Assembly (NCBI GenBank): GCA_009838965.1 | Contig: VXQP01000071.1 | Span: 1-55,205, forward strand | Direction of reading: 5' to 3' | Length of the DNA: 55,205 nucleotides | Source of the DNA: Chloroflexota bacterium | Lineage (GTDB): Bacteria > Chloroflexota > Dehalococcoidia > Lucifugimonadales > Australimonadaceae | Part shown: positions 1 through 55,205 of the stretch, one piece after another | Numbering within the stretch: position 1 is the stretch's first letter | Layout of the letters: the number at the start of each line of letters is the position of its first letter | Notes under the pieces: generated by a model | Database searches by the model: none | What the model was told of the DNA's origin: nothing | What the model saw: only the letters and a program-made list of their open reading frames with translations | Translations under genes and position numbers: made by a program

Positions 1-1108
1 CCCCACGCCTACCCCTACTCCGACGCCGACGCCAACCCCGACGCCAACGCCTACCCCCACTCATACGCCGACTCCGACACCAACCCCTACGCCGATCAAT
101 CCGGACGAGTACTTCAGGGACAAGACGGTCCGGGTCGTCACCGGCGCGAGTGGCGGCTCGTACGACGCGTTCCCCCGGTTCGTGGCAGCGACCGCCGAAG
201 ACTACTTTCCCCAGAGCACGACCTTCGAGGTGGAGAACGTCACCGGCGCGGCGCAGTACCACGGCCTTCGCGCGATCCTGGACTCCGAGCCTGACGCCCT
301 CACCGTCGGCGTGGTGCACCCTCGATGGTTGCGGCGCCAGGCGGTCGTCGGCGACATCCGCAACTTCGACTTCGACGAGACCACCATCCTGGGCTCTCCG
401 ACCTTCACACCGGACAGCGACGCGTACTGCATCGACCGCAGCGTCGCGGCCTCGTGGCAAGAGGTCCTGGACTTGGGGCGCCCGCTTCGGATCGCCACGT
501 ACGAGCCCGGAACGGATCCTGTCATCGAGTTTCTTGCGGACAGCGGCGGGCCCTTCCGCGTGATCTACGACTACGGCACCATTGACATCGTGGAGGCGTT
601 CGACAGGGGTGAACTTGACCTGATCGGCCGCTGCAGCCCCGAGATCATTCGCGCTATCTTCCCTGAGTGGCTCGACCAGCGCCGCATCATCCCACTCTTC
701 TACGTCACGAAGCCGTTCGACACGGGATACCTCGCGCGGCTCGGACACAGCGGTCCCCTGCCCTCCATTCTCGAACTGCCCGGCCTCAACCTGGATGAGG
801 CCCAGCGGGCACGGCTGGAGGCGTTACAGGCCAACCTGCACCTCGCCGACGCTACGCGCGTGTTCATCCTTCCTGCCGGAGTACCCGGCGTGCTCAGGGA
901 GTATTGGCAGGAGCGGTTCGGCCTGATAATGCGAGACCGGCGGTTCATCGACACCATCCACGATGAGGGATATGTCGACTGGTACGGGTACGGGACTTCT
1001 GACGTGATACTCGCCCTTATTCTTCGCGTCCAGGCGCTCGAGCAGGACGTCAAGGCCTTTCTCTACAACGCCACCGGACTGCGCGACCTCGACCGCTTTG
1101 TCCAATAG
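1..1108 (+). CDS. TctC/Bug-family solute-binding protein, 5' end missing
   Basis: The frame is open from base 2 and ends at a TAG at 1106-1108. The first ~35 codons encode an almost pure Pro-Thr repeat. A domain follows that begins VRVVTGASGGSYDAFPRF, the typical first strand and glycine turn of tripartite tricarboxylate transporter (TctC/Bug) receptors. Such proteins bind organic acids outside the cell and hand them to TctA/TctB. The Pro-Thr stretch fits a linker between a lipid-anchored N-terminus and the binding domain; signal peptide and start lie outside the window. A GTG at 182 inside the domain is not the real start. The rest of the domain is divergent, so the ligand cannot be named. 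A fused TctA-TctB gene sits at the far end of the window. Confidence 0.75.
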   Translation, partial: PTPTPTPTPTPTPTPTPTPTHTPTPTPTPTPINPDEYFRDKTVRVVTGASGGSYDAFPRFVAATAEDYFPQSTTFEVENVTGAAQYHGLRAILDSEPDALTVGVVHPRWLRRQAVVGDIRNFDFDETTILGSPTFTPDSDAYCIDRSVAASWQEVLDLGRPLRIATYEPGTDPVIEFLADSGGPFRVIYDYGTIDIVEAFDRGELDLIGRCSPEIIRAIFPEWLDQRRIIPLFYVTKPFDTGYLARLGHSGPLPSILELPGLNLDEAQRARLEALQANLHLADATRVFILPAGVPGVLREYWQERFGLIMRDRRFIDTIHDEGYVDWYGYGTSDVILALILRVQALEQDVKAFLYNATGLRDLDRFVQ

Positions 1109-1429
1109 CGACGCGCGACACCCGCCCCTTTCGCAGTCGCCCTCTGCCCGCGTACGCTGGTCCCCATGAACGGAGCGGCGTACGCAGCGCAGCCCACATC
1201 CCCACCGGCGCGGGTGAACAGCAATGAGCGGAAACGGGCGGCTGTGAGCGGGAATGAGCTGCGGATGAGCGGTTTTGAACAGTACGACAGCTCATCCACA
1301 GGCCATGTTCCAAAGGTGAATCCGGACGGATGAGCCGAAATGCACAGCGTTTCCCCCCGGAACTTTCGCTGCCGCGCCGGTTTTGCTAGCCTCACGCACA
1401 GGCGTCCGCTCGACGCCACGGAGGAACGG
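1109..1429. other. intergenic region with no gene
   Basis: No credible coding frame is seen. It holds one copy of a dispersed ~50-bp repeat (1117-1165), a stretch at about 1225-1275 with several imperfect copies of GAGCGG/GATGAGC, and near its right end TGCTAGCCT (1384-1392), which fits the extended -10 pattern seen upstream of other genes here. The AGG-rich ribosome binding site of the next gene lies at about 1420-1425. Confidence 0.6.
1117..1165 (+). repeat. dispersed intergenic repeat, copy 1
   Basis: About 49 bp starting GACAC and ending in CGTACGCTGGTCCCC. It matches 44916-44962 closely (shared CTTTCGC, GTCGC, CTGCCC and CGTACGCTG blocks) and the region 8411-8454 more loosely. All three copies lie between genes. 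Function unknown; the 8411 copy ends in a -10-like hexamer, so the family may be an upstream promoter region. Confidence 0.45.
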
Positions 1430-2440
1430 ATGGCCACAACAGCAGGGATCGTGCCGGAGGAGTTGGCGCAGCTGACGCCGGATGAGCTGTACGCGCTCTA
1501 CATGGAGAAGCAGGTGAACTTCGGGCGCGCCGCGCTCGCACTCGACAAGCGCAGACAAGTGGGCCGCGTCCACGTTCCCGCCGAGGAGGCCGACGTACCG
1601 AACGCCGGGCCGAACCAGCGTATGATCGTGGGGCCGGAGCTCGGCTTCAACGTCCACAATCTGCACGTCTTCACGTCCGGGCGCGCCGGCGGCTCGGAGC
1701 GCTACCACACCCACGGCGACGCGCTCAAGTTCTACGTGAAGGGCGGCGGACAGGAGCTCATCGAGGACGTGCGCTTCGACGTGAAGGTCGGCGACTTCTG
1801 CCACGTCCCCGCCAACATCTGGCACGGCACCGAGAACCCGAACCCGGAGCCGCTCGTTTTCCTCGCCGCGCAGCAGTTCCCCGGCACCTACCGCCAGGTG
1901 CCGACGCCGTTCGTCCACTTCACGGCGCCGCACAAGGCCCCCGAGGTGAGCGACCTCTCGGACGAGGAGCTCGGCAAGCTGGAGCCATGGCCGCTCTACC
2001 TCCGCTACCTGGAGGAGCAGATGGCGTTCGGGCGCGTCGCGCTGGAGATGCAGCGCAGGCGCGAGCAGAAGCGCCTCCACGTCCCGGCCGAGGAGGCCCC
2101 CATCATGGAGTGGGGCCCCGGCAGGCACCACATCATGTCGCCGGAACTCGGCTTCGACATCTACTCGTTCCAGCTGTTCATGGAGAACGTCGCCGCGCAC
2201 ACGGAGAACGGCGCGCCCCAGACCTCCGGCGACGCCGTCCGCTACTACATCGAGGGCGAGGGCGTCGAGGTCATCGGCGAGGAGCGCGTCCGCGTCCGCG
2301 CGGGCGACTTCACCTGCATCCCCGCCGGAACGCGCCACGAGACGACCAACCCGCACGACGAGGACCTGCGCTTCATCTGCTGGCAGCAGATACCGGGCAC
2401 CTACGTGCAGGTGCACATGCCCGTCCTGCCCGTGGAGTAG
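1430..2440 (+). CDS. bicupin protein
   Basis: A 336-residue protein with two cupin halves. The first half (roughly residues 85-150) keeps the metal-binding signature: RYHTHGDALKFYVKGGGQ, then VGDFCHVPANIWHGTEN. The second (roughly 240-305) has the same framework (GDAVRYYIEGEG, AGDFTCIPAGTRHETTN) but lacks the HxH pair, so probably only the first binds a metal. Gentisate dioxygenase-type bicupins show similar asymmetry, but no substrate can be assigned. Start chosen at ATG 1430 because a GGAGG motif lies just upstream; an in-frame ATG at 1340 has no such site. It ends 2 nt before the molybdenum hydroxylase start, so the two are co-transcribed and probably work on the same compound. Confidence 0.8.
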   Translation: MATTAGIVPEELAQLTPDELYALYMEKQVNFGRAALALDKRRQVGRVHVPAEEADVPNAGPNQRMIVGPELGFNVHNLHVFTSGRAGGSERYHTHGDALKFYVKGGGQELIEDVRFDVKVGDFCHVPANIWHGTENPNPEPLVFLAAQQFPGTYRQVPTPFVHFTAPHKAPEVSDLSDEELGKLEPWPLYLRYLEEQMAFGRVALEMQRRREQKRLHVPAEEAPIMEWGPGRHHIMSPELGFDIYSFQLFMENVAAHTENGAPQTSGDAVRYYIEGEGVEVIGEERVRVRAGDFTCIPAGTRHETTNPHDEDLRFICWQQIPGTYVQVHMPVLPVE

Positions 2441-2442
2441 CC

Positions 2443-4608
2443 ATGACCACCTACCGCGGCCAGGGCATGGCGCGCATGGAGGACGAGCGGCTGCTGCGCG
2501 GCGGCGGGACGTTCGTCGACGACATCCAGCTGGACGGGATGCTCCACGCAGCCGTGCTCCGCAGCACCGAGCCGCACGCCCGCATCCGCTCGATCGACAC
2601 CGCAGACGCGCTCGCGTGCCCGGGTGTCGCCGCCGTCTACACCGGCGCTGATCTGGACGGCGTCGTGCCCGACATCGGCGCGATACGCCGTGAAGGGATG
2701 GGTGAGACGCCCGTTCCCGAGCACCCCGTGCTGGCGAAGGGCCGCGTCTGCTACGTCGGCCAGCCCGTTGCCATCGTCGTGGCGTCGACGCGGGCACAGG
2801 CGTTCGACGCTCGCGACCGCATCGCCGTCGACTACGAGCCGCTCCCGCCCCTGCTCGACCCGCGCAAGTCGGCATCGGATGCGGACCTGCTGCACCCGGA
2901 CATCGGCACGAACGTCGTGATGCGTACGGAAGCGGGCGCGGGCAACGTCGCCGAGGCGTTCGAGAACGCCGACGCGATCGTCGAAGCCTCATACGAGATC
3001 CCGCGCCTCGTCGCGATGCCGATGGAGTGCCGGGGCATCATCGTGGCGCCGGACGCCGAGAGCGGTCGGCTCACTGTCTGGACGTCGACGCAGGTGCCGC
3101 ACCGCGTCAAGACGTTCCTTGCGATGCTGCTCCCCGGCGACCTGGACGTGCGCGTCATCACGCCGGACGTGGGCGGCGGCTTCGGGCGAAAGATCGAGGT
3201 GTGGCCGGAGGAGGTCGCAGCGGCGTACGCGGCTGTGCAGCTCGGCGCGCCGGTCAAGTGGACGGAGCAGCGCTCGGAGAGCACGCTCGCGTCGCACGGT
3301 CGCGGCTTCACGGCGGACGTGGAGGCCGCAGTGCGCTCGGACGGCACGATGCTCGGCGTCCGCATCCGCATGCTGGCCGACATGGGCGCGTACTTCCTCA
3401 CGTCGAGCGGCGGCCCGCTCGGCAACGCCGTGCAACGCGTCGCCGGGCCGTACGCCATCCCCGCGATGGACGTGGAGTGCCTCGGCGTGACGACGAACCG
3501 ACCGCCCACCGGCCCCTACCGAGGCGCGGGCGGCCCAGAGGCCGCCGTGCCCATCGAGCGCATCATGGACGACGCCGCGCGTCGCCTCGGCATGGACCCT
3601 GCCGAGATACGCCGCCGCAACTTCATCCCCGCCGACGCGTTTCCGTACGAGACGGCCACCGGCCTGCTCTACGACTCCGGCGACTTCCACACCGCGTTCG
3701 ACCGCGCGCTCGGTATGGCCGGGTACGCCGGTCTGCGCGAGCGGCAGGCGTCCGAGCGCGGCCCGTTCCGCACCGGCATCGGCGTCGCGACTGTCACGAA
3801 GGCGTCCGGCGGCAAAGCGAACGTGCGCAAGAGCCTCGCCCGCGTCGAGATGAAGCCGGACGGGCGCGTCGTCATCGTCACGGACGTATCGCCCCACGGA
3901 CAGGGCACGGCCACGTCGTTCTCGCAGATAGCGGCGGACACGCTCGGCGTGCCGCCGGAGATGGTCGACCTGCACCACGGCGACACCGACGAGCTCGCGT
4001 CGGGCGGCGGCACCACGTCGAGCCGCGGTCTCGCGGTCGGCGGCAACGCGGCCTACCTGGCGCTCCAGGAAGTGAAGCGTCGGCTGGACGCCGCGGGCGG
4101 CGTGGTTCCCGCGAACGGCATCACCGTGGAACTGGAGTGGGAGCTGCCCGCCAACCCGTTCGGCTTCGCCGCGCACGTCGCCGTCGTGGAGCTGGACGAG
4201 GGCACGGGCGACGTGCGCCTCACCGACTACGCGGCGGTCCACGACTGCGGCCCGATGATCAACCCGGTCATCGTGCGCGGCCAGATACAGGGCGGCATCG
4301 CGCAGGGCATCGGCCAGGCGCTGAGCGAGGGGATGCTCTACACGGCGGCGGGCCAGCCGCAGACCGCCAGCTTCATGACGTACGGCATCCCCATCGCGGA
4401 GTCGCTGCCCTCATTCGCGCTGGAGAACCAGCAGACACCGTCGCCGACGAACCCGCTGGGCATCAAGGGCATCGGCGAACTGCCGACCGTCGCCGCGCCG
4501 GTGGCGGTGACGAACGCCGTCGCGGACGCGCTGGCCCGCTCCGGCGCGGACGTGAGCGGCGTCGACATGCCGCTCCTCACCGAGCGCGTCTGGCGCGCCC
4601 TGGGGTGA
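2443..4608 (+). CDS. xanthine dehydrogenase family, molybdopterin-binding large subunit
   Basis: A 721-residue member of the CoxL/XdhB family, which hydroxylates aromatic heterocycles, aldehydes or CO at a molybdenum-cytosine-dinucleotide centre. Visible marks are the N-terminal ARMEDERLLRGGGTFVDDI, the VGGGFGRK loop, the PYRGAGGPEA cofactor loop, and LGIKGIGELPTVAAP near the C-terminus carrying the family's catalytic glutamate. It is slightly shorter than most relatives (~770 residues) because the region around residues 545-560 is compact. The loop is not the AYRCSFR form of true CO dehydrogenase, so CO oxidation is unlikely. The FAD and iron-sulfur subunits normally encoded alongside are absent here; the partner is the upstream bicupin. 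A MoaB/Mog-like cofactor protein is encoded at 48151. Confidence 0.88.
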   Translation: MTTYRGQGMARMEDERLLRGGGTFVDDIQLDGMLHAAVLRSTEPHARIRSIDTADALACPGVAAVYTGADLDGVVPDIGAIRREGMGETPVPEHPVLAKGRVCYVGQPVAIVVASTRAQAFDARDRIAVDYEPLPPLLDPRKSASDADLLHPDIGTNVVMRTEAGAGNVAEAFENADAIVEASYEIPRLVAMPMECRGIIVAPDAESGRLTVWTSTQVPHRVKTFLAMLLPGDLDVRVITPDVGGGFGRKIEVWPEEVAAAYAAVQLGAPVKWTEQRSESTLASHGRGFTADVEAAVRSDGTMLGVRIRMLADMGAYFLTSSGGPLGNAVQRVAGPYAIPAMDVECLGVTTNRPPTGPYRGAGGPEAAVPIERIMDDAARRLGMDPAEIRRRNFIPADAFPYETATGLLYDSGDFHTAFDRALGMAGYAGLRERQASERGPFRTGIGVATVTKASGGKANVRKSLARVEMKPDGRVVIVTDVSPHGQGTATSFSQIAADTLGVPPEMVDLHHGDTDELASGGGTTSSRGLAVGGNAAYLALQEVKRRLDAAGGVVPANGITVELEWELPANPFGFAAHVAVVELDEGTGDVRLTDYAAVHDCGPMINPVIVRGQIQGGIAQGIGQALSEGMLYTAAGQPQTASFMTYGIPIAESLPSFALENQQTPSPTNPLGIKGIGELPTVAAPVAVTNAVADALARSGADVSGVDMPLLTERVWRALG

Positions 4609-4664
4609 GACCTATCAGCAGAAGTGGTATGGTTCCGTCACGAACATGTGGAGAATACCTATAG

Positions 4665-7600
4665 ATGGTTGCCAACTTATCGTTCCCTACCCGCCACCTC
4701 TCGATCAGAGTCCCTTGGCATGATGCTGGTTGGGATGGCACCGTTTGTAAGGATCCCATACATAACTTGGCTTGCCTCAAGCTTAGCCGCATCGCTGAAA
4801 AAAAGAAGGAGGATGTAGAGGCAGGTCTAATAGGACGCCATTTCAAAGACTTGTTACCTAAAGATACGCCGCCCTGTATGCAAGAACGCGGAGCCTTTAT
4901 GAGTCCTAACAGCATGCTCAGGCAGTATGTACACCCTTATCATCAAACTAGCGACGCTCACAAACACTTTACAGCGACCATTGCCCAACACCCTGCCTAT
5001 TCAGCAGAGGCTGTCCCTTTCAGATGGTTGAGCAAAGACTTTGAGGAAGAGTTGGTCAGGCAACACCCACTTGAGGCCCTAGACCAGGCATTGGAACCAA
5101 AGCTCGGCTTCGAAACACGCTGGTGGCAAGACTATCTCAACCACAAGACTCTTCTAGAGGCCTTTTGGAGCTACATCAAAGTAGAAGAATCACTGATATT
5201 TTTCTACGCGAAACAAGTGCCATTAGCCGAGGACGCCGCTGGTCGGCGTATGCTTGTTGGAGTTGGACGAGTTAAGCGAATCGACAATCTTATCGAGCAC
5301 CAGTACAACGGACCAGTTGATGGGAAACTGCGCAGCATGATCTGGGAAAGGATGATAGGCCATTCCATCCGCCCCACATTCGAGGATGGGTTTCTTCTGC
5401 CTTACCATGAAGCGCTTGAGAAGTGTACAGAAGACAAACTGGCAGAAGTCGTTGCCTACACCCCAGAGGATCGTTTCACGGAGTTCTCTTACGCCACTGA
5501 GCACGTGAGCGATGATGCGGCTATCGACGCACTCAGGGCTATACGTTCTTCATTGCTGAAGTGCACCGAATTATTCGGAGCGGACACCCACAAGCAAGCG
5601 ACGTGGATAGACCAAGAACTAGGAAGGCTATGGGAAAATCGCGGCCCGTTCCCGGGTATGGGGTCAGTGCTCTCTGCAATGTCAGTCCCCATGGGCAACT
5701 TTATCGCTCGAGAAGTAACAGAGCAGGCCGAGAATAATAACGAGTCGCTTTGGGATGTGTGGTTCTCGCTATTGGATTCACCGGACAAGTACCTTACGGA
5801 CGAGCTTGCCAAGCATATCGGTCCCACTACTGCAAAGTCATGGCAACTCATGCCCGAGGAGCGCCGGGCGTTCTTGGAACTGCTCAGCCGTATAGATATA
5901 ACTCACAGCCAGGCTGAGGCACTCGTAACTCCTGAAGGCAGAGCAAGTGTACTAGGCATGACACAAGATGATACAGCATTCATTGCTAATCCTTACCTTC
6001 TATATGAATCTACGCGCTTCACCACAAGGCCAATCAATATAGGAACGGTCGACCGTGGTGTATTCCCCTCTGCCTCGATACGCGATAAGTTTCCCGTGGC
6101 CGAACCGTCCAGAATTGCTGAGGCGGTTGATGAACGGCGTTTGCGCGCTCTAGTGATTCGCGAACTTGAAACTGGGGCCAACTCAGGCCACACGTTAGTT
6201 CCACGCGAGAAGATCATTCAAAGTCTTCGCGCAGGAGCCCAGGCGGACAACGAACCGCAGACGCTCGTAAGTGCCGACCACATGAGAGTTGCCGAGGGCA
6301 ACTCTTTTCCGGGTCAAGTGCGCATCACGCAGATGAGCAATGGGGAACCAGCGTATCAATTGGAAAGGCTAGGCAAAGCCTCCGACCGCATTAGGAACAC
6401 AGTCAAGCGGCGAGTTGAAGCTAAGCGACATAGCATCGTCGCCAACTGGGAATCGGAACTTAACAAGGTATTGGGAATACCTCCTTCTGGTGAAGGTTTA
6501 GATCAAGTGGAAGAGGCGCGAGCACGGCAAGAAAAAGCGAGTGCGCTAAATGAGATTGCCAACGCGCGGTTCAGTGTGCTCATCGGTTCGGCTGGAACAG
6601 GTAAAACTACTTTGCTTTCTGTCTTATGTAAACGTCCGGAGATTCAGGACAAAGGAATCCTACTTCTTGCGCCCACGGGCAAAGCACGCGTCCGAATGGA
6701 AGATATCGCCAAGCGGGCAGGAATCAAGAATTTCAACGCCTACACGCTGGCGCAGTTCCTTATGCAATATGGCAGGTATATTCCGGATACTCAACGCTAC
6801 GTGCTAACAGAGCAACAGGACAGTCAGACAGCTAAGACTGTTATTGTTGACGAGTCTTCTATGCTCACAGAGGAGATGCTTGCAGCATTGCTTGAGTCGT
6901 TAGCCAACATCGATCGGTTGATACTAGTCGGCGATCATCGGCAACTCCCACCTATCGGCGCAGGCCGACCGTTCGTCGATATTATCAACTACATCAAACC
7001 AGAAGAACTATCGTTCCCTAGAGTAGGTCGAGCTTATGCGGAGTTGACAGTCCAGCGACGTCAATCATCTGAGGACAGAGATGCGCTTGATCTCGCTGAT
7101 TGGTTCGGTGGAGAACTGACATCAGGGCATGATCACATCTTTGAGGTGCTGTCAGGTAAACGAGAAAGCCAAACTGTAAAGGTTGTTCATTGGGACACCG
7201 CAGATCATCTTGTCAACAAACTTCCTGAGATTATCGGTGAACACTTAAGGTTTGATGCAACCAAGGATGAAATTCGCGCATTCGATGAAAGTCTAGGAGG
7301 CACGCCTGTCAATTCCGGGGTGTATTTCAATGCGGGTGCCGGAGCTGGAGCAGAGCATTGGCAGATACTCAGTGCCTCTCGGCAGAGGCCATGGGGAGTT
7401 GAACCACTCAATCAAACCATCCATCGAAAATTCAGAGGCAAACAGATACAAACTTCTGTAAGGGACACACGTTTCGTGAAGCCTCTGGGTGAGGAACTAA
7501 TTGTTTACGGCGATAAAGTCATCAATAATAGGAACAGAACCTTGTCTCGTCGGCGCAAGTCCCCTGCAGGAGGATACCTCGCAAACGGTGAGATAGGAAT

Positions 7601-8390
7601 CGCTATCGGTTGGGTAGACTGGAAGAGGACCAATACTCGACCGCGTCACCTCGTTGTAGATTTTTCAACTCAAGAAGGATCGCCTGTCAACTTCTGGTCT
7701 TCTGACTTTAATGAAGTTAAGAATAGCGACCTTGAGCTTGCTTATGCCTTGACTGTACATAAGGCGCAAGGGAGCGAGTTCGATACAGTGTTCTTCGTCC
7801 TTCCCAAGTCTGGTTTCTTGCTTTCTCGTGAACTCGTCTACACTGCACTAACCCGACAGCGAAATCGCATAGTCTTGCTAATGGAAGGCACAGCAGTTGA
7901 TTTGCATCGCCTTAGTTCTCAAGCATGCTCAGAAACAGCCTCCCGGCTTACAAACGTCTTCCACCCGCCGACTGCCCCTGAAGTCGACCGGCCGTTTCTG
8001 GAAGAACGACTAATTCACAAAACAGAGCGGGGTGAAGCGGTACGATCTAAGTCAGAAGTCATCATCGCTAATCTCCTTCACTCCAAAGGCATCAATTATC
8101 TCTACGAGGAACCGTTGGAAGTTGATGGCGTAGTCAAATTCCCAGACTTCACTATCTCAGACGCCGACACCGGTGAAGCCTACTACTGGGAGCATCTAGG
8201 TATGCTCACGATGCCCACTTACCGCCAAGCGTGGGAGAAGAAGCGCAAGTGGTACGAGGAGCACGGAATCCTACCCTTGGGTCAAGGTGACGGTGAGAAC
8301 GGAACGCTCATCACCACCGAAGACTCTGCAGAAGGCGGCATAGACTCCGCGGCAGTCTCACGGCTCATCGAGGAGACGTTTAGCGTCTAG
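4665..8390 (+). CDS. RecD-like SF1 helicase with C-terminal PD-(D/E)XK-like nuclease domain
   Basis: 1241 residues, visibly AT-richer than its neighbours. Residues 1-600 are of unknown fold; the start region has RVPWHDAGWDGTVC, which looks like a conserved motif, so ATG 4665 is preferred. The helicase core shows Walker A GSAGTGKTT (641-649), Walker B VIVDESS with D729/E730, GDHRQLPPIG, a QRR motif, TVHKAQGSEF (H1032) and ELVYTALTRQRNRIVLL. The last ~110 residues carry SKSE (E1131), PDFTI (D1161) and YYWEHLG (E1176), the order and spacing expected of a restriction-endonuclease-like fold. It probably unwinds and cuts DNA. It stands alone, with no toxin, methylase or CRISPR partner. An acquired anti-phage or repair function is an inference. 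Confidence 0.8.
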   Translation: MVANLSFPTRHLSIRVPWHDAGWDGTVCKDPIHNLACLKLSRIAEKKKEDVEAGLIGRHFKDLLPKDTPPCMQERGAFMSPNSMLRQYVHPYHQTSDAHKHFTATIAQHPAYSAEAVPFRWLSKDFEEELVRQHPLEALDQALEPKLGFETRWWQDYLNHKTLLEAFWSYIKVEESLIFFYAKQVPLAEDAAGRRMLVGVGRVKRIDNLIEHQYNGPVDGKLRSMIWERMIGHSIRPTFEDGFLLPYHEALEKCTEDKLAEVVAYTPEDRFTEFSYATEHVSDDAAIDALRAIRSSLLKCTELFGADTHKQATWIDQELGRLWENRGPFPGMGSVLSAMSVPMGNFIAREVTEQAENNNESLWDVWFSLLDSPDKYLTDELAKHIGPTTAKSWQLMPEERRAFLELLSRIDITHSQAEALVTPEGRASVLGMTQDDTAFIANPYLLYESTRFTTRPINIGTVDRGVFPSASIRDKFPVAEPSRIAEAVDERRLRALVIRELETGANSGHTLVPREKIIQSLRAGAQADNEPQTLVSADHMRVAEGNSFPGQVRITQMSNGEPAYQLERLGKASDRIRNTVKRRVEAKRHSIVANWESELNKVLGIPPSGEGLDQVEEARARQEKASALNEIANARFSVLIGSAGTGKTTLLSVLCKRPEIQDKGILLLAPTGKARVRMEDIAKRAGIKNFNAYTLAQFLMQYGRYIPDTQRYVLTEQQDSQTAKTVIVDESSMLTEEMLAALLESLANIDRLILVGDHRQLPPIGAGRPFVDIINYIKPEELSFPRVGRAYAELTVQRRQSSEDRDALDLADWFGGELTSGHDHIFEVLSGKRESQTVKVVHWDTADHLVNKLPEIIGEHLRFDATKDEIRAFDESLGGTPVNSGVYFNAGAGAGAEHWQILSASRQRPWGVEPLNQTIHRKFRGKQIQTSVRDTRFVKPLGEELIVYGDKVINNRNRTLSRRRKSPAGGYLANGEIGIAIGWVDWKRTNTRPRHLVVDFSTQEGSPVNFWSSDFNEVKNSDLELAYALTVHKAQGSEFDTVFFVLPKSGFLLSRELVYTALTRQRNRIVLLMEGTAVDLHRLSSQACSETASRLTNVFHPPTAPEVDRPFLEERLIHKTERGEAVRSKSEVIIANLLHSKGINYLYEEPLEVDGVVKFPDFTISDADTGEAYYWEHLGMLTMPTYRQAWEKKRKWYEEHGILPLGQGDGENGTLITTEDSAEGGIDSAAVSRLIEETFSV

Positions 8391-8410
8391 CGTTCCTCCC
8401 CCGGCCTTGT

Positions 8411-8454
8411 GACACCCGCCCCTTGCGGCGTACATCCCCCGCCCTGCTACCATG
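8411..8454 (+). promoter_or_regulatory. extended -10 promoter region (dispersed repeat, copy 2)
   Basis: The stretch starts GACACCCGCCCC and ends in TGCTACCAT (8445-8453), an extended -10 element of the form TGnTAnnAT also seen before other genes here. Transcription would begin near 8460 and run into the duplicated ribosome binding site at 8469-8502. The first 20 bp resemble the repeat copies at 1117 and 44916. No good -35 is seen. Confidence 0.45.
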
Positions 8455-8468
8455 TTCGTACGCGCCCT

Positions 8469-8502
8469 GAAGGAGACGCCGTGACGAAGGAGACGCCGTG
8501 AC
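8469..8502 (+). repeat. perfect 17-bp tandem duplication of a ribosome binding site and start codon
   Basis: The unit GAAGGAGACGCCGTGAC occurs twice in a row (8469-8485 and 8486-8502). Each copy has an AAGGAG Shine-Dalgarno sequence and a GTG. The first GTG (8481) opens a six-codon frame that stops at TGA 8499-8501, overlapping the second GTG (8498), which starts the 74-residue gene. The stop and start thus overlap as GTGA, the usual geometry of translational coupling. Confidence 0.85.
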
Positions 8503-8722
8503 GACTGCACCGGCAGAGGATGTACCCCGCTACTTCCACGATTATGCGCTGGAGAACGAGCGGCAGCACACGGAACTGGCCGACCGGATCGATCGGGTGA
8601 GAAGCGAACTCGGCGACCGCATCAGTCTGGTGCAGGGCGAACTCCGCATGATCAAGGCCATCAGCCTGGGCATCTTCGGCACAGTACTGGTGGCCGCGTC
8701 CAAGTACGTCATCGGCTGGTAA
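8498..8722 (+). CDS. small coiled-coil, single-pass membrane protein
   Basis: 74 residues. The middle (about 20-50) is charged with heptad character (ENERQHTELADRIDRV, RSELGDRISLVQGEL), predicting a short coiled coil. The end (about 52-72, ISLGIFGTVLVAASKYV) is one hydrophobic segment. The layout resembles XhlA-type holin-associated or other small phage/membrane coiled-coil proteins, but there is no phage context. Start is GTG 8498 behind AAGGAG. No function can be assigned. Confidence 0.6.
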   Translation: MTTAPAEDVPRYFHDYALENERQHTELADRIDRVRSELGDRISLVQGELRMIKAISLGIFGTVLVAASKYVIGW

Positions 8723-8802
8723 ACCCACCGGAAGACGGTGGCCTCATTTGGCCTCATTCCGGCCTCGTTCACGCCCGAACCGGCCCCGAAACACCCCACC
8801 GT

Positions 8803-8863
8803 GGCGCCATTGGGACCCTGGAACCCACGAGTAAATGGGGCCCATATGATGCCAAATGGCGCC
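8803..8863. repeat. inverted repeat around GGCGCCATT
   Basis: GGCGCCATTGG (8803-8813) faces CCAAATGGCGCC (8852-8863) with one extra A and about 38 bp between arms. It lies in the 233-bp gap between two convergent genes, so it may act as a bidirectional terminator, though no T-run is present. The gap also has short direct repeats of GGCCTCATT (about 8741-8760). No gene is seen in it. Confidence 0.35.
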
Positions 8864-8955
8864 GCCACAGCAAAGGCTCGTGGAACAAGCCAGCGTAGCG
8901 GGCGGCAACGCGCTGGCCCGCTGCGCTTTCACTGAAGACTGGAGCCTTTGGAGGC

Positions 8956-9417
8956 CTACTTCGCGCCGAAGAACTTGCCCTCGATCTCCACGGGGTCGAC
9001 GTGGAAGTTCTCAGCGGAGTCGGCGGGGATGGCGTTGCCGTCCGGCTTCACCCGCGTCTGGATGCCCCCGCTGGTGTCCATCTGCGCGCCGACGCGGAGC
9101 ATGAACAGGTTCCGCCCACCGGTGTTGAGGTACCGGTAGTACGCGCCCTTCGGGATCATGATGCCCTCGTACTCGCCGAGCACCTTCCCGTTGCCCTTGT
9201 CGTCGAAGAACGTGACCTCGCCCTCCAGGATGACGAACGCGTGGTCCTCGTCCGTGTGGGCGTGCACGGCGTTCTCACCGCCTTCCGCGTTGACCTTGAA
9301 GCTCAGCCAGAGCAGGTCCGTGCGCGCAAGGTCGATGTTCGTGCGTCCTGCCGACAGGTACGGGCCCTTGATGGCGAACGTGGACGTCTGGGGCGTCGTC
9401 TGCGTCTCGGTGGTCAT
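8956..9417 (-). CDS. single-domain cupin protein
   Basis: 153 residues. The cupin motif 1 is clear: HAHTDEDHAFVILEGEVTF (about residues 52-70), giving an HxH pair plus a later Glu, and motif 2 is IMIPKGAYYRYLNTG, where the usual metal His is replaced by Tyr. The start at 9417 follows GGGAGG by ~7 nt. It is the last gene of the nine-gene minus-strand operon, 64 nt after the GMC oxidoreductase. Such proteins are metal-dependent dioxygenases, isomerases or sensors; its position suggests a role on an intermediate of this pathway, but the reaction is unknown. Confidence 0.75.
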   Translation of the reverse strand: MTTETQTTPQTSTFAIKGPYLSAGRTNIDLARTDLLWLSFKVNAEGGENAVHAHTDEDHAFVILEGEVTFFDDKGNGKVLGEYEGIMIPKGAYYRYLNTGGRNLFMLRVGAQMDTSGGIQTRVKPDGNAIPADSAENFHVDPVEIEGKFFGAK

Positions 9418-9481
9418 GGCATCCTCCCTCGTTCTGTGTGCCGCTATCTTACGCCGCTTGGCAAGCCCTGTCCGAAGTGCC

Positions 9482-11005
9482 CTACCGCACGATGCCTTTG
9501 ACGATGTCGGAGAGGCGCTCACCGATCATGATGGACGTGACGTTCGTGTTCGCGTGCGGGACGACCGGCATGATGGAGGCGTCCGCCACGTACAGGTTGT
9601 CCATCCCGTACACCTTCAGGTTGCTGTCGACCACGGCCATGGGGTCGGACGCGGGGCCCATCTTGCACGTGCCGACGCCGTGATGGTAGCTCCCGTGCGC
9701 GCTGCGGGCGAACTCGGCCCAGTCCTCGTCGCGCGTCGGAGAGATGAGCGGGCCGTAGAACTCCTGCATCGACTCGTGATGGACGAGCTCGTAGATGAAC
9801 TCCATCGCCGTGAGCATCGCCTTCAGGTCGTCCGGGTGGCGCAGCATCGCATCCTCGATCTCAGGCAGGTCCTCGGGGTCCGTGCTCACGAGGCGGATGC
9901 GGCCCCTGTCCCGTTGCTCCAGCAGGTTGGCCGACACCGGCCACATCGTTTTCAAGCCTTCCACCACTGTCGGCGGGCGCTGGAAGATGTGGAAGTCGCC
10001 GTCCGGGAGGCCGGGGTCGCTCTTGTACATCAGGCGGAAGCGCGGGATCACCCAGTCCGGGTTGAAGTCGGTGTTCCCCTCGAACGTCATCTCTATCGTG
10101 GCGTGGTCCTGGTAGTTCTCGCCCACACCCTCCAGCGCCTGCACGACGGGGATGCCGAGCCGTTCCAGGTCGCCCGCCGGGCCGATGCCGGAGAGCATGA
10201 GGATCTGCGGGCTGTGGTAAACGCCCGCAGAGAGCACGACCGTCTCCGCCGATACCGTGCTCACCTCGCCCTGCCGCTTGAAGACGACGCCGTTCACGCG
10301 CCCGTTCGCGATGTCGAGCGTCTGCACCTGAGCGTCGGCGACGACGTCCAGGTTCGGACGCCCGCGTGCGGGGTCGAGGTATGCGACCGTCGTGTTCTGC
10401 CGCACGCCGTCCTTGACGTTGTAGGCGGAGCTGCAGATGCCGTACGGGGCCGGCACGTTCAGGTCAGGGCACATCGGCAGTCCCATGCTCCGGGCCCGGG
10501 CGATGAACGCGCGCACCGGCGTATCGGCGCTCTCCTCCTCGTCCACCCTGAAGGCGCGATAGACGTACAGCGGCCCATCCTCACCGTGGATCTCGTTGCC
10601 GCCGTAGTCCGAGTCGGTCTCGATCCTCCGGAGGAGTTGCAGGCACTCGTCGAACGACCAGCCCGGATTGCCGAGCCCGGCCCACGTGTCAAGGTCGTGC
10701 TTCGTGGGGCGGACGACGGCCATCGCGTTGACCGACGAGCCGCCGCCCATCACGCGTCCGCTCACCTTGTAGAACGTGCTGCCGTCGCCTGCGCGGGGCG
10801 TCGGGTAGAGCATGACGTACGGCGACTCGAGCACAACTCGCGCAACCCGGCTTCCGTCGGCGATCTCCTCGGGGATGGGCTGCGGGTCGGGCCCCGCTTC
10901 CAGCAGCAGCACCTGCCTGTCCGGGTCCTCGCTCAACCTGGCTGCGGCGGCGCACCCCGCGGAGCCCCCGCCGATGACAACGACGTCGTAGGAACGTTTC
11001 TGCAC
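9482..11005 (-). CDS. GMC-family FAD-dependent oxidoreductase
   Basis: 507 residues, the usual length for choline-dehydrogenase-type GMC enzymes, which oxidise primary or secondary alcohols with FAD. The N-terminus gives the FAD-binding VVIGGGSAGCAAAARLSE and LLLEAG. The ATHG-type region contains GGGSSVNAM. The C-terminal signature has SYHHGVGTCKMG, with the conserved active-site histidine, and LYVADASIMP and PHANTNVTSI. Translation begins at GTG 11005, preceded by GAGGAGG. It lies 14 nt after the CoxG-like gene. The alcohol substrate is unknown; an intermediate of the HyuB/amidohydrolase pathway upstream is the natural guess. Confidence 0.9.
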   Translation of the reverse strand: MQKRSYDVVVIGGGSAGCAAAARLSEDPDRQVLLLEAGPDPQPIPEEIADGSRVARVVLESPYVMLYPTPRAGDGSTFYKVSGRVMGGGSSVNAMAVVRPTKHDLDTWAGLGNPGWSFDECLQLLRRIETDSDYGGNEIHGEDGPLYVYRAFRVDEEESADTPVRAFIARARSMGLPMCPDLNVPAPYGICSSAYNVKDGVRQNTTVAYLDPARGRPNLDVVADAQVQTLDIANGRVNGVVFKRQGEVSTVSAETVVLSAGVYHSPQILMLSGIGPAGDLERLGIPVVQALEGVGENYQDHATIEMTFEGNTDFNPDWVIPRFRLMYKSDPGLPDGDFHIFQRPPTVVEGLKTMWPVSANLLEQRDRGRIRLVSTDPEDLPEIEDAMLRHPDDLKAMLTAMEFIYELVHHESMQEFYGPLISPTRDEDWAEFARSAHGSYHHGVGTCKMGPASDPMAVVDSNLKVYGMDNLYVADASIMPVVPHANTNVTSIMIGERLSDIVKGIVR

Positions 11006-11019
11006 TGTTCAGCGCCTCC

Positions 11020-11469
11020 TCAAGCCGGGGCTTCCACCTTCTTCCGCAAGCGATTGAAGAACTCGTCGATGACCTGCACGCCGGTGGCCCGCAGGATCAT
11101 ATCGCCGACGATGCCCAGGCGGCCCTTGATGATCACCTCGGCCATGTAGGCCAGCTCAGTCGCATTCCCATCCGGGGAGAGCGTCATCGTGATGTCCGAG
11201 GTCATCGTGCTCTTCGTCAGCGAGTCCTCGCCCTCGACGTGCGCCGTCAGGCTCACGGGCGCCTCCGCGTCCACGATCTGCGACGTGAACCGGAAAGCGC
11301 CCGATACCGGCCCGACCTTCGCGCTCATGCCGCCTTCGAACGTCCGGTCGTCTATCTTCACGAGGTCCTGCACGCCGGGCATGCAGTCCGCGAACTGCTC
11401 AATGTCCAGCACCACGTCCCAGACCGTCTCAGCCGTGGCCTGCAGCGACACCTTCCCCTGGTACTTCAT
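11020..11469 (-). CDS. CoxG-like SRPBCC protein
   Basis: 149 residues. The opening MKYQGKVSLQATAETVWDVV followed by QFADCMPGVQDL is typical of the CO dehydrogenase subunit G family (a START/SRPBCC fold), as are MSAKVGPVSGAF and AEVIIKGRLG. CoxG proteins help mature or membrane-anchor molybdenum hydroxylases, so this may serve the enzyme at 2443, although it lies in a different operon. Start taken at 11469 behind GAAAGGGG; a longer frame reaching 11724 would overlap the next gene. It is separated from the preceding operon gene by 125 nt containing a strong hairpin. Confidence 0.8.
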   Translation of the reverse strand: MKYQGKVSLQATAETVWDVVLDIEQFADCMPGVQDLVKIDDRTFEGGMSAKVGPVSGAFRFTSQIVDAEAPVSLTAHVEGEDSLTKSTMTSDITMTLSPDGNATELAYMAEVIIKGRLGIVGDMILRATGVQVIDEFFNRLRKKVEAPA

Positions 11470-11534
11470 CCCGCCCCTTTCCCGGATGGATTGCGCAGGG
11501 AGACTATCGCAAGCGGCCCCCGCGCACAACGAAC

Positions 11535-11562
11535 AGGCCACCTCGCTGTAGAGAGGTGGCCT
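11535..11562 (-). terminator. 10-bp perfect hairpin between operon genes
   Basis: AGGCCACCTC (11535-11544) and GAGGTGGCCT (11553-11562) form a perfect stem with an 8-nt loop. It lies between the end of the gene at 11595 and the start of the CoxG-like gene. No T-run follows, so it may act as a partial terminator or an mRNA stability element splitting the operon into two expression levels. Confidence 0.55.
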
Positions 11563-11594
11563 GCATCGCGTAACGTTCGAGGCTGGGTGACGGT

Positions 11595-12230
11595 CTAGTG
11601 CTCCGGGAACATCTCCACTTCCCGCTGGACCGGGCCGAGGCCCTCCCAGTACGCTCCCGTTTCGAGGTTGTAGCGGCCCTGCATGAAGTCGCCGGACTTC
11701 TGGCTGCGGATGATGACCGCACACGTCTGCTCGCCGAGACTGCGCTCCGCGTGGATCTCGTACGGGCGCACCAGGTCGACGCAGCCCGGCTCGACCTTGA
11801 AGTTGCCGACCTCCTCGATGGGCACGTAGTCCGGCCGGCGCTCGGCGCCCTCGACGGGGCGGTAGCGCTCGATCATCTCGTGGCCCACGAGCACGCCGTA
11901 GAGGGTGTAGATGTGCGCGTGGTCGTGGATACCGCGCCAGCCCGGGTGCTTCGGAGGCTCAACCGGCCTCCCGGTCGGCTCGCGCTTCAGCGCGTTGACC
12001 ACGAAGCCGTAGTCCGCGTCTTCGTAGAAGAGCAGGTTCTCCGCGCGGTCGGTGAACACGTTCACCGGCCACTTGGCCGACGCCTCCTGCACGGTGGGGT
12101 CGGCGAGGAACTCCTGCAGCACCGGCGTCAGCGCGACCCAGCGCTTCTCCGGGTCCGGCTCGCTGGCGAACAGCTCGCGCGTCTGCTTGATGAACCGGTC
12201 CAGGGCGGTCTCTGTCGTTACCGTGGTCAT
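11595..12230 (-). CDS. cysteine-dioxygenase-like cupin-fold protein
   Basis: 211 residues. The central stretch GIHDHAHIYTLYGVLVGHE, then a later RPYEIHAE, matches the layout of double-stranded beta-helix thiol dioxygenases (cysteine dioxygenase and 3-mercaptopropionate dioxygenase relatives), which bind iron through three histidines. The histidine pair is in HDHAH and the third is probably in EIHAE. Start chosen at 12230 behind GGAGAA; a longer frame to 12296 would run into the upstream amidohydrolase. It lies 20 nt after that gene. A role in C-S or C-C oxidation within the pathway is inferred; the substrate is unknown. Confidence 0.65.
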   Translation of the reverse strand: MTTVTTETALDRFIKQTRELFASEPDPEKRWVALTPVLQEFLADPTVQEASAKWPVNVFTDRAENLLFYEDADYGFVVNALKREPTGRPVEPPKHPGWRGIHDHAHIYTLYGVLVGHEMIERYRPVEGAERRPDYVPIEEVGNFKVEPGCVDLVRPYEIHAERSLGEQTCAVIIRSQKSGDFMQGRYNLETGAYWEGLGPVQREVEMFPEH

Positions 12231-12250
12231 GGCTTCTCCTCTTTCTCCGG

Positions 12251-13402
12251 CTACACGTTGGCCGGAACTTCCGCGAGGTTGTAGAGGCTGGCGCAATTAT
12301 CCCAGAGGATCTTCCTCTTGTCCTCATCCGATATACCGAGTTCGAGGAAACTGGACACCGCGTCCGGGTACTTGGAGTCCCCGTGCGGGTAGTCCGTCGA
12401 GAAGACCATCTTGTCGCTGCCCACCCAGTCTATCGCGTACTTGGCAGGCTCCTCGTCCGGCTCGACGGATATCCAGCACTGCCGCTTGAAGTACTCCGTC
12501 GGCGCCATCGTGAGCTCGGGGACGAAGACGTCCGCCTCCCGCTCGTAAGCCTCGTCGAGCCGCCAGAGCAGCCACGGGGCCCACGCGCAGTTCGCCTCCA
12601 GGAAGGCCGCGCGCAGCTTCGGGTGACGCTCCAGCACGCCGCCGCCGCAGAAGCTGGCGAGCGCCATCATCTGCTCGACGGGCTGCGCAAACACGCGGCG
12701 CAGCATGAAGTTCGGCTCGAAGTGCTGGCCCACCTGCCGCGCACCGGACGACGACGACTCGTGGAACCCGATGGCGACGTCGTACTCCTCGAGCACGCTC
12801 CACAGCGGGTCGTAGTACGGATCGTGCCAGGTCTTGTCGGTCATCTGGTTGGAGCGCATGAACACGGCGCGGAAGCCGAGCTCCTTCACGGCGCGCTCCA
12901 CCTCGGTGACGGCGTCCTCCACGTCGAACGGCGAGACCATCGCTGCACCGAGAAGCCTGTCCGGCGCAGGGGCGCAGAAGTCGTACATCCAGTCGTTGTA
13001 AGCACGCGCGATCGCGGCGGCGAACGGCGGGTCCATGAACGGCTCGGCCAGCGTGTGCAGCCCGCGCGTGGGGAAGAGCACCGCGATGTCCAGCCCTTCC
13101 ACGTCCATAGCCTCCAACTGCACCTCGGTAGACCACCCACGAGCGGCGTGGCTCTCGTAGAGCTTCTGGTTCCGCTCGTAGTTGTGCCCGCCCGCCTGGT
13201 TCGGGTTGGTCGAACGCACGCCGGTTGTCGTTCCCCACGGCGTGCCGTCGGGGTGGACGGTGCGGAGGTCGCGCACGTTCGCAGACAGGACGCCGACCTG
13301 CGCGTAGTCGCGGTACTTCTTGTCCGTGTACCGCTGCCACAGGTCAGGCGGCTCCATGATGTGCATGTCGCTGTCGATGATCCTGAATCCACCCTTGGCC
13401 AT
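12251..13402 (-). CDS. amidohydrolase 2 family metal-dependent hydrolase, paralog A
   Basis: 383 residues of the ACMSD-like amidohydrolase-2 family (TIM-barrel hydrolases and decarboxylases using one metal ion). Marks: IIDSDMHIMEPPDLW at the N-terminus (metal region), VGSDKMVFSTDYPHGDS near the C-terminus with the conserved Asp, and an internal IGFHESSSSG carrying a metal-type His. Start at 13402 follows GGAGG. It is adjacent to paralog B (13427-14575), which looks close to 90% identical by eye, clear evidence of a tandem duplication. Differences cluster at residues ~39-70 and ~215-235, which may alter substrate range. A decarboxylation or hydrolysis of an acid intermediate is likely. Confidence 0.88.
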   Translation of the reverse strand: MAKGGFRIIDSDMHIMEPPDLWQRYTDKKYRDYAQVGVLSANVRDLRTVHPDGTPWGTTTGVRSTNPNQAGGHNYERNQKLYESHAARGWSTEVQLEAMDVEGLDIAVLFPTRGLHTLAEPFMDPPFAAAIARAYNDWMYDFCAPAPDRLLGAAMVSPFDVEDAVTEVERAVKELGFRAVFMRSNQMTDKTWHDPYYDPLWSVLEEYDVAIGFHESSSSGARQVGQHFEPNFMLRRVFAQPVEQMMALASFCGGGVLERHPKLRAAFLEANCAWAPWLLWRLDEAYEREADVFVPELTMAPTEYFKRQCWISVEPDEEPAKYAIDWVGSDKMVFSTDYPHGDSKYPDAVSSFLELGISDEDKRKILWDNCASLYNLAEVPANV

Positions 13403-13426
13403 CGCCGTCCTCCTGTTTCTCTCCGG

Positions 13427-14575
13427 TTAAACGCTGGCTGGGACTTCCGCGAGCTTGTAGAGGCTGGCGCAATTGTCCCAGAGGATCTTCCTCTTGTCCT
13501 CATCGGGGAGCGCGAGTTCGATGAAGCTGGATACCGCGTAGGGGTACTTGGAGTCTCCGTGCGGGTAGTCCGTCGAGAAGACCATCTTGTCGCTGCCCAC
13601 CCAATCTATCGCGTACTTCGCGGGCTCCTCATCCGGTTCGACGGATATCCAGCACTGCCGCTTGAAGTACTCCGTCGGCGCCATCCTGAGCTCGGGGACG
13701 AACACGTCCGCCTCGCGCTCGTACCCCTCGTCCAACCGCCACAGCAGCCACGGGGCCCACGCGCAGTTGGCCTCCAGGAAGGCCGCGCGCAGCTTCGGGT
13801 GACGCTCCAGCACGCCGCCGCCGCAGAAGCTGGCGAGCGCCATCATCTGTTCGACCGGCTGCGCGAACACGCGGCGCAGCAGGGTGTTCGCCCCGAAGTG
13901 GTCGCCTGCCTGCCGCGCGCCGGACGATGAGGCCTCGTGGAACCCGATGGGGATGTCGTACTCCTCGAGCGCGCTCCACAGCGGGTCATAGAACGGGTCG
14001 TGCCAAGGTTTGTCCGTCATCTGGTTGGAGCGCATGAAAACGGAGCGGAAGCCCAGTTCCTTCACCGCACGCTCGACCTCGGCGACGGCGTCGTCCATGT
14101 CGAACGGCGAGACCATCGCCGCACCGAAGAGCCTGTCCGGCGCCGGAGCGCAGAAGTCGTACAGCCAGTCGTTGTACGCACGCGCCAGCGCCGCCGCGAA
14201 CGGCGGGTCCATGAACGGCTCGGCCAGTGTGTGCAGCCCACGCGTGGGGAAGAGCACCGCGACGTCCAGCCCTTCCACGTCCATCGCCTCCAGCTGCACC
14301 TCGGTGGACCAGCCGCGCTCCGCATGGGTGACGTAGAGCTTCTGATTGCGCTCGTAGTTGTGGCCGCCTGCCTGGCTCGGTCTGCTCGCGGCGCGCACGG
14401 GCGCTCCCCAGGGCCTGCCGTCCGGATGGACCGTACGGAGGTCGCGCACGTTGTCCGACGTCACGCCCACCTGTGCGTAGTCGCGGTACTTCTTGTCCGT
14501 GTACCGCTGCCAGAGGTCCGGCGGCTCCATGATGTGCATGTCGCTGTCGATGATCCTGTACCCGCCCTTGGCCAT
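13427..14575 (-). CDS. amidohydrolase 2 family metal-dependent hydrolase, paralog B
   Basis: 382 residues, a tandem duplicate of the gene at 12251. The same motifs are present: IIDSDMHIMEPPDLW, IGFHEASSSG and VFSTDYPHGDSKYP. Start at 14575 is set by GGAGGAG; a longer open frame reaching 14998 would overlap the alcohol dehydrogenase on the same strand and is not credible. It lies 11 nt after that gene. Both copies are intact, so they may act on related substrates or form a heteromer. The most different segment is around residues 55-70 (APVRAASRPSQ here, TTTGVRSTNPNQ in paralog A). Confidence 0.88.
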   Translation of the reverse strand: MAKGGYRIIDSDMHIMEPPDLWQRYTDKKYRDYAQVGVTSDNVRDLRTVHPDGRPWGAPVRAASRPSQAGGHNYERNQKLYVTHAERGWSTEVQLEAMDVEGLDVAVLFPTRGLHTLAEPFMDPPFAAALARAYNDWLYDFCAPAPDRLFGAAMVSPFDMDDAVAEVERAVKELGFRSVFMRSNQMTDKPWHDPFYDPLWSALEEYDIPIGFHEASSSGARQAGDHFGANTLLRRVFAQPVEQMMALASFCGGGVLERHPKLRAAFLEANCAWAPWLLWRLDEGYEREADVFVPELRMAPTEYFKRQCWISVEPDEEPAKYAIDWVGSDKMVFSTDYPHGDSKYPYAVSSFIELALPDEDKRKILWDNCASLYKLAEVPASV

Positions 14576-14586
14576 CGCTGCTCCTC

Positions 14587-15684
14587 CTACCGTGCAGGTT
14601 CGCCGTTCGGCAGTATCACCGCGACCATCGCTTCGAGGCTCTCGTGTGCCTCGAAGCCTTCGTTCACGTCTTCCAGTTCGTACTTGTGGGTAATGAGCTT
14701 CTCCACCGGCCTGTCGACCATTGTACGCATCGCCTGCAACGACCGGATGATATGCCTCGGGCCCGCCGAGAACACACCCTGCACGCGGATAACCTTGCGG
14801 GTGAGCAGCGCCGGGTTCGCCTCGAGCAGGCCATAGTCCGTCCACTGGCCTATCACGAGGTACCTTCCGCCGAAGCGCACCATCTCCAGTCCCTCGCGGA
14901 ACGCCGTCAGCCCTCCGGACGCCTCGACGATGAGGTCGCCGCCGCGTCCGTCTGTCAGCTCTTTCACGCGCTCGATGCGCGCCTCGGGAGTGTTCCATTC
15001 GGAGATGTCGACGGTTTCGCTCGCGCCGAGCTCGCGCGCCAGTTCCAGCCTGCTCTCGGGCGCGCCAACCACGATGACCCGCCCTGCCCCGCCAAGCAGC
15101 ACCTGGTTGAGCACGCCCATGCCGATGGGGCCGGAGCCCTGCACCACGACCGTATCGCCGAGGTCGACGCCGCCGATGCGGTCCACGCCGTTCAACGCCG
15201 TGTGATTGCCGATGACGCTCAACAGCGCGCGCTCGTTCGAGACGTCGTCAGGGACGCGCAGCAGCCAGGGAGTCGCGCTCAACTGGATGTACTGTCCGAA
15301 GCCGCCGCGCAGGTACGGCGGTTCGTTGCACAGCGTCGTGCCGTACGAGCGAGTGTTCTGGCACGACTCGCCAACCGCGCACCGGATGCAGCGTCCACAC
15401 GGCCCGTCGCGGAAGATGACGCGGTCGCCGGGGCGCACCGGTTCCCCGAGCACGTCCGTCGCGATCTCCGGCGAGATCTCCGCGACAACACCGACGTTCT
15501 CGTGGCCGAAGATCATCGGCGCGGGCGTCGCGTCCAGGTGCCACGCGTGCACGTCCGTGCCGCAGATGGCGGCCATCTGCATCTGCACGAGCGCCCCGCC
15601 CGGCTCCATCGGCAGCACAGGGAACTCCTGCACCTCCAGCGGCTTGTTCGCTCCAACGAAAACAGCAGCCTTGCACGTCGTCAT
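14587..15684 (-). CDS. zinc-dependent alcohol dehydrogenase (MDR superfamily)
   Basis: 365 residues. Catalytic zinc ligands are seen in ICGTDVHAWH (C41) and GHENVG (H61, E62). Structural zinc cysteines lie in CGRCIRCAVGESC (96, 99, 102, 108), with the last spacing two residues shorter than the textbook pattern. The Rossmann motif is GSGPIGMGVLNQ. These enzymes oxidise alcohols with NAD(P). It starts 4 nt after the epimerase ends, so the pair is translated together, and it feeds into the amidohydrolases downstream. The substrate is unknown; sorbitol/threonine-dehydrogenase-like polyol oxidation is one possibility. Confidence 0.88.
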   Translation of the reverse strand: MTTCKAAVFVGANKPLEVQEFPVLPMEPGGALVQMQMAAICGTDVHAWHLDATPAPMIFGHENVGVVAEISPEIATDVLGEPVRPGDRVIFRDGPCGRCIRCAVGESCQNTRSYGTTLCNEPPYLRGGFGQYIQLSATPWLLRVPDDVSNERALLSVIGNHTALNGVDRIGGVDLGDTVVVQGSGPIGMGVLNQVLLGGAGRVIVVGAPESRLELARELGASETVDISEWNTPEARIERVKELTDGRGGDLIVEASGGLTAFREGLEMVRFGGRYLVIGQWTDYGLLEANPALLTRKVIRVQGVFSAGPRHIIRSLQAMRTMVDRPVEKLITHKYELEDVNEGFEAHESLEAMVAVILPNGEPAR

Positions 15685-15688
15685 GTCC

Positions 15689-16669
15689 CTAACCCTCCGT
15701 CAGTTCCAGACGTTCCGTCCATTCGAGCCAGTCGCGGATCGCCGCCTCCGGTGGATACTGGGGTTCGTAGCCCAGTTCGCGGCGGGCACGGCTGATGTCG
15801 AGCGCATAGTACGCCAGGGGGCCCATGCCGCGCGGGTCGAGCCCCGGCCCCACCTCAATCTGTGCGCCGGGGATGACGGCGCGGATGGCGTCTGCGAAAT
15901 CGTTGAGCGTGTAGGTGCGCCCGCTCCCGATGTGGAAGACGTGGCCTTCAAAGCCGTCCACCAGGCACCCTTTGACGACGCTCTGCGCCACGTCCCGCGC
16001 GTAGGTTAGGTCGAGCCGCTGGTCGCCGCCCTGCGGGATGACGATGGGCCGTCCCGCGATGGCGCTCCGAATCAGCTCACCCCAGATCATGTTGTGGCTG
16101 CCGTGGCGCTCCGCGCCCTTGCCTATGCCGTAGATGGCGGCGAACCGCATGGCAGCGAAGTCGATGCCGAAGAGCCGTTTGTACTGGATGCCCATGAGCT
16201 CGGAGGCCGTCTTGGCCGCGCCGTAGACGCTCCCCATGGGGTACGCCGGGAAGTCTTCGTCTACGGGCACCATCTGCGGCTCAAGGTGCTCTTCCGTCAT
16301 CCGCGAGAGTGCACCGATCGAACTCGTGAAGGAGACGCGGTCGATGTTATTCCGCCGCGCCGCTTCGAGGACGTAGACCGTCGCGAGCGCGTTGACCGAG
16401 AAGCCGAGCACCGGGTCGGCGTCCGCCGTGTCCGGGTAGACCGCGGCGAGGTGACAGATGCGCTCGATGCGGTGTTCCCTGCACGCGCGGTCCAACTGCT
16501 CCAGCGATGTGATGTCGCCCTCGACGAACGCGAACTCGTCGCTCACGTCGCGCAGCAGCGTGAAGTCGGGACGGTTGTCGAAGACGACGGGCTCGTGCCC
16601 CAGCGTGAGCAGGTCGCGGGTGACCCAGCACCCGTTCACTCCAAGCCCGCCTGTTACGAGGATGCGCAA
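15689..16669 (-). CDS. NAD-dependent epimerase/dehydratase (extended SDR)
   Basis: 326 residues. The N-terminal ILVTGGLGVNGCWVTRDL is a variant of the GxxGxxG NAD-binding motif, followed by VVFDNRPD with an acidic residue suited to NAD. The active-site region has SFTSSIGAL and YGAAKTASE (YxxxK). Most close relatives act on nucleotide sugars, but in a catabolic operon it may instead oxidise or dehydrate a small hydroxy compound. It lies 15 nt after HyuB and 4 nt before the alcohol dehydrogenase. Another distantly related epimerase is at 39181. Confidence 0.85.
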   Translation of the reverse strand: MRILVTGGLGVNGCWVTRDLLTLGHEPVVFDNRPDFTLLRDVSDEFAFVEGDITSLEQLDRACREHRIERICHLAAVYPDTADADPVLGFSVNALATVYVLEAARRNNIDRVSFTSSIGALSRMTEEHLEPQMVPVDEDFPAYPMGSVYGAAKTASELMGIQYKRLFGIDFAAMRFAAIYGIGKGAERHGSHNMIWGELIRSAIAGRPIVIPQGGDQRLDLTYARDVAQSVVKGCLVDGFEGHVFHIGSGRTYTLNDFADAIRAVIPGAQIEVGPGLDPRGMGPLAYYALDISRARRELGYEPQYPPEAAIRDWLEWTERLELTEG

Positions 16670-16684
16670 CCCTGCCTCCCGATA

Positions 16685-18379
16685 TCAGATGCTGACCGCG
16701 GCCTCGACCTCTTCCCTGCTCATGCCATACACGTCGAGCGCCGTCTCCACGGAGATGTAGCCGTTGCGGAGGTCTGAGGCGACGCGCTCGCGCTCGCGCT
16801 CCTTCGGATCGCCGACGCCCGCGGCGGATGCGGTTTCCATGCGTACCACGTCGCCCGGAGCCATGGGAACGTTGGAGATGAGGCCGGTGTAAGCCTTCTC
16901 ACTGCCGGTTCCAGGGTTCATCACGACGCGGCCCGGCCTGCCGTTGCCCCCGCCGTTCACGCCGCGCGCCGGAGCAAGCGTCCTCGGCGTGCCGCCCGCG
17001 TATTGCGCCTGGGAGCGCACGCGGTACTCGCGCCGGAGCGCGAGGCCTCCCCGGTACTTCCCCGCCCCTCCTGTGTCCGGCACGAGGCAGAACTGCTCCA
17101 TGTCCACGTCGAACTCGGACTCGATGATCTCGACGCCCGTGTACTTCGCGCCGCCGGTCCAGGAGTGCGCGGTGCCCGTGTAGCCGTCGCCGCCGTCGTA
17201 CGCGCCGTTGCCAGAGACGATGATCTCGTACTGCACGTAGCGCTTCGCCGCGGGCCCGCTCGTGCCCAGCACCACCATGCCGGAGACGCTGTTGTGCGCC
17301 ACCGCGGGATTGCCCGAGACCTTGCTCAGCGCCTCGAATACCACGTCCTCCACCACCGGCATGGTCATGGAGTAGAAGCCCACGGGCGCGGGGAACTGCG
17401 GACAGATGACGCTGCCCTCCCGGAACCGACACTCGATAGTACGCGCGAGGCCGTAGTTGTTCGGCATATCCGAGCCCATCATCGCTATCGCCGCATAGTT
17501 CACCATGCCGCGCACGAACGGCGGGCGGGCGTTCACCGGCCCCAGCGACTGATCGCCCGAGCCGCTGAAGTCCATGACGAGCCGGTCGCCCTCCTTGATC
17601 GCGGCGACGTGGATGCGGATCGTCTCGGTGGGGTTGGCAACGTCGTCGATGAACGCCTCGACCTCGACCGTGCCGTCCGGCCAGGTCTCGATGACCTGGC
17701 GGGCGCGCACCTCGGTGCGGTCTCCGATGCCCTTGAACGCGTCCAGCACCGCTTCCCTGCCGTACGTCTCCACCGTGTGGTTGAGGCGCCGGACGCCGAT
17801 GCTCCAGAGCGCGCCGGCCTGCGCCTCCAGGTCGCCCAGCACGAGTTCCGGCGTGCGCGTGTTGGAACGCAGGAACTGGACGACTTCCTTGTGCAGGACA
17901 CGCTGGCGCATGAATTGCACCGGCAGTATCGAAAGGCCTTCGCCGAACAGGTCCCGCGCTATCGCATTCCGCGAGCCGGGCGACTGCCCGCCGATGTCCA
18001 CCTTGTGGCCCATGCTGGCGCAGAACGCGATGACTTCGTCGCCGGCGAACACGGGCATGACGACGACCATGTCGCTCGGGTGGGGACAGCCGGAGTGGTA
18101 CGGGTGGTTCGTAAGGAAGCAGTCGCCCTCGCGCATGTCCTCAACGTCGTAGAACTCGAGCACACCGCGCACGCAGTCAGGGTAGGCGCCGAGGTGCGTC
18201 GGCAGCGGCGAGTGCTGGCCAACGACGTTCCCCTCGCGGTCGGTGATGCCGGCGGAGAAGTCGTGCGACTCGCGAATGATGGTGGAGTAGCCGGTGCGGA
18301 GGACGGCGGCCTGCATCTCGCGAACGATGCCGTCCAGCCGGGCTCGTATGACTTCCTGCGTTATGACGTCCGTCGCCAT
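16685..18379 (-). CDS. hyuB: hydantoinase B / acetone carboxylase alpha-type protein (HyuB)
   Basis: 564 residues of the Hydantoinase_B family, the partner subunit of ATP-dependent N-methylhydantoinases and 5-oxoprolinases. Visible marks are TIIRESHDFSAGITD, HPYHSGCPHPSDM, MGHKVDIGGQSPGSRN and GGDGYTGTAHSW. Start is ATG 18379, eight bases after GGGAGG. It heads the nine-gene minus-strand operon ending at 8956. The HyuA partner is transcribed away from it across a 136-bp divergent region, an unusual arrangement since hyuA and hyuB are normally co-directional. Hydrolysis of a cyclic amide or imide is the likely step, making it the entry reaction of this pathway. Confidence 0.88.
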   Translation of the reverse strand: MATDVITQEVIRARLDGIVREMQAAVLRTGYSTIIRESHDFSAGITDREGNVVGQHSPLPTHLGAYPDCVRGVLEFYDVEDMREGDCFLTNHPYHSGCPHPSDMVVVMPVFAGDEVIAFCASMGHKVDIGGQSPGSRNAIARDLFGEGLSILPVQFMRQRVLHKEVVQFLRSNTRTPELVLGDLEAQAGALWSIGVRRLNHTVETYGREAVLDAFKGIGDRTEVRARQVIETWPDGTVEVEAFIDDVANPTETIRIHVAAIKEGDRLVMDFSGSGDQSLGPVNARPPFVRGMVNYAAIAMMGSDMPNNYGLARTIECRFREGSVICPQFPAPVGFYSMTMPVVEDVVFEALSKVSGNPAVAHNSVSGMVVLGTSGPAAKRYVQYEIIVSGNGAYDGGDGYTGTAHSWTGGAKYTGVEIIESEFDVDMEQFCLVPDTGGAGKYRGGLALRREYRVRSQAQYAGGTPRTLAPARGVNGGGNGRPGRVVMNPGTGSEKAYTGLISNVPMAPGDVVRMETASAAGVGDPKERERERVASDLRNGYISVETALDVYGMSREEVEAAVSI

Positions 18380-18450
18380 CAACCATCCCTCCCGCCTGGG
18401 TGGTGATAACCTATGCGCGCCGCGAGGGGCTGTCAAACCTGCGCGGCGCT

Positions 18451-18479
18451 TTGCGCGAACGCCTACGCACCCCTATAGT
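18451..18479 (+). promoter_or_regulatory. promoter for hyuA
   Basis: TTGCGC (18451-18456), 17 bp, TATAGT (18474-18479). The predicted start is near 18486, leaving a ~30-nt leader with GAGGAAGG at 18498-18505 before ATG 18516. The same region must hold the promoter of the divergent hyuB operon. Confidence 0.5.
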
Positions 18480-18515
18480 TCGCGTTCGATCCCACGCGAG
18501 GAAGGCTGGTTCCCG

Positions 18516-20564
18516 ATGAAGACGGTTGCAGTTGACACGGGCGGAACGTTCACCGACATGGTCGTGCTCGAGCACGAGTCCGGCGAGGTCGACGTGCTGA
18601 AGGTCCCGTCCACGCCCCAGGAACCCGGACGCGCGATCATCGACGGCCTGCGCGAGCTGCTCGACGCCAACCTCGGGGCCGAGGAGGTCGCATCGTTCAC
18701 CCACGGCACGACGGTCGGCACGAACATCCTCGTGCAGGACAAGGGCGCGCGCGTGGGGCTGCTCATCACCGACGGCTTCAGCGGCGTGAACGACGTATGG
18801 CACATTCCGCGGTTCGGCAGCGACCTGTCCGACATCTACGTGGAGAAGAACCCGCCCGTGGAGCCATGGCTGCGCGAGGAGATCGTGGAGCGCGTCGACT
18901 ACCAGGGCAACGTGAAGAAGCCGCTGGACGTGGAGCAGGCGCGGGAAGCCGTGAAGCGCCTCAAGAAGAAGGGCGCGGAGTCCGTTGCGGTCGTGCTGCT
19001 GTTCTCGTTCCTGAACCCCGAGCACGAGCGGGCGCTCGGCGAGATGATCAGGGAAGAGTTCCCGGATGGGTCGGTCTCGCTCTCGTCCGAGATACTGCCG
19101 CAGATTCGCGAGTTCCCGCGCCTGAGTACCACGGTCGCGAATGCGCGGCTCGCTCCCGCGATGATCGACTACCTCGGGAAGCTTGCCGACGGGCTGCGCG
19201 GCCTCGGCATCACCACTGAGCAGCTGTACATCATGCAGAGCAACGGGGGCGTGGCGAAGATTACGAGTGTCATCCCCATCACCACCCTGCTCTCAGGCCC
19301 GTGCGCCGGTTCCGAGGCGGGGATGCAGATAGCCGACTCCGCCGGGTTCTCCAACATGGTCTCGTTCGACATGGGTGGCACGAGCAGCGACATCGCGCTC
19401 GGTGAAAACGGCTCCGTGCTGGAACAGACCTCCGTCCTCATCGGCGACTGGGAGATCGCGGCGCCTATGCTGATGATCAACACCATCGGCGCGGGCGGCG
19501 GCACCATCGCGTGGATAGACGGCGGCGGTGCACTGCAGGTCGGCCCGCACAGCGCGGGCGCAGACCCGGGCCCCGTCGCGTACGACAAGGGCGGCACACA
19601 GCCGACCGTGACCGACGCCAATCTGCTGCTCGGCTTCCTCCACCCGGAGTACCTGCTTGGCGGCAAGGTGAAGACGAACAGGCAGAAGGCCCACGAGGCG
19701 GTTGCCGACATGGGCAAACAACTCGGCATCGAGCCGATGGCCACTGCCGAGGGCATCATCCGCATCATCAACGCGAAGATGGAAGAGGGCATCCGCGAAG
19801 TCTCTACCGAGCGCGGGTACGACCTCCGCAACTTCGTGCTCGTGGCGTTCGGCGGAGCGGGGCCGGTGCACGCCGGACGGCTCGCGGCCGACCTCGGCAT
19901 GAGCAAGGTCGTCGTGCCGCCGATGCCGGGCGTCAGCTCGGCGCTCGGCCTCATCATGGCAGACCCACGCCGCGACTTCGTGCGCTCCCGCCTGACCGAC
20001 CTCGAGCAGCTGGGGGCAGGCGAGCTCGGCTCCATCTTCGCGGCGCTGCGCGACCATGCCATCAGCGAGTTCAAGGCGGACGGCTTCGACGAGGACTCGA
20101 TCGGCTGCTCCTTCTCGGTGGACCTGCGCTACCAGGGTCAGGGCTACGAGTTGAACGTCCCTGCCGGTGACGACGTGAACCTGAACGCACAGGCGATCAA
20201 GGAGATACGCGAGCGGTTCGACCAGGCGCACGAGCAGCTGTTCGGCCACAGCGCCAAGACCGAGCCGGCGGAGGCGGTGAACTACCGCGTTCGCGCGACC
20301 GTGCGTGTGCCGAAGTTCTCGATGAAGCGCCACGAGCGCGCAACGGGCTCCGCCGACAGCGCGAAGATAGGGGAGCGCGAGGTGTACTTCGACCGCGCGT
20401 CCGGCATGACGCCAACGCCGGTGTACGAGCGCACGCTGCTCGCGCCCGGCCACGAGGTCGCGGGCCCTGCCATCGTCGAGCAGCTGGACAGCACGACGGT
20501 GGTCTACCCCGGTCAGCAGGCGCTCGTGGACGACTACGGGAACCTCATCATCTCCATCGGGTGA
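18516..20564 (+). CDS. hyuA: hydantoinase A / oxoprolinase family protein (HyuA)
   Basis: 682 residues. The actin-like ATPase motifs are clear: VAVDTGGTFTDMVV at the N-terminus (phosphate 1), SFTHGTTVGTN, and VSFDMGGTSSDIAL around residue 290 (phosphate 2), with NTIGAGGGTIAW after it. The family couples ATP hydrolysis to opening of hydantoin, oxoproline or similar rings, or to carboxylation in acetone carboxylase. It is the only HyuA in the window, against four HyuB genes. Start is ATG 18516 behind GAGGAAGG; an upstream in-frame extension to 18294 lies antisense to hyuB and is not used. The importer genes follow after 142 nt and may bring in its substrate. Confidence 0.9.
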   Translation: MKTVAVDTGGTFTDMVVLEHESGEVDVLKVPSTPQEPGRAIIDGLRELLDANLGAEEVASFTHGTTVGTNILVQDKGARVGLLITDGFSGVNDVWHIPRFGSDLSDIYVEKNPPVEPWLREEIVERVDYQGNVKKPLDVEQAREAVKRLKKKGAESVAVVLLFSFLNPEHERALGEMIREEFPDGSVSLSSEILPQIREFPRLSTTVANARLAPAMIDYLGKLADGLRGLGITTEQLYIMQSNGGVAKITSVIPITTLLSGPCAGSEAGMQIADSAGFSNMVSFDMGGTSSDIALGENGSVLEQTSVLIGDWEIAAPMLMINTIGAGGGTIAWIDGGGALQVGPHSAGADPGPVAYDKGGTQPTVTDANLLLGFLHPEYLLGGKVKTNRQKAHEAVADMGKQLGIEPMATAEGIIRIINAKMEEGIREVSTERGYDLRNFVLVAFGGAGPVHAGRLAADLGMSKVVVPPMPGVSSALGLIMADPRRDFVRSRLTDLEQLGAGELGSIFAALRDHAISEFKADGFDEDSIGCSFSVDLRYQGQGYELNVPAGDDVNLNAQAIKEIRERFDQAHEQLFGHSAKTEPAEAVNYRVRATVRVPKFSMKRHERATGSADSAKIGEREVYFDRASGMTPTPVYERTLLAPGHEVAGPAIVEQLDSTTVVYPGQQALVDDYGNLIISIG

Positions 20565-20599
20565 GCGGACCCCGGCGCACGGGTGCAGTCTTCCCTAAC

Positions 20600-20671
20600 G
20601 TGAAATCTTTCACTTGACAATTGCCCCCTCGGCTGATATTCGTTTTCCGCTCATATCCGGTTAACAACCGG
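20600..20671 (+). promoter_or_regulatory. sigma-70-type promoter flanked by two palindromes
   Basis: A perfect -35 TTGACA (20614-20619), 17 bp, then TATTCG (20637-20642) preceded by TG. Directly touching the -35 is GTGAAATCTTTCAC (20600-20613; arms GTGAAA/TTTCAC). Downstream, in the leader, is CCGGTTAACAACCGG (20657-20671; arms CCGGTT/AACCGG). Both look like regulator-binding sites for the importer operon that follows. Ribosome binding site GGGGGAGG is at about 20695-20702. Confidence 0.7.
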
Positions 20672-20706
20672 CTGGAGAAATAACCTGGAAACAGGGGGAG
20701 GACCTG

Positions 20707-22014
20707 ATGCACTTCGGACCCATTCGCGCAAGAATCCTGCTGGCGTTCGCCGCACTGATGAGCACCTCGCTCATCCTCGCGGCCTGCGGCGCAGACCCGA
20801 CGGCAACGCCCGTGCCGCCCACCGCGACGCCGACACCGGCTCCGGCCATGGAAGAGAAGCCGGACCCGACGCCGACGCCCGTGCCGCCCACGCCTACCCC
20901 GGAGCCTGAGCCGCAGGTGCTCAAGCTCGGCTTCACCGTCCCGCAGTCCGGCTCCTACGCCCGCTGGGGACGGCTCGTCTCCGCCATGCAGTGCGCCATC
21001 GACGAGGTGCACGCCAGCGGCGACCTTGGGACGACCACCATCGAACTTCTCCCCGAGGACTCAAAGGCAGACCAGGCTGAAGGCGTCTCCGGCCTTCGCA
21101 AGCTCGCCACCGTCAACGACGCACCGGTTGTCATGACCATCTTCACGGGCATCGGCCTGGCACAGAAGCCGGTTGCTTCGGAGTTGGAAGTGGTGCTGTT
21201 CAGCTCCGGCATCCAGAACCCCATGTTCGCCTACGACAGCCCGTGGGTGTTCCGCAACGCGCTGAACACGACCCTCAATGCCGACGCGCTCATCCGCTGG
21301 CTGGATGACTACGCCGGCGGCTCCGGTGAGGACTTGAACGGCCTGCGCTTCGCCTACATCAAGGAAGAGGGCAACGACTCCATCGACTTGCAGGTCGACC
21401 GGCTGCACGTGCTCGCCGGTGCGCTGGGCTTCGAGATCGTGGCCGAGGAGACGTTCCAGAAGGACGACGTCTCGTTCGACACGCAGATCACGAAGATCAA
21501 GGCCGCTGAGCCGGACGTCGTCCAGCTGATGTCGCTCGGTAAGGAGATGGGCCTCATCATCAACACGATGGCCCAGCAGGGGCTCGAGCCCAAGTACACC
21601 ATCTCCGGCGGTGGCGCCGAAGGCAACACGGAGCTGATCGACGTGGCCGGCGCAGCCGCGAACGGCTTGGTCTACTCCGCTCCGGGCCAGTTCGACAAGG
21701 AAGCCGATGCGCGTGCGCCTCGCTTCATCGACTGCTACGCGGGGAAGGAAGGCAACGACCCCGACACCTACGCCACGCACTTCTACGACGGCACGCTCGT
21801 CATCGCTGAGGCGCTGAAGCTGGGTGCAGACGCGACCTCTTCCGAGTCGATGCGCGACCATATCGCGCAGGTCGACGAGATCGTCGGTCTCGCCGGACTC
21901 TGGGTCTTCGACGAGGGCGGCGACGCTTGGGCGCCGCCGGGTATCGGCCATGTCGTGAACGGCGAGTTCGTCAACCTCGTTCCGCAGATCGAGCCGTACC
22001 GGGACATCCAGTAG
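20707..22014 (+). CDS. ABC transporter substrate-binding lipoprotein, branched-chain amino acid (LivK) type
   Basis: 435 residues. An N-terminal signal peptide ends in the lipobox LILAAC with Cys27 as lipid anchor, followed by a ~45-residue Pro-Thr-rich spacer with an acidic patch. The binding domain starts LKLGFTVPQSGSYARWG, typical of type I periplasmic-binding proteins of the Liv/Urt family; later landmarks are SSGIQNPMFAYDSPWVFRN and TISGGGAEG. It would capture an amino-acid-like or amide compound outside the membrane for LivH/LivM. It is the first gene of a five-gene operon with its own promoter. Given the hydantoinase genes on both sides, a cyclic amide or urea-type ligand is possible. 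Confidence 0.88.
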   Translation: MHFGPIRARILLAFAALMSTSLILAACGADPTATPVPPTATPTPAPAMEEKPDPTPTPVPPTPTPEPEPQVLKLGFTVPQSGSYARWGRLVSAMQCAIDEVHASGDLGTTTIELLPEDSKADQAEGVSGLRKLATVNDAPVVMTIFTGIGLAQKPVASELEVVLFSSGIQNPMFAYDSPWVFRNALNTTLNADALIRWLDDYAGGSGEDLNGLRFAYIKEEGNDSIDLQVDRLHVLAGALGFEIVAEETFQKDDVSFDTQITKIKAAEPDVVQLMSLGKEMGLIINTMAQQGLEPKYTISGGGAEGNTELIDVAGAAANGLVYSAPGQFDKEADARAPRFIDCYAGKEGNDPDTYATHFYDGTLVIAEALKLGADATSSESMRDHIAQVDEIVGLAGLWVFDEGGDAWAPPGIGHVVNGEFVNLVPQIEPYRDIQ

Positions 22015-22026
22015 GGAATGACTGAC

Positions 22027-22054
22027 AGGGGCTCCTCCGGTTGGAGGAGCCCCT
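22027..22054 (+). terminator. 12-bp perfect hairpin between binding-protein and permease genes
   Basis: AGGGGCTCCTCC (22027-22038) and GGAGGAGCCCCT (22043-22054) pair perfectly around a GGTT loop. No T-run follows. It starts 12 nt after the stop of the binding-protein gene. The 3' arm contains GGAGGAG, the only Shine-Dalgarno-like run before livH, so the hairpin may both protect the upstream mRNA end and mask translation of the permease. Confidence 0.75.
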
Positions 22055-22065
22055 CAGACTACTCA

Positions 22066-22977
22066 GTGGAAACCTTCATCCAGATAGGCATCAACGCCCT
22101 CTCGCTCGGGGCGATATACGCCCTGCTGTCGCTGGGGTTCGCGGTCATCTACAACACCGTGCGCATCTTCCACGTGCTGCACGGCGCGGCGTTCCTCATC
22201 GCAGGCTACTCGACGTGGTGGCTGGCGCAGGAGCAGGGGCTGCCCATCTTCTTCGCGGCCTCCATCGCGGTCATCTTCGCTGGTGCGTCAGGCATCTTCA
22301 TGGAGCTGGCCGTGTACCGGCGGCTGCGCGTACGAGGCGCGGGCTTCCTCGTCTCATTCCTCGGCTCGCTTGCGGCTCTCTTCTTCTTCGAGGGGCTGCT
22401 GCTCACCATCGCCCGCACGACCGCCCGCCTGCCCCGACCCGGCGGCCCGCTGCCGACGTTCAACCTGCAGATCGAGGCGTTGGATATCGACCTGTTCATC
22501 AAGTGGCACGCGGTCAACACCATCGTGCTGGTCGCCATCCTCGTGGTCGCGGTGACGTTGTTCTTCCGCTACACGAAGTGGGGCCGCATGATCCGCGCCA
22601 TCGCGTCGAACCCCGATCTCGCGGTCGCGGTCGGCATCAACGCCTCGCAGGTCTACCTGATGGTGTTCGTGCTCGGTTCGATGCTCGCGGGCATCGGCGG
22701 AGTGATGCAGACGTACGAGGGCGGCGTCATCCCGAACGTCGGCATCCGGCTGGCCATCACGGCGGCGGGCGGCGTCATCATCGGCGGCATCGGCAGCATG
22801 CCCGGTGCCGTTGTGGGCGGGCTGGCGCTCGGCCTAGCGCAGACGATCGCGAGCTACTACTTCGGCGGCAACTGGGCGATACCCGCGGGGTTCATCCTGC
22901 TGCTGCTCGTCATCCTCTTCCGGCCCTACGGACTTCTGGGAACGCGCGAACACCGCGAACTGCGGAGGCTGCTGTGA
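22066..22977 (+). CDS. livH: branched-chain amino acid-type ABC permease LivH
   Basis: 303 residues from GTG 22066, where homology begins (VETFIQIGINALSLGAIYAL). An in-frame ATG at 22018 would have to be read through the 12-bp hairpin and adds a Ser/Gly/Arg-rich tail unlike this family, so it is not preferred. About eight hydrophobic segments are visible; the cytoplasmic coupling loop has GRMIRAIASNPDLAVAVGIN, the EAA-like motif that contacts the ATPases. Stop and next start overlap as GTGA. It forms the membrane channel with LivM. The permease shares the operon's presumed amide or amino-acid-like substrate. Confidence 0.87.
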   Translation: METFIQIGINALSLGAIYALLSLGFAVIYNTVRIFHVLHGAAFLIAGYSTWWLAQEQGLPIFFAASIAVIFAGASGIFMELAVYRRLRVRGAGFLVSFLGSLAALFFFEGLLLTIARTTARLPRPGGPLPTFNLQIEALDIDLFIKWHAVNTIVLVAILVVAVTLFFRYTKWGRMIRAIASNPDLAVAVGINASQVYLMVFVLGSMLAGIGGVMQTYEGGVIPNVGIRLAITAAGGVIIGGIGSMPGAVVGGLALGLAQTIASYYFGGNWAIPAGFILLLLVILFRPYGLLGTREHRELRRLL

Positions 22978-24245
22978 CTACCGACGCGCAGGAAGAACCG
23001 CAAGCGCTCAGCGACGGTGGAGAGTTGGACGACGACCAGCAGGAGGTTGTCGAGGTCCTGGAGGGTTGGCACGCCATCGTGACCTCCAGCCGCGTGCTCA
23101 TCGGCTTCGGCGCATTGATGCTGCTGGCGCTGGTCCCGTTCGCCACGGGGCACTGGACCGGTGTCCACGTAACCACGATTCACGCCATCGCAAGCGTTGG
23201 AGTGCTGGCCATCGCAGCCCTTCAGCGGCGGTACGGCCTGGGCGCGTTCGCGCTCTTCATCCTGGTCCTCTCGCTGCTGTGGCGGTTCGAGTGGGGGCTG
23301 AGCGACGAGTACATGGCGCACCTCATCGTTGTCGCCAGCGTCTTCTCCATCCTTGCGTCCTCATTGAACATGTCGGTCGGCTACACGGGACTGATGAGCC
23401 TCTCGCACGCCGGGTTCATGGGCGTGGGCGCATACGCGTTCGCGGTGCTTACGACGGAGACGCTGAACCCCCCGCCCGGCGCCGAGGTGTTCAACCTCCC
23501 CTACTGGCCGTCCATCGTCGTTGCGGGCATAGTCGCTTCGGTCGTGGCCTTCATCGTCTCGCCCATCCTCCGGTTGCGCGGGCACTTCTTCGTGCTGGCG
23601 ACCGTCACCGTGATGCTGAGCCTCTCACAGGTGGTGCTTGCATGGCGATGGATGACGAACGGCTCGCTCGCTATCCGCGAGGTGCCGCGTCCGGTCATCT
23701 TCGGCTACGCGTTCGACACCGCCGACAAGTTCATCCTGTTCAGCATTCCTGTCGCGATCATCTGCATCGTCATCCTCTGGCGGCTGGTAGAGTCGCCGTA
23801 CGGGCGGGTGCTGACCACGATCCGCGCGAACCCCGCGGTCGCCGAGAGCATCGGCAAGAACGTCGGTTTCGTGCGGCTGCGCGTCTACGTCATCACCGCG
23901 TTCTTCGCCGGAGTGGCGGGTGCGGTCTACGTCTCGTACGTTACCGTCGCGGCGCACTCGCAGTACCTCGTGGAGTTCAGCACGTTCCTGCTCATCATGG
24001 TGGTGCTGGGCGGCTCCGGGCGGTGGCTCGGCGCGGTGCTGGGGGCCATCGCCTACGTGACGGTGTCCGAAGTGGTGCGCTACGTGCCGGAGATCACGGA
24101 GTGGTTCCACTCCTACATCTCGTTCTTCCCGGTCATCCCCGGCGAGAAGACGGGCGGCATCACCACCATGACGTGGGGCGCGCTCCTCTTCTTCCTCATG
24201 CTGTTCAGGCCGCAGGGCATCATCGGCAGGTACCGGCTGGAGTAG
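22974..24245 (+). CDS. livM: branched-chain amino acid-type ABC permease LivM
   Basis: 423 residues starting at GTG 22974, which overlaps the livH stop by 4 nt. A ~35-residue acidic cytoplasmic N-terminus (EEPQALSDGGELDDDQQEV) precedes the first membrane segment and is longer than usual. Ten or so hydrophobic segments follow. Family landmarks are LNMSVGYTGLMSLSHAGFMG and the coupling loop SPYGRVLTTIRANPAVAESI. It pairs with LivH as the transmembrane channel of the importer. Confidence 0.9.
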   Translation: MTTDAQEEPQALSDGGELDDDQQEVVEVLEGWHAIVTSSRVLIGFGALMLLALVPFATGHWTGVHVTTIHAIASVGVLAIAALQRRYGLGAFALFILVLSLLWRFEWGLSDEYMAHLIVVASVFSILASSLNMSVGYTGLMSLSHAGFMGVGAYAFAVLTTETLNPPPGAEVFNLPYWPSIVVAGIVASVVAFIVSPILRLRGHFFVLATVTVMLSLSQVVLAWRWMTNGSLAIREVPRPVIFGYAFDTADKFILFSIPVAIICIVILWRLVESPYGRVLTTIRANPAVAESIGKNVGFVRLRVYVITAFFAGVAGAVYVSYVTVAAHSQYLVEFSTFLLIMVVLGGSGRWLGAVLGAIAYVTVSEVVRYVPEITEWFHSYISFFPVIPGEKTGGITTMTWGALLFFLMLFRPQGIIGRYRLE

Positions 24246-24251
24246 CGCGGC

Positions 24252-25025
24252 ATGGCGATACTGGAAGTCAGGAACGTCAACAAGAGCTTCGGCGGGAACC
24301 TCGTGCTCGAGGACGTGAGCATGAACGCCGAGCTCGGCCAGGTGACGAGCCTCATCGGGCCGAACGGCGCGGGGAAGTCCACACTGCTCAACATCGTCTC
24401 CGGGTTCCTCAAGGCGGACTCCGGCAGCGTCGTGATGGACGGGCACGAGATCATCGGGTCGCCGCCATTCAAGTGCTTCAAGGCGGGCATCGCACGCACC
24501 TTCCAGGACTCCCAGGTGCTGTACTACATGAACGGGCTGAACAACGTCGTCGTCTCGTCCCCCGGTCAGCGCGGCGAACTGGAGTACAACGCGCTCCTGC
24601 GTCCGAGGATGGTCGCAGCAGAGGAACGGGAGCGGAGCGCCGAGGCGATGGAGCACCTGACCGAGTTGAACATCCAGTCCAAGGCAGCGAGCCTGGCGCA
24701 GGCGCTCTCCTACGGACAGCAGAAGCTGCTGGAGTTCGCGCGGATGCTGAACTCGCGCGCGCAGGTGTTCCTGCTCGACGAGCCGATGGCCGGTATCCAC
24801 CCGGACCTCATCGCAGGGCTGAGCGCGATGATCCGCTCCGCCGCGGTGGACCACGGCAAGGCCGTCATCCTCGTCGAGCATAACCTGAAGGTCGTTATGG
24901 ACGTGTCGGACTACGTCGTGGTGGTGCGCGGAGAGGTTGTCGTGGAGGGCCCGCCGTCCGAAGTCGAGAACGACGAACGCCTCACGAGCGCGTTCCTGGG
25001 ATTCGTGTCGAATGCCGCTACTTGA
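24252..25025 (+). CDS. livG: ABC transporter ATPase LivG
   Basis: 257 residues. Walker A GPNGAGKST (about 35-43), a signature segment SYGQQKLLEFARM in place of the classic LSGGQ, Walker B VFLLDEPMAGIHP and the switch histidine in VEHNLKVV. The TFQDSQVLYYMNGLNNV stretch is typical of LivG. It energises the LivH/LivM channel from the cytoplasm. It starts 6 nt after livM and its last 14 nt overlap livF in another frame. Confidence 0.92.
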   Translation: MAILEVRNVNKSFGGNLVLEDVSMNAELGQVTSLIGPNGAGKSTLLNIVSGFLKADSGSVVMDGHEIIGSPPFKCFKAGIARTFQDSQVLYYMNGLNNVVVSSPGQRGELEYNALLRPRMVAAEERERSAEAMEHLTELNIQSKAASLAQALSYGQQKLLEFARMLNSRAQVFLLDEPMAGIHPDLIAGLSAMIRSAAVDHGKAVILVEHNLKVVMDVSDYVVVVRGEVVVEGPPSEVENDERLTSAFLGFVSNAAT

Positions 25026-25722
25026 GACCCAAGACCTGCTCGTCTCTTACGGCCCCAAGCAGATCCTGAACGGCGTCAGCATGGGCGTGGAGGCCGGGAA
25101 GGTAACCACCATCGTCGGCCACAACGGGGCGGGCAAGTCCACGCTCATCAAGGGCGTCTACGGCATCGCGCGGGTCACCGGCGGCTCCGTCACGTTCGAC
25201 GGCCACGACATCACGAACCACGCGCCGTACGACAACATCAAGGACGGCATCGGCTATCTCGCGCAGGGCGGGCAGGTCTTCGCCGACCTGCCGGTGGAGG
25301 ACAACCTGAAACTCGGCGGCTATGCGCTGCCGAATGACGTCGTTCCCGAGCGACTGGAGCAGGCGTACCAGATGTTCCCCATCCTCGACCGCCGGCGCCG
25401 CTCCGACGCCGACACGCTCTCCGGCGGCGAGCGCCAGATGCTCGCGATCGCCATGACGCTGATGCTCAAGCCGAAACTGATGCTGATGGACGAGCCGTCC
25501 GGCGCGCTCGCAGGCCCCATCCTCGAGCAGATATCGGGCATCATCCGCCGCCTTGTAGAGGAGGCCGGCATCGGCATCCTGCTCGTGGAGCAGAACGTGG
25601 AGCTGGGCATCCGGGTCGCGGACAACGTCCACGTCATCGAGGCGGGCAAGGTCATCTTCAGCGGCACGCCCGACGACCTGAGCGACCCCGAAGCCCGCAG
25701 GCGGCTGCTCGGCCTGGCGTAG
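25012..25722 (+). CDS. livF: ABC transporter ATPase LivF
   Basis: 236 residues from ATG 25012, inside the end of livG. Walker A GHNGAGKST, signature TLSGGERQMLAIAM, Walker B LMLMDEPSGALA and switch histidine replaced in LLVEQNVELG (Q is usual for LivF). GYLAQGGQVFADLPVEDN is the LivF-type Q-loop region. A longer frame upstream to 24937 is antisense-like noise within livG. It closes the importer operon; no clear terminator follows, only 49 nt before the next gene's promoter. Confidence 0.9.
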   Translation: MPLLETQDLLVSYGPKQILNGVSMGVEAGKVTTIVGHNGAGKSTLIKGVYGIARVTGGSVTFDGHDITNHAPYDNIKDGIGYLAQGGQVFADLPVEDNLKLGGYALPNDVVPERLEQAYQMFPILDRRRRSDADTLSGGERQMLAIAMTLMLKPKLMLMDEPSGALAGPILEQISGIIRRLVEEAGIGILLVEQNVELGIRVADNVHVIEAGKVIFSGTPDDLSDPEARRRLLGLA

Positions 25723-25758
25723 GCCACGCCGCGCCCTGCCCTGTACGCCGGTTGCTGG

Positions 25759-25771
25759 TAGTATCCGGCAC
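25759..25771 (+). promoter_or_regulatory. extended -10 element abutting the start codon of hyuB
   Basis: TGGTAGTAT (25756-25764) is a TGnTAnnAT extended -10. Only 7 nt (CCGGCAC) separate it from ATG 25772, so transcription would start at or next to the A of ATG. No Shine-Dalgarno sequence is present. The same arrangement, with nearly the same sequence, occurs at 32007. Confidence 0.65.
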
Positions 25772-27472
25772 ATGGCCACTACTGACGTCATCACCCAGGA
25801 AGTCATCCGTGCGCGGCTGGACGGCATCGTGCGGGAGATGCAGGCCGCAGTGCTCCGCACCGGCTTCTCCACGATCATCCGCGAGTCCCATGACTTCTCC
25901 GCCGGCATCACCGACGTCTCCGGGGCGGTCGTCGGCCAGTACTCGCCCCTGCCCACGCACCTCGGCGCGTACCCGGACTGCGTGCAGGGCGTCCTCGACT
26001 TCTACCCGCTCGACGAGATGGAAGAGGGTGACTGCTACCTGGCCAACCATCCGTACTACTCCGGCTGCCCTCACCCGAACGACATGGTCGTGGTGCTGCC
26101 GGTGTTCCACGAGGGTGAGGTCATCGCCTTCTGCGCCAGCATGGGCCACAAGGCCGACATCGGCGGGCAGTCCCCCGGCTCGCGGAACACCATCGCCCGC
26201 GACGTGTTCGGCGACGGCCTGCAGATCATGCCGGTGCTCTTCCAGCGCGGCGGTGCGATGAACAAGGAGGTCGCGCAGTTCCTGCGGGCGAACAGCCGCA
26301 CGCCGGATCTGGTCATCGGCGACCTCGGCGCGCAGGCGGGCGCCTTGCGGAGCATCGGCGCGGCACGGCTGAAGACGCTCGCCAAGGAGTACGGCGGCGA
26401 GACGCTCACTGCCGCGTTCGGCGACATCATCGAGCGCGTCGAGGCGCGCGTCCGCGGCCACTTCGCCGAATGGGCCGACGGCGCCGCCGAGGCCGAGGCG
26501 CTCGTCGACGACATCGTCGACCCTTCGACCACGATCCGCCTGCACGTCGCGGCAATCAAGGAGGGCAACCGGCTTACGCTGGACTTCTCCTGCTCCGGCG
26601 ACCAGAGCGCTGGGCCCATCAACGTGCGCCCGCCGTTCATCCGGGGCATGGCCTTCTTCGCGGCCATCGCGATGATGGACCCGAGCGTCCCGAATAACGG
26701 CGGGCTCGCGCGAGCGGTCGAATGCCGCTTTCGCGAAGGGAGCATCATGGACCCGCGCTTCCCCGGGCCGGTGGGGTTCTACTCGACGACGATGGCCGCG
26801 ATAGAGGACGTGGTGTTCGAAGCGATGAGCAAGGTCACCGGGCGCCCAGCGGTGGCGCACAACGCCGCCTCCTCGATGGTCGTGCTCGGCACGTCCGGCG
26901 AAGGGCGCGCCCGCTACGTTCAGTATGAACTGCTGCGGTCCGGGAACGGCGCGCACAGCGGCGGCGACGGCTACACGGGCACCGGCCACTCGTGGGCGGG
27001 TGGCGCGAAGCTGACGAGCGTGGAGATCCTCGAGTCCGAGTTCGACGTGGAGTTGCAGCGGTTCGCACTCATCCCGGACTCGGGCGGGCCGGGCGCCAAT
27101 CGCGGCGGGCACGGCATCCGGCGGGAGTACCGGGTCTTGAAGGAGAGCAAGTACTCCGGTGGCACCGCCCGGCAGAACGACCCGCCTCACGGGGTGGAGG
27201 GCGGGCTGCCCGGACGCCCCGGCGTCATCACCATCAACCCGGACACGGAGCACGCGGTCGAGTACCGCGGCCTCGTCTCCAACCTCATGCTCAACGCGGG
27301 CGACGTCATCCGCATCGACACCGGCAGCTCAGGCGGCGCCGGTGATCCGAAGCGGCGCGACCCCGCGCTTGCGGCGTCGGACCTCCGCAACGGCTACGTC
27401 ACGCCGGAGCAGTCCGCGAGCGTCTACGGCCTCGACGCGGCAGCCATCGAGCGGGCGCTGTCGCTGGAGTAA
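25772..27472 (+). CDS. hyuB: hydantoinase B-type protein (HyuB), second copy
   Basis: 566 residues. Carries the same landmarks as the copy at 16685: TIIRESHDFSAGITD, HPYYSGCPHPNDM, MGHKADIGGQSPGSRN, GGDGYTGTGHSW. The start ATG 25772 lies 7 nt after a -10 element and has no ribosome binding site, so the mRNA is probably leaderless. It sits between the importer operon and the Rieske oxygenase on the same strand, with 100 nt to the latter. Its HyuA partner could be the product of 18516. Substitutions elsewhere in the sequence suggest a different substrate from the other copies. Confidence 0.87.
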   Translation: MATTDVITQEVIRARLDGIVREMQAAVLRTGFSTIIRESHDFSAGITDVSGAVVGQYSPLPTHLGAYPDCVQGVLDFYPLDEMEEGDCYLANHPYYSGCPHPNDMVVVLPVFHEGEVIAFCASMGHKADIGGQSPGSRNTIARDVFGDGLQIMPVLFQRGGAMNKEVAQFLRANSRTPDLVIGDLGAQAGALRSIGAARLKTLAKEYGGETLTAAFGDIIERVEARVRGHFAEWADGAAEAEALVDDIVDPSTTIRLHVAAIKEGNRLTLDFSCSGDQSAGPINVRPPFIRGMAFFAAIAMMDPSVPNNGGLARAVECRFREGSIMDPRFPGPVGFYSTTMAAIEDVVFEAMSKVTGRPAVAHNAASSMVVLGTSGEGRARYVQYELLRSGNGAHSGGDGYTGTGHSWAGGAKLTSVEILESEFDVELQRFALIPDSGGPGANRGGHGIRREYRVLKESKYSGGTARQNDPPHGVEGGLPGRPGVITINPDTEHAVEYRGLVSNLMLNAGDVIRIDTGSSGGAGDPKRRDPALAASDLRNGYVTPEQSASVYGLDAAAIERALSLE

Positions 27473-27572
27473 GGCGCACAGCTACTCATCAATGGGTGTA
27501 AGGTTTCACTGGACCTGCGCCTGATATCGTCGCAGGCGCCTGAACGAGGCACTCCGTGGAGGAGGGACCGCG

Positions 27573-28817
27573 ATGCTTTCGCAGCAGGACAACGAGCGCT
27601 ACACGCGCGTCGGCAAGGGCACGCCGATGGGCGAGCTGATGCGCCGCTACTGGCACCCCATCGCCGGAACGTCGCAGATGATGGGCGAAGACCCCACGAT
27701 GGCGGTGCGGCTCCTCGGCGAGGACCTCGTCCTCTACCGGACGCCGGAAAACGCATTCGGCCTCATCGAGCAGCGCTGCGCCCATCGCGGCGTCGACCTG
27801 CTCTACGGCATCCCGGAGAAGGAGGGCATCCGCTGCTGCTACCACGGCTGGCTGTACGACTTCAACGGCCAGTGCCTGGAGCAGCCCTCCGAGCCGACAG
27901 GCAGCACGTACAAGGACAAGATCAGGATGACGGCCTACCCGGTGCAGGAGCTGCATGGACTCATCTGGGCCTACCTGGGGCCACAGCCCGCGCCGCTGCT
28001 CCCCCGATGGGACGTCTTCGCGTGGGAGGAAAACGTCACCCGGCGCATCCAGGCGACCATGCTTCCGTGCAACTGGCTGCAGTGCGTCGACAACGCACTC
28101 GACCCTGCGCACTTCGAGCATCTGCATGGCTACTACGGCACATGGATCAATGCGCAGAAGGGACAGGGCGAGGAGTGGACGAACCGCCTCCCGCAGCGGG
28201 CGAAGCACCACCTGAAGCTCGGGTTCGAGCGCTTCGAGCACGGCGTCATCAAGCGGCGCGTCACGGCGGGCATCGACGAGACACACCCCGACTGGCAGAC
28301 CGGCCACCCCATCGTGTTCCCGTACACGCTGAAGATCGGCGGTCTGGAAGGCTCGCACCGCTTTCTGCTCCGCGTCCCAATCGACGACGAGCACACGTGG
28401 TACGTGCGCTACACCACGACCGTGCACCCGGCGGACGCCGGTGTGCCGAGACAGGAGTTCGGCTCTATACCGGTCGAGGAGCAGCCGCTGTACGACGAGA
28501 AGGGACGGCTTGTGAGCACGGACGTACCGGGGCAGGACCAGATGACGTGGGTCGCGCAGGGCCCCATCGTGGACCGGACGCGGGAGAACCTCGGCGTGAC
28601 CGACGCAGGCATCATCCTCTACCGCAAGCTGGTGGAGGAGAACCTTCGCATCGTCGAAGACGGCGGCGACCCGATGAACACGTTCCGCGACCCCGCGCAG
28701 AACGAGTGCATCCTGCTGCCCAACGAGGCCGCCCCGTTCCCCGGCTTCGACGAGCCGGGCGGGCCGTGGTACGGCGTGACGCCGCGCAAGCCGGACGTTG
28801 AGGTGTCGCTGCTGTAG
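27573..28817 (+). CDS. Rieske [2Fe-2S] aromatic ring oxygenase, alpha subunit
   Basis: 414 residues. The Rieske cluster ligands are C69-x-H71 (RCAHRG) and C88-x2-H91 (CCYHGW). The catalytic mononuclear iron site is around residue 175 in NALDPAHFEHLHG, matching the Asp-x2-His motif of phthalate-dioxygenase-type enzymes. Size and domain order fit the one-subunit phthalate 4,5-dioxygenase / vanillate O-demethylase group rather than the alpha-beta naphthalene type. It inserts oxygen into or demethylates an aromatic or heterocyclic substrate and needs a reductase, which is not encoded nearby. Start ATG 27573 follows GGAGGAGGG. A hairpin lies 5 nt after its stop. Confidence 0.9.
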   Translation: MLSQQDNERYTRVGKGTPMGELMRRYWHPIAGTSQMMGEDPTMAVRLLGEDLVLYRTPENAFGLIEQRCAHRGVDLLYGIPEKEGIRCCYHGWLYDFNGQCLEQPSEPTGSTYKDKIRMTAYPVQELHGLIWAYLGPQPAPLLPRWDVFAWEENVTRRIQATMLPCNWLQCVDNALDPAHFEHLHGYYGTWINAQKGQGEEWTNRLPQRAKHHLKLGFERFEHGVIKRRVTAGIDETHPDWQTGHPIVFPYTLKIGGLEGSHRFLLRVPIDDEHTWYVRYTTTVHPADAGVPRQEFGSIPVEEQPLYDEKGRLVSTDVPGQDQMTWVAQGPIVDRTRENLGVTDAGIILYRKLVEENLRIVEDGGDPMNTFRDPAQNECILLPNEAAPFPGFDEPGGPWYGVTPRKPDVEVSLL

Positions 28818-28821
28818 GGGC

Positions 28822-28841
28822 GGCGCCTTGACACAGGCGCC
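28822..28841 (+). terminator. hairpin after the Rieske oxygenase gene
   Basis: GGCGCCT (28822-28828) and AGGCGCC (28835-28841) form a 7-bp stem with a TGACAC loop, 5 nt after the stop codon. No T-run follows. It is next to the hairpin-forming repeat at 28849. Confidence 0.55.
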
Positions 28842-28848
28842 CTAGGTT

Positions 28849-28886
28849 CACCCCCATCCTAACCTTCCCCCATCGAGGGGGAAGGA
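28849..28886 (+). repeat. hairpin-forming dispersed repeat, copy 1
   Basis: Begins CACCCCCATCCTAA; the core is CCTTCCCCC (28863-28871), a 5-nt loop, and GGGGGAAGG (28877-28885), a perfect 9-bp stem. A near-identical copy in the same direction is at 29767-29804, on the other side of the SDR gene, and an inverted one is at 44989-45027. Such elements between converging or adjacent genes commonly act as bidirectional terminators or REP-like repeats. Confidence 0.75.
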
Positions 28887-28905
28887 ATCAGTCCCTCATC
28901 CTGCG

Positions 28906-29736
28906 CTACCCCGCGCCCCGCGCCAGTTGGCGCCAGGCGGCGGGCGCCGACGACCGCTGGAGGTTCTCCTCGACGCCGAGGGCCGGGTCCCAGTCGTTGG
29001 CGATGACGCGCATGCCGTTGAAGCCGTCCGACTCCTCGGACGCGAGCCAGACAGCGGGCGGGCCCATCACCTCCGGCTGTACGAGCGCGGAGAAGTCGCG
29101 GCTGGGGTCGCGGTCGACGAACATGGTGTTCGTGCCGCCGCCGGGCAGCAGCGCATTCGTCGTGACGCCGGTGCCCTCCAACTCGGGCGCCATCGCAGCC
29201 ACCATCGCCTCGTGGGTCGCCTTACTCGGCCCGTAGGGGATGTTGCGCGTCATGGTGTCGAGGCTGGTCGTGACGCCGATGACCCGGCCCCAACCCCGTT
29301 CGATCATGCCCGGCACCGCAGCGCGCGCCATCAGGAACGGACCGGTCGAGTTGACCGCGATCATCCGCTCCCAGACATCCACCGGCTGCTCCCAGAAGTG
29401 GAGCGGCCTGTCCGACGGCGGGAGGAGCGAGCGGTGGTGCACGCCGGCGAGGTTCACGAGGACATCCAGGCTCCCGTGGGTATCGACGGTGCTCTGCACG
29501 ACGCGCTGCGCCTCGTCCCACCGGCTGGTGTCGGCCACGAGGGTGGAGACCGCGGCGTCGCCCGCAATCTCGCGGGCCTCATTGGCCGTCTGCTGGAGCC
29601 AGTCGTCCTTGATGTCCAGCATCGCGACCTTCGCGCCGGCGCGTAGCATCGCGAGCGCGATCACCCGCCCCATGCCTATGGGGCTGCCCGCGCCGGTAAC
29701 CAGCGCTACTTTCCCGTCGAGCCTTACGTCAGCCAT
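28906..29736 (-). CDS. short-chain dehydrogenase/reductase
   Basis: 276 residues. The cofactor motif is VTGAGSPIGMGRVIA (GxxxGxG), with the Asp of MLDIKDD favouring NAD. NLAG is present, and the active-site YGPSKATHE gives YxxxK, with T/S residues in IGVTTSLD as the partner. The C-terminal VWLASEESDGFNGMRVIAN is typical of classical SDRs. It would oxidise or reduce a small hydroxyl/keto compound. Start 29736 follows GGAGGAG. The gene stands alone between two direct copies of the hairpin repeat and runs towards the Rieske gene. Confidence 0.87.
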   Translation of the reverse strand: MADVRLDGKVALVTGAGSPIGMGRVIALAMLRAGAKVAMLDIKDDWLQQTANEAREIAGDAAVSTLVADTSRWDEAQRVVQSTVDTHGSLDVLVNLAGVHHRSLLPPSDRPLHFWEQPVDVWERMIAVNSTGPFLMARAAVPGMIERGWGRVIGVTTSLDTMTRNIPYGPSKATHEAMVAAMAPELEGTGVTTNALLPGGGTNTMFVDRDPSRDFSALVQPEVMGPPAVWLASEESDGFNGMRVIANDWDPALGVEENLQRSSAPAAWRQLARGAG

Positions 29737-29766
29737 GACACTCCTCCGGTTCACAGTTGCCTCAAT

Positions 29767-29804
29767 CACCCCCATCCTAACCTTCCCCCATCAAGGGGGA
29801 AGGG
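29767..29804 (+). repeat. hairpin-forming dispersed repeat, copy 2
   Basis: CACCCCCATCCTAA, then CCTTCCCCC (29781-29789), loop ATCAA, GGGGGAAGG (29795-29803). It differs from copy 1 at essentially one base in the loop. It separates the SDR gene from the end of the E1 beta gene on the same strand, and would terminate E1 beta transcription. Confidence 0.75.
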
Positions 29805-29850
29805 ACCAGGCATTCCTCTTGCCGCCCTCGCCGACTATACAAGGGTCGCG

Positions 29851-30825
29851 TCAGCGGCAGACCGCCTGCGCGGCCTCGACGATATGCCGTGCCGTCGGTG
29901 TGATGTAGTCCTCCTCCGCCTGGTGGTACGGGATGGGTACGTCGGGGATGGCGACCCGCTTGATCGGGGCCCGCAACGACTCGAAGCCCTCCTCCGCGAT
30001 GGTGGCCGCGATCTCGGATGCAACACCACAGCTCTTCTGCGTTTCGTCGGCGACGACCACGCGTCCGGTCCTGGCGACGGAGCGCAGGATCGCCTCCTTG
30101 TCGAGCGGCACCAGGGTTCGCGGGTCCACGACCTCGGCGTTTATCCCCTGCCCCGCGAGTGTCTCGGCGGCCTCCAGCGCCCGGGGCACCATGATGGAGG
30201 TCGCCACGATGGTGACGTCCGAGCCCTCCCGCTTCACGTCGGCCACCCCGAGCGGGATGTCCCCGCCGGACGATTCATCGACCTCGCCGACCAACGGGTG
30301 CAGCCGTTCGTGGTCGATGAAGATGGTGGGGTTGTCGCTGCGGACAGCCGCCTTGATGAGGCCCCGCACGTCAGCGGGGCTTCCCGGAACGCAGATCTCC
30401 AGCCCGGGAGTGTTCCAATACATGGCCTGGGGCGCGATCGAATGCTGGAGCCCGCCGGCCCCCCGGATGCCTGCGCGCATGTGGAAGACGACGGGGCATG
30501 TCACCTGCCCCCGCGTGCCGTAGTACGCCTGAGGGGCCTCGTTAGCGATCTGCGGGAACGCTTCGAACGAGAACGCCCCCGTGCCGATGGCCACGATGGG
30601 CCGCAACCCTGTGAGCGCTGCGCCTACCGCGATGCCGCAGTAGCCGAGCTCGGCGATGGGAGGGCTGGTGATGCGGTCTCCGAACCTCTCCCGCAACGGG
30701 CTCCAAACGGCCGGGTCGCCTCGCAGTCCCCCGAACCCCGCTCCCATCAGGACGACACGCTCATCCTCGGCCAGCGCCTCCTGGATACCAATAGCCATCG
30801 CTTCCGAGTAGGTCATCTGCCTCAT
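29851..30825 (-). CDS. 2-oxoacid dehydrogenase E1 component, beta subunit
   Basis: 324 residues of the transketolase pyrimidine-binding/C-terminal family (pyruvate, acetoin or branched-chain 2-oxoacid dehydrogenase E1 beta). Marks are MTYSEAMAIGIQEALAED, PIAELGYCGIAVGAALTG with the catalytic Glu, and VVDPRTLVPLDKEAIL. It joins with the alpha subunit to bind thiamine diphosphate and decarboxylate a 2-oxoacid. The start overlaps the alpha stop as ATGA. No E2 or E3 gene is nearby, so it may instead belong to a transketolase-like or acetoin-cleaving variant. Because its alpha partner is frameshifted here, activity is uncertain. Confidence 0.87.
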   Translation of the reverse strand: MRQMTYSEAMAIGIQEALAEDERVVLMGAGFGGLRGDPAVWSPLRERFGDRITSPPIAELGYCGIAVGAALTGLRPIVAIGTGAFSFEAFPQIANEAPQAYYGTRGQVTCPVVFHMRAGIRGAGGLQHSIAPQAMYWNTPGLEICVPGSPADVRGLIKAAVRSDNPTIFIDHERLHPLVGEVDESSGGDIPLGVADVKREGSDVTIVATSIMVPRALEAAETLAGQGINAEVVDPRTLVPLDKEAILRSVARTGRVVVADETQKSCGVASEIAATIAEEGFESLRAPIKRVAIPDVPIPYHQAEEDYITPTARHIVEAAQAVCR

Positions 30826-31867
30826 CGTGTCTCCCCCTGGGCGAAGATGTAGTCCATCGCGCTCTCGGGCGATGGCATCGGGCTCGACAGCGCGAACTCA
30901 CGGGCTTCCTCGGCCTCCCTCCGGGCGATGGCGTCGACCTCCTCGATCTCCTCTCTCGTCAGGGCGCCTTCCTCGACGAGACTCCTGCAGAGGAGCGAGA
31001 CGGGGTCGGAGTCGGCCAGCCAGTCCTGCAGGCGTGCGTCAGCCGTGCCCGGGTCCCAGGTCCACGCCAGTTGGTATGGGCCGCCGATCAGCTGCGGGAA
31101 CTGGCCCCGGTTGCCGGGCCAGCGATCCAGGCGCGACTCGATGAAGAACGGTCCTTCCCCCTCGCGGGCCCGACCGACGAGTCCGGCAAGCAACTCTCCG
31201 ACCTGCCTGACGTCGCTGCCGTCGACCACGTGCGCCTCAACGTTCATCGCGCTGGCGACGTCGGCCAGCGCGTCGCCGCGAACGAGGACGTCGGGTACTC
31301 GCCCTGACGGTGACCTTCCTGTGGCACGCTGTTGTTCTCGCACATCATGATCAGGGGCAGATTCCAGAGCGAGGACATGTTGAGGGCTTCGTGGAACGCG
31401 CCTTCTTCGAGCACGCCGTCGCCGAAGAACACCAGCGAGACCTGGTCGGTGCCTCGCATTTTCGCGGAGAACGCTGCGCCGGCCGCCATCGGAACGCCTC
31501 CGCCGACGATGGCGGAGGTCTGGAGCACGCCCAAATGCTTGGCGATGACATGGAACGTGCCGCCGCGCCCCTTGTTGTAGCCCGTCGTGCGGCCGATGAT
31601 CTCGGCGATCACGGGGCCCGGCTCTCCGCCTCGTGCTATCACATGGCCGTGGTTCCGGTGGGTCGTGAACATGTAGTCGTCAGGCCCCAGGGCCATGCAT
31701 GCGCCGACCCCCGTGGCCTCCTGTCCGATGTAGACGTGGTAGTGGCCCCTGATGAGGTCGTCGAAGCTCGTGGCCAGGTCGATGACCTGTTCCTCGACAC
31801 GCCGGATGAGCATCATGCGGTGCAACGCGCTTTTCAGGTCGTGCACCGCCGTTCCCACGGTTGCCAT
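30822..31867 (-). pseudogene. 2-oxoacid dehydrogenase E1 component, alpha subunit, frameshifted
   Basis: The first ~190 codons (from ATG 31867, behind GGGAGGGGG) encode a normal E1 alpha: LIRRVEEQVIDLA, YIGQEATGVGACMALGP, THRNHGHVIARG, and the thiamine-binding FFGDGVLEEGAFHEAL to MMCENNS. Near 31290-31300 the frame is lost: it continues EYPTSSFAA and stops at 31244, while homology resumes in another frame as DVLVRGDALADVASAMNVE and VVDGSDV, running to TGA 30822. One base gained or lost explains it. There is no long slippery run, so a true mutation or a sequencing error is more likely than programmed frameshifting. Stop overlaps the E1 beta start. Confidence 0.8.
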
Positions 31868-31868
31868 G

Positions 31869-31980
31869 TCACACCCCCTCCCGTTTCAGGATCTCAGCCA
31901 TCGCTTCCAGGGCCCTTCATGGTCTTCCCCTCGCGCCCATAGCCGAACCCGTCGCCCGCATTGTAGCCCTGACGCTCCAT
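31869..31980 (-). pseudogene. remnant resembling the N-terminus of a thiamine-diphosphate enzyme
   Basis: A frame from ATG 31980 reads GYGREGKTMKG; one base shift later it continues LEAMAEILKREGV and stops one base before the E1 alpha start. The combined MKG..LEAMAEILKREGV resembles the opening of acetolactate-synthase-type ThDP enzymes (often followed by EYVFGxPG), which is missing here. It could be a decayed gene start or a short leader peptide (MAEILKREGV from 31901). The resemblance rests on about 15 residues. Confidence 0.35.
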
Positions 31981-32006
31981 ACCTACCCTGCGCCTGCCGA
32001 TTGCGG

Positions 32007-32019
32007 TAGCATCCGGCGC
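32007..32019 (+). promoter_or_regulatory. -10 element abutting the start codon of hyuB
   Basis: TAGCAT (32007-32012) in the context TTGCGGTAGCATCCGGCGC, followed after 7 nt by ATG 32020. The sequence from the -10 to the start codon is nearly the same as at 25759. No Shine-Dalgarno sequence is seen, so a leaderless transcript is likely. Confidence 0.6.
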
Positions 32020-33723
32020 ATGAGTACAGCAGACGTCATCACCCAGGAAGTCATCCGCGCGCGGCTGGACGGCATCGTGCGCGAGATGCAGGCCGCGGTG
32101 CTCCGCACCGGCTTCTCCACCATCATCCGCGAGTCGCACGACTTCTCCGCCGGCATCACCGACCGCGACGGCAACGTCGTGGGCCAGTACTCGCCGCTGC
32201 CACCGCACCTCGGCGCGTACCCGGAGTGCGTCAAGGGCGTTCTCCAGTTCTATTCGTTCGAGGAGATGGAGGAGGGTGACTGCTTCCTCATCAACCACCC
32301 GTACTACTCCGGCTGCCCGCACCCCAACGACATGGTCGTCGTGTTGCCCGTGTTCCACGAGGGACGCGTCGTCGCATTCTGCGCCAGCATGGGGCACAAG
32401 AGCGACATCGGCGGGCAGTCGCCCGGCTCGCGCAACACGCTCGCGCGCGACGTGTTCGGCGAGGGGCTGCAGATCATGCCGGTCAAGTTCCTCAGCAAGC
32501 GCGAGCCGCTGTACGAGACGCACCAGATGCTCCGCGCCAACAGCCGCACGCCGGAACTGGTCATCGGCGACCTCGGCGCACAGGCGGGCGCGCTCTGGAG
32601 CATCGGCTCGACGCGGCTGAAGCGCCTGATGGACGAGTACGGCCAGGAGACCGTCGTCGACGCGTTCGAGCAGATCGGCCTCCGCACGGAAGCGCGCGTG
32701 CGCCAGGAGATACGGCAGTGGCCGGACGGCGTCTACGAGGCCGAGGCGTTCACCGACGACATCGTCGACCCCAACCGGAAGCTGCGCCTGCATGTCGCCG
32801 CCATCAAGCAGGGCGACTCGCTCACCCTCGACTTCTCCGGCACCGACGACCAGAGCCCCGGCCCCATCAACGTGCGCCCGCCGTTCATCCATGGCATGGC
32901 GTACTACGCCGTCATCGCGATGATCGACCCCGGCGTGCCGAACAACTTCGGTCTCGCGCGGGCGGTCGAGTGCCGCTTCCGCGAGGGGACGGTACTCAAC
33001 CCGACGTTCCCGACGCCGGTCGGTTTCTACTCCATGACGCTCTCCACGGTGGAGGACATCATCTTCGAGGCGCTGAGCCAGGCCGCGGGACGCCCCGCCG
33101 TTGCGCACAACGCCAGCAGCGGCATGGTGGTCATGGGGACGGTCGGCGGCGGACGGCGCTACGTGCAGTACGAGCTGATGATGTCCGGCAACGGCGCGCA
33201 TCACGGCGGCGACGGCTGGACCGGCACCGGCCACTCCTGGGGCGGCGGCAGCAAGATCACGAGCGCCGAGATACTCGAGTCCGAGTTCGACGTCGAGATG
33301 CAGCGCTTCGAACTCGTGCGGGACACCGGCGGGCCGGGCGAGTACCGGGGCGGCCTCGCGATGCGCCGCGAGTACCTCGTCAAGCAGCCGAGCCGCTACG
33401 CCGGAGGCAGTCCACGCAACCTCGCGCCCGCGCACGGCGTCGTGGGCGGCATGGACGGCGTCGGCGGCGCGGTGACGGTCAACCCCGGCGCTGACGACGA
33501 GCGGCGCTACGTCGGCATCATTTCGAACGTCATGGTCGAGCAGGGCGACGTCGTTCGCGTCGAGACCGGCAGCGCGGGCGGCGCGGGCGACCCCGTCGAG
33601 CGTGAACGCGAGCGCGTCGTGAGCGACCTGCGCAACGGCTACATCAGCACGGAGGCCGCCGTCCAGATCTACGGGCTGGACGAGGAGGCCATCAGCGAGG
33701 CCCTCGCGGTTCAGGCGGAATGA
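32020..33723 (+). CDS. hyuB: hydantoinase B-type protein (HyuB), third copy
   Basis: 567 residues with the HyuB landmarks TIIRESHDFSAGITD, HPYYSGCPHPNDM, MGHKSDIGGQSPGSRN and GGDGWTGTGHSW. ATG 32020 is chosen because the family alignment starts at DVITQEVIRARLDG just after it, and because the -10 element lies 7 nt upstream; an in-frame ATG at 31861 lies antisense to the ThDP remnant. The stop overlaps the next HyuB start (ATGA), so two B-type proteins are made from one message with no A subunit beside them. Confidence 0.87.
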   Translation: MSTADVITQEVIRARLDGIVREMQAAVLRTGFSTIIRESHDFSAGITDRDGNVVGQYSPLPPHLGAYPECVKGVLQFYSFEEMEEGDCFLINHPYYSGCPHPNDMVVVLPVFHEGRVVAFCASMGHKSDIGGQSPGSRNTLARDVFGEGLQIMPVKFLSKREPLYETHQMLRANSRTPELVIGDLGAQAGALWSIGSTRLKRLMDEYGQETVVDAFEQIGLRTEARVRQEIRQWPDGVYEAEAFTDDIVDPNRKLRLHVAAIKQGDSLTLDFSGTDDQSPGPINVRPPFIHGMAYYAVIAMIDPGVPNNFGLARAVECRFREGTVLNPTFPTPVGFYSMTLSTVEDIIFEALSQAAGRPAVAHNASSGMVVMGTVGGGRRYVQYELMMSGNGAHHGGDGWTGTGHSWGGGSKITSAEILESEFDVEMQRFELVRDTGGPGEYRGGLAMRREYLVKQPSRYAGGSPRNLAPAHGVVGGMDGVGGAVTVNPGADDERRYVGIISNVMVEQGDVVRVETGSAGGAGDPVERERERVVSDLRNGYISTEAAVQIYGLDEEAISEALAVQAE

Positions 33724-35429
33724 GCGCACCGGCGCCGGACGTCATCACGCAGGAGGTGGTCCGCGCTCGGGTGGACGGCATCATGCGCGAGATGCAGGCC
33801 GCCGTCATGCGCACCGGCTTCTCCACCATCATCCGCGAGTCGCACGACTTCTCCGCCGGCATCACGGACCGCGACGGCAACACAGTCGGCCAGCACTCGG
33901 CGCTCCTCCAGCACCGCGGTGCCTACCCGGACTGCGTGAAGGGCGTCCTGCAACACTATCCCCACGAGGCGATGGAGGACGGCGACTGCTACCTCATCTC
34001 CGACCCCTACTCGTCCGGCTGCCCGCACCCCAACGACATGGTCGTCGTGACGCCCGTCGTCGTGGACGGCGAGGTCGTCGCGTTCTGCTCCTCGATGGGA
34101 CACAAGAGCGACATCGGCGGGCAGTCGCCCGGCAGCCGGAACGCGATAGCGCGGGACGTGTTCGGCGAGGGGCTGAACATCGCGCCGGTGCGCTTCCACC
34201 GCAAGCGCGAGCCGGTGAAGGAGGTCATGCAGTTCCTCACCGCCAACAGCCGCACGCCCGAGCTGGTCATTGGCGACCTGAACGCGCAGGCGGGCGCGAT
34301 GTACACCATCGGCGCGGGCCGACTGAAGGAGCTGTTCGCACAGTTCGGCACGGAGACGGTCACCGGCGCGTTCGCGGATACGGCGCGGCGGACGGAGGCG
34401 CGCGTGCGTGCCGCCATCGCCGAGTGGCCGGACGGCGAAGCCGAGGCGGAAGGGTACGTGGACGACATCGTGGACAAGAGCAAGGCCGTCCGCATCCACG
34501 TCCGCATCGAGAAGTCCGGCGACGGGCTCGTAGCCGACTTCTCCGGCTCGGACGACCAGAGCCCCGGCCCCATCAACGTGCGCCCGCCGTTCATCTACGG
34601 TATGGCGCAGTTCGCCCTCATCGCCATGATCGACCCCAACCTGTACGGGAACGCCGGGCTCGCGCGGACGATACAGTTCCGGTTCCGTCCCGGGAGCGTC
34701 GTCAACCCCACCTACCCTGCGCCCGTCGGCTTCTACTCGATGACCATCCCCGTCGTCGAGGACGTGCTCTTCGAGGCGATGAGCAAGGTCGCGGGGCGTC
34801 CGCTCGTGGCGCACAACGCGCCTCCGAACCTCGTGGTTATCGGGAACGTCTCCGGCGGCGGCAGGCGTTACGTGCAGTACGAACTGCTGCGCTCCGGCAA
34901 CGGCGCGTACGACGGCGGCGACGGCTGGACCGGCACGGCGCACTCCGCGAGCGGCGGCTCCAAGTTCACGAGCGTAGAGATCATCGAGTCCGAGTTCGAT
35001 GCTGAGGTCGAGCGGTTCGAGATCATCCCGGACTCCGGCGGTGCGGGGAAGCACCGGGGCGGCAACGGCCTGCTGCGCCGCTACCGCATCCACTCGGAGA
35101 GCCGGTTCGCGGGCGGCAACCCGCGCAACCTGCGCCCGCCCCACGGGCTCGCGGGCGCGGGCGACGGCGCGCCGGGCGGCGTCACCGTCAACCCCGGCGC
35201 GGACGACGAGGAGACGCACCTGGGCCTCATCTCCAACGTGCCGCTGCCCCCGGACTGCATCATCGAGGCGCGTACGAGCGGCGCGGGCGGCGTCGGGTCG
35301 CCGAAGGAGCGCGACCGCCGCAAGGTGGTCCGCGACCTGCGCAACGGCCTCATCAGCAGGCAGGCCGCGGTGGACGTCTACGGCCTCGATCCGCAAACCG
35401 CGGACGACGCGCTCGTGCCGGGGTTATGA
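33720..35429 (+). CDS. hyuB: hydantoinase B-type protein (HyuB), fourth copy
   Basis: 569 residues, most diverged of the four at places: DPYSSGCPHPNDM (Asp instead of His), FCSSMGHKSDIGGQSPGSRN, GGDGWTGTAHSASGG. It starts at ATG 33720 inside the stop of the preceding HyuB, so translation is coupled. The two could form a heteromer, or one could replace the missing A subunit's partner role. After it, 31 nt of AT-richer DNA lead to the unrelated nuclease-domain gene. Confidence 0.87.
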   Translation: MSAPAPDVITQEVVRARVDGIMREMQAAVMRTGFSTIIRESHDFSAGITDRDGNTVGQHSALLQHRGAYPDCVKGVLQHYPHEAMEDGDCYLISDPYSSGCPHPNDMVVVTPVVVDGEVVAFCSSMGHKSDIGGQSPGSRNAIARDVFGEGLNIAPVRFHRKREPVKEVMQFLTANSRTPELVIGDLNAQAGAMYTIGAGRLKELFAQFGTETVTGAFADTARRTEARVRAAIAEWPDGEAEAEGYVDDIVDKSKAVRIHVRIEKSGDGLVADFSGSDDQSPGPINVRPPFIYGMAQFALIAMIDPNLYGNAGLARTIQFRFRPGSVVNPTYPAPVGFYSMTIPVVEDVLFEAMSKVAGRPLVAHNAPPNLVVIGNVSGGGRRYVQYELLRSGNGAYDGGDGWTGTAHSASGGSKFTSVEIIESEFDAEVERFEIIPDSGGAGKHRGGNGLLRRYRIHSESRFAGGNPRNLRPPHGLAGAGDGAPGGVTVNPGADDEETHLGLISNVPLPPDCIIEARTSGAGGVGSPKERDRRKVVRDLRNGLISRQAAVDVYGLDPQTADDALVPGL

Positions 35430-35460
35430 AAGAGTACGACCAAATCCTTTAGGAGTCCCC

Positions 35461-36669
35461 ATGAGTTCTACGCCTCAACTGTTCAGAGTAGATGCTGAGA
35501 AAAAGCAATCTGAAACCGTCCAGGAAGTTGAGTTCTCCGCGGAAGGCCTGCAGGAACGTTACGACATCCAGGAGTGGATCGCTGCCAACCCGAGCATCCT
35601 GGGCAATGACCTGCTTATCGTAGCAAAGGAGTTCAGCGACTTTGACAAGACGAACGAACGGCTCGACCTGCTGGCGGTGGACAGGAGCGGCAAGCTAGTC
35701 ATCATAGAACTAAAGCGGGATGACACAGGTCCGGATGTTCACATGCAGGCGATCAAGTACGCAAGTTACCTGCATCGCGTAGACGCGGCAAAGATTGTCG
35801 AGATACTTGCTGAGTATAGTAGCCGGCACCTTCAGAAGCAGATATCGGAAGACGAGGCCAAGCAGCAACTGCTCGACCATCTCGAAGCAAGCGACCTAGA
35901 CAGCCTGAATGCAAAACAACGCATCATCATCGGGAGTCACCGGTTTGCACCTGAAGTTACCTCTGCCGTGCTCTGGCTCAACGAACAAACGGGGCAAGAC
36001 CTGATCACTTGCATCCAGTTGGCTCCTTACAGGGACGGAGACTCGCTGTACCTCCAGTCCAACACAATCATTCCCGTTCCAGGAACTGAGCATTTTCGAA
36101 TACAAGTCGGTAAGTCCGGGATTACCCGTCAGCCGTCCCAAAACCCTGACACTGACCGGATTCGGGAAATCTTGAGTAGCGTTGTGTCATTGGCCACAGC
36201 CAAGGTGACCAAGACAACTTGGCCTGACAAGACGCAAAGGGGAACACAATGGGGATGGTGGCACCTTTGGTATGGAGGGAAAGCTCCTTGGGAAAATTGG
36301 GACTTCTGCACCAACCTCATCCTGCGCAGGAAGAACGGGATCCCCAATTGGCTGGTACCGGCGGACGTCGCCAAGCAAGTCGCCGGGGAATGGATAGCGG
36401 GTGTTCAACTTCACAGCCGCATAGGCCTGCCCGAGCTACTGCAGTCGTCACTAGCGAATCTGTCAACAGGCTCCGACCCCTTCCAGCCGTATGGTAATGG
36501 GATGCTCCTGCGCGGCGTTGATGAATTGGACGACGAGTTCACCAGCAACTTCGCTGGCCTTGTTGGCCGATTCATCGAAACTATCGCCCCGCTCGTCGAC
36601 GAAGCCTATGAACAGGGCCAGTTCAAGGGCGACGATGCAGACGGGGAGAATTCCGAGGAGGATGAATAG
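35461..36669 (+). CDS. NucS/DUF91-like PD-(D/E)XK domain protein
   Basis: 402 residues, less GC-rich than its neighbours. Residues ~28-110 look like a PD-(D/E)XK nuclease core of the NucS/DUF91 type: IQEWIAANPSILGNDLLIVA, then NERLDLLAVDRSGKLVIIEL continuing KRD, which supplies the Asp and the ExK pair, then MQAIKYASYL. The remaining ~290 residues (with WGWWHLWYGG and an acidic tail) are not recognised. Start ATG 35461 follows TTTAGGAG. Stand-alone proteins of this type occur in genomic islands and near defence genes; DNA cleavage is likely but not proven. The orphan antitoxin gene runs towards its end. Confidence 0.75.
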   Translation: MSSTPQLFRVDAEKKQSETVQEVEFSAEGLQERYDIQEWIAANPSILGNDLLIVAKEFSDFDKTNERLDLLAVDRSGKLVIIELKRDDTGPDVHMQAIKYASYLHRVDAAKIVEILAEYSSRHLQKQISEDEAKQQLLDHLEASDLDSLNAKQRIIIGSHRFAPEVTSAVLWLNEQTGQDLITCIQLAPYRDGDSLYLQSNTIIPVPGTEHFRIQVGKSGITRQPSQNPDTDRIREILSSVVSLATAKVTKTTWPDKTQRGTQWGWWHLWYGGKAPWENWDFCTNLILRRKNGIPNWLVPADVAKQVAGEWIAGVQLHSRIGLPELLQSSLANLSTGSDPFQPYGNGMLLRGVDELDDEFTSNFAGLVGRFIETIAPLVDEAYEQGQFKGDDADGENSEEDE

Positions 36670-36687
36670 TCACTTGCCAGACTTCCC

Positions 36688-36945
36688 CTACCCGAACTCC
36701 GCCATCAGTTCATCGAGACTCGCGTATTCAGTGACACCTTCTCCGGCGCGGATCTGCCGGAGCGCCTCCAGGGTAGTCACATTGGGCACCCGCGACAGGA
36801 ACGGCAGCCCACCGCGCATGGCGACCTGTTCGTAGAACAAGGTGACCGCCTCGCTCACCGAGAGGCCCAGCGCGGAGAACGCTTCCTCCGCCTCGCGCTT
36901 GAGATCCGGGTCAACCCGTACGTGTATCGTTCCTGTCTTGGCCAT
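36688..36945 (-). CDS. DinJ/RelB-family antitoxin, orphan
   Basis: 85 residues. TIHVRVDPDLKREAEEAF followed by LGLSVSEAVTLFYEQV is the ribbon-helix-helix of the RelB/DinJ family, which binds its own operator and neutralises a YafQ/RelE-type ribonuclease. The expected toxin would follow downstream on the minus strand, but only 18 nt separate the stop from the end of the convergent nuclease-domain gene. The C-terminal half (TTLEALRQIRAGEG, SLDELMAEFG) is the usual toxin-wrapping tail. ATG 36945 has only a weak GAGGG upstream. It may neutralise a toxin elsewhere or be a relic. Confidence 0.82.
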   Translation of the reverse strand: MAKTGTIHVRVDPDLKREAEEAFSALGLSVSEAVTLFYEQVAMRGGLPFLSRVPNVTTLEALRQIRAGEGVTEYASLDELMAEFG

Positions 36946-37000
36946 AGCCGCCCTCACGCAGCAAGCGACATTGTAGCCTGTGCCCTCCACTCCACAGGCG

Positions 37001-37006
37001 TATACT
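37001..37006 (+). promoter_or_regulatory. -10 element of the amidohydrolase gene
   Basis: TATACT, 33 nt before ATG 37039, with GAAGGAGG in the leader. It matches the consensus hexamer at five of six positions. No convincing -35 is seen 16-18 bp upstream. Confidence 0.4.
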
Positions 37007-37038
37007 CGCCGCGCACGCACCAGCGAAGGAGGCGCATC

Positions 37039-38109
37039 ATGCCGGTCGTCGACGCCGACACCCACGTGGACGAGAACGAGGAGACGTGGTCATTCCTGCT
37101 GCCGGAGCACGAGCGGTTCCGCCCCATCACCATCGAGCCGCCCGACGGCTGGGTGGACCCCACGCTCGCCCCGAAGGGCTACAACCGCTTCTGGAGCATC
37201 GACGGCCTGCTGCGCATCCGCCGCAACCGAGACGACGTCCGCACCGGCACGACCGTCGGGACGCGTGAGCTGACCGACGTCGCGGGACGGCTGAGCGACA
37301 TGGACCGGCTCGGCATCGACGTGCAGGTGATGTACCCCACTCTCTTCCTCACCACCGTCAGCGGGAGGCCGGACGTGGAGTATGCGCTCGTTCGCGCCTA
37401 CAACCGCTGGCTCGGCGCGAAGTCGGAGGAGAGCGGCTGGCGCCTCCGCTGGGTCGTCATCCCGCCCATCCTGAGCATGGACAAGGTTGCAGAGGAGATC
37501 GAGTGGGGCAAGCAACACGGCGCGTGCGGCGTGTTCAAGCGCGGCGTCGAGGCCGGCAGCCGCTCGGCGAACGATCCGTACTTCTTCCCGCTGTACGAAG
37601 CGGCCGAGCGGATGGACATGCCGGTATGCATCCACATCGCCGCGGGAGACCCGGCCATCACGGACACCCTCCTCTCCCACCTGACGATGTACAACTTCAG
37701 CCTGTCGCCGATAGACGCGTTTGTCAACATGGTCATGGCGGGCATACCGGCGCGCTACCCGAAACTGCGCGTGGGCTTCATCGAGACGATGTCGTCATGG
37801 GCGCCGTTCGCGATGGCGGAGCTGCAGGCGCGGCACGAGCGCTCCGGCTGGATGGGGCAGTTCGAGCTGGGGCAGGACCTCTTCCGCGAGGGACGCCTCT
37901 ACATCGCGTGCCAGACACACGAGGACCTGCCCTACATAATGAAGTGCACCGGCGAGGACAACCTCGTGATCGGCACCGACTACACCCACGCCGACCAGTC
38001 CGCCGAGATCGAGGCGCACGCCATCCTGCGCAGGCGCGAGGACATACCCGCACACGTCGCCGACAAGATAGTGCGCGACAACCCCACTCGGTTCTACGGC
38101 CTTGGCTGA
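37039..38109 (+). CDS. amidohydrolase 2 family metal-dependent hydrolase
   Basis: 356 residues. VVDADTHVDENEETW at the N-terminus and LVIGTDYTHADQSAE near the C-terminus are the metal-site segments; CIHIAAGDPA holds a mid-barrel histidine. It belongs to the same family as the genes at 12251, 13427, 42245 and 43623, and is most like 43623 (both have LYPT/MYPT-FL and GTDY-HAD). Start ATG 37039 follows GAAGGAGG. The next gene, an EamA exporter, starts 39 nt later, so the two may be co-expressed. Decarboxylase or hydrolase activity on an aromatic-type acid is the likely range. Confidence 0.87.
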   Translation: MPVVDADTHVDENEETWSFLLPEHERFRPITIEPPDGWVDPTLAPKGYNRFWSIDGLLRIRRNRDDVRTGTTVGTRELTDVAGRLSDMDRLGIDVQVMYPTLFLTTVSGRPDVEYALVRAYNRWLGAKSEESGWRLRWVVIPPILSMDKVAEEIEWGKQHGACGVFKRGVEAGSRSANDPYFFPLYEAAERMDMPVCIHIAAGDPAITDTLLSHLTMYNFSLSPIDAFVNMVMAGIPARYPKLRVGFIETMSSWAPFAMAELQARHERSGWMGQFELGQDLFREGRLYIACQTHEDLPYIMKCTGEDNLVIGTDYTHADQSAEIEAHAILRRREDIPAHVADKIVRDNPTRFYGLG

Positions 38110-38148
38110 CGCCCGCCAGGCGAACGACAGGCGTACGGACGCGCCGAG

Positions 38149-39069
38149 GTGAGCACCGAGCTCACCGGCGTCCTCTTCGCCGTCGGCACGGCCACTGCAT
38201 TCGGACTCGGCTCCACCGTCGCGAGGCTCGGGCTCGTCGGAACGCCGGTTGTCACCGGCACCGTGGTCTCGATGATCGCGGGCACGATGCTCATCGTGGG
38301 TGTAGCCGCACCCGGCTACGCATCCACGCTCGGTGGCATACCAACCTCCGGGTGGGCACTCATCGTGTTCACGTCCATCATCAACTATCCCATCGGGCGA
38401 CTGCTGGTGTTCAACGCGATGCTGCGTATCGGCGTGGCGCGGGGGAACACCATCGTCTCCGCGAACCCGGTGGTCGCAGGCACCATCGCCATCATCTGGC
38501 TCGGTGAGATGCTCGGCCTGCAGACCGGCGCGGGCATGATCGCATGCGTTGGCGGCGGGGTGCTCGTCGCGTGGGCCGCGCGGCAGGGGCCGTCTGCCGA
38601 CGAGTCCGCGCTCGCTGAAGACCCACGGCTAACGGAGACCACCAAGGGCCTTCTCGCGGCGCTCGGCGCGATGCTCTCCTACGGCACGGTGAGCGCGCTC
38701 GTCAAGAAGATCGTGACGGACGTGGCGGAGCCTATCATCGGGGCGTCGCTCGTGTTCGCGTTCGGCACGGCGATGGTGGCGATGCTGTCGCTGCCGCGTC
38801 TGCGAAGAGAACTGCCGCAGATAACGTTCCGGCGCGGCTGGCAGCTCGTGCTTGGTGGCTCCGGAATGTCGCTCGGCGTCCTGATGTTCTACAACGCGGC
38901 GAGCCGCGCGCCCATCACGGCGGTCGCGCCAGTGGTGGCGCTCGCGCCCATCATCGCCATCCTCTTCTCGCAGGTCATAGCCCGGCGCTTCGAACTCGTC
39001 GACAAGCGCATCTGGATCGGCGCCGCGTCGGTGGTCGTGGGCGTCGCGCTGATCGGCACGTCGCTCTGA
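38149..39069 (+). CDS. EamA-family (DMT superfamily) transporter
   Basis: 306 residues with about ten hydrophobic segments in two repeated EamA halves (roughly 1-145 and 160-306), split by a hydrophilic stretch (RQGPSADESALAEDPRLTET). The NPVVAGTIAIIWLGEMLGLQ segment is typical of the first half. DMT transporters export amino acids or small metabolites, or take up related compounds. Start is GTG 38149. It may export an end product of the preceding amidohydrolase. A nested inverted repeat after its stop probably ends transcription. Confidence 0.85.
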   Translation: MSTELTGVLFAVGTATAFGLGSTVARLGLVGTPVVTGTVVSMIAGTMLIVGVAAPGYASTLGGIPTSGWALIVFTSIINYPIGRLLVFNAMLRIGVARGNTIVSANPVVAGTIAIIWLGEMLGLQTGAGMIACVGGGVLVAWAARQGPSADESALAEDPRLTETTKGLLAALGAMLSYGTVSALVKKIVTDVAEPIIGASLVFAFGTAMVAMLSLPRLRRELPQITFRRGWQLVLGGSGMSLGVLMFYNAASRAPITAVAPVVALAPIIAILFSQVIARRFELVDKRIWIGAASVVVGVALIGTSL

Positions 39070-39086
39070 CCGCACGTTGCACCGCA

Positions 39087-39160
39087 CTCCCCCACCGAGT
39101 ACCCTCACCCTCGCCCTCTCCCCTTGTAGGGAGAGGGGACATGCCGCCTCTGTGGGGGAG
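39087..39160 (+). terminator. nested inverted repeat after the EamA gene
   Basis: Outer arms CTCCCCCAC (39087-39095) and GTGGGGGAG (39152-39160) enclose an inner hairpin CCCTCTCCC (39114-39122) / GGGAGAGGG (39129-39137) with a 6-nt loop. The CACCCTCGCCCTCTCCCCTT portion belongs to a kind of dispersed repeat common between genes in many bacteria. Confidence 0.6.
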
Positions 39161-39180
39161 CGGAGACAAGGAGCGGAACC

Positions 39181-40131
39181 ATGACCAGCCTTATCACCGG
39201 AGCGGGACTCGTCGGCACGTCGTACGCGCGGGAGGCGATCGCGCAGGGGGACCCTGTCGTCTTCTACGACGTGCGCCCGGACGCGAACTACATCAACGTG
39301 AAGCTCGACGGTGCAGCATACGAGGCCGTGCAGGGCGACCTGCGTGACCTGCCTGCGCTCGTGACCGCGATGCAGCGCCACCAGCCGGATATCGTCGTGC
39401 ACACGGCGGGACTCATCGGCAACAGCGTCAGCAGCCCGGTCTACACCGGCATGCAGATCAACGTGCAGGGCACCATCAACGTGCTGGAGGCAGCGCGGCT
39501 CACCGGCGTCAAGCGGTTCATCCACGTGAGCACCTACGGCGTCTACGACCGCCGCTCCGAGGCCGGAGGAACGATACCTGAGAACTACCCCCGCGCGGGC
39601 GAGGGTAACCCGTACTCCGCGTCCAAGGTGGCGAACGAGCACATCGCCGAGGCGTACGCGACGTACTACGGCTTCGAGCTGGTGTTCGTCCGCCCGTCCA
39701 ACGTGTTCGGCTACAACCACTTCCGCGGTGGCTCCGGCGGCGGCATGACCGTCCACAGCCTCGTCGAGGCCGGGCTGACCGGCGAGCCACTGGTCGTGCC
39801 CGCCATCCGCGGCCGCGCGTTCGAGTACGTCTACGGCAAGGACCTGGGGCGGCTCATCCGCCGCGCGGCGGGCATCCCGCTCTCCGGCGTCACGGCGTTC
39901 AACGGCGGCAACGGCTTCATCACCACGTTCGAGGAGCTGGCGGACGCGGTGCGCACGGTGCTGCCCGACCTGAAGGTCACGGTCACGCCGTCGGAAGGGC
40001 CCGTCCCCTCCGCAACGACGCCGCTCGACATCTCCAACGCCAAGGCGCTGCTCGACTGGCAACCGGAGTACTCGGTACCGGAGGCGTTTGCGGACTACGT
40101 CGCGGAGATGCGTCGCGCCGAGGGACGGTAG
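39181..40131 (+). CDS. NAD-dependent epimerase/dehydratase (extended SDR)
   Basis: 316 residues. The nucleotide motif is degenerate: ITGAGLVGTSYAREA, with GxGxxG in place of GxxGxxG, followed by VFYDVRPD for NAD. HVSTYGVYDRR and the active-site YSASKVANE (YxxxK) are intact, and PSNVFGYNHF is typical. It follows the terminator-like repeat and has its own ribosome binding site (AAGGAG). Only modest similarity to the epimerase at 15689. Substrate unknown; the family covers nucleotide sugars and non-sugar hydroxy compounds. Confidence 0.85.
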   Translation: MTSLITGAGLVGTSYAREAIAQGDPVVFYDVRPDANYINVKLDGAAYEAVQGDLRDLPALVTAMQRHQPDIVVHTAGLIGNSVSSPVYTGMQINVQGTINVLEAARLTGVKRFIHVSTYGVYDRRSEAGGTIPENYPRAGEGNPYSASKVANEHIAEAYATYYGFELVFVRPSNVFGYNHFRGGSGGGMTVHSLVEAGLTGEPLVVPAIRGRAFEYVYGKDLGRLIRRAAGIPLSGVTAFNGGNGFITTFEELADAVRTVLPDLKVTVTPSEGPVPSATTPLDISNAKALLDWQPEYSVPEAFADYVAEMRRAEGR

Positions 40132-40177
40132 GCGACCCGCGCTCAGGACGGACGAGAACGACTGCGCCGCAGACTCC

Positions 40178-41047
40178 TCATCCCTCCTGTAAGAACTTCA
40201 TGACGATCCCGGCCACGAGGTCCGGCTGGTCACTCTGCACCTGGTGACCGGCGTTCGGGATCCAGTGGAAGGGGACATGAGGCAGCATCTTCTCAAGCTG
40301 CTTCCCGTACTCCGGCGAGGCGAAGTGGTCCTGCTCGCCCCACAGGAAGATGGTAGGGATGAGTTCTGTCACCCATGGGAGCGTCTCCCGCATGTCGTAG
40401 CCGATCTTGAGCAGCGGGTCGTTCTGGAACCGCTGGTTCGCCTCCTGAAAAGCCTTGTTCACCTCCGGGACTCCGGGCCGGTTCGCAACCGCCAGCCGCT
40501 GGTCGATGACCTCGTCGGTGATCGCTTCGTCGCGGTGGATGATGGCCTTGATCCGCATGCGCATATCTTCCCGGGTGCCGCCCTGTCCGTAGCTGTCGGC
40601 TATCTCATTCCCGGCCAGGCGGATCCGTTCGAGCCCCATGGCCACGGCTATCGACCCGCTGCCGACCAGCACCATCCGCTCGATACGCTCCGGGTGCAGG
40701 ATGGCGTAGCGCGCCGCCTGCCAGGCGCCCATCGAGTTACCCATGATTGAGAACCTGTCGAGACAGAGCGTGTCAACGAAGTCCTCCAACTGGTCCACTC
40801 TGCTCTGAAGGCCGCGCGACGCAGGAACGAGATCTGTGAACCCGTACCCGCCCACCGCGTCCGGCGCGAGCACCCGAAAGTGCTCCCCCAGTTTGGGGAT
40901 GATGGTGTGGTTCGCAGAGACGGCGGACTGAGCGTACCCGCCCCCGTGCAACTGGACCAGCACGGGGCCGTCGCCCCCTGCTTCCACGTAATGCGTCCGG
41001 AACGATCCGGTCCTCACCCACCTCGATCGCCAACGCTCCTCTGCCAT
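40178..41047 (-). CDS. alpha/beta hydrolase, meta-cleavage-product hydrolase type
   Basis: 289 residues. Oxyanion region LHGGGYA, nucleophile S105 in IMGNSMGAW, acid D240 in LWGEQDHF and base H268 in NAGHQVQ form a complete triad. The GNSMGG/A-type elbow and the lid pattern match C-C bond hydrolases such as BphD/MhpC, which split aromatic ring-cleavage products. It is the last gene of a three-gene minus-strand operon (43390 to 40178) with an amidohydrolase and a triple-RidA protein. Start 41047 lies 21 nt after that gene. Confidence 0.88.
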   Translation of the reverse strand: MAEERWRSRWVRTGSFRTHYVEAGGDGPVLVQLHGGGYAQSAVSANHTIIPKLGEHFRVLAPDAVGGYGFTDLVPASRGLQSRVDQLEDFVDTLCLDRFSIMGNSMGAWQAARYAILHPERIERMVLVGSGSIAVAMGLERIRLAGNEIADSYGQGGTREDMRMRIKAIIHRDEAITDEVIDQRLAVANRPGVPEVNKAFQEANQRFQNDPLLKIGYDMRETLPWVTELIPTIFLWGEQDHFASPEYGKQLEKMLPHVPFHWIPNAGHQVQSDQPDLVAGIVMKFLQEG

Positions 41048-41068
41048 CTCACACCTCCGTAAGCGCTA

Positions 41069-42238
41069 TCAGGAAGCCCCCGCAACCCCGACGAGCTGCA
41101 CCTCGATCCCCTCTTCCAACTCGGCTCCGGCGACGCCGATCACCGGGCAGTCGCTCCCGAATACATCCTTCGCAGCCTCGATGAACTCGTCCTCGAAGTA
41201 GATATCGCGGAGATACACCTCGAGCGACAGCATGCGGTCCATGTCCGTGCCCGCCCGGGTCAACGCTGCCGCGAGGCATCGCAGCGCCTGGTGGGCCTGG
41301 CCCCGCTTGTCGGCGCACAGCTCGCGCACCACCGCACCGGACTCCGGGTCGCGGTTGCCCGCCAGGCTGCTCACGAAGACCAAGTCGCCGGCCCGGACCG
41401 TTTCAGCCATGTCCGGGTCGCCGGGCGACCAGTAGACCTCCTTGTCCACGCCGGGCGCCACCGCGACGCCGCCCAGTTGGATGAGGCGGTTGGCCAGCTC
41501 ACCCAGCGGCAACGCGAAGTGAGCGAAGGGGATCCTGCCGCCGAAGAGCTCCTTCGTGCACGCACGGAAGGCGCGGGCGTCTTCCACGTTCCTCCGAAAC
41601 CCGGCGTCGAGTCGTACAAAGTCGCTCAGAGGAGCGGGCACTTCGTCCATGAAGGAGCGCAGGGTCTCGAAGTTGTTGAAGTGCTGGCGCCTGAACGCAT
41701 CCGGAGCGTCGATCGGCACCTCTTCTCCCGTGAACGGGTTGGTATAGCCGCCAACTCCGAACGCGTAGAGGAAGTCGCCGGCCCGGACGAGCCGTGCCGA
41801 TTGCCCGCGCCGTGGCTGTGGGACCACCACGTGCCGGGGCACGTCCCGGGTCAGTCCGATAGCCATGGCGGTGATGGCATTGAAGTCTGCCATCTTGGCC
41901 TGCGCGCCCCAGGCGATCGCCTCAGAGTGCCCCACTTCACCGAAATAGTCCGGCCAGACGGCCATGCGCTTGAGGCTCCACTCCTGACCGCTGGTGAAGT
42001 GCAGCACGCGCATCACGCAGTCGCCCGTCATGCCGGCCCGCTCCAGCCGTCGCCGGATACGACTGAAGGCGTTGTGGCACTGCTCGATCGGCTTGTAGAT
42101 CAGGCTGAAGTCGAGTTCTTCAGTTGCTGGGTCGCGATAGCCGTCGGAGCCGGAGAGGAACAGGTGCGGACCGTACCGGACGAGGGCAGGAAAGCCCCGG
42201 CCCCGTTCGTCCCACAGCAATATCTCCTTCTCAGCCAT
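41069..42238 (-). CDS. triple RidA/YjgF-domain protein
   Basis: 389 residues, about three times the length of a RidA monomer. Three repeats of the YjgF pattern are visible: GPHLFLSGSDGY with later CHNAFSRIRRRLERAG (1-120); AGDFLYAFGVGGY onwards (about 155-265); and AGDLVFVSSLAGNRDP with ALRCLAAALTRAGTDMDRM and VYLRDI (about 285-389). RidA proteins form trimers that deaminate enamine/imine compounds; one chain here could fold as a pseudo-trimer. The Arg that binds the carboxylate in active RidA is not clearly conserved. 2-Aminomuconate deaminases belong to this family, which suits the operon. It starts 6 nt after the amidohydrolase. Confidence 0.75.
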   Translation of the reverse strand: MAEKEILLWDERGRGFPALVRYGPHLFLSGSDGYRDPATEELDFSLIYKPIEQCHNAFSRIRRRLERAGMTGDCVMRVLHFTSGQEWSLKRMAVWPDYFGEVGHSEAIAWGAQAKMADFNAITAMAIGLTRDVPRHVVVPQPRRGQSARLVRAGDFLYAFGVGGYTNPFTGEEVPIDAPDAFRRQHFNNFETLRSFMDEVPAPLSDFVRLDAGFRRNVEDARAFRACTKELFGGRIPFAHFALPLGELANRLIQLGGVAVAPGVDKEVYWSPGDPDMAETVRAGDLVFVSSLAGNRDPESGAVVRELCADKRGQAHQALRCLAAALTRAGTDMDRMLSLEVYLRDIYFEDEFIEAAKDVFGSDCPVIGVAGAELEEGIEVQLVGVAGAS

Positions 42239-42244
42239 CGAGGA

Positions 42245-43390
42245 TCACGGACCCTTGATATTGAAGAAGGACGCGCTCTTCTCCCACACCACGGCGCGCC
42301 GGAGTGCCGGGTCGATGCCTGAGAACATCTCATCCAGCGCGCGCTCCGAGTTCGGCCACGTCCCCTGTTCGTGGGGATAGTCGCTGCCCCAGACGGCCGT
42401 GTCGCAGATGTAGAGCTCCGGGTCCGACAGCATCTTCACGCCCACGGTGTCGTCCTCGAAGGTGAAGGTGACCTGGCGCTTGATGTACTCGCTGGGCATC
42501 ATGCTGAGCGCGATGTCGGACTGGGGCTCCGCCGCGTTCAGGTACCGCTGCTCCATCGTCCTGTCCATCCACAGGATGTCGAACGGGATCCATCCGATCC
42601 GGCATTCCCCGAACGAGTAGCGAAGGTCCGGGTGGCGCTCGAACACTCCGCTGAAGATGAGCTGCGCCAGGTAGGGCCCGATCGTCTTCGGGGCCTGTGG
42701 GTAGTGAGCGAGACGCGCACCGCGGCGGTACGGAGGTCGCGGGGTGCCCTTCTTGTCGCCGATATGCGAGCAGATAACGGTCCCTGTCTCCTCTGCAGCA
42801 GCCCATAGCGGCTCCCACACCTCTTCGTAGACCGGCTCGGCAGCATCGAAGAGCACAAACTCCACCGCCTTCGCTCCCTTCTCCGCCATGCGGTAGACCT
42901 CGGCGGCGCACTCCTCCGGGTAGGTCGATGGGAGCGTCGGCAGGATGATGAGCCGGTCAGGGCTCGCCGACGAGACCTCCACCACCCAATCGTTGTGTAT
43001 CGCCCAGTACGCCTTCTCCAACTCCGGGTCTCTGAACGTCTCCTTGCGGGTATTTCCCGTGTAGAACACACCTGCATAGGTGCCGTCCATGTCCATGTGC
43101 TTGAGGATGATGTCCGGGTCCGACGCCAGCCTGCCCTCCTCGACCTCGATGACGACCGCATCTGCCGCGCGGCTGGCACGGAAGTGCCCCTTGGCGTGTT
43201 TCGGCAGGTCGTTGCCGTCCGCCGCAGCCGCGTGGAGATCGCCCTCCCACTCCCACATCGTTCCCTTGTCCGTTTCGACCACCCTGGGGCCGATCTCCCG
43301 GAGCTTCGACGGCAACCGGCTCTGGAAGAGGTCCGCCGGGTACCAGACATCGCTCAGGTGGCTGTCTGCCGATATGTTCGTGTACTCCAT
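42245..43390 (-). CDS. amidohydrolase 2 family metal-dependent hydrolase (ACMSD-like)
   Basis: 381 residues. NISADSHLSDVWYPADLF at the N-terminus, VICSHIGDKKG mid-chain and VWGSDYPHEQGTWPNS near the end are the metal-site segments of the amidohydrolase-2 family that includes 2-amino-3-carboxymuconate-6-semialdehyde decarboxylase. It heads a three-gene operon with the triple-RidA protein and a C-C hydrolase. Start 43390 follows AAGGAGG; its -10 (TGGTAGCAT) is at 43518 on the minus strand. It is longer and more diverged than the other paralogs. Confidence 0.87.
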   Translation of the reverse strand: MEYTNISADSHLSDVWYPADLFQSRLPSKLREIGPRVVETDKGTMWEWEGDLHAAAADGNDLPKHAKGHFRASRAADAVVIEVEEGRLASDPDIILKHMDMDGTYAGVFYTGNTRKETFRDPELEKAYWAIHNDWVVEVSSASPDRLIILPTLPSTYPEECAAEVYRMAEKGAKAVEFVLFDAAEPVYEEVWEPLWAAAEETGTVICSHIGDKKGTPRPPYRRGARLAHYPQAPKTIGPYLAQLIFSGVFERHPDLRYSFGECRIGWIPFDILWMDRTMEQRYLNAAEPQSDIALSMMPSEYIKRQVTFTFEDDTVGVKMLSDPELYICDTAVWGSDYPHEQGTWPNSERALDEMFSGIDPALRRAVVWEKSASFFNIKGP

Positions 43391-43517
43391 GACGCCGGGC
43401 CTCCTTGCTGTCTGACCGCCAACCCACTGCAGCCGGGCACCGTCCACTCACCTGCAACCGGAGGATGTACGCTCATCCGGCACCTGAGACTCGCCGGATG
43501 AAGGCATTCCAACGCGA

Positions 43518-43526
43518 ATGCTACCA
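43518..43526 (-). promoter_or_regulatory. extended -10 element of the amidohydrolase operon
   Basis: On the minus strand this reads TGGTAGCAT, followed by TCGCG. The predicted start is near 43511, giving a leader of about 120 nt before ATG 43390. The motif matches those at 8445, 25756, 44845 and 47606. Confidence 0.5.
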
Positions 43527-43575
43527 TCGCCTTCGACAATCGCAAGGATGCGGCTTACGGGAGTACAGGATGAGA

Positions 43576-43600
43576 AAGGGGCGCCTTGTGAGCGCCCCTT
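43576..43600 (-). terminator. hairpin terminator
   Basis: AAGGGGCGC (43576-43584) and GCGCCCCTT (43592-43600) form a perfect 9-bp stem with a 7-nt loop. Read on the minus strand it lies 22 nt past the stop of the gene at 43623 and runs into TTTCTC, so it is a good intrinsic terminator for that gene. Confidence 0.75.
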
Positions 43601-43622
43601 CGTCATATTGCTGCCGCCCCGC

Positions 43623-44672
43623 TTACAGCGCGTAGAGCCGCTTGGGGTTGTCGTAGAGGAACTTGCGGGTGCTCTCCTCGGAGACCTTGCCCTCGTCGCG
43701 GAGCTTACTGAGCGCGTCGATCTCGGCGGTCGTGTCGGCGTGGCCGTAGTCCGTGCCGATGACGAGGTGGTCGTCGCCGACGCGGTCGATGATGTAACCG
43801 AGGTCGTCGATCGTCTGGCAGCCGACGTAGAGGTTGTACTCCTCCATGAGCTCGGCATCGCGTGGGAACACGCCGTCAGTGAACCTCCGCGAGCGGAGGA
43901 CGAGGTCGTTCATCACGTAGGGCAGCCACTGCGACGTCACCTCGATGAACGCCCAGCGGAGGTCCGGGAACTTCTCCGGCACGCGGTGCAGGACGAGGTC
44001 GCTGAACGCGCCGACGGTCGGGAACTTGAACGTAGGCAGGCCGAACGAGCGGTCGAGCAGGTCCATGTTCGCATACTGGCCGGCGGCGGCGTGGACGGCG
44101 ATGGCGAGGTTGAGCTTCTGCGCCTCCTCGTAGACCGGGAAGAAGTACGAATCTGAGAGGAGAAGGTTGTGCTCGTGGCCTCGGAAGAAGACGGCGCACG
44201 CACCGTTCTCCTTGCCGAAGTGAATCTCCTCAATGGCCTTGTCCATGCTCATCAGCGGAGGGATGACGGCCCAGCGAAGGCGTCCGCCGCCCTGGTGCCA
44301 GACGTCGGCGAGCCAGCGGTTGTAGGCGCGCGAGATGGCGTAGTCGGTGTCGGCGTGGTTCGTGAGGGGGCGGAGGAACATCGTCGGGTAGAGGATGTGC
44401 ATGTCCACGCCAAGCTCGTCCATGTGGTCGAGCCGCGCCTTGATGTCGGCGGCCTCGCGCGCGGCGGTGGGGAACTCGGGCCCGACGTTCTGGTTCATGC
44501 GCCAGGCGCGGCCCTCCAGGAACCAGTACTTGTCCGTGTTCGCGCCGTCCTCCCGGACGAGCACGATGGGACGGAACCGGGCGTCCTCCTCCCGCATGAA
44601 GTCGAACGTGCGCGGCGTCTCGATGACGTGGCAGTCGGCGTCGATGACTCGTGTCTGAACGGCAGTAGCCAT
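43623..44672 (-). CDS. amidohydrolase 2 family metal-dependent hydrolase
   Basis: 349 residues. TRVIDADCHVIETPRTFDF at the N-terminus, AIAVHAAAGQYANM mid-chain, and LVIGTDYGHADTTAE at the C-terminus carry the metal-site residues. ILYPTMFLRPLT and NRWLADVWHQGGGRLRW are shared with the gene at 37039, its closest relative here. Start 44672 follows GGGAGG. It is a single-gene unit ending in the hairpin at 43576, with the tRNA-Pro gene upstream on the same strand. Substrate unknown. Confidence 0.87.
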   Translation of the reverse strand: MATAVQTRVIDADCHVIETPRTFDFMREEDARFRPIVLVREDGANTDKYWFLEGRAWRMNQNVGPEFPTAAREAADIKARLDHMDELGVDMHILYPTMFLRPLTNHADTDYAISRAYNRWLADVWHQGGGRLRWAVIPPLMSMDKAIEEIHFGKENGACAVFFRGHEHNLLLSDSYFFPVYEEAQKLNLAIAVHAAAGQYANMDLLDRSFGLPTFKFPTVGAFSDLVLHRVPEKFPDLRWAFIEVTSQWLPYVMNDLVLRSRRFTDGVFPRDAELMEEYNLYVGCQTIDDLGYIIDRVGDDHLVIGTDYGHADTTAEIDALSKLRDEGKVSEESTRKFLYDNPKRLYAL

Positions 44673-44714
44673 GGCAGGCCTCCCTCTCTGCGCTATGTGG
44701 CGCAAGCCTACCAA

Positions 44715-44736
44715 AAACTCACATCAAACTCACATC
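44715..44736 (+). repeat. 11-bp perfect tandem repeat
   Basis: AAACTCACATC occurs twice (44715-44725, 44726-44736), between the tRNA-Pro 3' end and the amidohydrolase start. On the minus strand a TTTTT run follows, so the region may end tRNA transcription. GGACAGG is also repeated nearby (44740, 44751). Confidence 0.7.
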
Positions 44737-44758
44737 GATGGACAGGATAGGGACAGGT

Positions 44759-44833
44759 TGGTCGGGGCGGCCAGGATCGAACTGGCGACCTCCTGCTCCC
44801 AAAGCAGGCGCGCTTCCGCTGCGCTACGCCCCG
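44759..44833 (-). tRNA. tRNA-Pro: tRNA-Pro (anticodon UGG)
   Basis: Read on the minus strand: acceptor CGGGGCG pairs perfectly with CGCCCCG; the D arm is GCGC-AGCGGAA-GCGC; the anticodon arm CCTGC-TTTGGGA-GCAGG has anticodon TGG with G37 after it; variable loop AGGTC; T arm GCCAG-TTCGATC-CTGGC; discriminator A and an encoded CCA. 75 nt in all. G36-G37 next to the anticodon is the site modified by TrmD, encoded at 48641. Confidence 0.97.
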
Positions 44834-44844
44834 GCGCTCTGTGT

Positions 44845-44853
44845 AGTGTAGCA
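44845..44853 (-). promoter_or_regulatory. extended -10 element of tRNA-Pro
   Basis: On the minus strand TGCTACACT lies 11 nt before the mature tRNA 5' end. It fits the TGnTAnnAT-like pattern with one change. No clear -35. Confidence 0.5.
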
Positions 44854-44915
44854 GCACCTGCCCGTGGTCAGAGGAGTCGCACGGCTGCGGGGGTCTGACT
44901 TCAGCCGTCGGCTGC

Positions 44916-44962
44916 GACACGCACTCCTTTCGCGGTCGCAGTTCTGCCCCGTACGCTGTCCC
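44916..44962 (+). repeat. dispersed intergenic repeat, copy 3
   Basis: Starts GACAC, contains CCTTTCGCGGTCGC and CTGCCCCGTACGCTGTCCC. Closest to the copy at 1117-1165, in the same direction. Confidence 0.45.
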
Positions 44963-44988
44963 TGTTCCTTCCTCCTCCGCGTATCCTG

Positions 44989-45027
44989 CCCCTTCCTCCT
45001 CGATGGGGGAAGGTTGGGATGGGGGTG
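44989..45027 (-). repeat. hairpin-forming dispersed repeat, copy 3 (inverted)
   Basis: On the minus strand it reads CACCCCCATCCCAACC, then CTTCCCCCATCGAGGAGGAA. The stem is imperfect compared with the copies at 28849 and 29767 (GGAGG in place of GGGGG). Confidence 0.65.
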
Positions 45028-45302
45028 ACTCAGGAGAGAAATGAGAAGGATTGAGAAGAAACGAGACACTTTTTTCGTTGCAAGACTTGTCGCTGGGAGC
45101 GGAACCCGCCCTGCACTCGGAGAGGCTGGTGTTCGTTCGGGCTCGAACGCGCTCGCAACACGCAGTGGGAGCGCTCAGAACGTGCCGGAGTGGCGCTCAG
45201 GTGATACTCAGCTCGGTTCCTTCGGATATGTGACATCTGCCTGTTGTGCAGGCGAATCCCTTCTCCTTACCCTGAATGGAAACCACGGAGGAGGGATAGC
45301 AG

Positions 45303-45710
45303 ATGAAGAACACGTTCAGCGGCATGGTCAGGAAGGACAGCGGTCTCAGCCACCGACAGGCGGCCGCGCTCCCGTACATCGCATCGGAGCCGACGCTCGC
45401 ACGGGGAGCGAACGCCGCACAGGTCGCACGGAGCACCCTGGCACGGTGGATGCGGGACCCTGCTTTCCGCGCGGAACTGGAGTACATCCGCAACAACATG
45501 GCGGACCTCGCGTTCGCGGAGCTGGAGGGGCTTGCGCTCAAGAGCGTCATTCGCTTGGCGGAACTGCTCGAAAGCGAGAATGAGAACGTGGCGCACCGCG
45601 CGTTGAAGACCGCAGTGGCCACCACCCAGACCCTCAGGGAGCAGCGTGCCCTCCGCCACAGGCTCGACCTGCTGGAGAACGCCCAGATCATGATGAGGCA
45701 GCAGCGGTGA
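45303..45710 (+). CDS. small helix-turn-helix-type protein, phage-like
   Basis: 135 residues. The first half (LSHRQAAALPYIASEPTLAR, then NAAQVARSTLARWMRDPAFR) resembles the homeodomain-like segment of phBC6A51-type and terminase-small-subunit-like proteins: a repeated-helix DNA-binding part followed by a W-x2-DPxFRxEL motif. The second half is helical and charged. Start ATG 45303 follows GGAGGAGG. Its stop overlaps the next start as GTGA. It may be a remnant of a mobile element next to tRNA-Pro; no integrase is seen. Confidence 0.6.
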   Translation: MKNTFSGMVRKDSGLSHRQAAALPYIASEPTLARGANAAQVARSTLARWMRDPAFRAELEYIRNNMADLAFAELEGLALKSVIRLAELLESENENVAHRALKTAVATTQTLREQRALRHRLDLLENAQIMMRQQR

Positions 45711-46081
45711 GGACCTCCGCCAGAGGACTCGAACGCTACTACGGGTGTTTGCTCGCCCAGGCCGCGCTCCAACCTATCGCCGAACAGTACGTCGTCCGCT
45801 GGATGGACGCAGTCGAGCGCGGCGGCTATCCGCCCGACGTCGCGGAACTCTTCGAGGCCGCGGCAGCAGAACGCGTCCCCGTCCTCAGCCCCGCTCCCGT
45901 AGTCTCCTACCTCCGGCAGTGCTTCAAGACCGGACGCGTCCCGGACGAGACCCGCATCGTCCTGGCTATCGCTCACGCCTACGCCGAGGGCGACCTGATG
46001 AACCTCGACAGGACGTGCCGCTGCCCCGCCCGCCGCCCGGTCTTCCGCCGCCCCAGCTTCAGCAGCTTCACAGGAGAATAG
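45707..46081 (+). CDS. hypothetical protein coupled to the upstream phage-like gene
   Basis: 124 residues starting at GTG 45707 with a 4-nt overlap. Mostly helical, with a C-terminal TCRCPARRPVFRRPSF that has two cysteines and many arginines, a possible nucleic-acid contact or zinc site. No family recognised. The tight coupling means it probably works with the preceding protein. Confidence 0.5.
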   Translation: MRTSARGLERYYGCLLAQAALQPIAEQYVVRWMDAVERGGYPPDVAELFEAAAAERVPVLSPAPVVSYLRQCFKTGRVPDETRIVLAIAHAYAEGDLMNLDRTCRCPARRPVFRRPSFSSFTGE

Positions 46082-46214
46082 GCATGAGAGCGGGGACCCA
46101 CTCCGTCGTTCCTGCGCAGGCAGAAACCTCGCCTGCGGAGCGGAGCGTGGCTCTGCCTGCTCCCCTTATCCCACTGGGTGGGAGAGGACCTGGGGGTTGC
46201 GCTGTTGCACAAAG

Positions 46215-46241
46215 TATGATATTCGTTCGGAACATTAGTTC
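46215..46241 (+). promoter_or_regulatory. promoter with GAAC-N4-GTTC (LexA-type SOS box)
   Basis: TATGAT (46215-46220) is a strong -10. Nine bases after it is GAACATTAGTTC (46230-46241), an exact GAACnnnnGTTC as bound by Gram-positive-type LexA. It would overlap the transcription start and block RNA polymerase. The ribosome binding site AGGGGAGG (about 46247-46254) follows, then ATG 46262. No good -35 is seen. Confidence 0.65.
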
Positions 46242-46261
46242 TATTCAGGGGAGGTCAGACC

Positions 46262-47584
46262 ATGCTCATCCAGCGCGCTCCGGACGTCTACGAGAAGCTG
46301 CGACACCTCGGCGGAATGGCGACAGACGACGTGCTCTCGCCCGCCGAACGCTCGGACGGTGTGGCGCGCCCGGGCGAGGGCTGGGAGCGCGTTGGGCCGC
46401 GCGGCGGAGTGACGCCATACGCGGGTGTCTACAAGGCCGCGATGCCGAACGGCAAACGGATCTCCCTGATGCGCGTGATGTTCACGGACCACTGCATCAT
46501 GGACTGCCACTACTGCCCCAACTCCTACTGGGTGCCTCGCAGGCGCTACGGGTTCAAGGTGGACGAGCTCGCACGGCTGTTCGACGAGATGCACAGCCGC
46601 CACATGGTGGAGGGGCTCTTCCTGAGCTCGGGCATCTTCAAGGACCCGAATGCCACGCAGGAGCGACTGTTGGACGTGGTGGAGGCGATACGCTCGCGCT
46701 ACGGGTTCCGCGGTTACATCCACCTCAAGGTGATGCCCGGCACGAGCACGGACGCGCTGCTCGAGCAGAGCCAGCGGCTCGGCGCGCGGCTCTCCGTCAA
46801 CATGGAGTCTCCCTCCGCAGAGCACCTGCGGAAGGTAAGCACGATGAAGGATTTCGACAACGGCATCGTCGCGCCGATGAAGCGCATCAGCGAGCTCATG
46901 CAGGAGCGCTACGGAGGCGCGGTCGGCCAGGCGACGCAGCTCGTGGTCGGCGCGGCTGACGAGTCGGACTGGGACATCTACACCCGGATGCGGAGCCTGT
47001 ACGGAGAGTACGGGTTCAAGCGCGTCTACTATTCCGCGTTCCGTCCCGTGCAGTACACGCCGCTGGAGGAGCACCCCGCGACGCCGCCCGTGCGCGAGCA
47101 TCGGCTCTACCAGATGGACTGGCTGTCTCGCATCTACGGCTACGACGCGGAGGAGCTCCGCCCCGCCTTCGACACAGGCGGCTTCCTGGAGCTACGCGCC
47201 GACCCGAAGCTGATGATTGCGATGAACAACTTCGAGCAGTTCCCGGTCGACGTGAACCGCGGAACCGAGCGCGAGCTGCTGCGCGTTCCCGGCGTCGGGC
47301 CGCTGGCCGCGAACCGCATCGTGAAGCAGCGGGCGCAGCACACCATCACGCAGCGCCAGGAGCTGCAGGCGATGGGCGTAGTGATGAAGCGCGCTATGCC
47401 GTTCCTGCGCTTCCCCGGCCACAAGCCCACCCCCGCGAAGCAGGGCGAACTGGCGCTCTTCCGCGAGCAGTCCGCAACGCCTGCACAACCGTCGCGCCGG
47501 ACGGTGGATCTGCACGCGACGCACGCGGCATCCGGTTGCACGTCGTGTCCGCTCAACCCCGGGACCTGCGGCATGGCCGCGTAA
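46262..47584 (+). CDS. radical SAM DNA repair/modification-type protein with helix-hairpin-helix
   Basis: 440 residues. The radical SAM cluster is C78-x3-C82-x2-C85 (DHCIMDCHYCPNS). The barrel continues with LFLSSGIFKDP and YIHLKVMPGTS. Around residues 335-350 is a helix-hairpin-helix, LLRVPGVGPLAANRIVKQR, a DNA-binding element. The C-terminus has three more cysteines (SGCTSCPLNPGTCG). This matches the putative DNA modification/repair radical SAM family usually linked to a uracil-DNA-glycosylase-like partner; the partner gene is not in this window. The upstream LexA-type box supports a DNA-damage role. The exact chemistry is unknown. Confidence 0.88.
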   Translation: MLIQRAPDVYEKLRHLGGMATDDVLSPAERSDGVARPGEGWERVGPRGGVTPYAGVYKAAMPNGKRISLMRVMFTDHCIMDCHYCPNSYWVPRRRYGFKVDELARLFDEMHSRHMVEGLFLSSGIFKDPNATQERLLDVVEAIRSRYGFRGYIHLKVMPGTSTDALLEQSQRLGARLSVNMESPSAEHLRKVSTMKDFDNGIVAPMKRISELMQERYGGAVGQATQLVVGAADESDWDIYTRMRSLYGEYGFKRVYYSAFRPVQYTPLEEHPATPPVREHRLYQMDWLSRIYGYDAEELRPAFDTGGFLELRADPKLMIAMNNFEQFPVDVNRGTERELLRVPGVGPLAANRIVKQRAQHTITQRQELQAMGVVMKRAMPFLRFPGHKPTPAKQGELALFREQSATPAQPSRRTVDLHATHAASGCTSCPLNPGTCGMAA

Positions 47585-47637
47585 GCGCCGCAGAGGTGCT
47601 ACCATCCGCGCGAACGAACGAGACCGGATATCGAGAG

Positions 47638-48099
47638 ATGCTCAGAGTCGGCACGCAGGCCCCTGACTTCACCCTGCCGCTCACCTCCGGCGAACCCTTC
47701 ACCCTCTCGGAGCAGCGCGGGCGGAACGTCGTGCTCTTCTTCTTCCCCCGCGCGGGCACCAAGGGGTGAACCTGGGAGGCCGCGGAGTTCCGCGACAGGC
47801 ACGACCGCATCGCCGCCGCAGACGCAGCCGTGGTTGGCATCAGCACGGACGGCTCCGACGCGTTGTGCGACTTCGCCCAGAGCCTCGCCCTGCCCTACGA
47901 TCTCGCGTCCGACCGCTCCGGCGAGGTGCGGCGTCTCTACGACGTGCGGCGCCGGTTCGGGCTCGGCACCTCCCGGTTCACCTACGTCGTGGACGACGCC
48001 GGAGTGATCCGGAGCGTGTACCACAACGAGTTCGTGATGAAGAGCCACGCCCGGAGCGCGCTCGAGGCGCTGGAAACGCTCCGCAACGGTCGGGTGTAG
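47638..48099 (+). CDS. peroxiredoxin (Bcp/AhpC-TSA type), probable selenoprotein with UGA at codon 44
   Basis: 153 residues if the in-frame TGA at 47767-47769 is read as selenocysteine. The N-terminal part VGTQAPDFTLPLTSGEPFTL and VVLFFFPRAGTKG, then U, then TWEAAEFRD, matches Bcp-type peroxiredoxins (FYPKxxTPGCTxEA), with U44 exactly where the peroxidatic Cys stands. The frame stays open afterwards through VVGISTDGSDALCDFAQ, DLASDRSGEVRRLYDV and FTYVVDDAGVIRSV to TAG 48099. Such enzymes reduce peroxides with thioredoxin or other thiols. A hairpin follows the UGA at SECIS distance. The alternative, a nonsense mutation, is less likely given the position and the otherwise perfect frame. Promoter TGCTACCAT at 47606-47616 region; ribosome binding site weak. 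Confidence 0.85.
47781..47794 (+). promoter_or_regulatory. candidate bacterial SECIS hairpin
   Basis: CGCGG (47781-47785), loop AGTT, CCGCG (47790-47794). The loop starts 16 nt after the UGA, and G is the second loop base, as in the general bacterial SECIS rule (G in the first two loop positions, loop roughly 16-37 nt from UGA). The stem is only 5 bp, so this is plausible, not certain. Confidence 0.5.
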
Positions 48100-48138
48100 C
48101 CCGCGCCCTGCCCCACCGCGGCATCCGAGCGGATGCGG

Positions 48139-48150
48139 TATCATCGGCGC
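48139..48150 (+). promoter_or_regulatory. -10 element abutting the start codon of the MoaB/Mog gene
   Basis: TATCAT (48139-48144) in GATGCGGTATCATCGGCGC, with GTG 48151 only 6 nt later. No Shine-Dalgarno sequence. Third case of this leaderless geometry in the window. Confidence 0.55.
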
Positions 48151-48633
48151 GTGTACAAGGTAGGCGTTCTCACAAGCAGCGATATGGGCGCGCGGGGCGA
48201 GCGCGAGGACTCGAGCGGAGCGTTGATCCGCGAGACCCTCACGCCGCCCGACTACGAGCACGCCGAGTACGTCGTCGTCCCCGACGACCAGGCGACGATC
48301 GAGCAGACGCTGCGGGCATGGGCCGACGAGCGCGGGCTCGACCTCATCCTCACGACCGGCGGCACCGGCCTGACCGACCGCGACGTCGCGCCGGAAGCGA
48401 CGCTCGCGGTGGTCGACCGGCTCGCGCCCGGACTGCCGGAGGCGATGCGCGCCTACGGTCTGACCAAGACCCCGATGGCGATGCTCAGCCGAGGGACAGC
48501 AGGCGTTCGAGGCCGCACGCTCATCGTGAACCTGCCCGGCAGCCCGAAGGGCGTGCGCGAGGGGTTGGAAGTGCTCGCGCCCATCCTGCCGCACGCGCTC
48601 GGCCAGCTGACGGGCGCCGACCGCGGACACTGA
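48151..48633 (+). CDS. moaB: molybdenum cofactor biosynthesis protein, MoaB/Mog family
   Basis: 160 residues. [20 protein letters not shown] at the start, [20 protein letters not shown] (molybdopterin-binding GGTG loop) and [14 protein letters not shown] at the end define the MoaB/Mog family, which adenylylates molybdopterin before metal insertion. MoaB and Mog cannot be told apart by sight. GTG 48151 is preferred because homology begins at YKVGVLT and the -10 element lies just upstream; an in-frame ATG at 48133 would overlap the promoter. It would help supply cofactor to the hydroxylase at 2443. trmD follows 7 nt later. Confidence 0.9.
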
Positions 48634-48640
48634 ACCGCCC

Positions 48641-49399
48641 ATGCGCATAGACGTCCTCACCGTGTTCCCGGAGATGTTCGGCCCGGTGCTCGCGGCCGGC
48701 ATCGTCGGCAAGGCCATACGGAACAGCATCGCGGACGTGCGCGTGCACGACCTGCGCGACTTCACCCACGACCGGCACCGCTCCACGGACGACTCCCCGT
48801 TCGGCGGAGGTCCGGGGATGGTGATGCTGCCAGGGCCGCTCTTTGAGGCCGTGCGCTCGCTGGAAGCCGGTCTGAATGCGGCCATCGTCGCGTTGACCCC
48901 GCAGGGCAGGCCATTCGGCCAGCGGACGGCGGAGCGGCTCGCGGGGCTGGAGCACGTGGTCCTCATCTGCGGGCGGTACGAGGGCATCGATGAGCGCGTC
49001 ATCGAGGGGCTGGCGACTGAGGAGATCAGCACCGGCGACTACGTCGTAAGCGGCGGCGAGATTCCCGCGATGCTCATCGTCGATGCGCTCGTGCGGCTGC
49101 TGCCGGGAGCGCTGGGCCACAGCGACGAGGCACTGGCCGACGACTCGCACACGTCAGGACTGCTGCAGCACCCGCAGTACACGCGCCCCGCCGATTTCGA
49201 GGGGTTCGCCGTGCCAGAGGTGCTGCTCTCCGGCAATCACGCGGCGATCGCACGCTGGCGAAGACAGGAAGCGCTGCGGAGAACGCTGGAGCGACACCCC
49301 GACATGCTCGCCGAGGCCGAACTGAGCGCGGAGGACATACGCATCCTCCGCGCCCTCGGTTGGCAGCCGCCTACGCCGGTACCCGAGCCGCAGGAGTAA
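48641..49399 (+). CDS. trmD: tRNA (guanine-N1)-methyltransferase
   Basis: 252 residues. [11 protein letters not shown] at the start, [24 protein letters not shown] (SAM-binding knot), GDYVVSGGE and [10 protein letters not shown] identify TrmD, which methylates G37 of tRNAs reading CUN, CCN and CGG codons and prevents +1 frameshifting. In most bacteria trmD sits with rpsP, rimM and rplS; here it follows moaB, an unusual place. Its last 29 nt overlap the end of the convergent gene at 49371. A substrate tRNA, tRNA-Pro(UGG), is encoded 4 kb away. Confidence 0.95.
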
Positions 49400-50318
49400 C
49401 CACCGGCTCGGACGCCGCCGGAACGGCGGGAGCTGCTTTGCGAGCCGGAGCCGCCACGCGGCGGGGTTTGGTGGGCTCGGGCAGCGCCGTCCTGCCGAGG
49501 CTGAACGCTTCGAGGCTCTCCAGCTGGCTGGCGCGCACCCACTCGTCGCGTCCCACCGGAGCGACGAGCCAGCTCTCCAGCACGGCCTGGCGCTTCACCT
49601 CAACTTTCGTGCGCGCGGTGGCCTCCGGGTTCCAGTCGTACGCCGCGTTGACCGTCGGCGAGAGGTGCATGGAGGTTGGCACGAGCATGCCAAGGAATGC
49701 ATAGGTCGCCTTCCCCTGCTGGCAGAGAACGATCTGGTGGCCGGGGGTCGGACCTGCGGCAGGCTCGACCCAGACGCCGGAGCAGACCTCGGTAGTGCTG
49801 TCAACCAGTTCGAGCTGTCCGCTGTCCAGCAGAGGCTCGACGTCGTCCGCGCGGTACTGTTTACGGTTCCTCCTGCTGGGCCGCATCGCCTCTTCTAGTG
49901 CATCCTTATGGACGATGTAGCGGGCATTCGGGAATGTGGGAAGCACACGCCCTGAGGAAGTGAAGTGGGTGCACCCTCCCGCGTACTCGGAGAAGAGGTC
50001 CGTCTGGATGACGACGGCGATGTCCTTCGGCATGAGGCCGATCTGCTTCAACTCCCTTGCCATCGACGATCTGCTGCGGGTCCGGACAAGGTCGAGGGAG
50101 AGCGGGGGTTTGTCGCCGGGGCCCGTGTTCACCAGCACCCAGCCGTCCGGGTGATCGATGAGCAGGCTGTAGTTGCCGACGGAGACCCGGTTCTGGCGGT
50201 CCGGGGAAACGAACCGCTCCCAGATCTGCTTGGCGGTCGCCCCGAACACGGTGCCGCCGTCCAGGCGAGTAGTGCTGACACGGAGTAGACGTATGTACGG
50301 TTTGGCTGCCTTACCCAT
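49371..50318 (-). CDS. metallo-beta-lactamase-fold protein with a degenerate active site
   Basis: 315 residues. The fold is recognisable: [20 protein letters not shown], then [20 protein letters not shown], where active enzymes have THLHFDHAGG. All four metal-binding residues of that motif are changed (to D, F, E, Y), and the later GHTPGH is GPTPGH. A hydrolase role is therefore unlikely; a binding or regulatory role is possible. The C-terminal ~40 residues are Ala/Pro/Arg-rich. Start 50318 follows AAGGAGA; an in-frame ATG at 50492 lies upstream of the promoter. The last 29 nt overlap trmD's 3' end. Confidence 0.75.
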
Positions 50319-50364
50319 CGGAATCTCCTTAGGCGCAGGAGCGCTTGCAGGAACAATGGCGGCT

Positions 50365-50392
50365 ATTATGTCCAAGTTTTCGGTTTTGTCAA
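50365..50392 (-). promoter_or_regulatory. sigma-70-type promoter of the gene at 49371
   Basis: On the minus strand: TTGACA (50392-50387), 16 bp, CATAAT (50370-50365). Two copies of AAACCGAAA lie around the -35, about 25 bp apart, possibly operator half-sites. The leader is ~40 nt. Confidence 0.7.
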
Positions 50393-50524
50393 TACTTTGT
50401 TTAGATTTCGGTTTAGAAAAACAACCAAGCATATGCGCGTTCAGAGATGAGACTCGTGAAGAGCAGCGTCCGACCATCCTTGCCGGAAGCATGGAATCGA
50501 TATTGAACGAAGTTTAGGAAATTG

Positions 50525-50866
50525 TCAGGATGCGGCTGAACGGCGGGCGCTCGCACCACCGAGCGCAGCGCCGACCGTGCCCCCTGCGAATACCCACAGC
50601 ACTGCCGCTCCGACCACCACCAGTACGAAATTCGCCGACAACTGCGCGAACAGGGCTACCCCCATGACGGCTATAACCGCGGGGAACAGCAGCAATACCG
50701 CCATGAGCAGACCGACGAGCAGCGCCTGTCCCTGGGTGCAAGCGCTCCACGTGCCCGCCATGTACCCCCCGATGAGAGGGGACGGGACCGCCGTCACGAA
50801 GTGCACGATGGGGATGAGGATGCAAGCAAGGGTGACGGCTGCCCCCACGAGGGCGGCTTTGAACAC
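50525..50866 (-). CDS. small multi-pass membrane protein
   Basis: 113 residues from GTG 50866 (behind GAGAGG), with three or four hydrophobic segments: ALVGAAVTLACILIPIVHFV, then LVGLLMAVLLLFPAVIAVMG and FVLVVVGAAVLWVFAGG. A conserved-looking GGYMAGTW lies between the first two. Similar to small glycine-rich membrane proteins of the DUF5518 kind, without certainty. The extended frame upstream to 51058 has an arginine-rich, unlike-protein composition and is not used. Function unknown. Confidence 0.6.
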   Translation of the reverse strand: MFKAALVGAAVTLACILIPIVHFVTAVPSPLIGGYMAGTWSACTQGQALLVGLLMAVLLLFPAVIAVMGVALFAQLSANFVLVVVGAAVLWVFAGGTVGAALGGASARRSAAS

Positions 50867-51150
50867 GGCAGGACCTCTCAGGCACAGGAAGGTTGCGGAA
50901 AGTGTACGGACGGGCGGCGAGGACTGTCCAACGCACGCGGCAAACTTCACTCGGCTGAATACGCCACGGCGTTGTGTGCCTCGCCTGCCGCCGTGCGAGG
51001 CGTTCGTTCGATTGCGATTCTCGTAGGCAATCGCCTGCGGCACGGCTGGAGGCGGCATGCCGTGGCGACGCTGTGGCGGATATAGAACATCGACTCGAAC
51101 CAGTGTAGTATGCAGTCGTCATCGCTAAAGCCGTCCTCAGAGGAGGAGCA

Positions 51151-51354
51151 GTGACCGCGTTTCAGCGACGGATCCCCGAGGAGGAAGACCTCAAGGGCAT
51201 GCTCGCCAGAGCGGGGATGGTCCTCTCCCCGGAAGATCTCGAAATCATGGAGACGGCCTTCCCGGCTGTCCGGGCTCAGTTGGAACGCCTGTACTCCTAC
51301 GAGTTCGAAGGGGAGGTCTACCCATTCCGCAACATCTTCCCAAAGAACGGTTGA
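51151..51354 (+). CDS. AtzG/GatC-like small amidase partner
   Basis: 67 residues, start GTG 51151 behind GAGGAGGAG, ending exactly one base before the amidase ATG. Helical, with LARAGMVLSPEDLEIMETAF in the middle. Small GatC-like proteins such as AtzG wrap around and stabilise an amidase partner of the AtzE type, and the gene order matches. Similarity is by layout and length more than by motif. The -10 TAGTAT at about 51106-51111 sits upstream. Confidence 0.5.
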   Translation: MTAFQRRIPEEEDLKGMLARAGMVLSPEDLEIMETAFPAVRAQLERLYSYEFEGEVYPFRNIFPKNG

Positions 51355-52749
51355 ATGAGCACCGACGCCCTCTGTTACCTGAACATCTCTGAAGCGGCAG
51401 CACTGATCCGCGACAGGAAGCTGTCGCCGGTTGAGTTGACCAAGGCCCATATCGAACGAATCGACCGGTTGAACCCGGAGATCAAGGCCTACGTCACGCG
51501 AACAGATGAGCAAGCGCTTGCTGACGCCAGGGTCGCAGAGTCTGACATCAACGCAGGACACTACCGGGGCGCCCTGCATGGGATACCGGTCTCCTTCAAG
51601 GACCTCTATGACACAGCAGGGACCAGGACAACGGGGCAATCCAAGGTCTTCGCTGACCGCGTTCCCGCCGAGGACTCGGCATCCGTGGCCAGCATCAGGA
51701 AGGCAGGAGCGGTAACGCTCGGTAAGGTGGCGCTGGCGGAGTTCGGCCTGGGTGGCTCGCCCACAAGCCTGTTCGAGACGCCGAGCAACCCCTGGAACCT
51801 CGACTATTCGCCGGGCGGATCGAGCAGCGGGTCAGGCGCGGCACTCGCGGCGGGGCTCTGCATGGGATCGTTCGGCACGGACACGGGTGGCTCACTGAGG
51901 AACCCCGGACATTGCTCGGGGATCGTGGGCCTGAAACCCACGCTTGGCCGGGTCAGCCGCTTCGGCGTCATTCCGTGCAGCTGGTCACTGGACACGGTCG
52001 GCCCGATGGCTCGGACGGTTGGCGACGTCGCGTTGCTGCTCCAGGCCGTCGCCGGGCACGACCCGCGCGACCCCTCATCCGCCGACCGGCCGGTGCCGGA
52101 CTACCCAGCAGCGCTGGGAGGGAGCATCGAGGGCCTCAGGGTCGGCGTGGCCAGGGACTACTTCTTCAGGACCGACCTAGGTGCGGATCCCGAGGTCGTC
52201 CAGTGCGCTGAGGAGGCGATCGCCGTGCTCAGGGAGCTCGGCGCCTCAATTGAGGAGGTGTCGGTCCCCAGCGTCGCGGACGCACGGTCCGCACAGATGG
52301 TCATCATGCACGCAGAGGCGTTCGCCTACCATCGGCAGTTCCTGCGGGATCGTCCTGGAGACTACGGGCCAGTGCGTTTCCGCTTCTGGCTCGGCGCCTT
52401 GTACACGGCAGAGGACTACCTGCAGGCGAACCTGTTCCGCCGGCAGATCGTCAGCGAAGTTGACGACGTATTGAAGAAGGTGGACTTGATCGTCACCCCG
52501 ACCATGCCACGGCCTGCCCCCCCGGGGGGAGATTCCTCCCCGTTTGGCACACTGACCGGCCTCAACTTCTTGGCTCCGTTCAATCTCACCGGCACGCCGG
52601 CGGTTTCCGTACCGTGCGGCTTCACCAGCGGCGGGCTGCCCGTGGGGCTCCAGATCGCGGGGCGCTGGTTTGACGAAGCGACAGTCCTGCGCGCGGCGAA
52701 TGCTTATGAGGAGGCGGCCCCCTGGTCCGAGATGCATCCTGACCTGTAG
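51355..52749 (+). CDS. amidase (amidase-signature family)
   Basis: 464 residues. The Ser-cisSer-Lys machinery is visible: the lysine in HGIPVSFKDLYDTAG, and GGSSSGSGAALAAGL with FGTDTGGSLRNPGHCSG supplying the two serines. GLKPTLGRVSRFGVIP is the signature's continuation. The enzyme hydrolyses an amide to acid and ammonia. Start ATG 51355 follows the AtzG-like stop without a gap. The next gene, a TctA-TctB fusion, starts 72 nt later on the same strand, so import of an acid or amide and its hydrolysis may be linked. Confidence 0.9.
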   Translation: MSTDALCYLNISEAAALIRDRKLSPVELTKAHIERIDRLNPEIKAYVTRTDEQALADARVAESDINAGHYRGALHGIPVSFKDLYDTAGTRTTGQSKVFADRVPAEDSASVASIRKAGAVTLGKVALAEFGLGGSPTSLFETPSNPWNLDYSPGGSSSGSGAALAAGLCMGSFGTDTGGSLRNPGHCSGIVGLKPTLGRVSRFGVIPCSWSLDTVGPMARTVGDVALLLQAVAGHDPRDPSSADRPVPDYPAALGGSIEGLRVGVARDYFFRTDLGADPEVVQCAEEAIAVLRELGASIEEVSVPSVADARSAQMVIMHAEAFAYHRQFLRDRPGDYGPVRFRFWLGALYTAEDYLQANLFRRQIVSEVDDVLKKVDLIVTPTMPRPAPPGGDSSPFGTLTGLNFLAPFNLTGTPAVSVPCGFTSGGLPVGLQIAGRWFDEATVLRAANAYEEAAPWSEMHPDL

Positions 52750-52821
52750 CGCGCGTGCCCCCTGGGAGAGAGGGAAGAAGCGGCACAGGAGTACAGGAGG
52801 GCCGGCTGAGACGGTGACCAC

Positions 52822-54939
52822 ATGCTAGAAGCCAGCTTCGAGGCAATCCAGCACATCATCTCCCCTTGGGGGATGGTCGCCCTCATCAGCGGCACGATGA
52901 TCGGGATGCTGAGCGGGGCGATGCCCGGAGGAACGCTCCCGACTCTGGTTGTGCTACTCGGTTTCGCCTACACGATGGACCCGGCGACCGCCCTTCCCCT
53001 CGCCACCGGGATGATTGCCACGGTCAACACGGGGGACACGCTTCCCGCGGTACTATTGGGGATCCCTGGTTCAGCCACCGGCCAGGCCACGATACTCGAC
53101 GGCTATCCGATGTCCCGGCAAGGCAGGGCTGGAGAGGCGCTTTCTGCCGCTTACTTCACTTCCATGCTGGGCGGAGTCTTTGGTGCTCTTTTCCTATTGG
53201 TAACCATCCCCGTTGTCAGGCCTCTGGTGCTGACCTTTGGCTCGCCTGAGTTTTTCATCTTGGGAATGGTTGCCATCTCCGTAGTCGGTGTTATCAGCAG
53301 CGGGGCATTCCTCAAGGGGCTGGCTTCGGGCGCCGTCGGGCTCTTGATCACAGCCATAGGTTTCGATGTGATTAACGGCACGTCGCGTGCCGTATTCGGA
53401 ATCGACTACCTCTGGGACGGGATCCCCCTCGTGCCCGCCGTCATCGGGTTGTTCGCGGTCCCCGAACTGTTGGACCTCTCCATCAGTGGGAAACCGATCG
53501 CGAGGGGCGACCTCAATGAGTTGCTCGACAAGGTGAACAAGGGGCGCAGGCTCGGGGTCCAGGCTGTCCTGCGCAACTTCCCCTTGATGCTCCGATCGTC
53601 CGGACTGGGGATCCTCGTGGGCATCCTCCCCGGGATCGGAGGCTCCCTGGCGAACTGGTTGACCTACGCCAACGCCCGTCAGACGGTGCGGGGAGGAGCT
53701 CAGACGTTCGGCACCGGCGATATCAGGGGTGTAATCGCGCCGGAGTCGGCCAACAATTCGGTGGACGGGGCGACGCTTGTGCCCACGCTCTGGTTCGGCG
53801 TTCCCGGCAGCGTGGGCATGGCGATCTTCCTCGGCTTCATGATCATCATGGGTCTCCAACCAGGTCCGCGCATGCTCGGAGAGGACCTCGACCTGACCCT
53901 GACCATCGTCTTCAGCCTGGCGCTTGCGAACGTGTTTGGCACGGGGGTCGCCCTTGCCTTCTCTCCCACGCTGGCCCGCATCGCCTTCGTGCGGCCTGGC
54001 ATCCTCGTCCCGCTGGTACTAGCCGTGATGATGATCACCGCGTTCCAGGCAAGCGTTTCGATGGGTGACCTGCTGGCGGTGCTTGCCTTTGCCGCGATGG
54101 GTTTCTTCATGAAGACCCATGGCTGGCCGCGGCCGCCCATCATCATCGCGCTGGTCCTTGGGTCCACGATCGAGCGCTTCTACTTCCTTGCCACGAAGAC
54201 CTATGGCCTTTCCATGCTCTGGCGGCCCGGATTCCTAGGCATCATCATCGTCGCCGTCATCACGGCGCTCTACACCGTGTGGATCCAGCGGTCTGTAGCG
54301 GCGGAGGCCCGCAAGCAGCAGAGCTATACGGACGGTTCCGTGCCTTCAGGCTCGAGCGGAACACCAGTTCCGGGACCGGACGAAGCACCTCCAACCCCGG
54401 CGACCGCTCCGGGCCGCAACCTGTCGGCAAGCCTCGTTATGAGGAGGCTGAGGCCTGGTCCGGACGGCTTGTTTGCCCTCCTCCTGCTTGGAGTGTGCAT
54501 CTATTTCCTGATTGCATCGCTCGAATGGGTGTTGGAGTCCGCCCTGTTTCCGAGAACAGCCGGCATCGCGGGCCTCACGCTGTTGAGTCTGTACTTCCTG
54601 AACCGCGTCTTCAGGCGCGGCGAAGACGACGACGGGGAAGGACCTCAACTGATGGACATCGGAAGAATGCGGTCTGACCTGACACCGTCTGTCATGCGGC
54701 GCCGCTTCGCACAGTCGACTGGGACGCTCGTGGCCCTGGTCGGCAGCATCTGGCTGTTCGGCTTCCATGTCTCGATACCTGTCTACGTGTTCCTGTACCT
54801 GTGGCTCGTTGGCAAGGTTCGGCCGTGGATAGCGGTGCTCCCGGCTATCATGTTCGAGGCCTTGCTGATCGGGTTCTATGACCGGCTGTTACACACGAAT
54901 TGGCACACGCCGATCCTCCTTCCATTCCTTGGTTCATGA
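52822..54939 (+). CDS. tripartite tricarboxylate transporter, TctA-TctB fusion
   Basis: 705 residues. Residues 1-~490 are TctA, the large channel: MLSGAMPGGTLPTLVVLLGF, GIPGSATGQATILDGYPMSR, LGILVGILPGIGGSLANW, with 10-12 membrane segments. A Pro/Ser/Gly linker (about 500-530) leads to ~175 residues with four hydrophobic segments typical of TctB (VMRRLRPGPDGLFALLLLGV at its start). tctA and tctB are separate genes in most bacteria. The system drives secondary uptake of carboxylates captured by TctC. Start ATG 52822. The TctC lipoprotein follows 44 nt later. Odd: no separate TctB. Confidence 0.88.
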   Translation: MLEASFEAIQHIISPWGMVALISGTMIGMLSGAMPGGTLPTLVVLLGFAYTMDPATALPLATGMIATVNTGDTLPAVLLGIPGSATGQATILDGYPMSRQGRAGEALSAAYFTSMLGGVFGALFLLVTIPVVRPLVLTFGSPEFFILGMVAISVVGVISSGAFLKGLASGAVGLLITAIGFDVINGTSRAVFGIDYLWDGIPLVPAVIGLFAVPELLDLSISGKPIARGDLNELLDKVNKGRRLGVQAVLRNFPLMLRSSGLGILVGILPGIGGSLANWLTYANARQTVRGGAQTFGTGDIRGVIAPESANNSVDGATLVPTLWFGVPGSVGMAIFLGFMIIMGLQPGPRMLGEDLDLTLTIVFSLALANVFGTGVALAFSPTLARIAFVRPGILVPLVLAVMMITAFQASVSMGDLLAVLAFAAMGFFMKTHGWPRPPIIIALVLGSTIERFYFLATKTYGLSMLWRPGFLGIIIVAVITALYTVWIQRSVAAEARKQQSYTDGSVPSGSSGTPVPGPDEAPPTPATAPGRNLSASLVMRRLRPGPDGLFALLLLGVCIYFLIASLEWVLESALFPRTAGIAGLTLLSLYFLNRVFRRGEDDDGEGPQLMDIGRMRSDLTPSVMRRRFAQSTGTLVALVGSIWLFGFHVSIPVYVFLYLWLVGKVRPWIAVLPAIMFEALLIGFYDRLLHTNWHTPILLPFLGS

Positions 54940-54983
54940 CGAGACGGCATCCGCGCGTTGAGCGCCAGCAAAGGAGAAGCGAT

Positions 54984-55205
54984 ATGAAGATGAGGACCAT
55001 GGCACGCAGACCTGTCATGCTGTTGAGCCTGATGACCGTCGTGTTGATGCTGTTCCTGGGCGCCTGTGGAGGCGAGGATGCGACACCCACTTCTCCACCT
55101 CCCCAGCCTGCGGCCGCCACACCCACGCCCGGACCTGCCGCGACACCGACACCCACGCTGGCGCCAGGCCAACCGACGCCGACACCACGACCCCCCACTC
55201 CCACC
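54984..55205 (+). CDS. TctC-type solute-binding lipoprotein, 3' end missing
   Basis: The window holds the first 74 codons. A signal peptide (RRPVMLLSLMTVVLMLFLG) ends in the lipobox LGAC with Cys28, then GGED and a Pro-Thr-Ala-rich linker that runs off the end. No binding domain is seen here; assignment to TctC rests on position after TctA-TctB and on the Pro-Thr linker matching the gene at the left end. Start ATG 54984 follows AAGGAGAAG. Confidence 0.8.
   Translation, partial: MKMRTMARRPVMLLSLMTVVLMLFLGACGGEDATPTSPPPQPAAATPTPGPAATPTPTLAPGQPTPTPRPPTPT

Follow-up and report, generated by a model that had tools for sequence, protein, structure and literature searches.

To our knowledge, the radical SAM/helix-hairpin-helix (HhH) proteins of family TIGR03916, which we take to be the same as COG4277, are always paired with a TIGR03915/DUF4130 or a UDG-type partner. 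The name TIGR03916 itself was not found in the literature searched. SOS regulation of the COG1573-COG4277 operon has been predicted in Bacteroidetes (PMC8565304) and, as cited in the same paper, in Verrucomicrobia and Alphaproteobacteria. A function as a mutagenesis-related enzyme has been proposed for DUF4130, together with a link to UDGs and radical SAM photolyases (PMC3765255), and spore photoproduct lyase (SplB) is SOS-regulated in several species (PMC8565304). In Gram-positives LexA is known to recognise GAAC-N4-GTTC, and for alphaproteobacteria the motif reported is GTTC-N7-GTTC (PMC3323433). SOS control of the family has thus already been predicted in other phyla, and the Chloroflexota case is an extension of it, not the first. 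What is new here is that the Chloroflexota members, judged from their sequences and neighbourhoods, are without a DUF4130 or UDG-type partner and in most cases fall short of the score required for the family.

The gene of interest is located in a window (the whole stretch of DNA analysed, 55,205 nt) of a SAR202-type Dehalococcoidia genome (Table 1). We conclude that it is very probably under the control of LexA and hence part of the SOS response.

Table 1. Coordinates of the features discussed; positions refer to the window unless another contig or locus is named.
Feature	Position	Strand	Basis
TATGAT, candidate -10 element	46215..46220	+	sequence
LexA (SOS) box GAACATTAGTTC, palindromic GAAC-N4-GTTC, predicted operator	46230..46241	n/a	exact match, matrix score, ortholog conservation
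Shine-Dalgarno GGGGAGG	46248..46254	+	sequence
Radical SAM + HhH protein, 440 aa, TIGR03916-like (rSAM_link_UDG), partnerless Chloroflexota branch	46262..47584	+	Pfam/NCBIfam matches
PrxQ/BCP-type peroxiredoxin, probable selenoprotein	47638..48099	+	in-frame TGA 47767-47769
Box GAACATATGTTC	G000 C37:9476 (L083:1501)		upstream of small-HTH cassette
Box GAACAAACGTTC	G000 C5:20487 (L007:1501)		upstream of similar small-HTH cassette
LexA-type gene, Nitrospirota operon	L185:279-923
Radical SAM gene, Nitrospirota operon	L185:933-2207
dinB-type gene, Nitrospirota operon	L185:2204-3442

Predicted operator and its conservation among orthologs

The box lies 20 nt ahead of the ATG at 46262, and the coordinates confirm the description in the initial annotation of an exact GAAC-N4-GTTC palindrome nine bases after TATGAT and ahead of the Shine-Dalgarno sequence. 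TATGAT is a plausible -10 element of the gene; it recurs in L020-L022, which are close members of the genus, and is lacking in L023. Inspection of the promoter sequence revealed no good candidate for a -35 element at the usual distance from it. Exact GAAC-N4-GTTC boxes occur three times in the window and 58 times in the 3.01 Mb genome, which corresponds to a chance of about 0.1% for one in any given 60-nt stretch. A scoring matrix trained on lexA promoters only, whose sites had been chosen by their closeness to the Gram-positive consensus and which is therefore independent of the radical SAM promoters but not of that consensus, gave the box at 46230 the best score of the three in the window (17.1), followed by that at 7005 (14.4).

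A palindrome of this kind could have arisen by chance and be without function in regulation. The genome holds 58 exact matches, and most of those examined (50 of 58 inspected) are not in evident promoters and were set aside on this ground. We consider a chance match at 46230 hardly credible and reject it because of the conservation of the box among orthologs. When the 147 genomes of the order were searched with the radical SAM/HhH protein, 55 gave matches. A scan of named genomes assigned the group to SAR202/Dehalococcoidia within Chloroflexota and gathered 80 radical SAM loci with 63 usable Dehalococcoidia promoters, some of these loci being near relatives of one another. Within 150 nt upstream, 58 of the 63 orthologs have a box that deviates from the motif by no more than one base, amid widely differing promoter surroundings, as compared to 5-6% in the controls (dinucleotide shuffles and flanking DNA). 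The exact box was found in 37 of the 63 (controls 0.2-0.3%), and a matrix score of at least 12 in 86% of the promoters (controls 0.2-0.4%). The expectation that a true operator would recur in front of orthologs was thereby borne out. Inspection of upstream regions showed the box in all listed members of the genus and in most of the order, and it is kept in orthologs down to approximately 50-60% protein identity. Upstream of the chosen start of four Dehalococcoidia loci (L141, L146, L151 and L153), no box was recognisable. Two further orthologs (G064:C4:22702-23958 and G048:C110) contain in-frame TGA codons that may reflect a frameshift, decay or recoding.

Within most Anaerolineae the box falls inside the 17-nt spacer of a TTGACA/TATAAT promoter; at these and similar loci it begins 3-5 nt past a -35 element that is TTGACA or differs from it at one position, and its end precedes the -10 element. 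A repressor bound between both elements would exclude RNA polymerase.

LexA, its regulon and predicted SOS control in other phyla

The genome encodes one good LexA (C29:59171-59809; 180 bits, over the cut-off), in which the residues for self-cleavage, as read from the sequence, are kept: the Ala-Gly site, the serine and the lysine (AAGEP, GYSMID and TLKHF). Its own promoter carries the box GAACGTTCGTTC within the sequence AGAACGTTCGTTCTA, 22 nt ahead of the lexA ATG, so that the predicted occurrence of the same motif at lexA was found. Across the order the box, either exact or with a single mismatch, stands in 24 of 27 lexA promoters. The corresponding prediction for recA failed: no box is present within 400 nt upstream of the gene, and an exact match at C52:33236 was rejected as a regulatory site because it is located inside the conserved codons for ERQF. 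Likewise, no box was detected nearby upstream of dinB, the single Y-family polymerase gene found in the genome. Since recA and dinB are both without a box, the regulon seems to be unusual and small. No earlier description of a LexA regulon in SAR202 or other Dehalococcoidia was found in the literature searched.

Two boxes, on C37 and C5, scored highest among those seen in this genome (22.4 and 21.2). Both are situated upstream of small XRE-like HTH genes, which suggests that these are damage-inducible mobile or phage-like cassettes. The same two sites raise the question whether the box at 46230 is a real operator that serves another repressor with the same motif, for example one of these small XRE-type HTH proteins. 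Such an assignment appears very unlikely to us, as the motif is present at lexA itself in 24 of the 27 genomes and is identical to the Gram-positive LexA motif (PMC3323433). The box of lexA and the conservation among orthologs together lend strong support to the original proposal of a LexA-regulated gene.

An operon in Nitrospirota (L185, on a contig titled Nitrospirae) provides a physical tie of the radical SAM gene to the SOS response. It consists of lexA, the radical SAM gene and dinB, identified by reading the translations; the genes abut or overlap, and a box of the GAAC-N4-GTTC type (GAACGATCGTTC) stands just ahead of lexA. The partnered genes of Azospirillum and Leisingera (L204 and L206) are preceded, at distances of 39 and 17 nt from the start, respectively, by GAAC-N7-GAAC, the reverse complement of the alphaproteobacterial motif. 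With this motif in alphaproteobacteria and GAAC-N4-GTTC elsewhere, LexA control seems to recur across the radical SAM/HhH family with different operators. A family annotated as 'putative DNA modification/repair radical SAM protein' would thus be under a damage switch in Chloroflexota, too, by means of an operator that differs from the alphaproteobacterial one.

The radical SAM/HhH protein and its missing partner

The product of the gene matches Radical_SAM (PF04055) and HHH_3 (PF12836) in Pfam, and its motif C78-x3-C82-x2-C85 is invariant; the radical SAM centre and the HhH domain that the initial annotation had read from the translation are therefore present, as are the two features (CxxxCxxC and HhH) by which TIGR03916 is recognised. 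The best NCBIfam match is TIGR03916 with 305.7 bits, below the curated cut-off of 343.5, and a match above this cut-off is found in only 3 of 301 sampled Chloroflexota genomes. The Dehalococcoidia proteins often have a Cys-rich tail. An AlphaFold model shows a radical SAM core, a confident HhH domain and a disordered tail at a mean pLDDT of only 72.6. Foldseek matched it to generic radical SAM enzymes (HydE, lipoyl synthase, biotin synthase) and to no single repair enzyme, so the structure search gave no specific clue to a substrate; a sequence search of solved structures returned essentially HhH matches only.

DUF4130 was detected in none of 30 genomes that carry the radical SAM gene, and the same search did detect it in the three control genomes, in which TIGR03916 is present as well. 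Among 301 sampled Chloroflexota genomes DUF4130 and the radical SAM protein did not overlap (8 versus 46). Neither was a partner found adjacent to the gene across the loci by tblastn with four partner proteins, except for a divergent UDG-like stretch in Bacterium HR24 (L178, 2241-2579, minus strand), the sole UDG neighbour in 80 loci. A conserved new partner was considered and dismissed, as the neighbours vary between genomes and none was seen to be conserved. Two UDG-family genes are present elsewhere in this genome, and no box was found in the loci examined for either of them. In Azospirillum, Leisingera, Bacteroides and Pusillibacter plasmids, the radical SAM homologs are directly followed by UdgX or TIGR03915 genes; these four form one group with a support of 100/100 in a tree of 34 proteins that sampled only four partnered ones. 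Taken by their sequences, the Chloroflexota proteins are a stand-alone branch that retains a predicted SOS switch. We tentatively suggest, with some doubt, that the enzyme performs SOS-induced repair without UDG or DUF4130 and that the radical SAM protein on its own accounts for the core chemistry. If so, the core repair chemistry would be open to study as a single protein, and the partnerless form would be a simpler system for finding the substrate.

Just 5' of the gene, two overlapping small open reading frames of 135 and 124 amino acids (window 45303-46081, plus strand) gave no Pfam or NCBIfam match. The peroxiredoxin gene follows on the same strand after a gap of 53 nt and is possibly cotranscribed with the radical SAM gene. 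Its in-frame TGA is exactly at the position of the peroxidatic cysteine (AGTKG-U-TWEAAEFRD) and is kept in four relatives (L108, L109, L110 and L115), and selB was found in all six genomes tested. A small hairpin 3' of the TGA is no more stable than shuffled sequences. The peroxiredoxin is probably a selenoprotein that annotation would truncate.

Proposed function and comparison with known systems

When bound to the operator, LexA would prevent the radical SAM/HhH gene from being transcribed by acting at its start region; after DNA damage, LexA would cleave itself under stimulation by RecA and come off the operator, and the enzyme would be made. We assume both steps because they follow from established LexA biology together with the evidence presented above. 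The subsequent steps are more conjectural. The HhH domain presumably binds damaged DNA, where the radical SAM centre could generate a 5'-deoxyadenosyl radical that reverses or modifies a base lesion, so that the enzyme may act like spore photoproduct lyase without belonging to it. We lean slightly towards lesion reversal. Alternatively, the gene could be SOS-controlled and its product modify DNA or a nucleotide, or act on protein or RNA. The family, rightly called poorly understood at the outset, is named only 'putative DNA modification/repair', and the generic radical SAM matches of the structure search would fit such a role as well; however, the HhH domain, SOS control across phyla, the operon with lexA and dinB and the UDG/UdgX partners elsewhere speak for repair. 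We therefore regard this alternative as somewhat doubtful, though with a substantial chance of being correct, and retain lesion reversal as our working model.

Like SplB (COG1533), the protein is a radical SAM enzyme of repair type, its own repair role being presumed. Unlike SplB, it belongs to another family and carries an HhH domain; COG1533 was absent from its Pfam and NCBIfam matches. To the COG1573-COG4277 operon (UDG plus HhH/radical SAM; TIGR03916 with TIGR03915/DUF4130 or UdgX) it is related by a homologous protein of 37-41% identity and by predicted LexA control. In contrast to that operon, the Chloroflexota members have no DUF4130 partner (0/30) and a LexA box of the Gram-positive type, mostly score under the TIGR03916 cut-off and, in Dehalococcoidia, often carry the Cys-rich tail. 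As compared to the GAAC-N4-GTTC regulon of Firmicutes and Actinobacteria, where a box at recA is usual but not obligatory, recA and dinB of this genome are without a box, whereas the core motif and the box at lexA itself are common to both.
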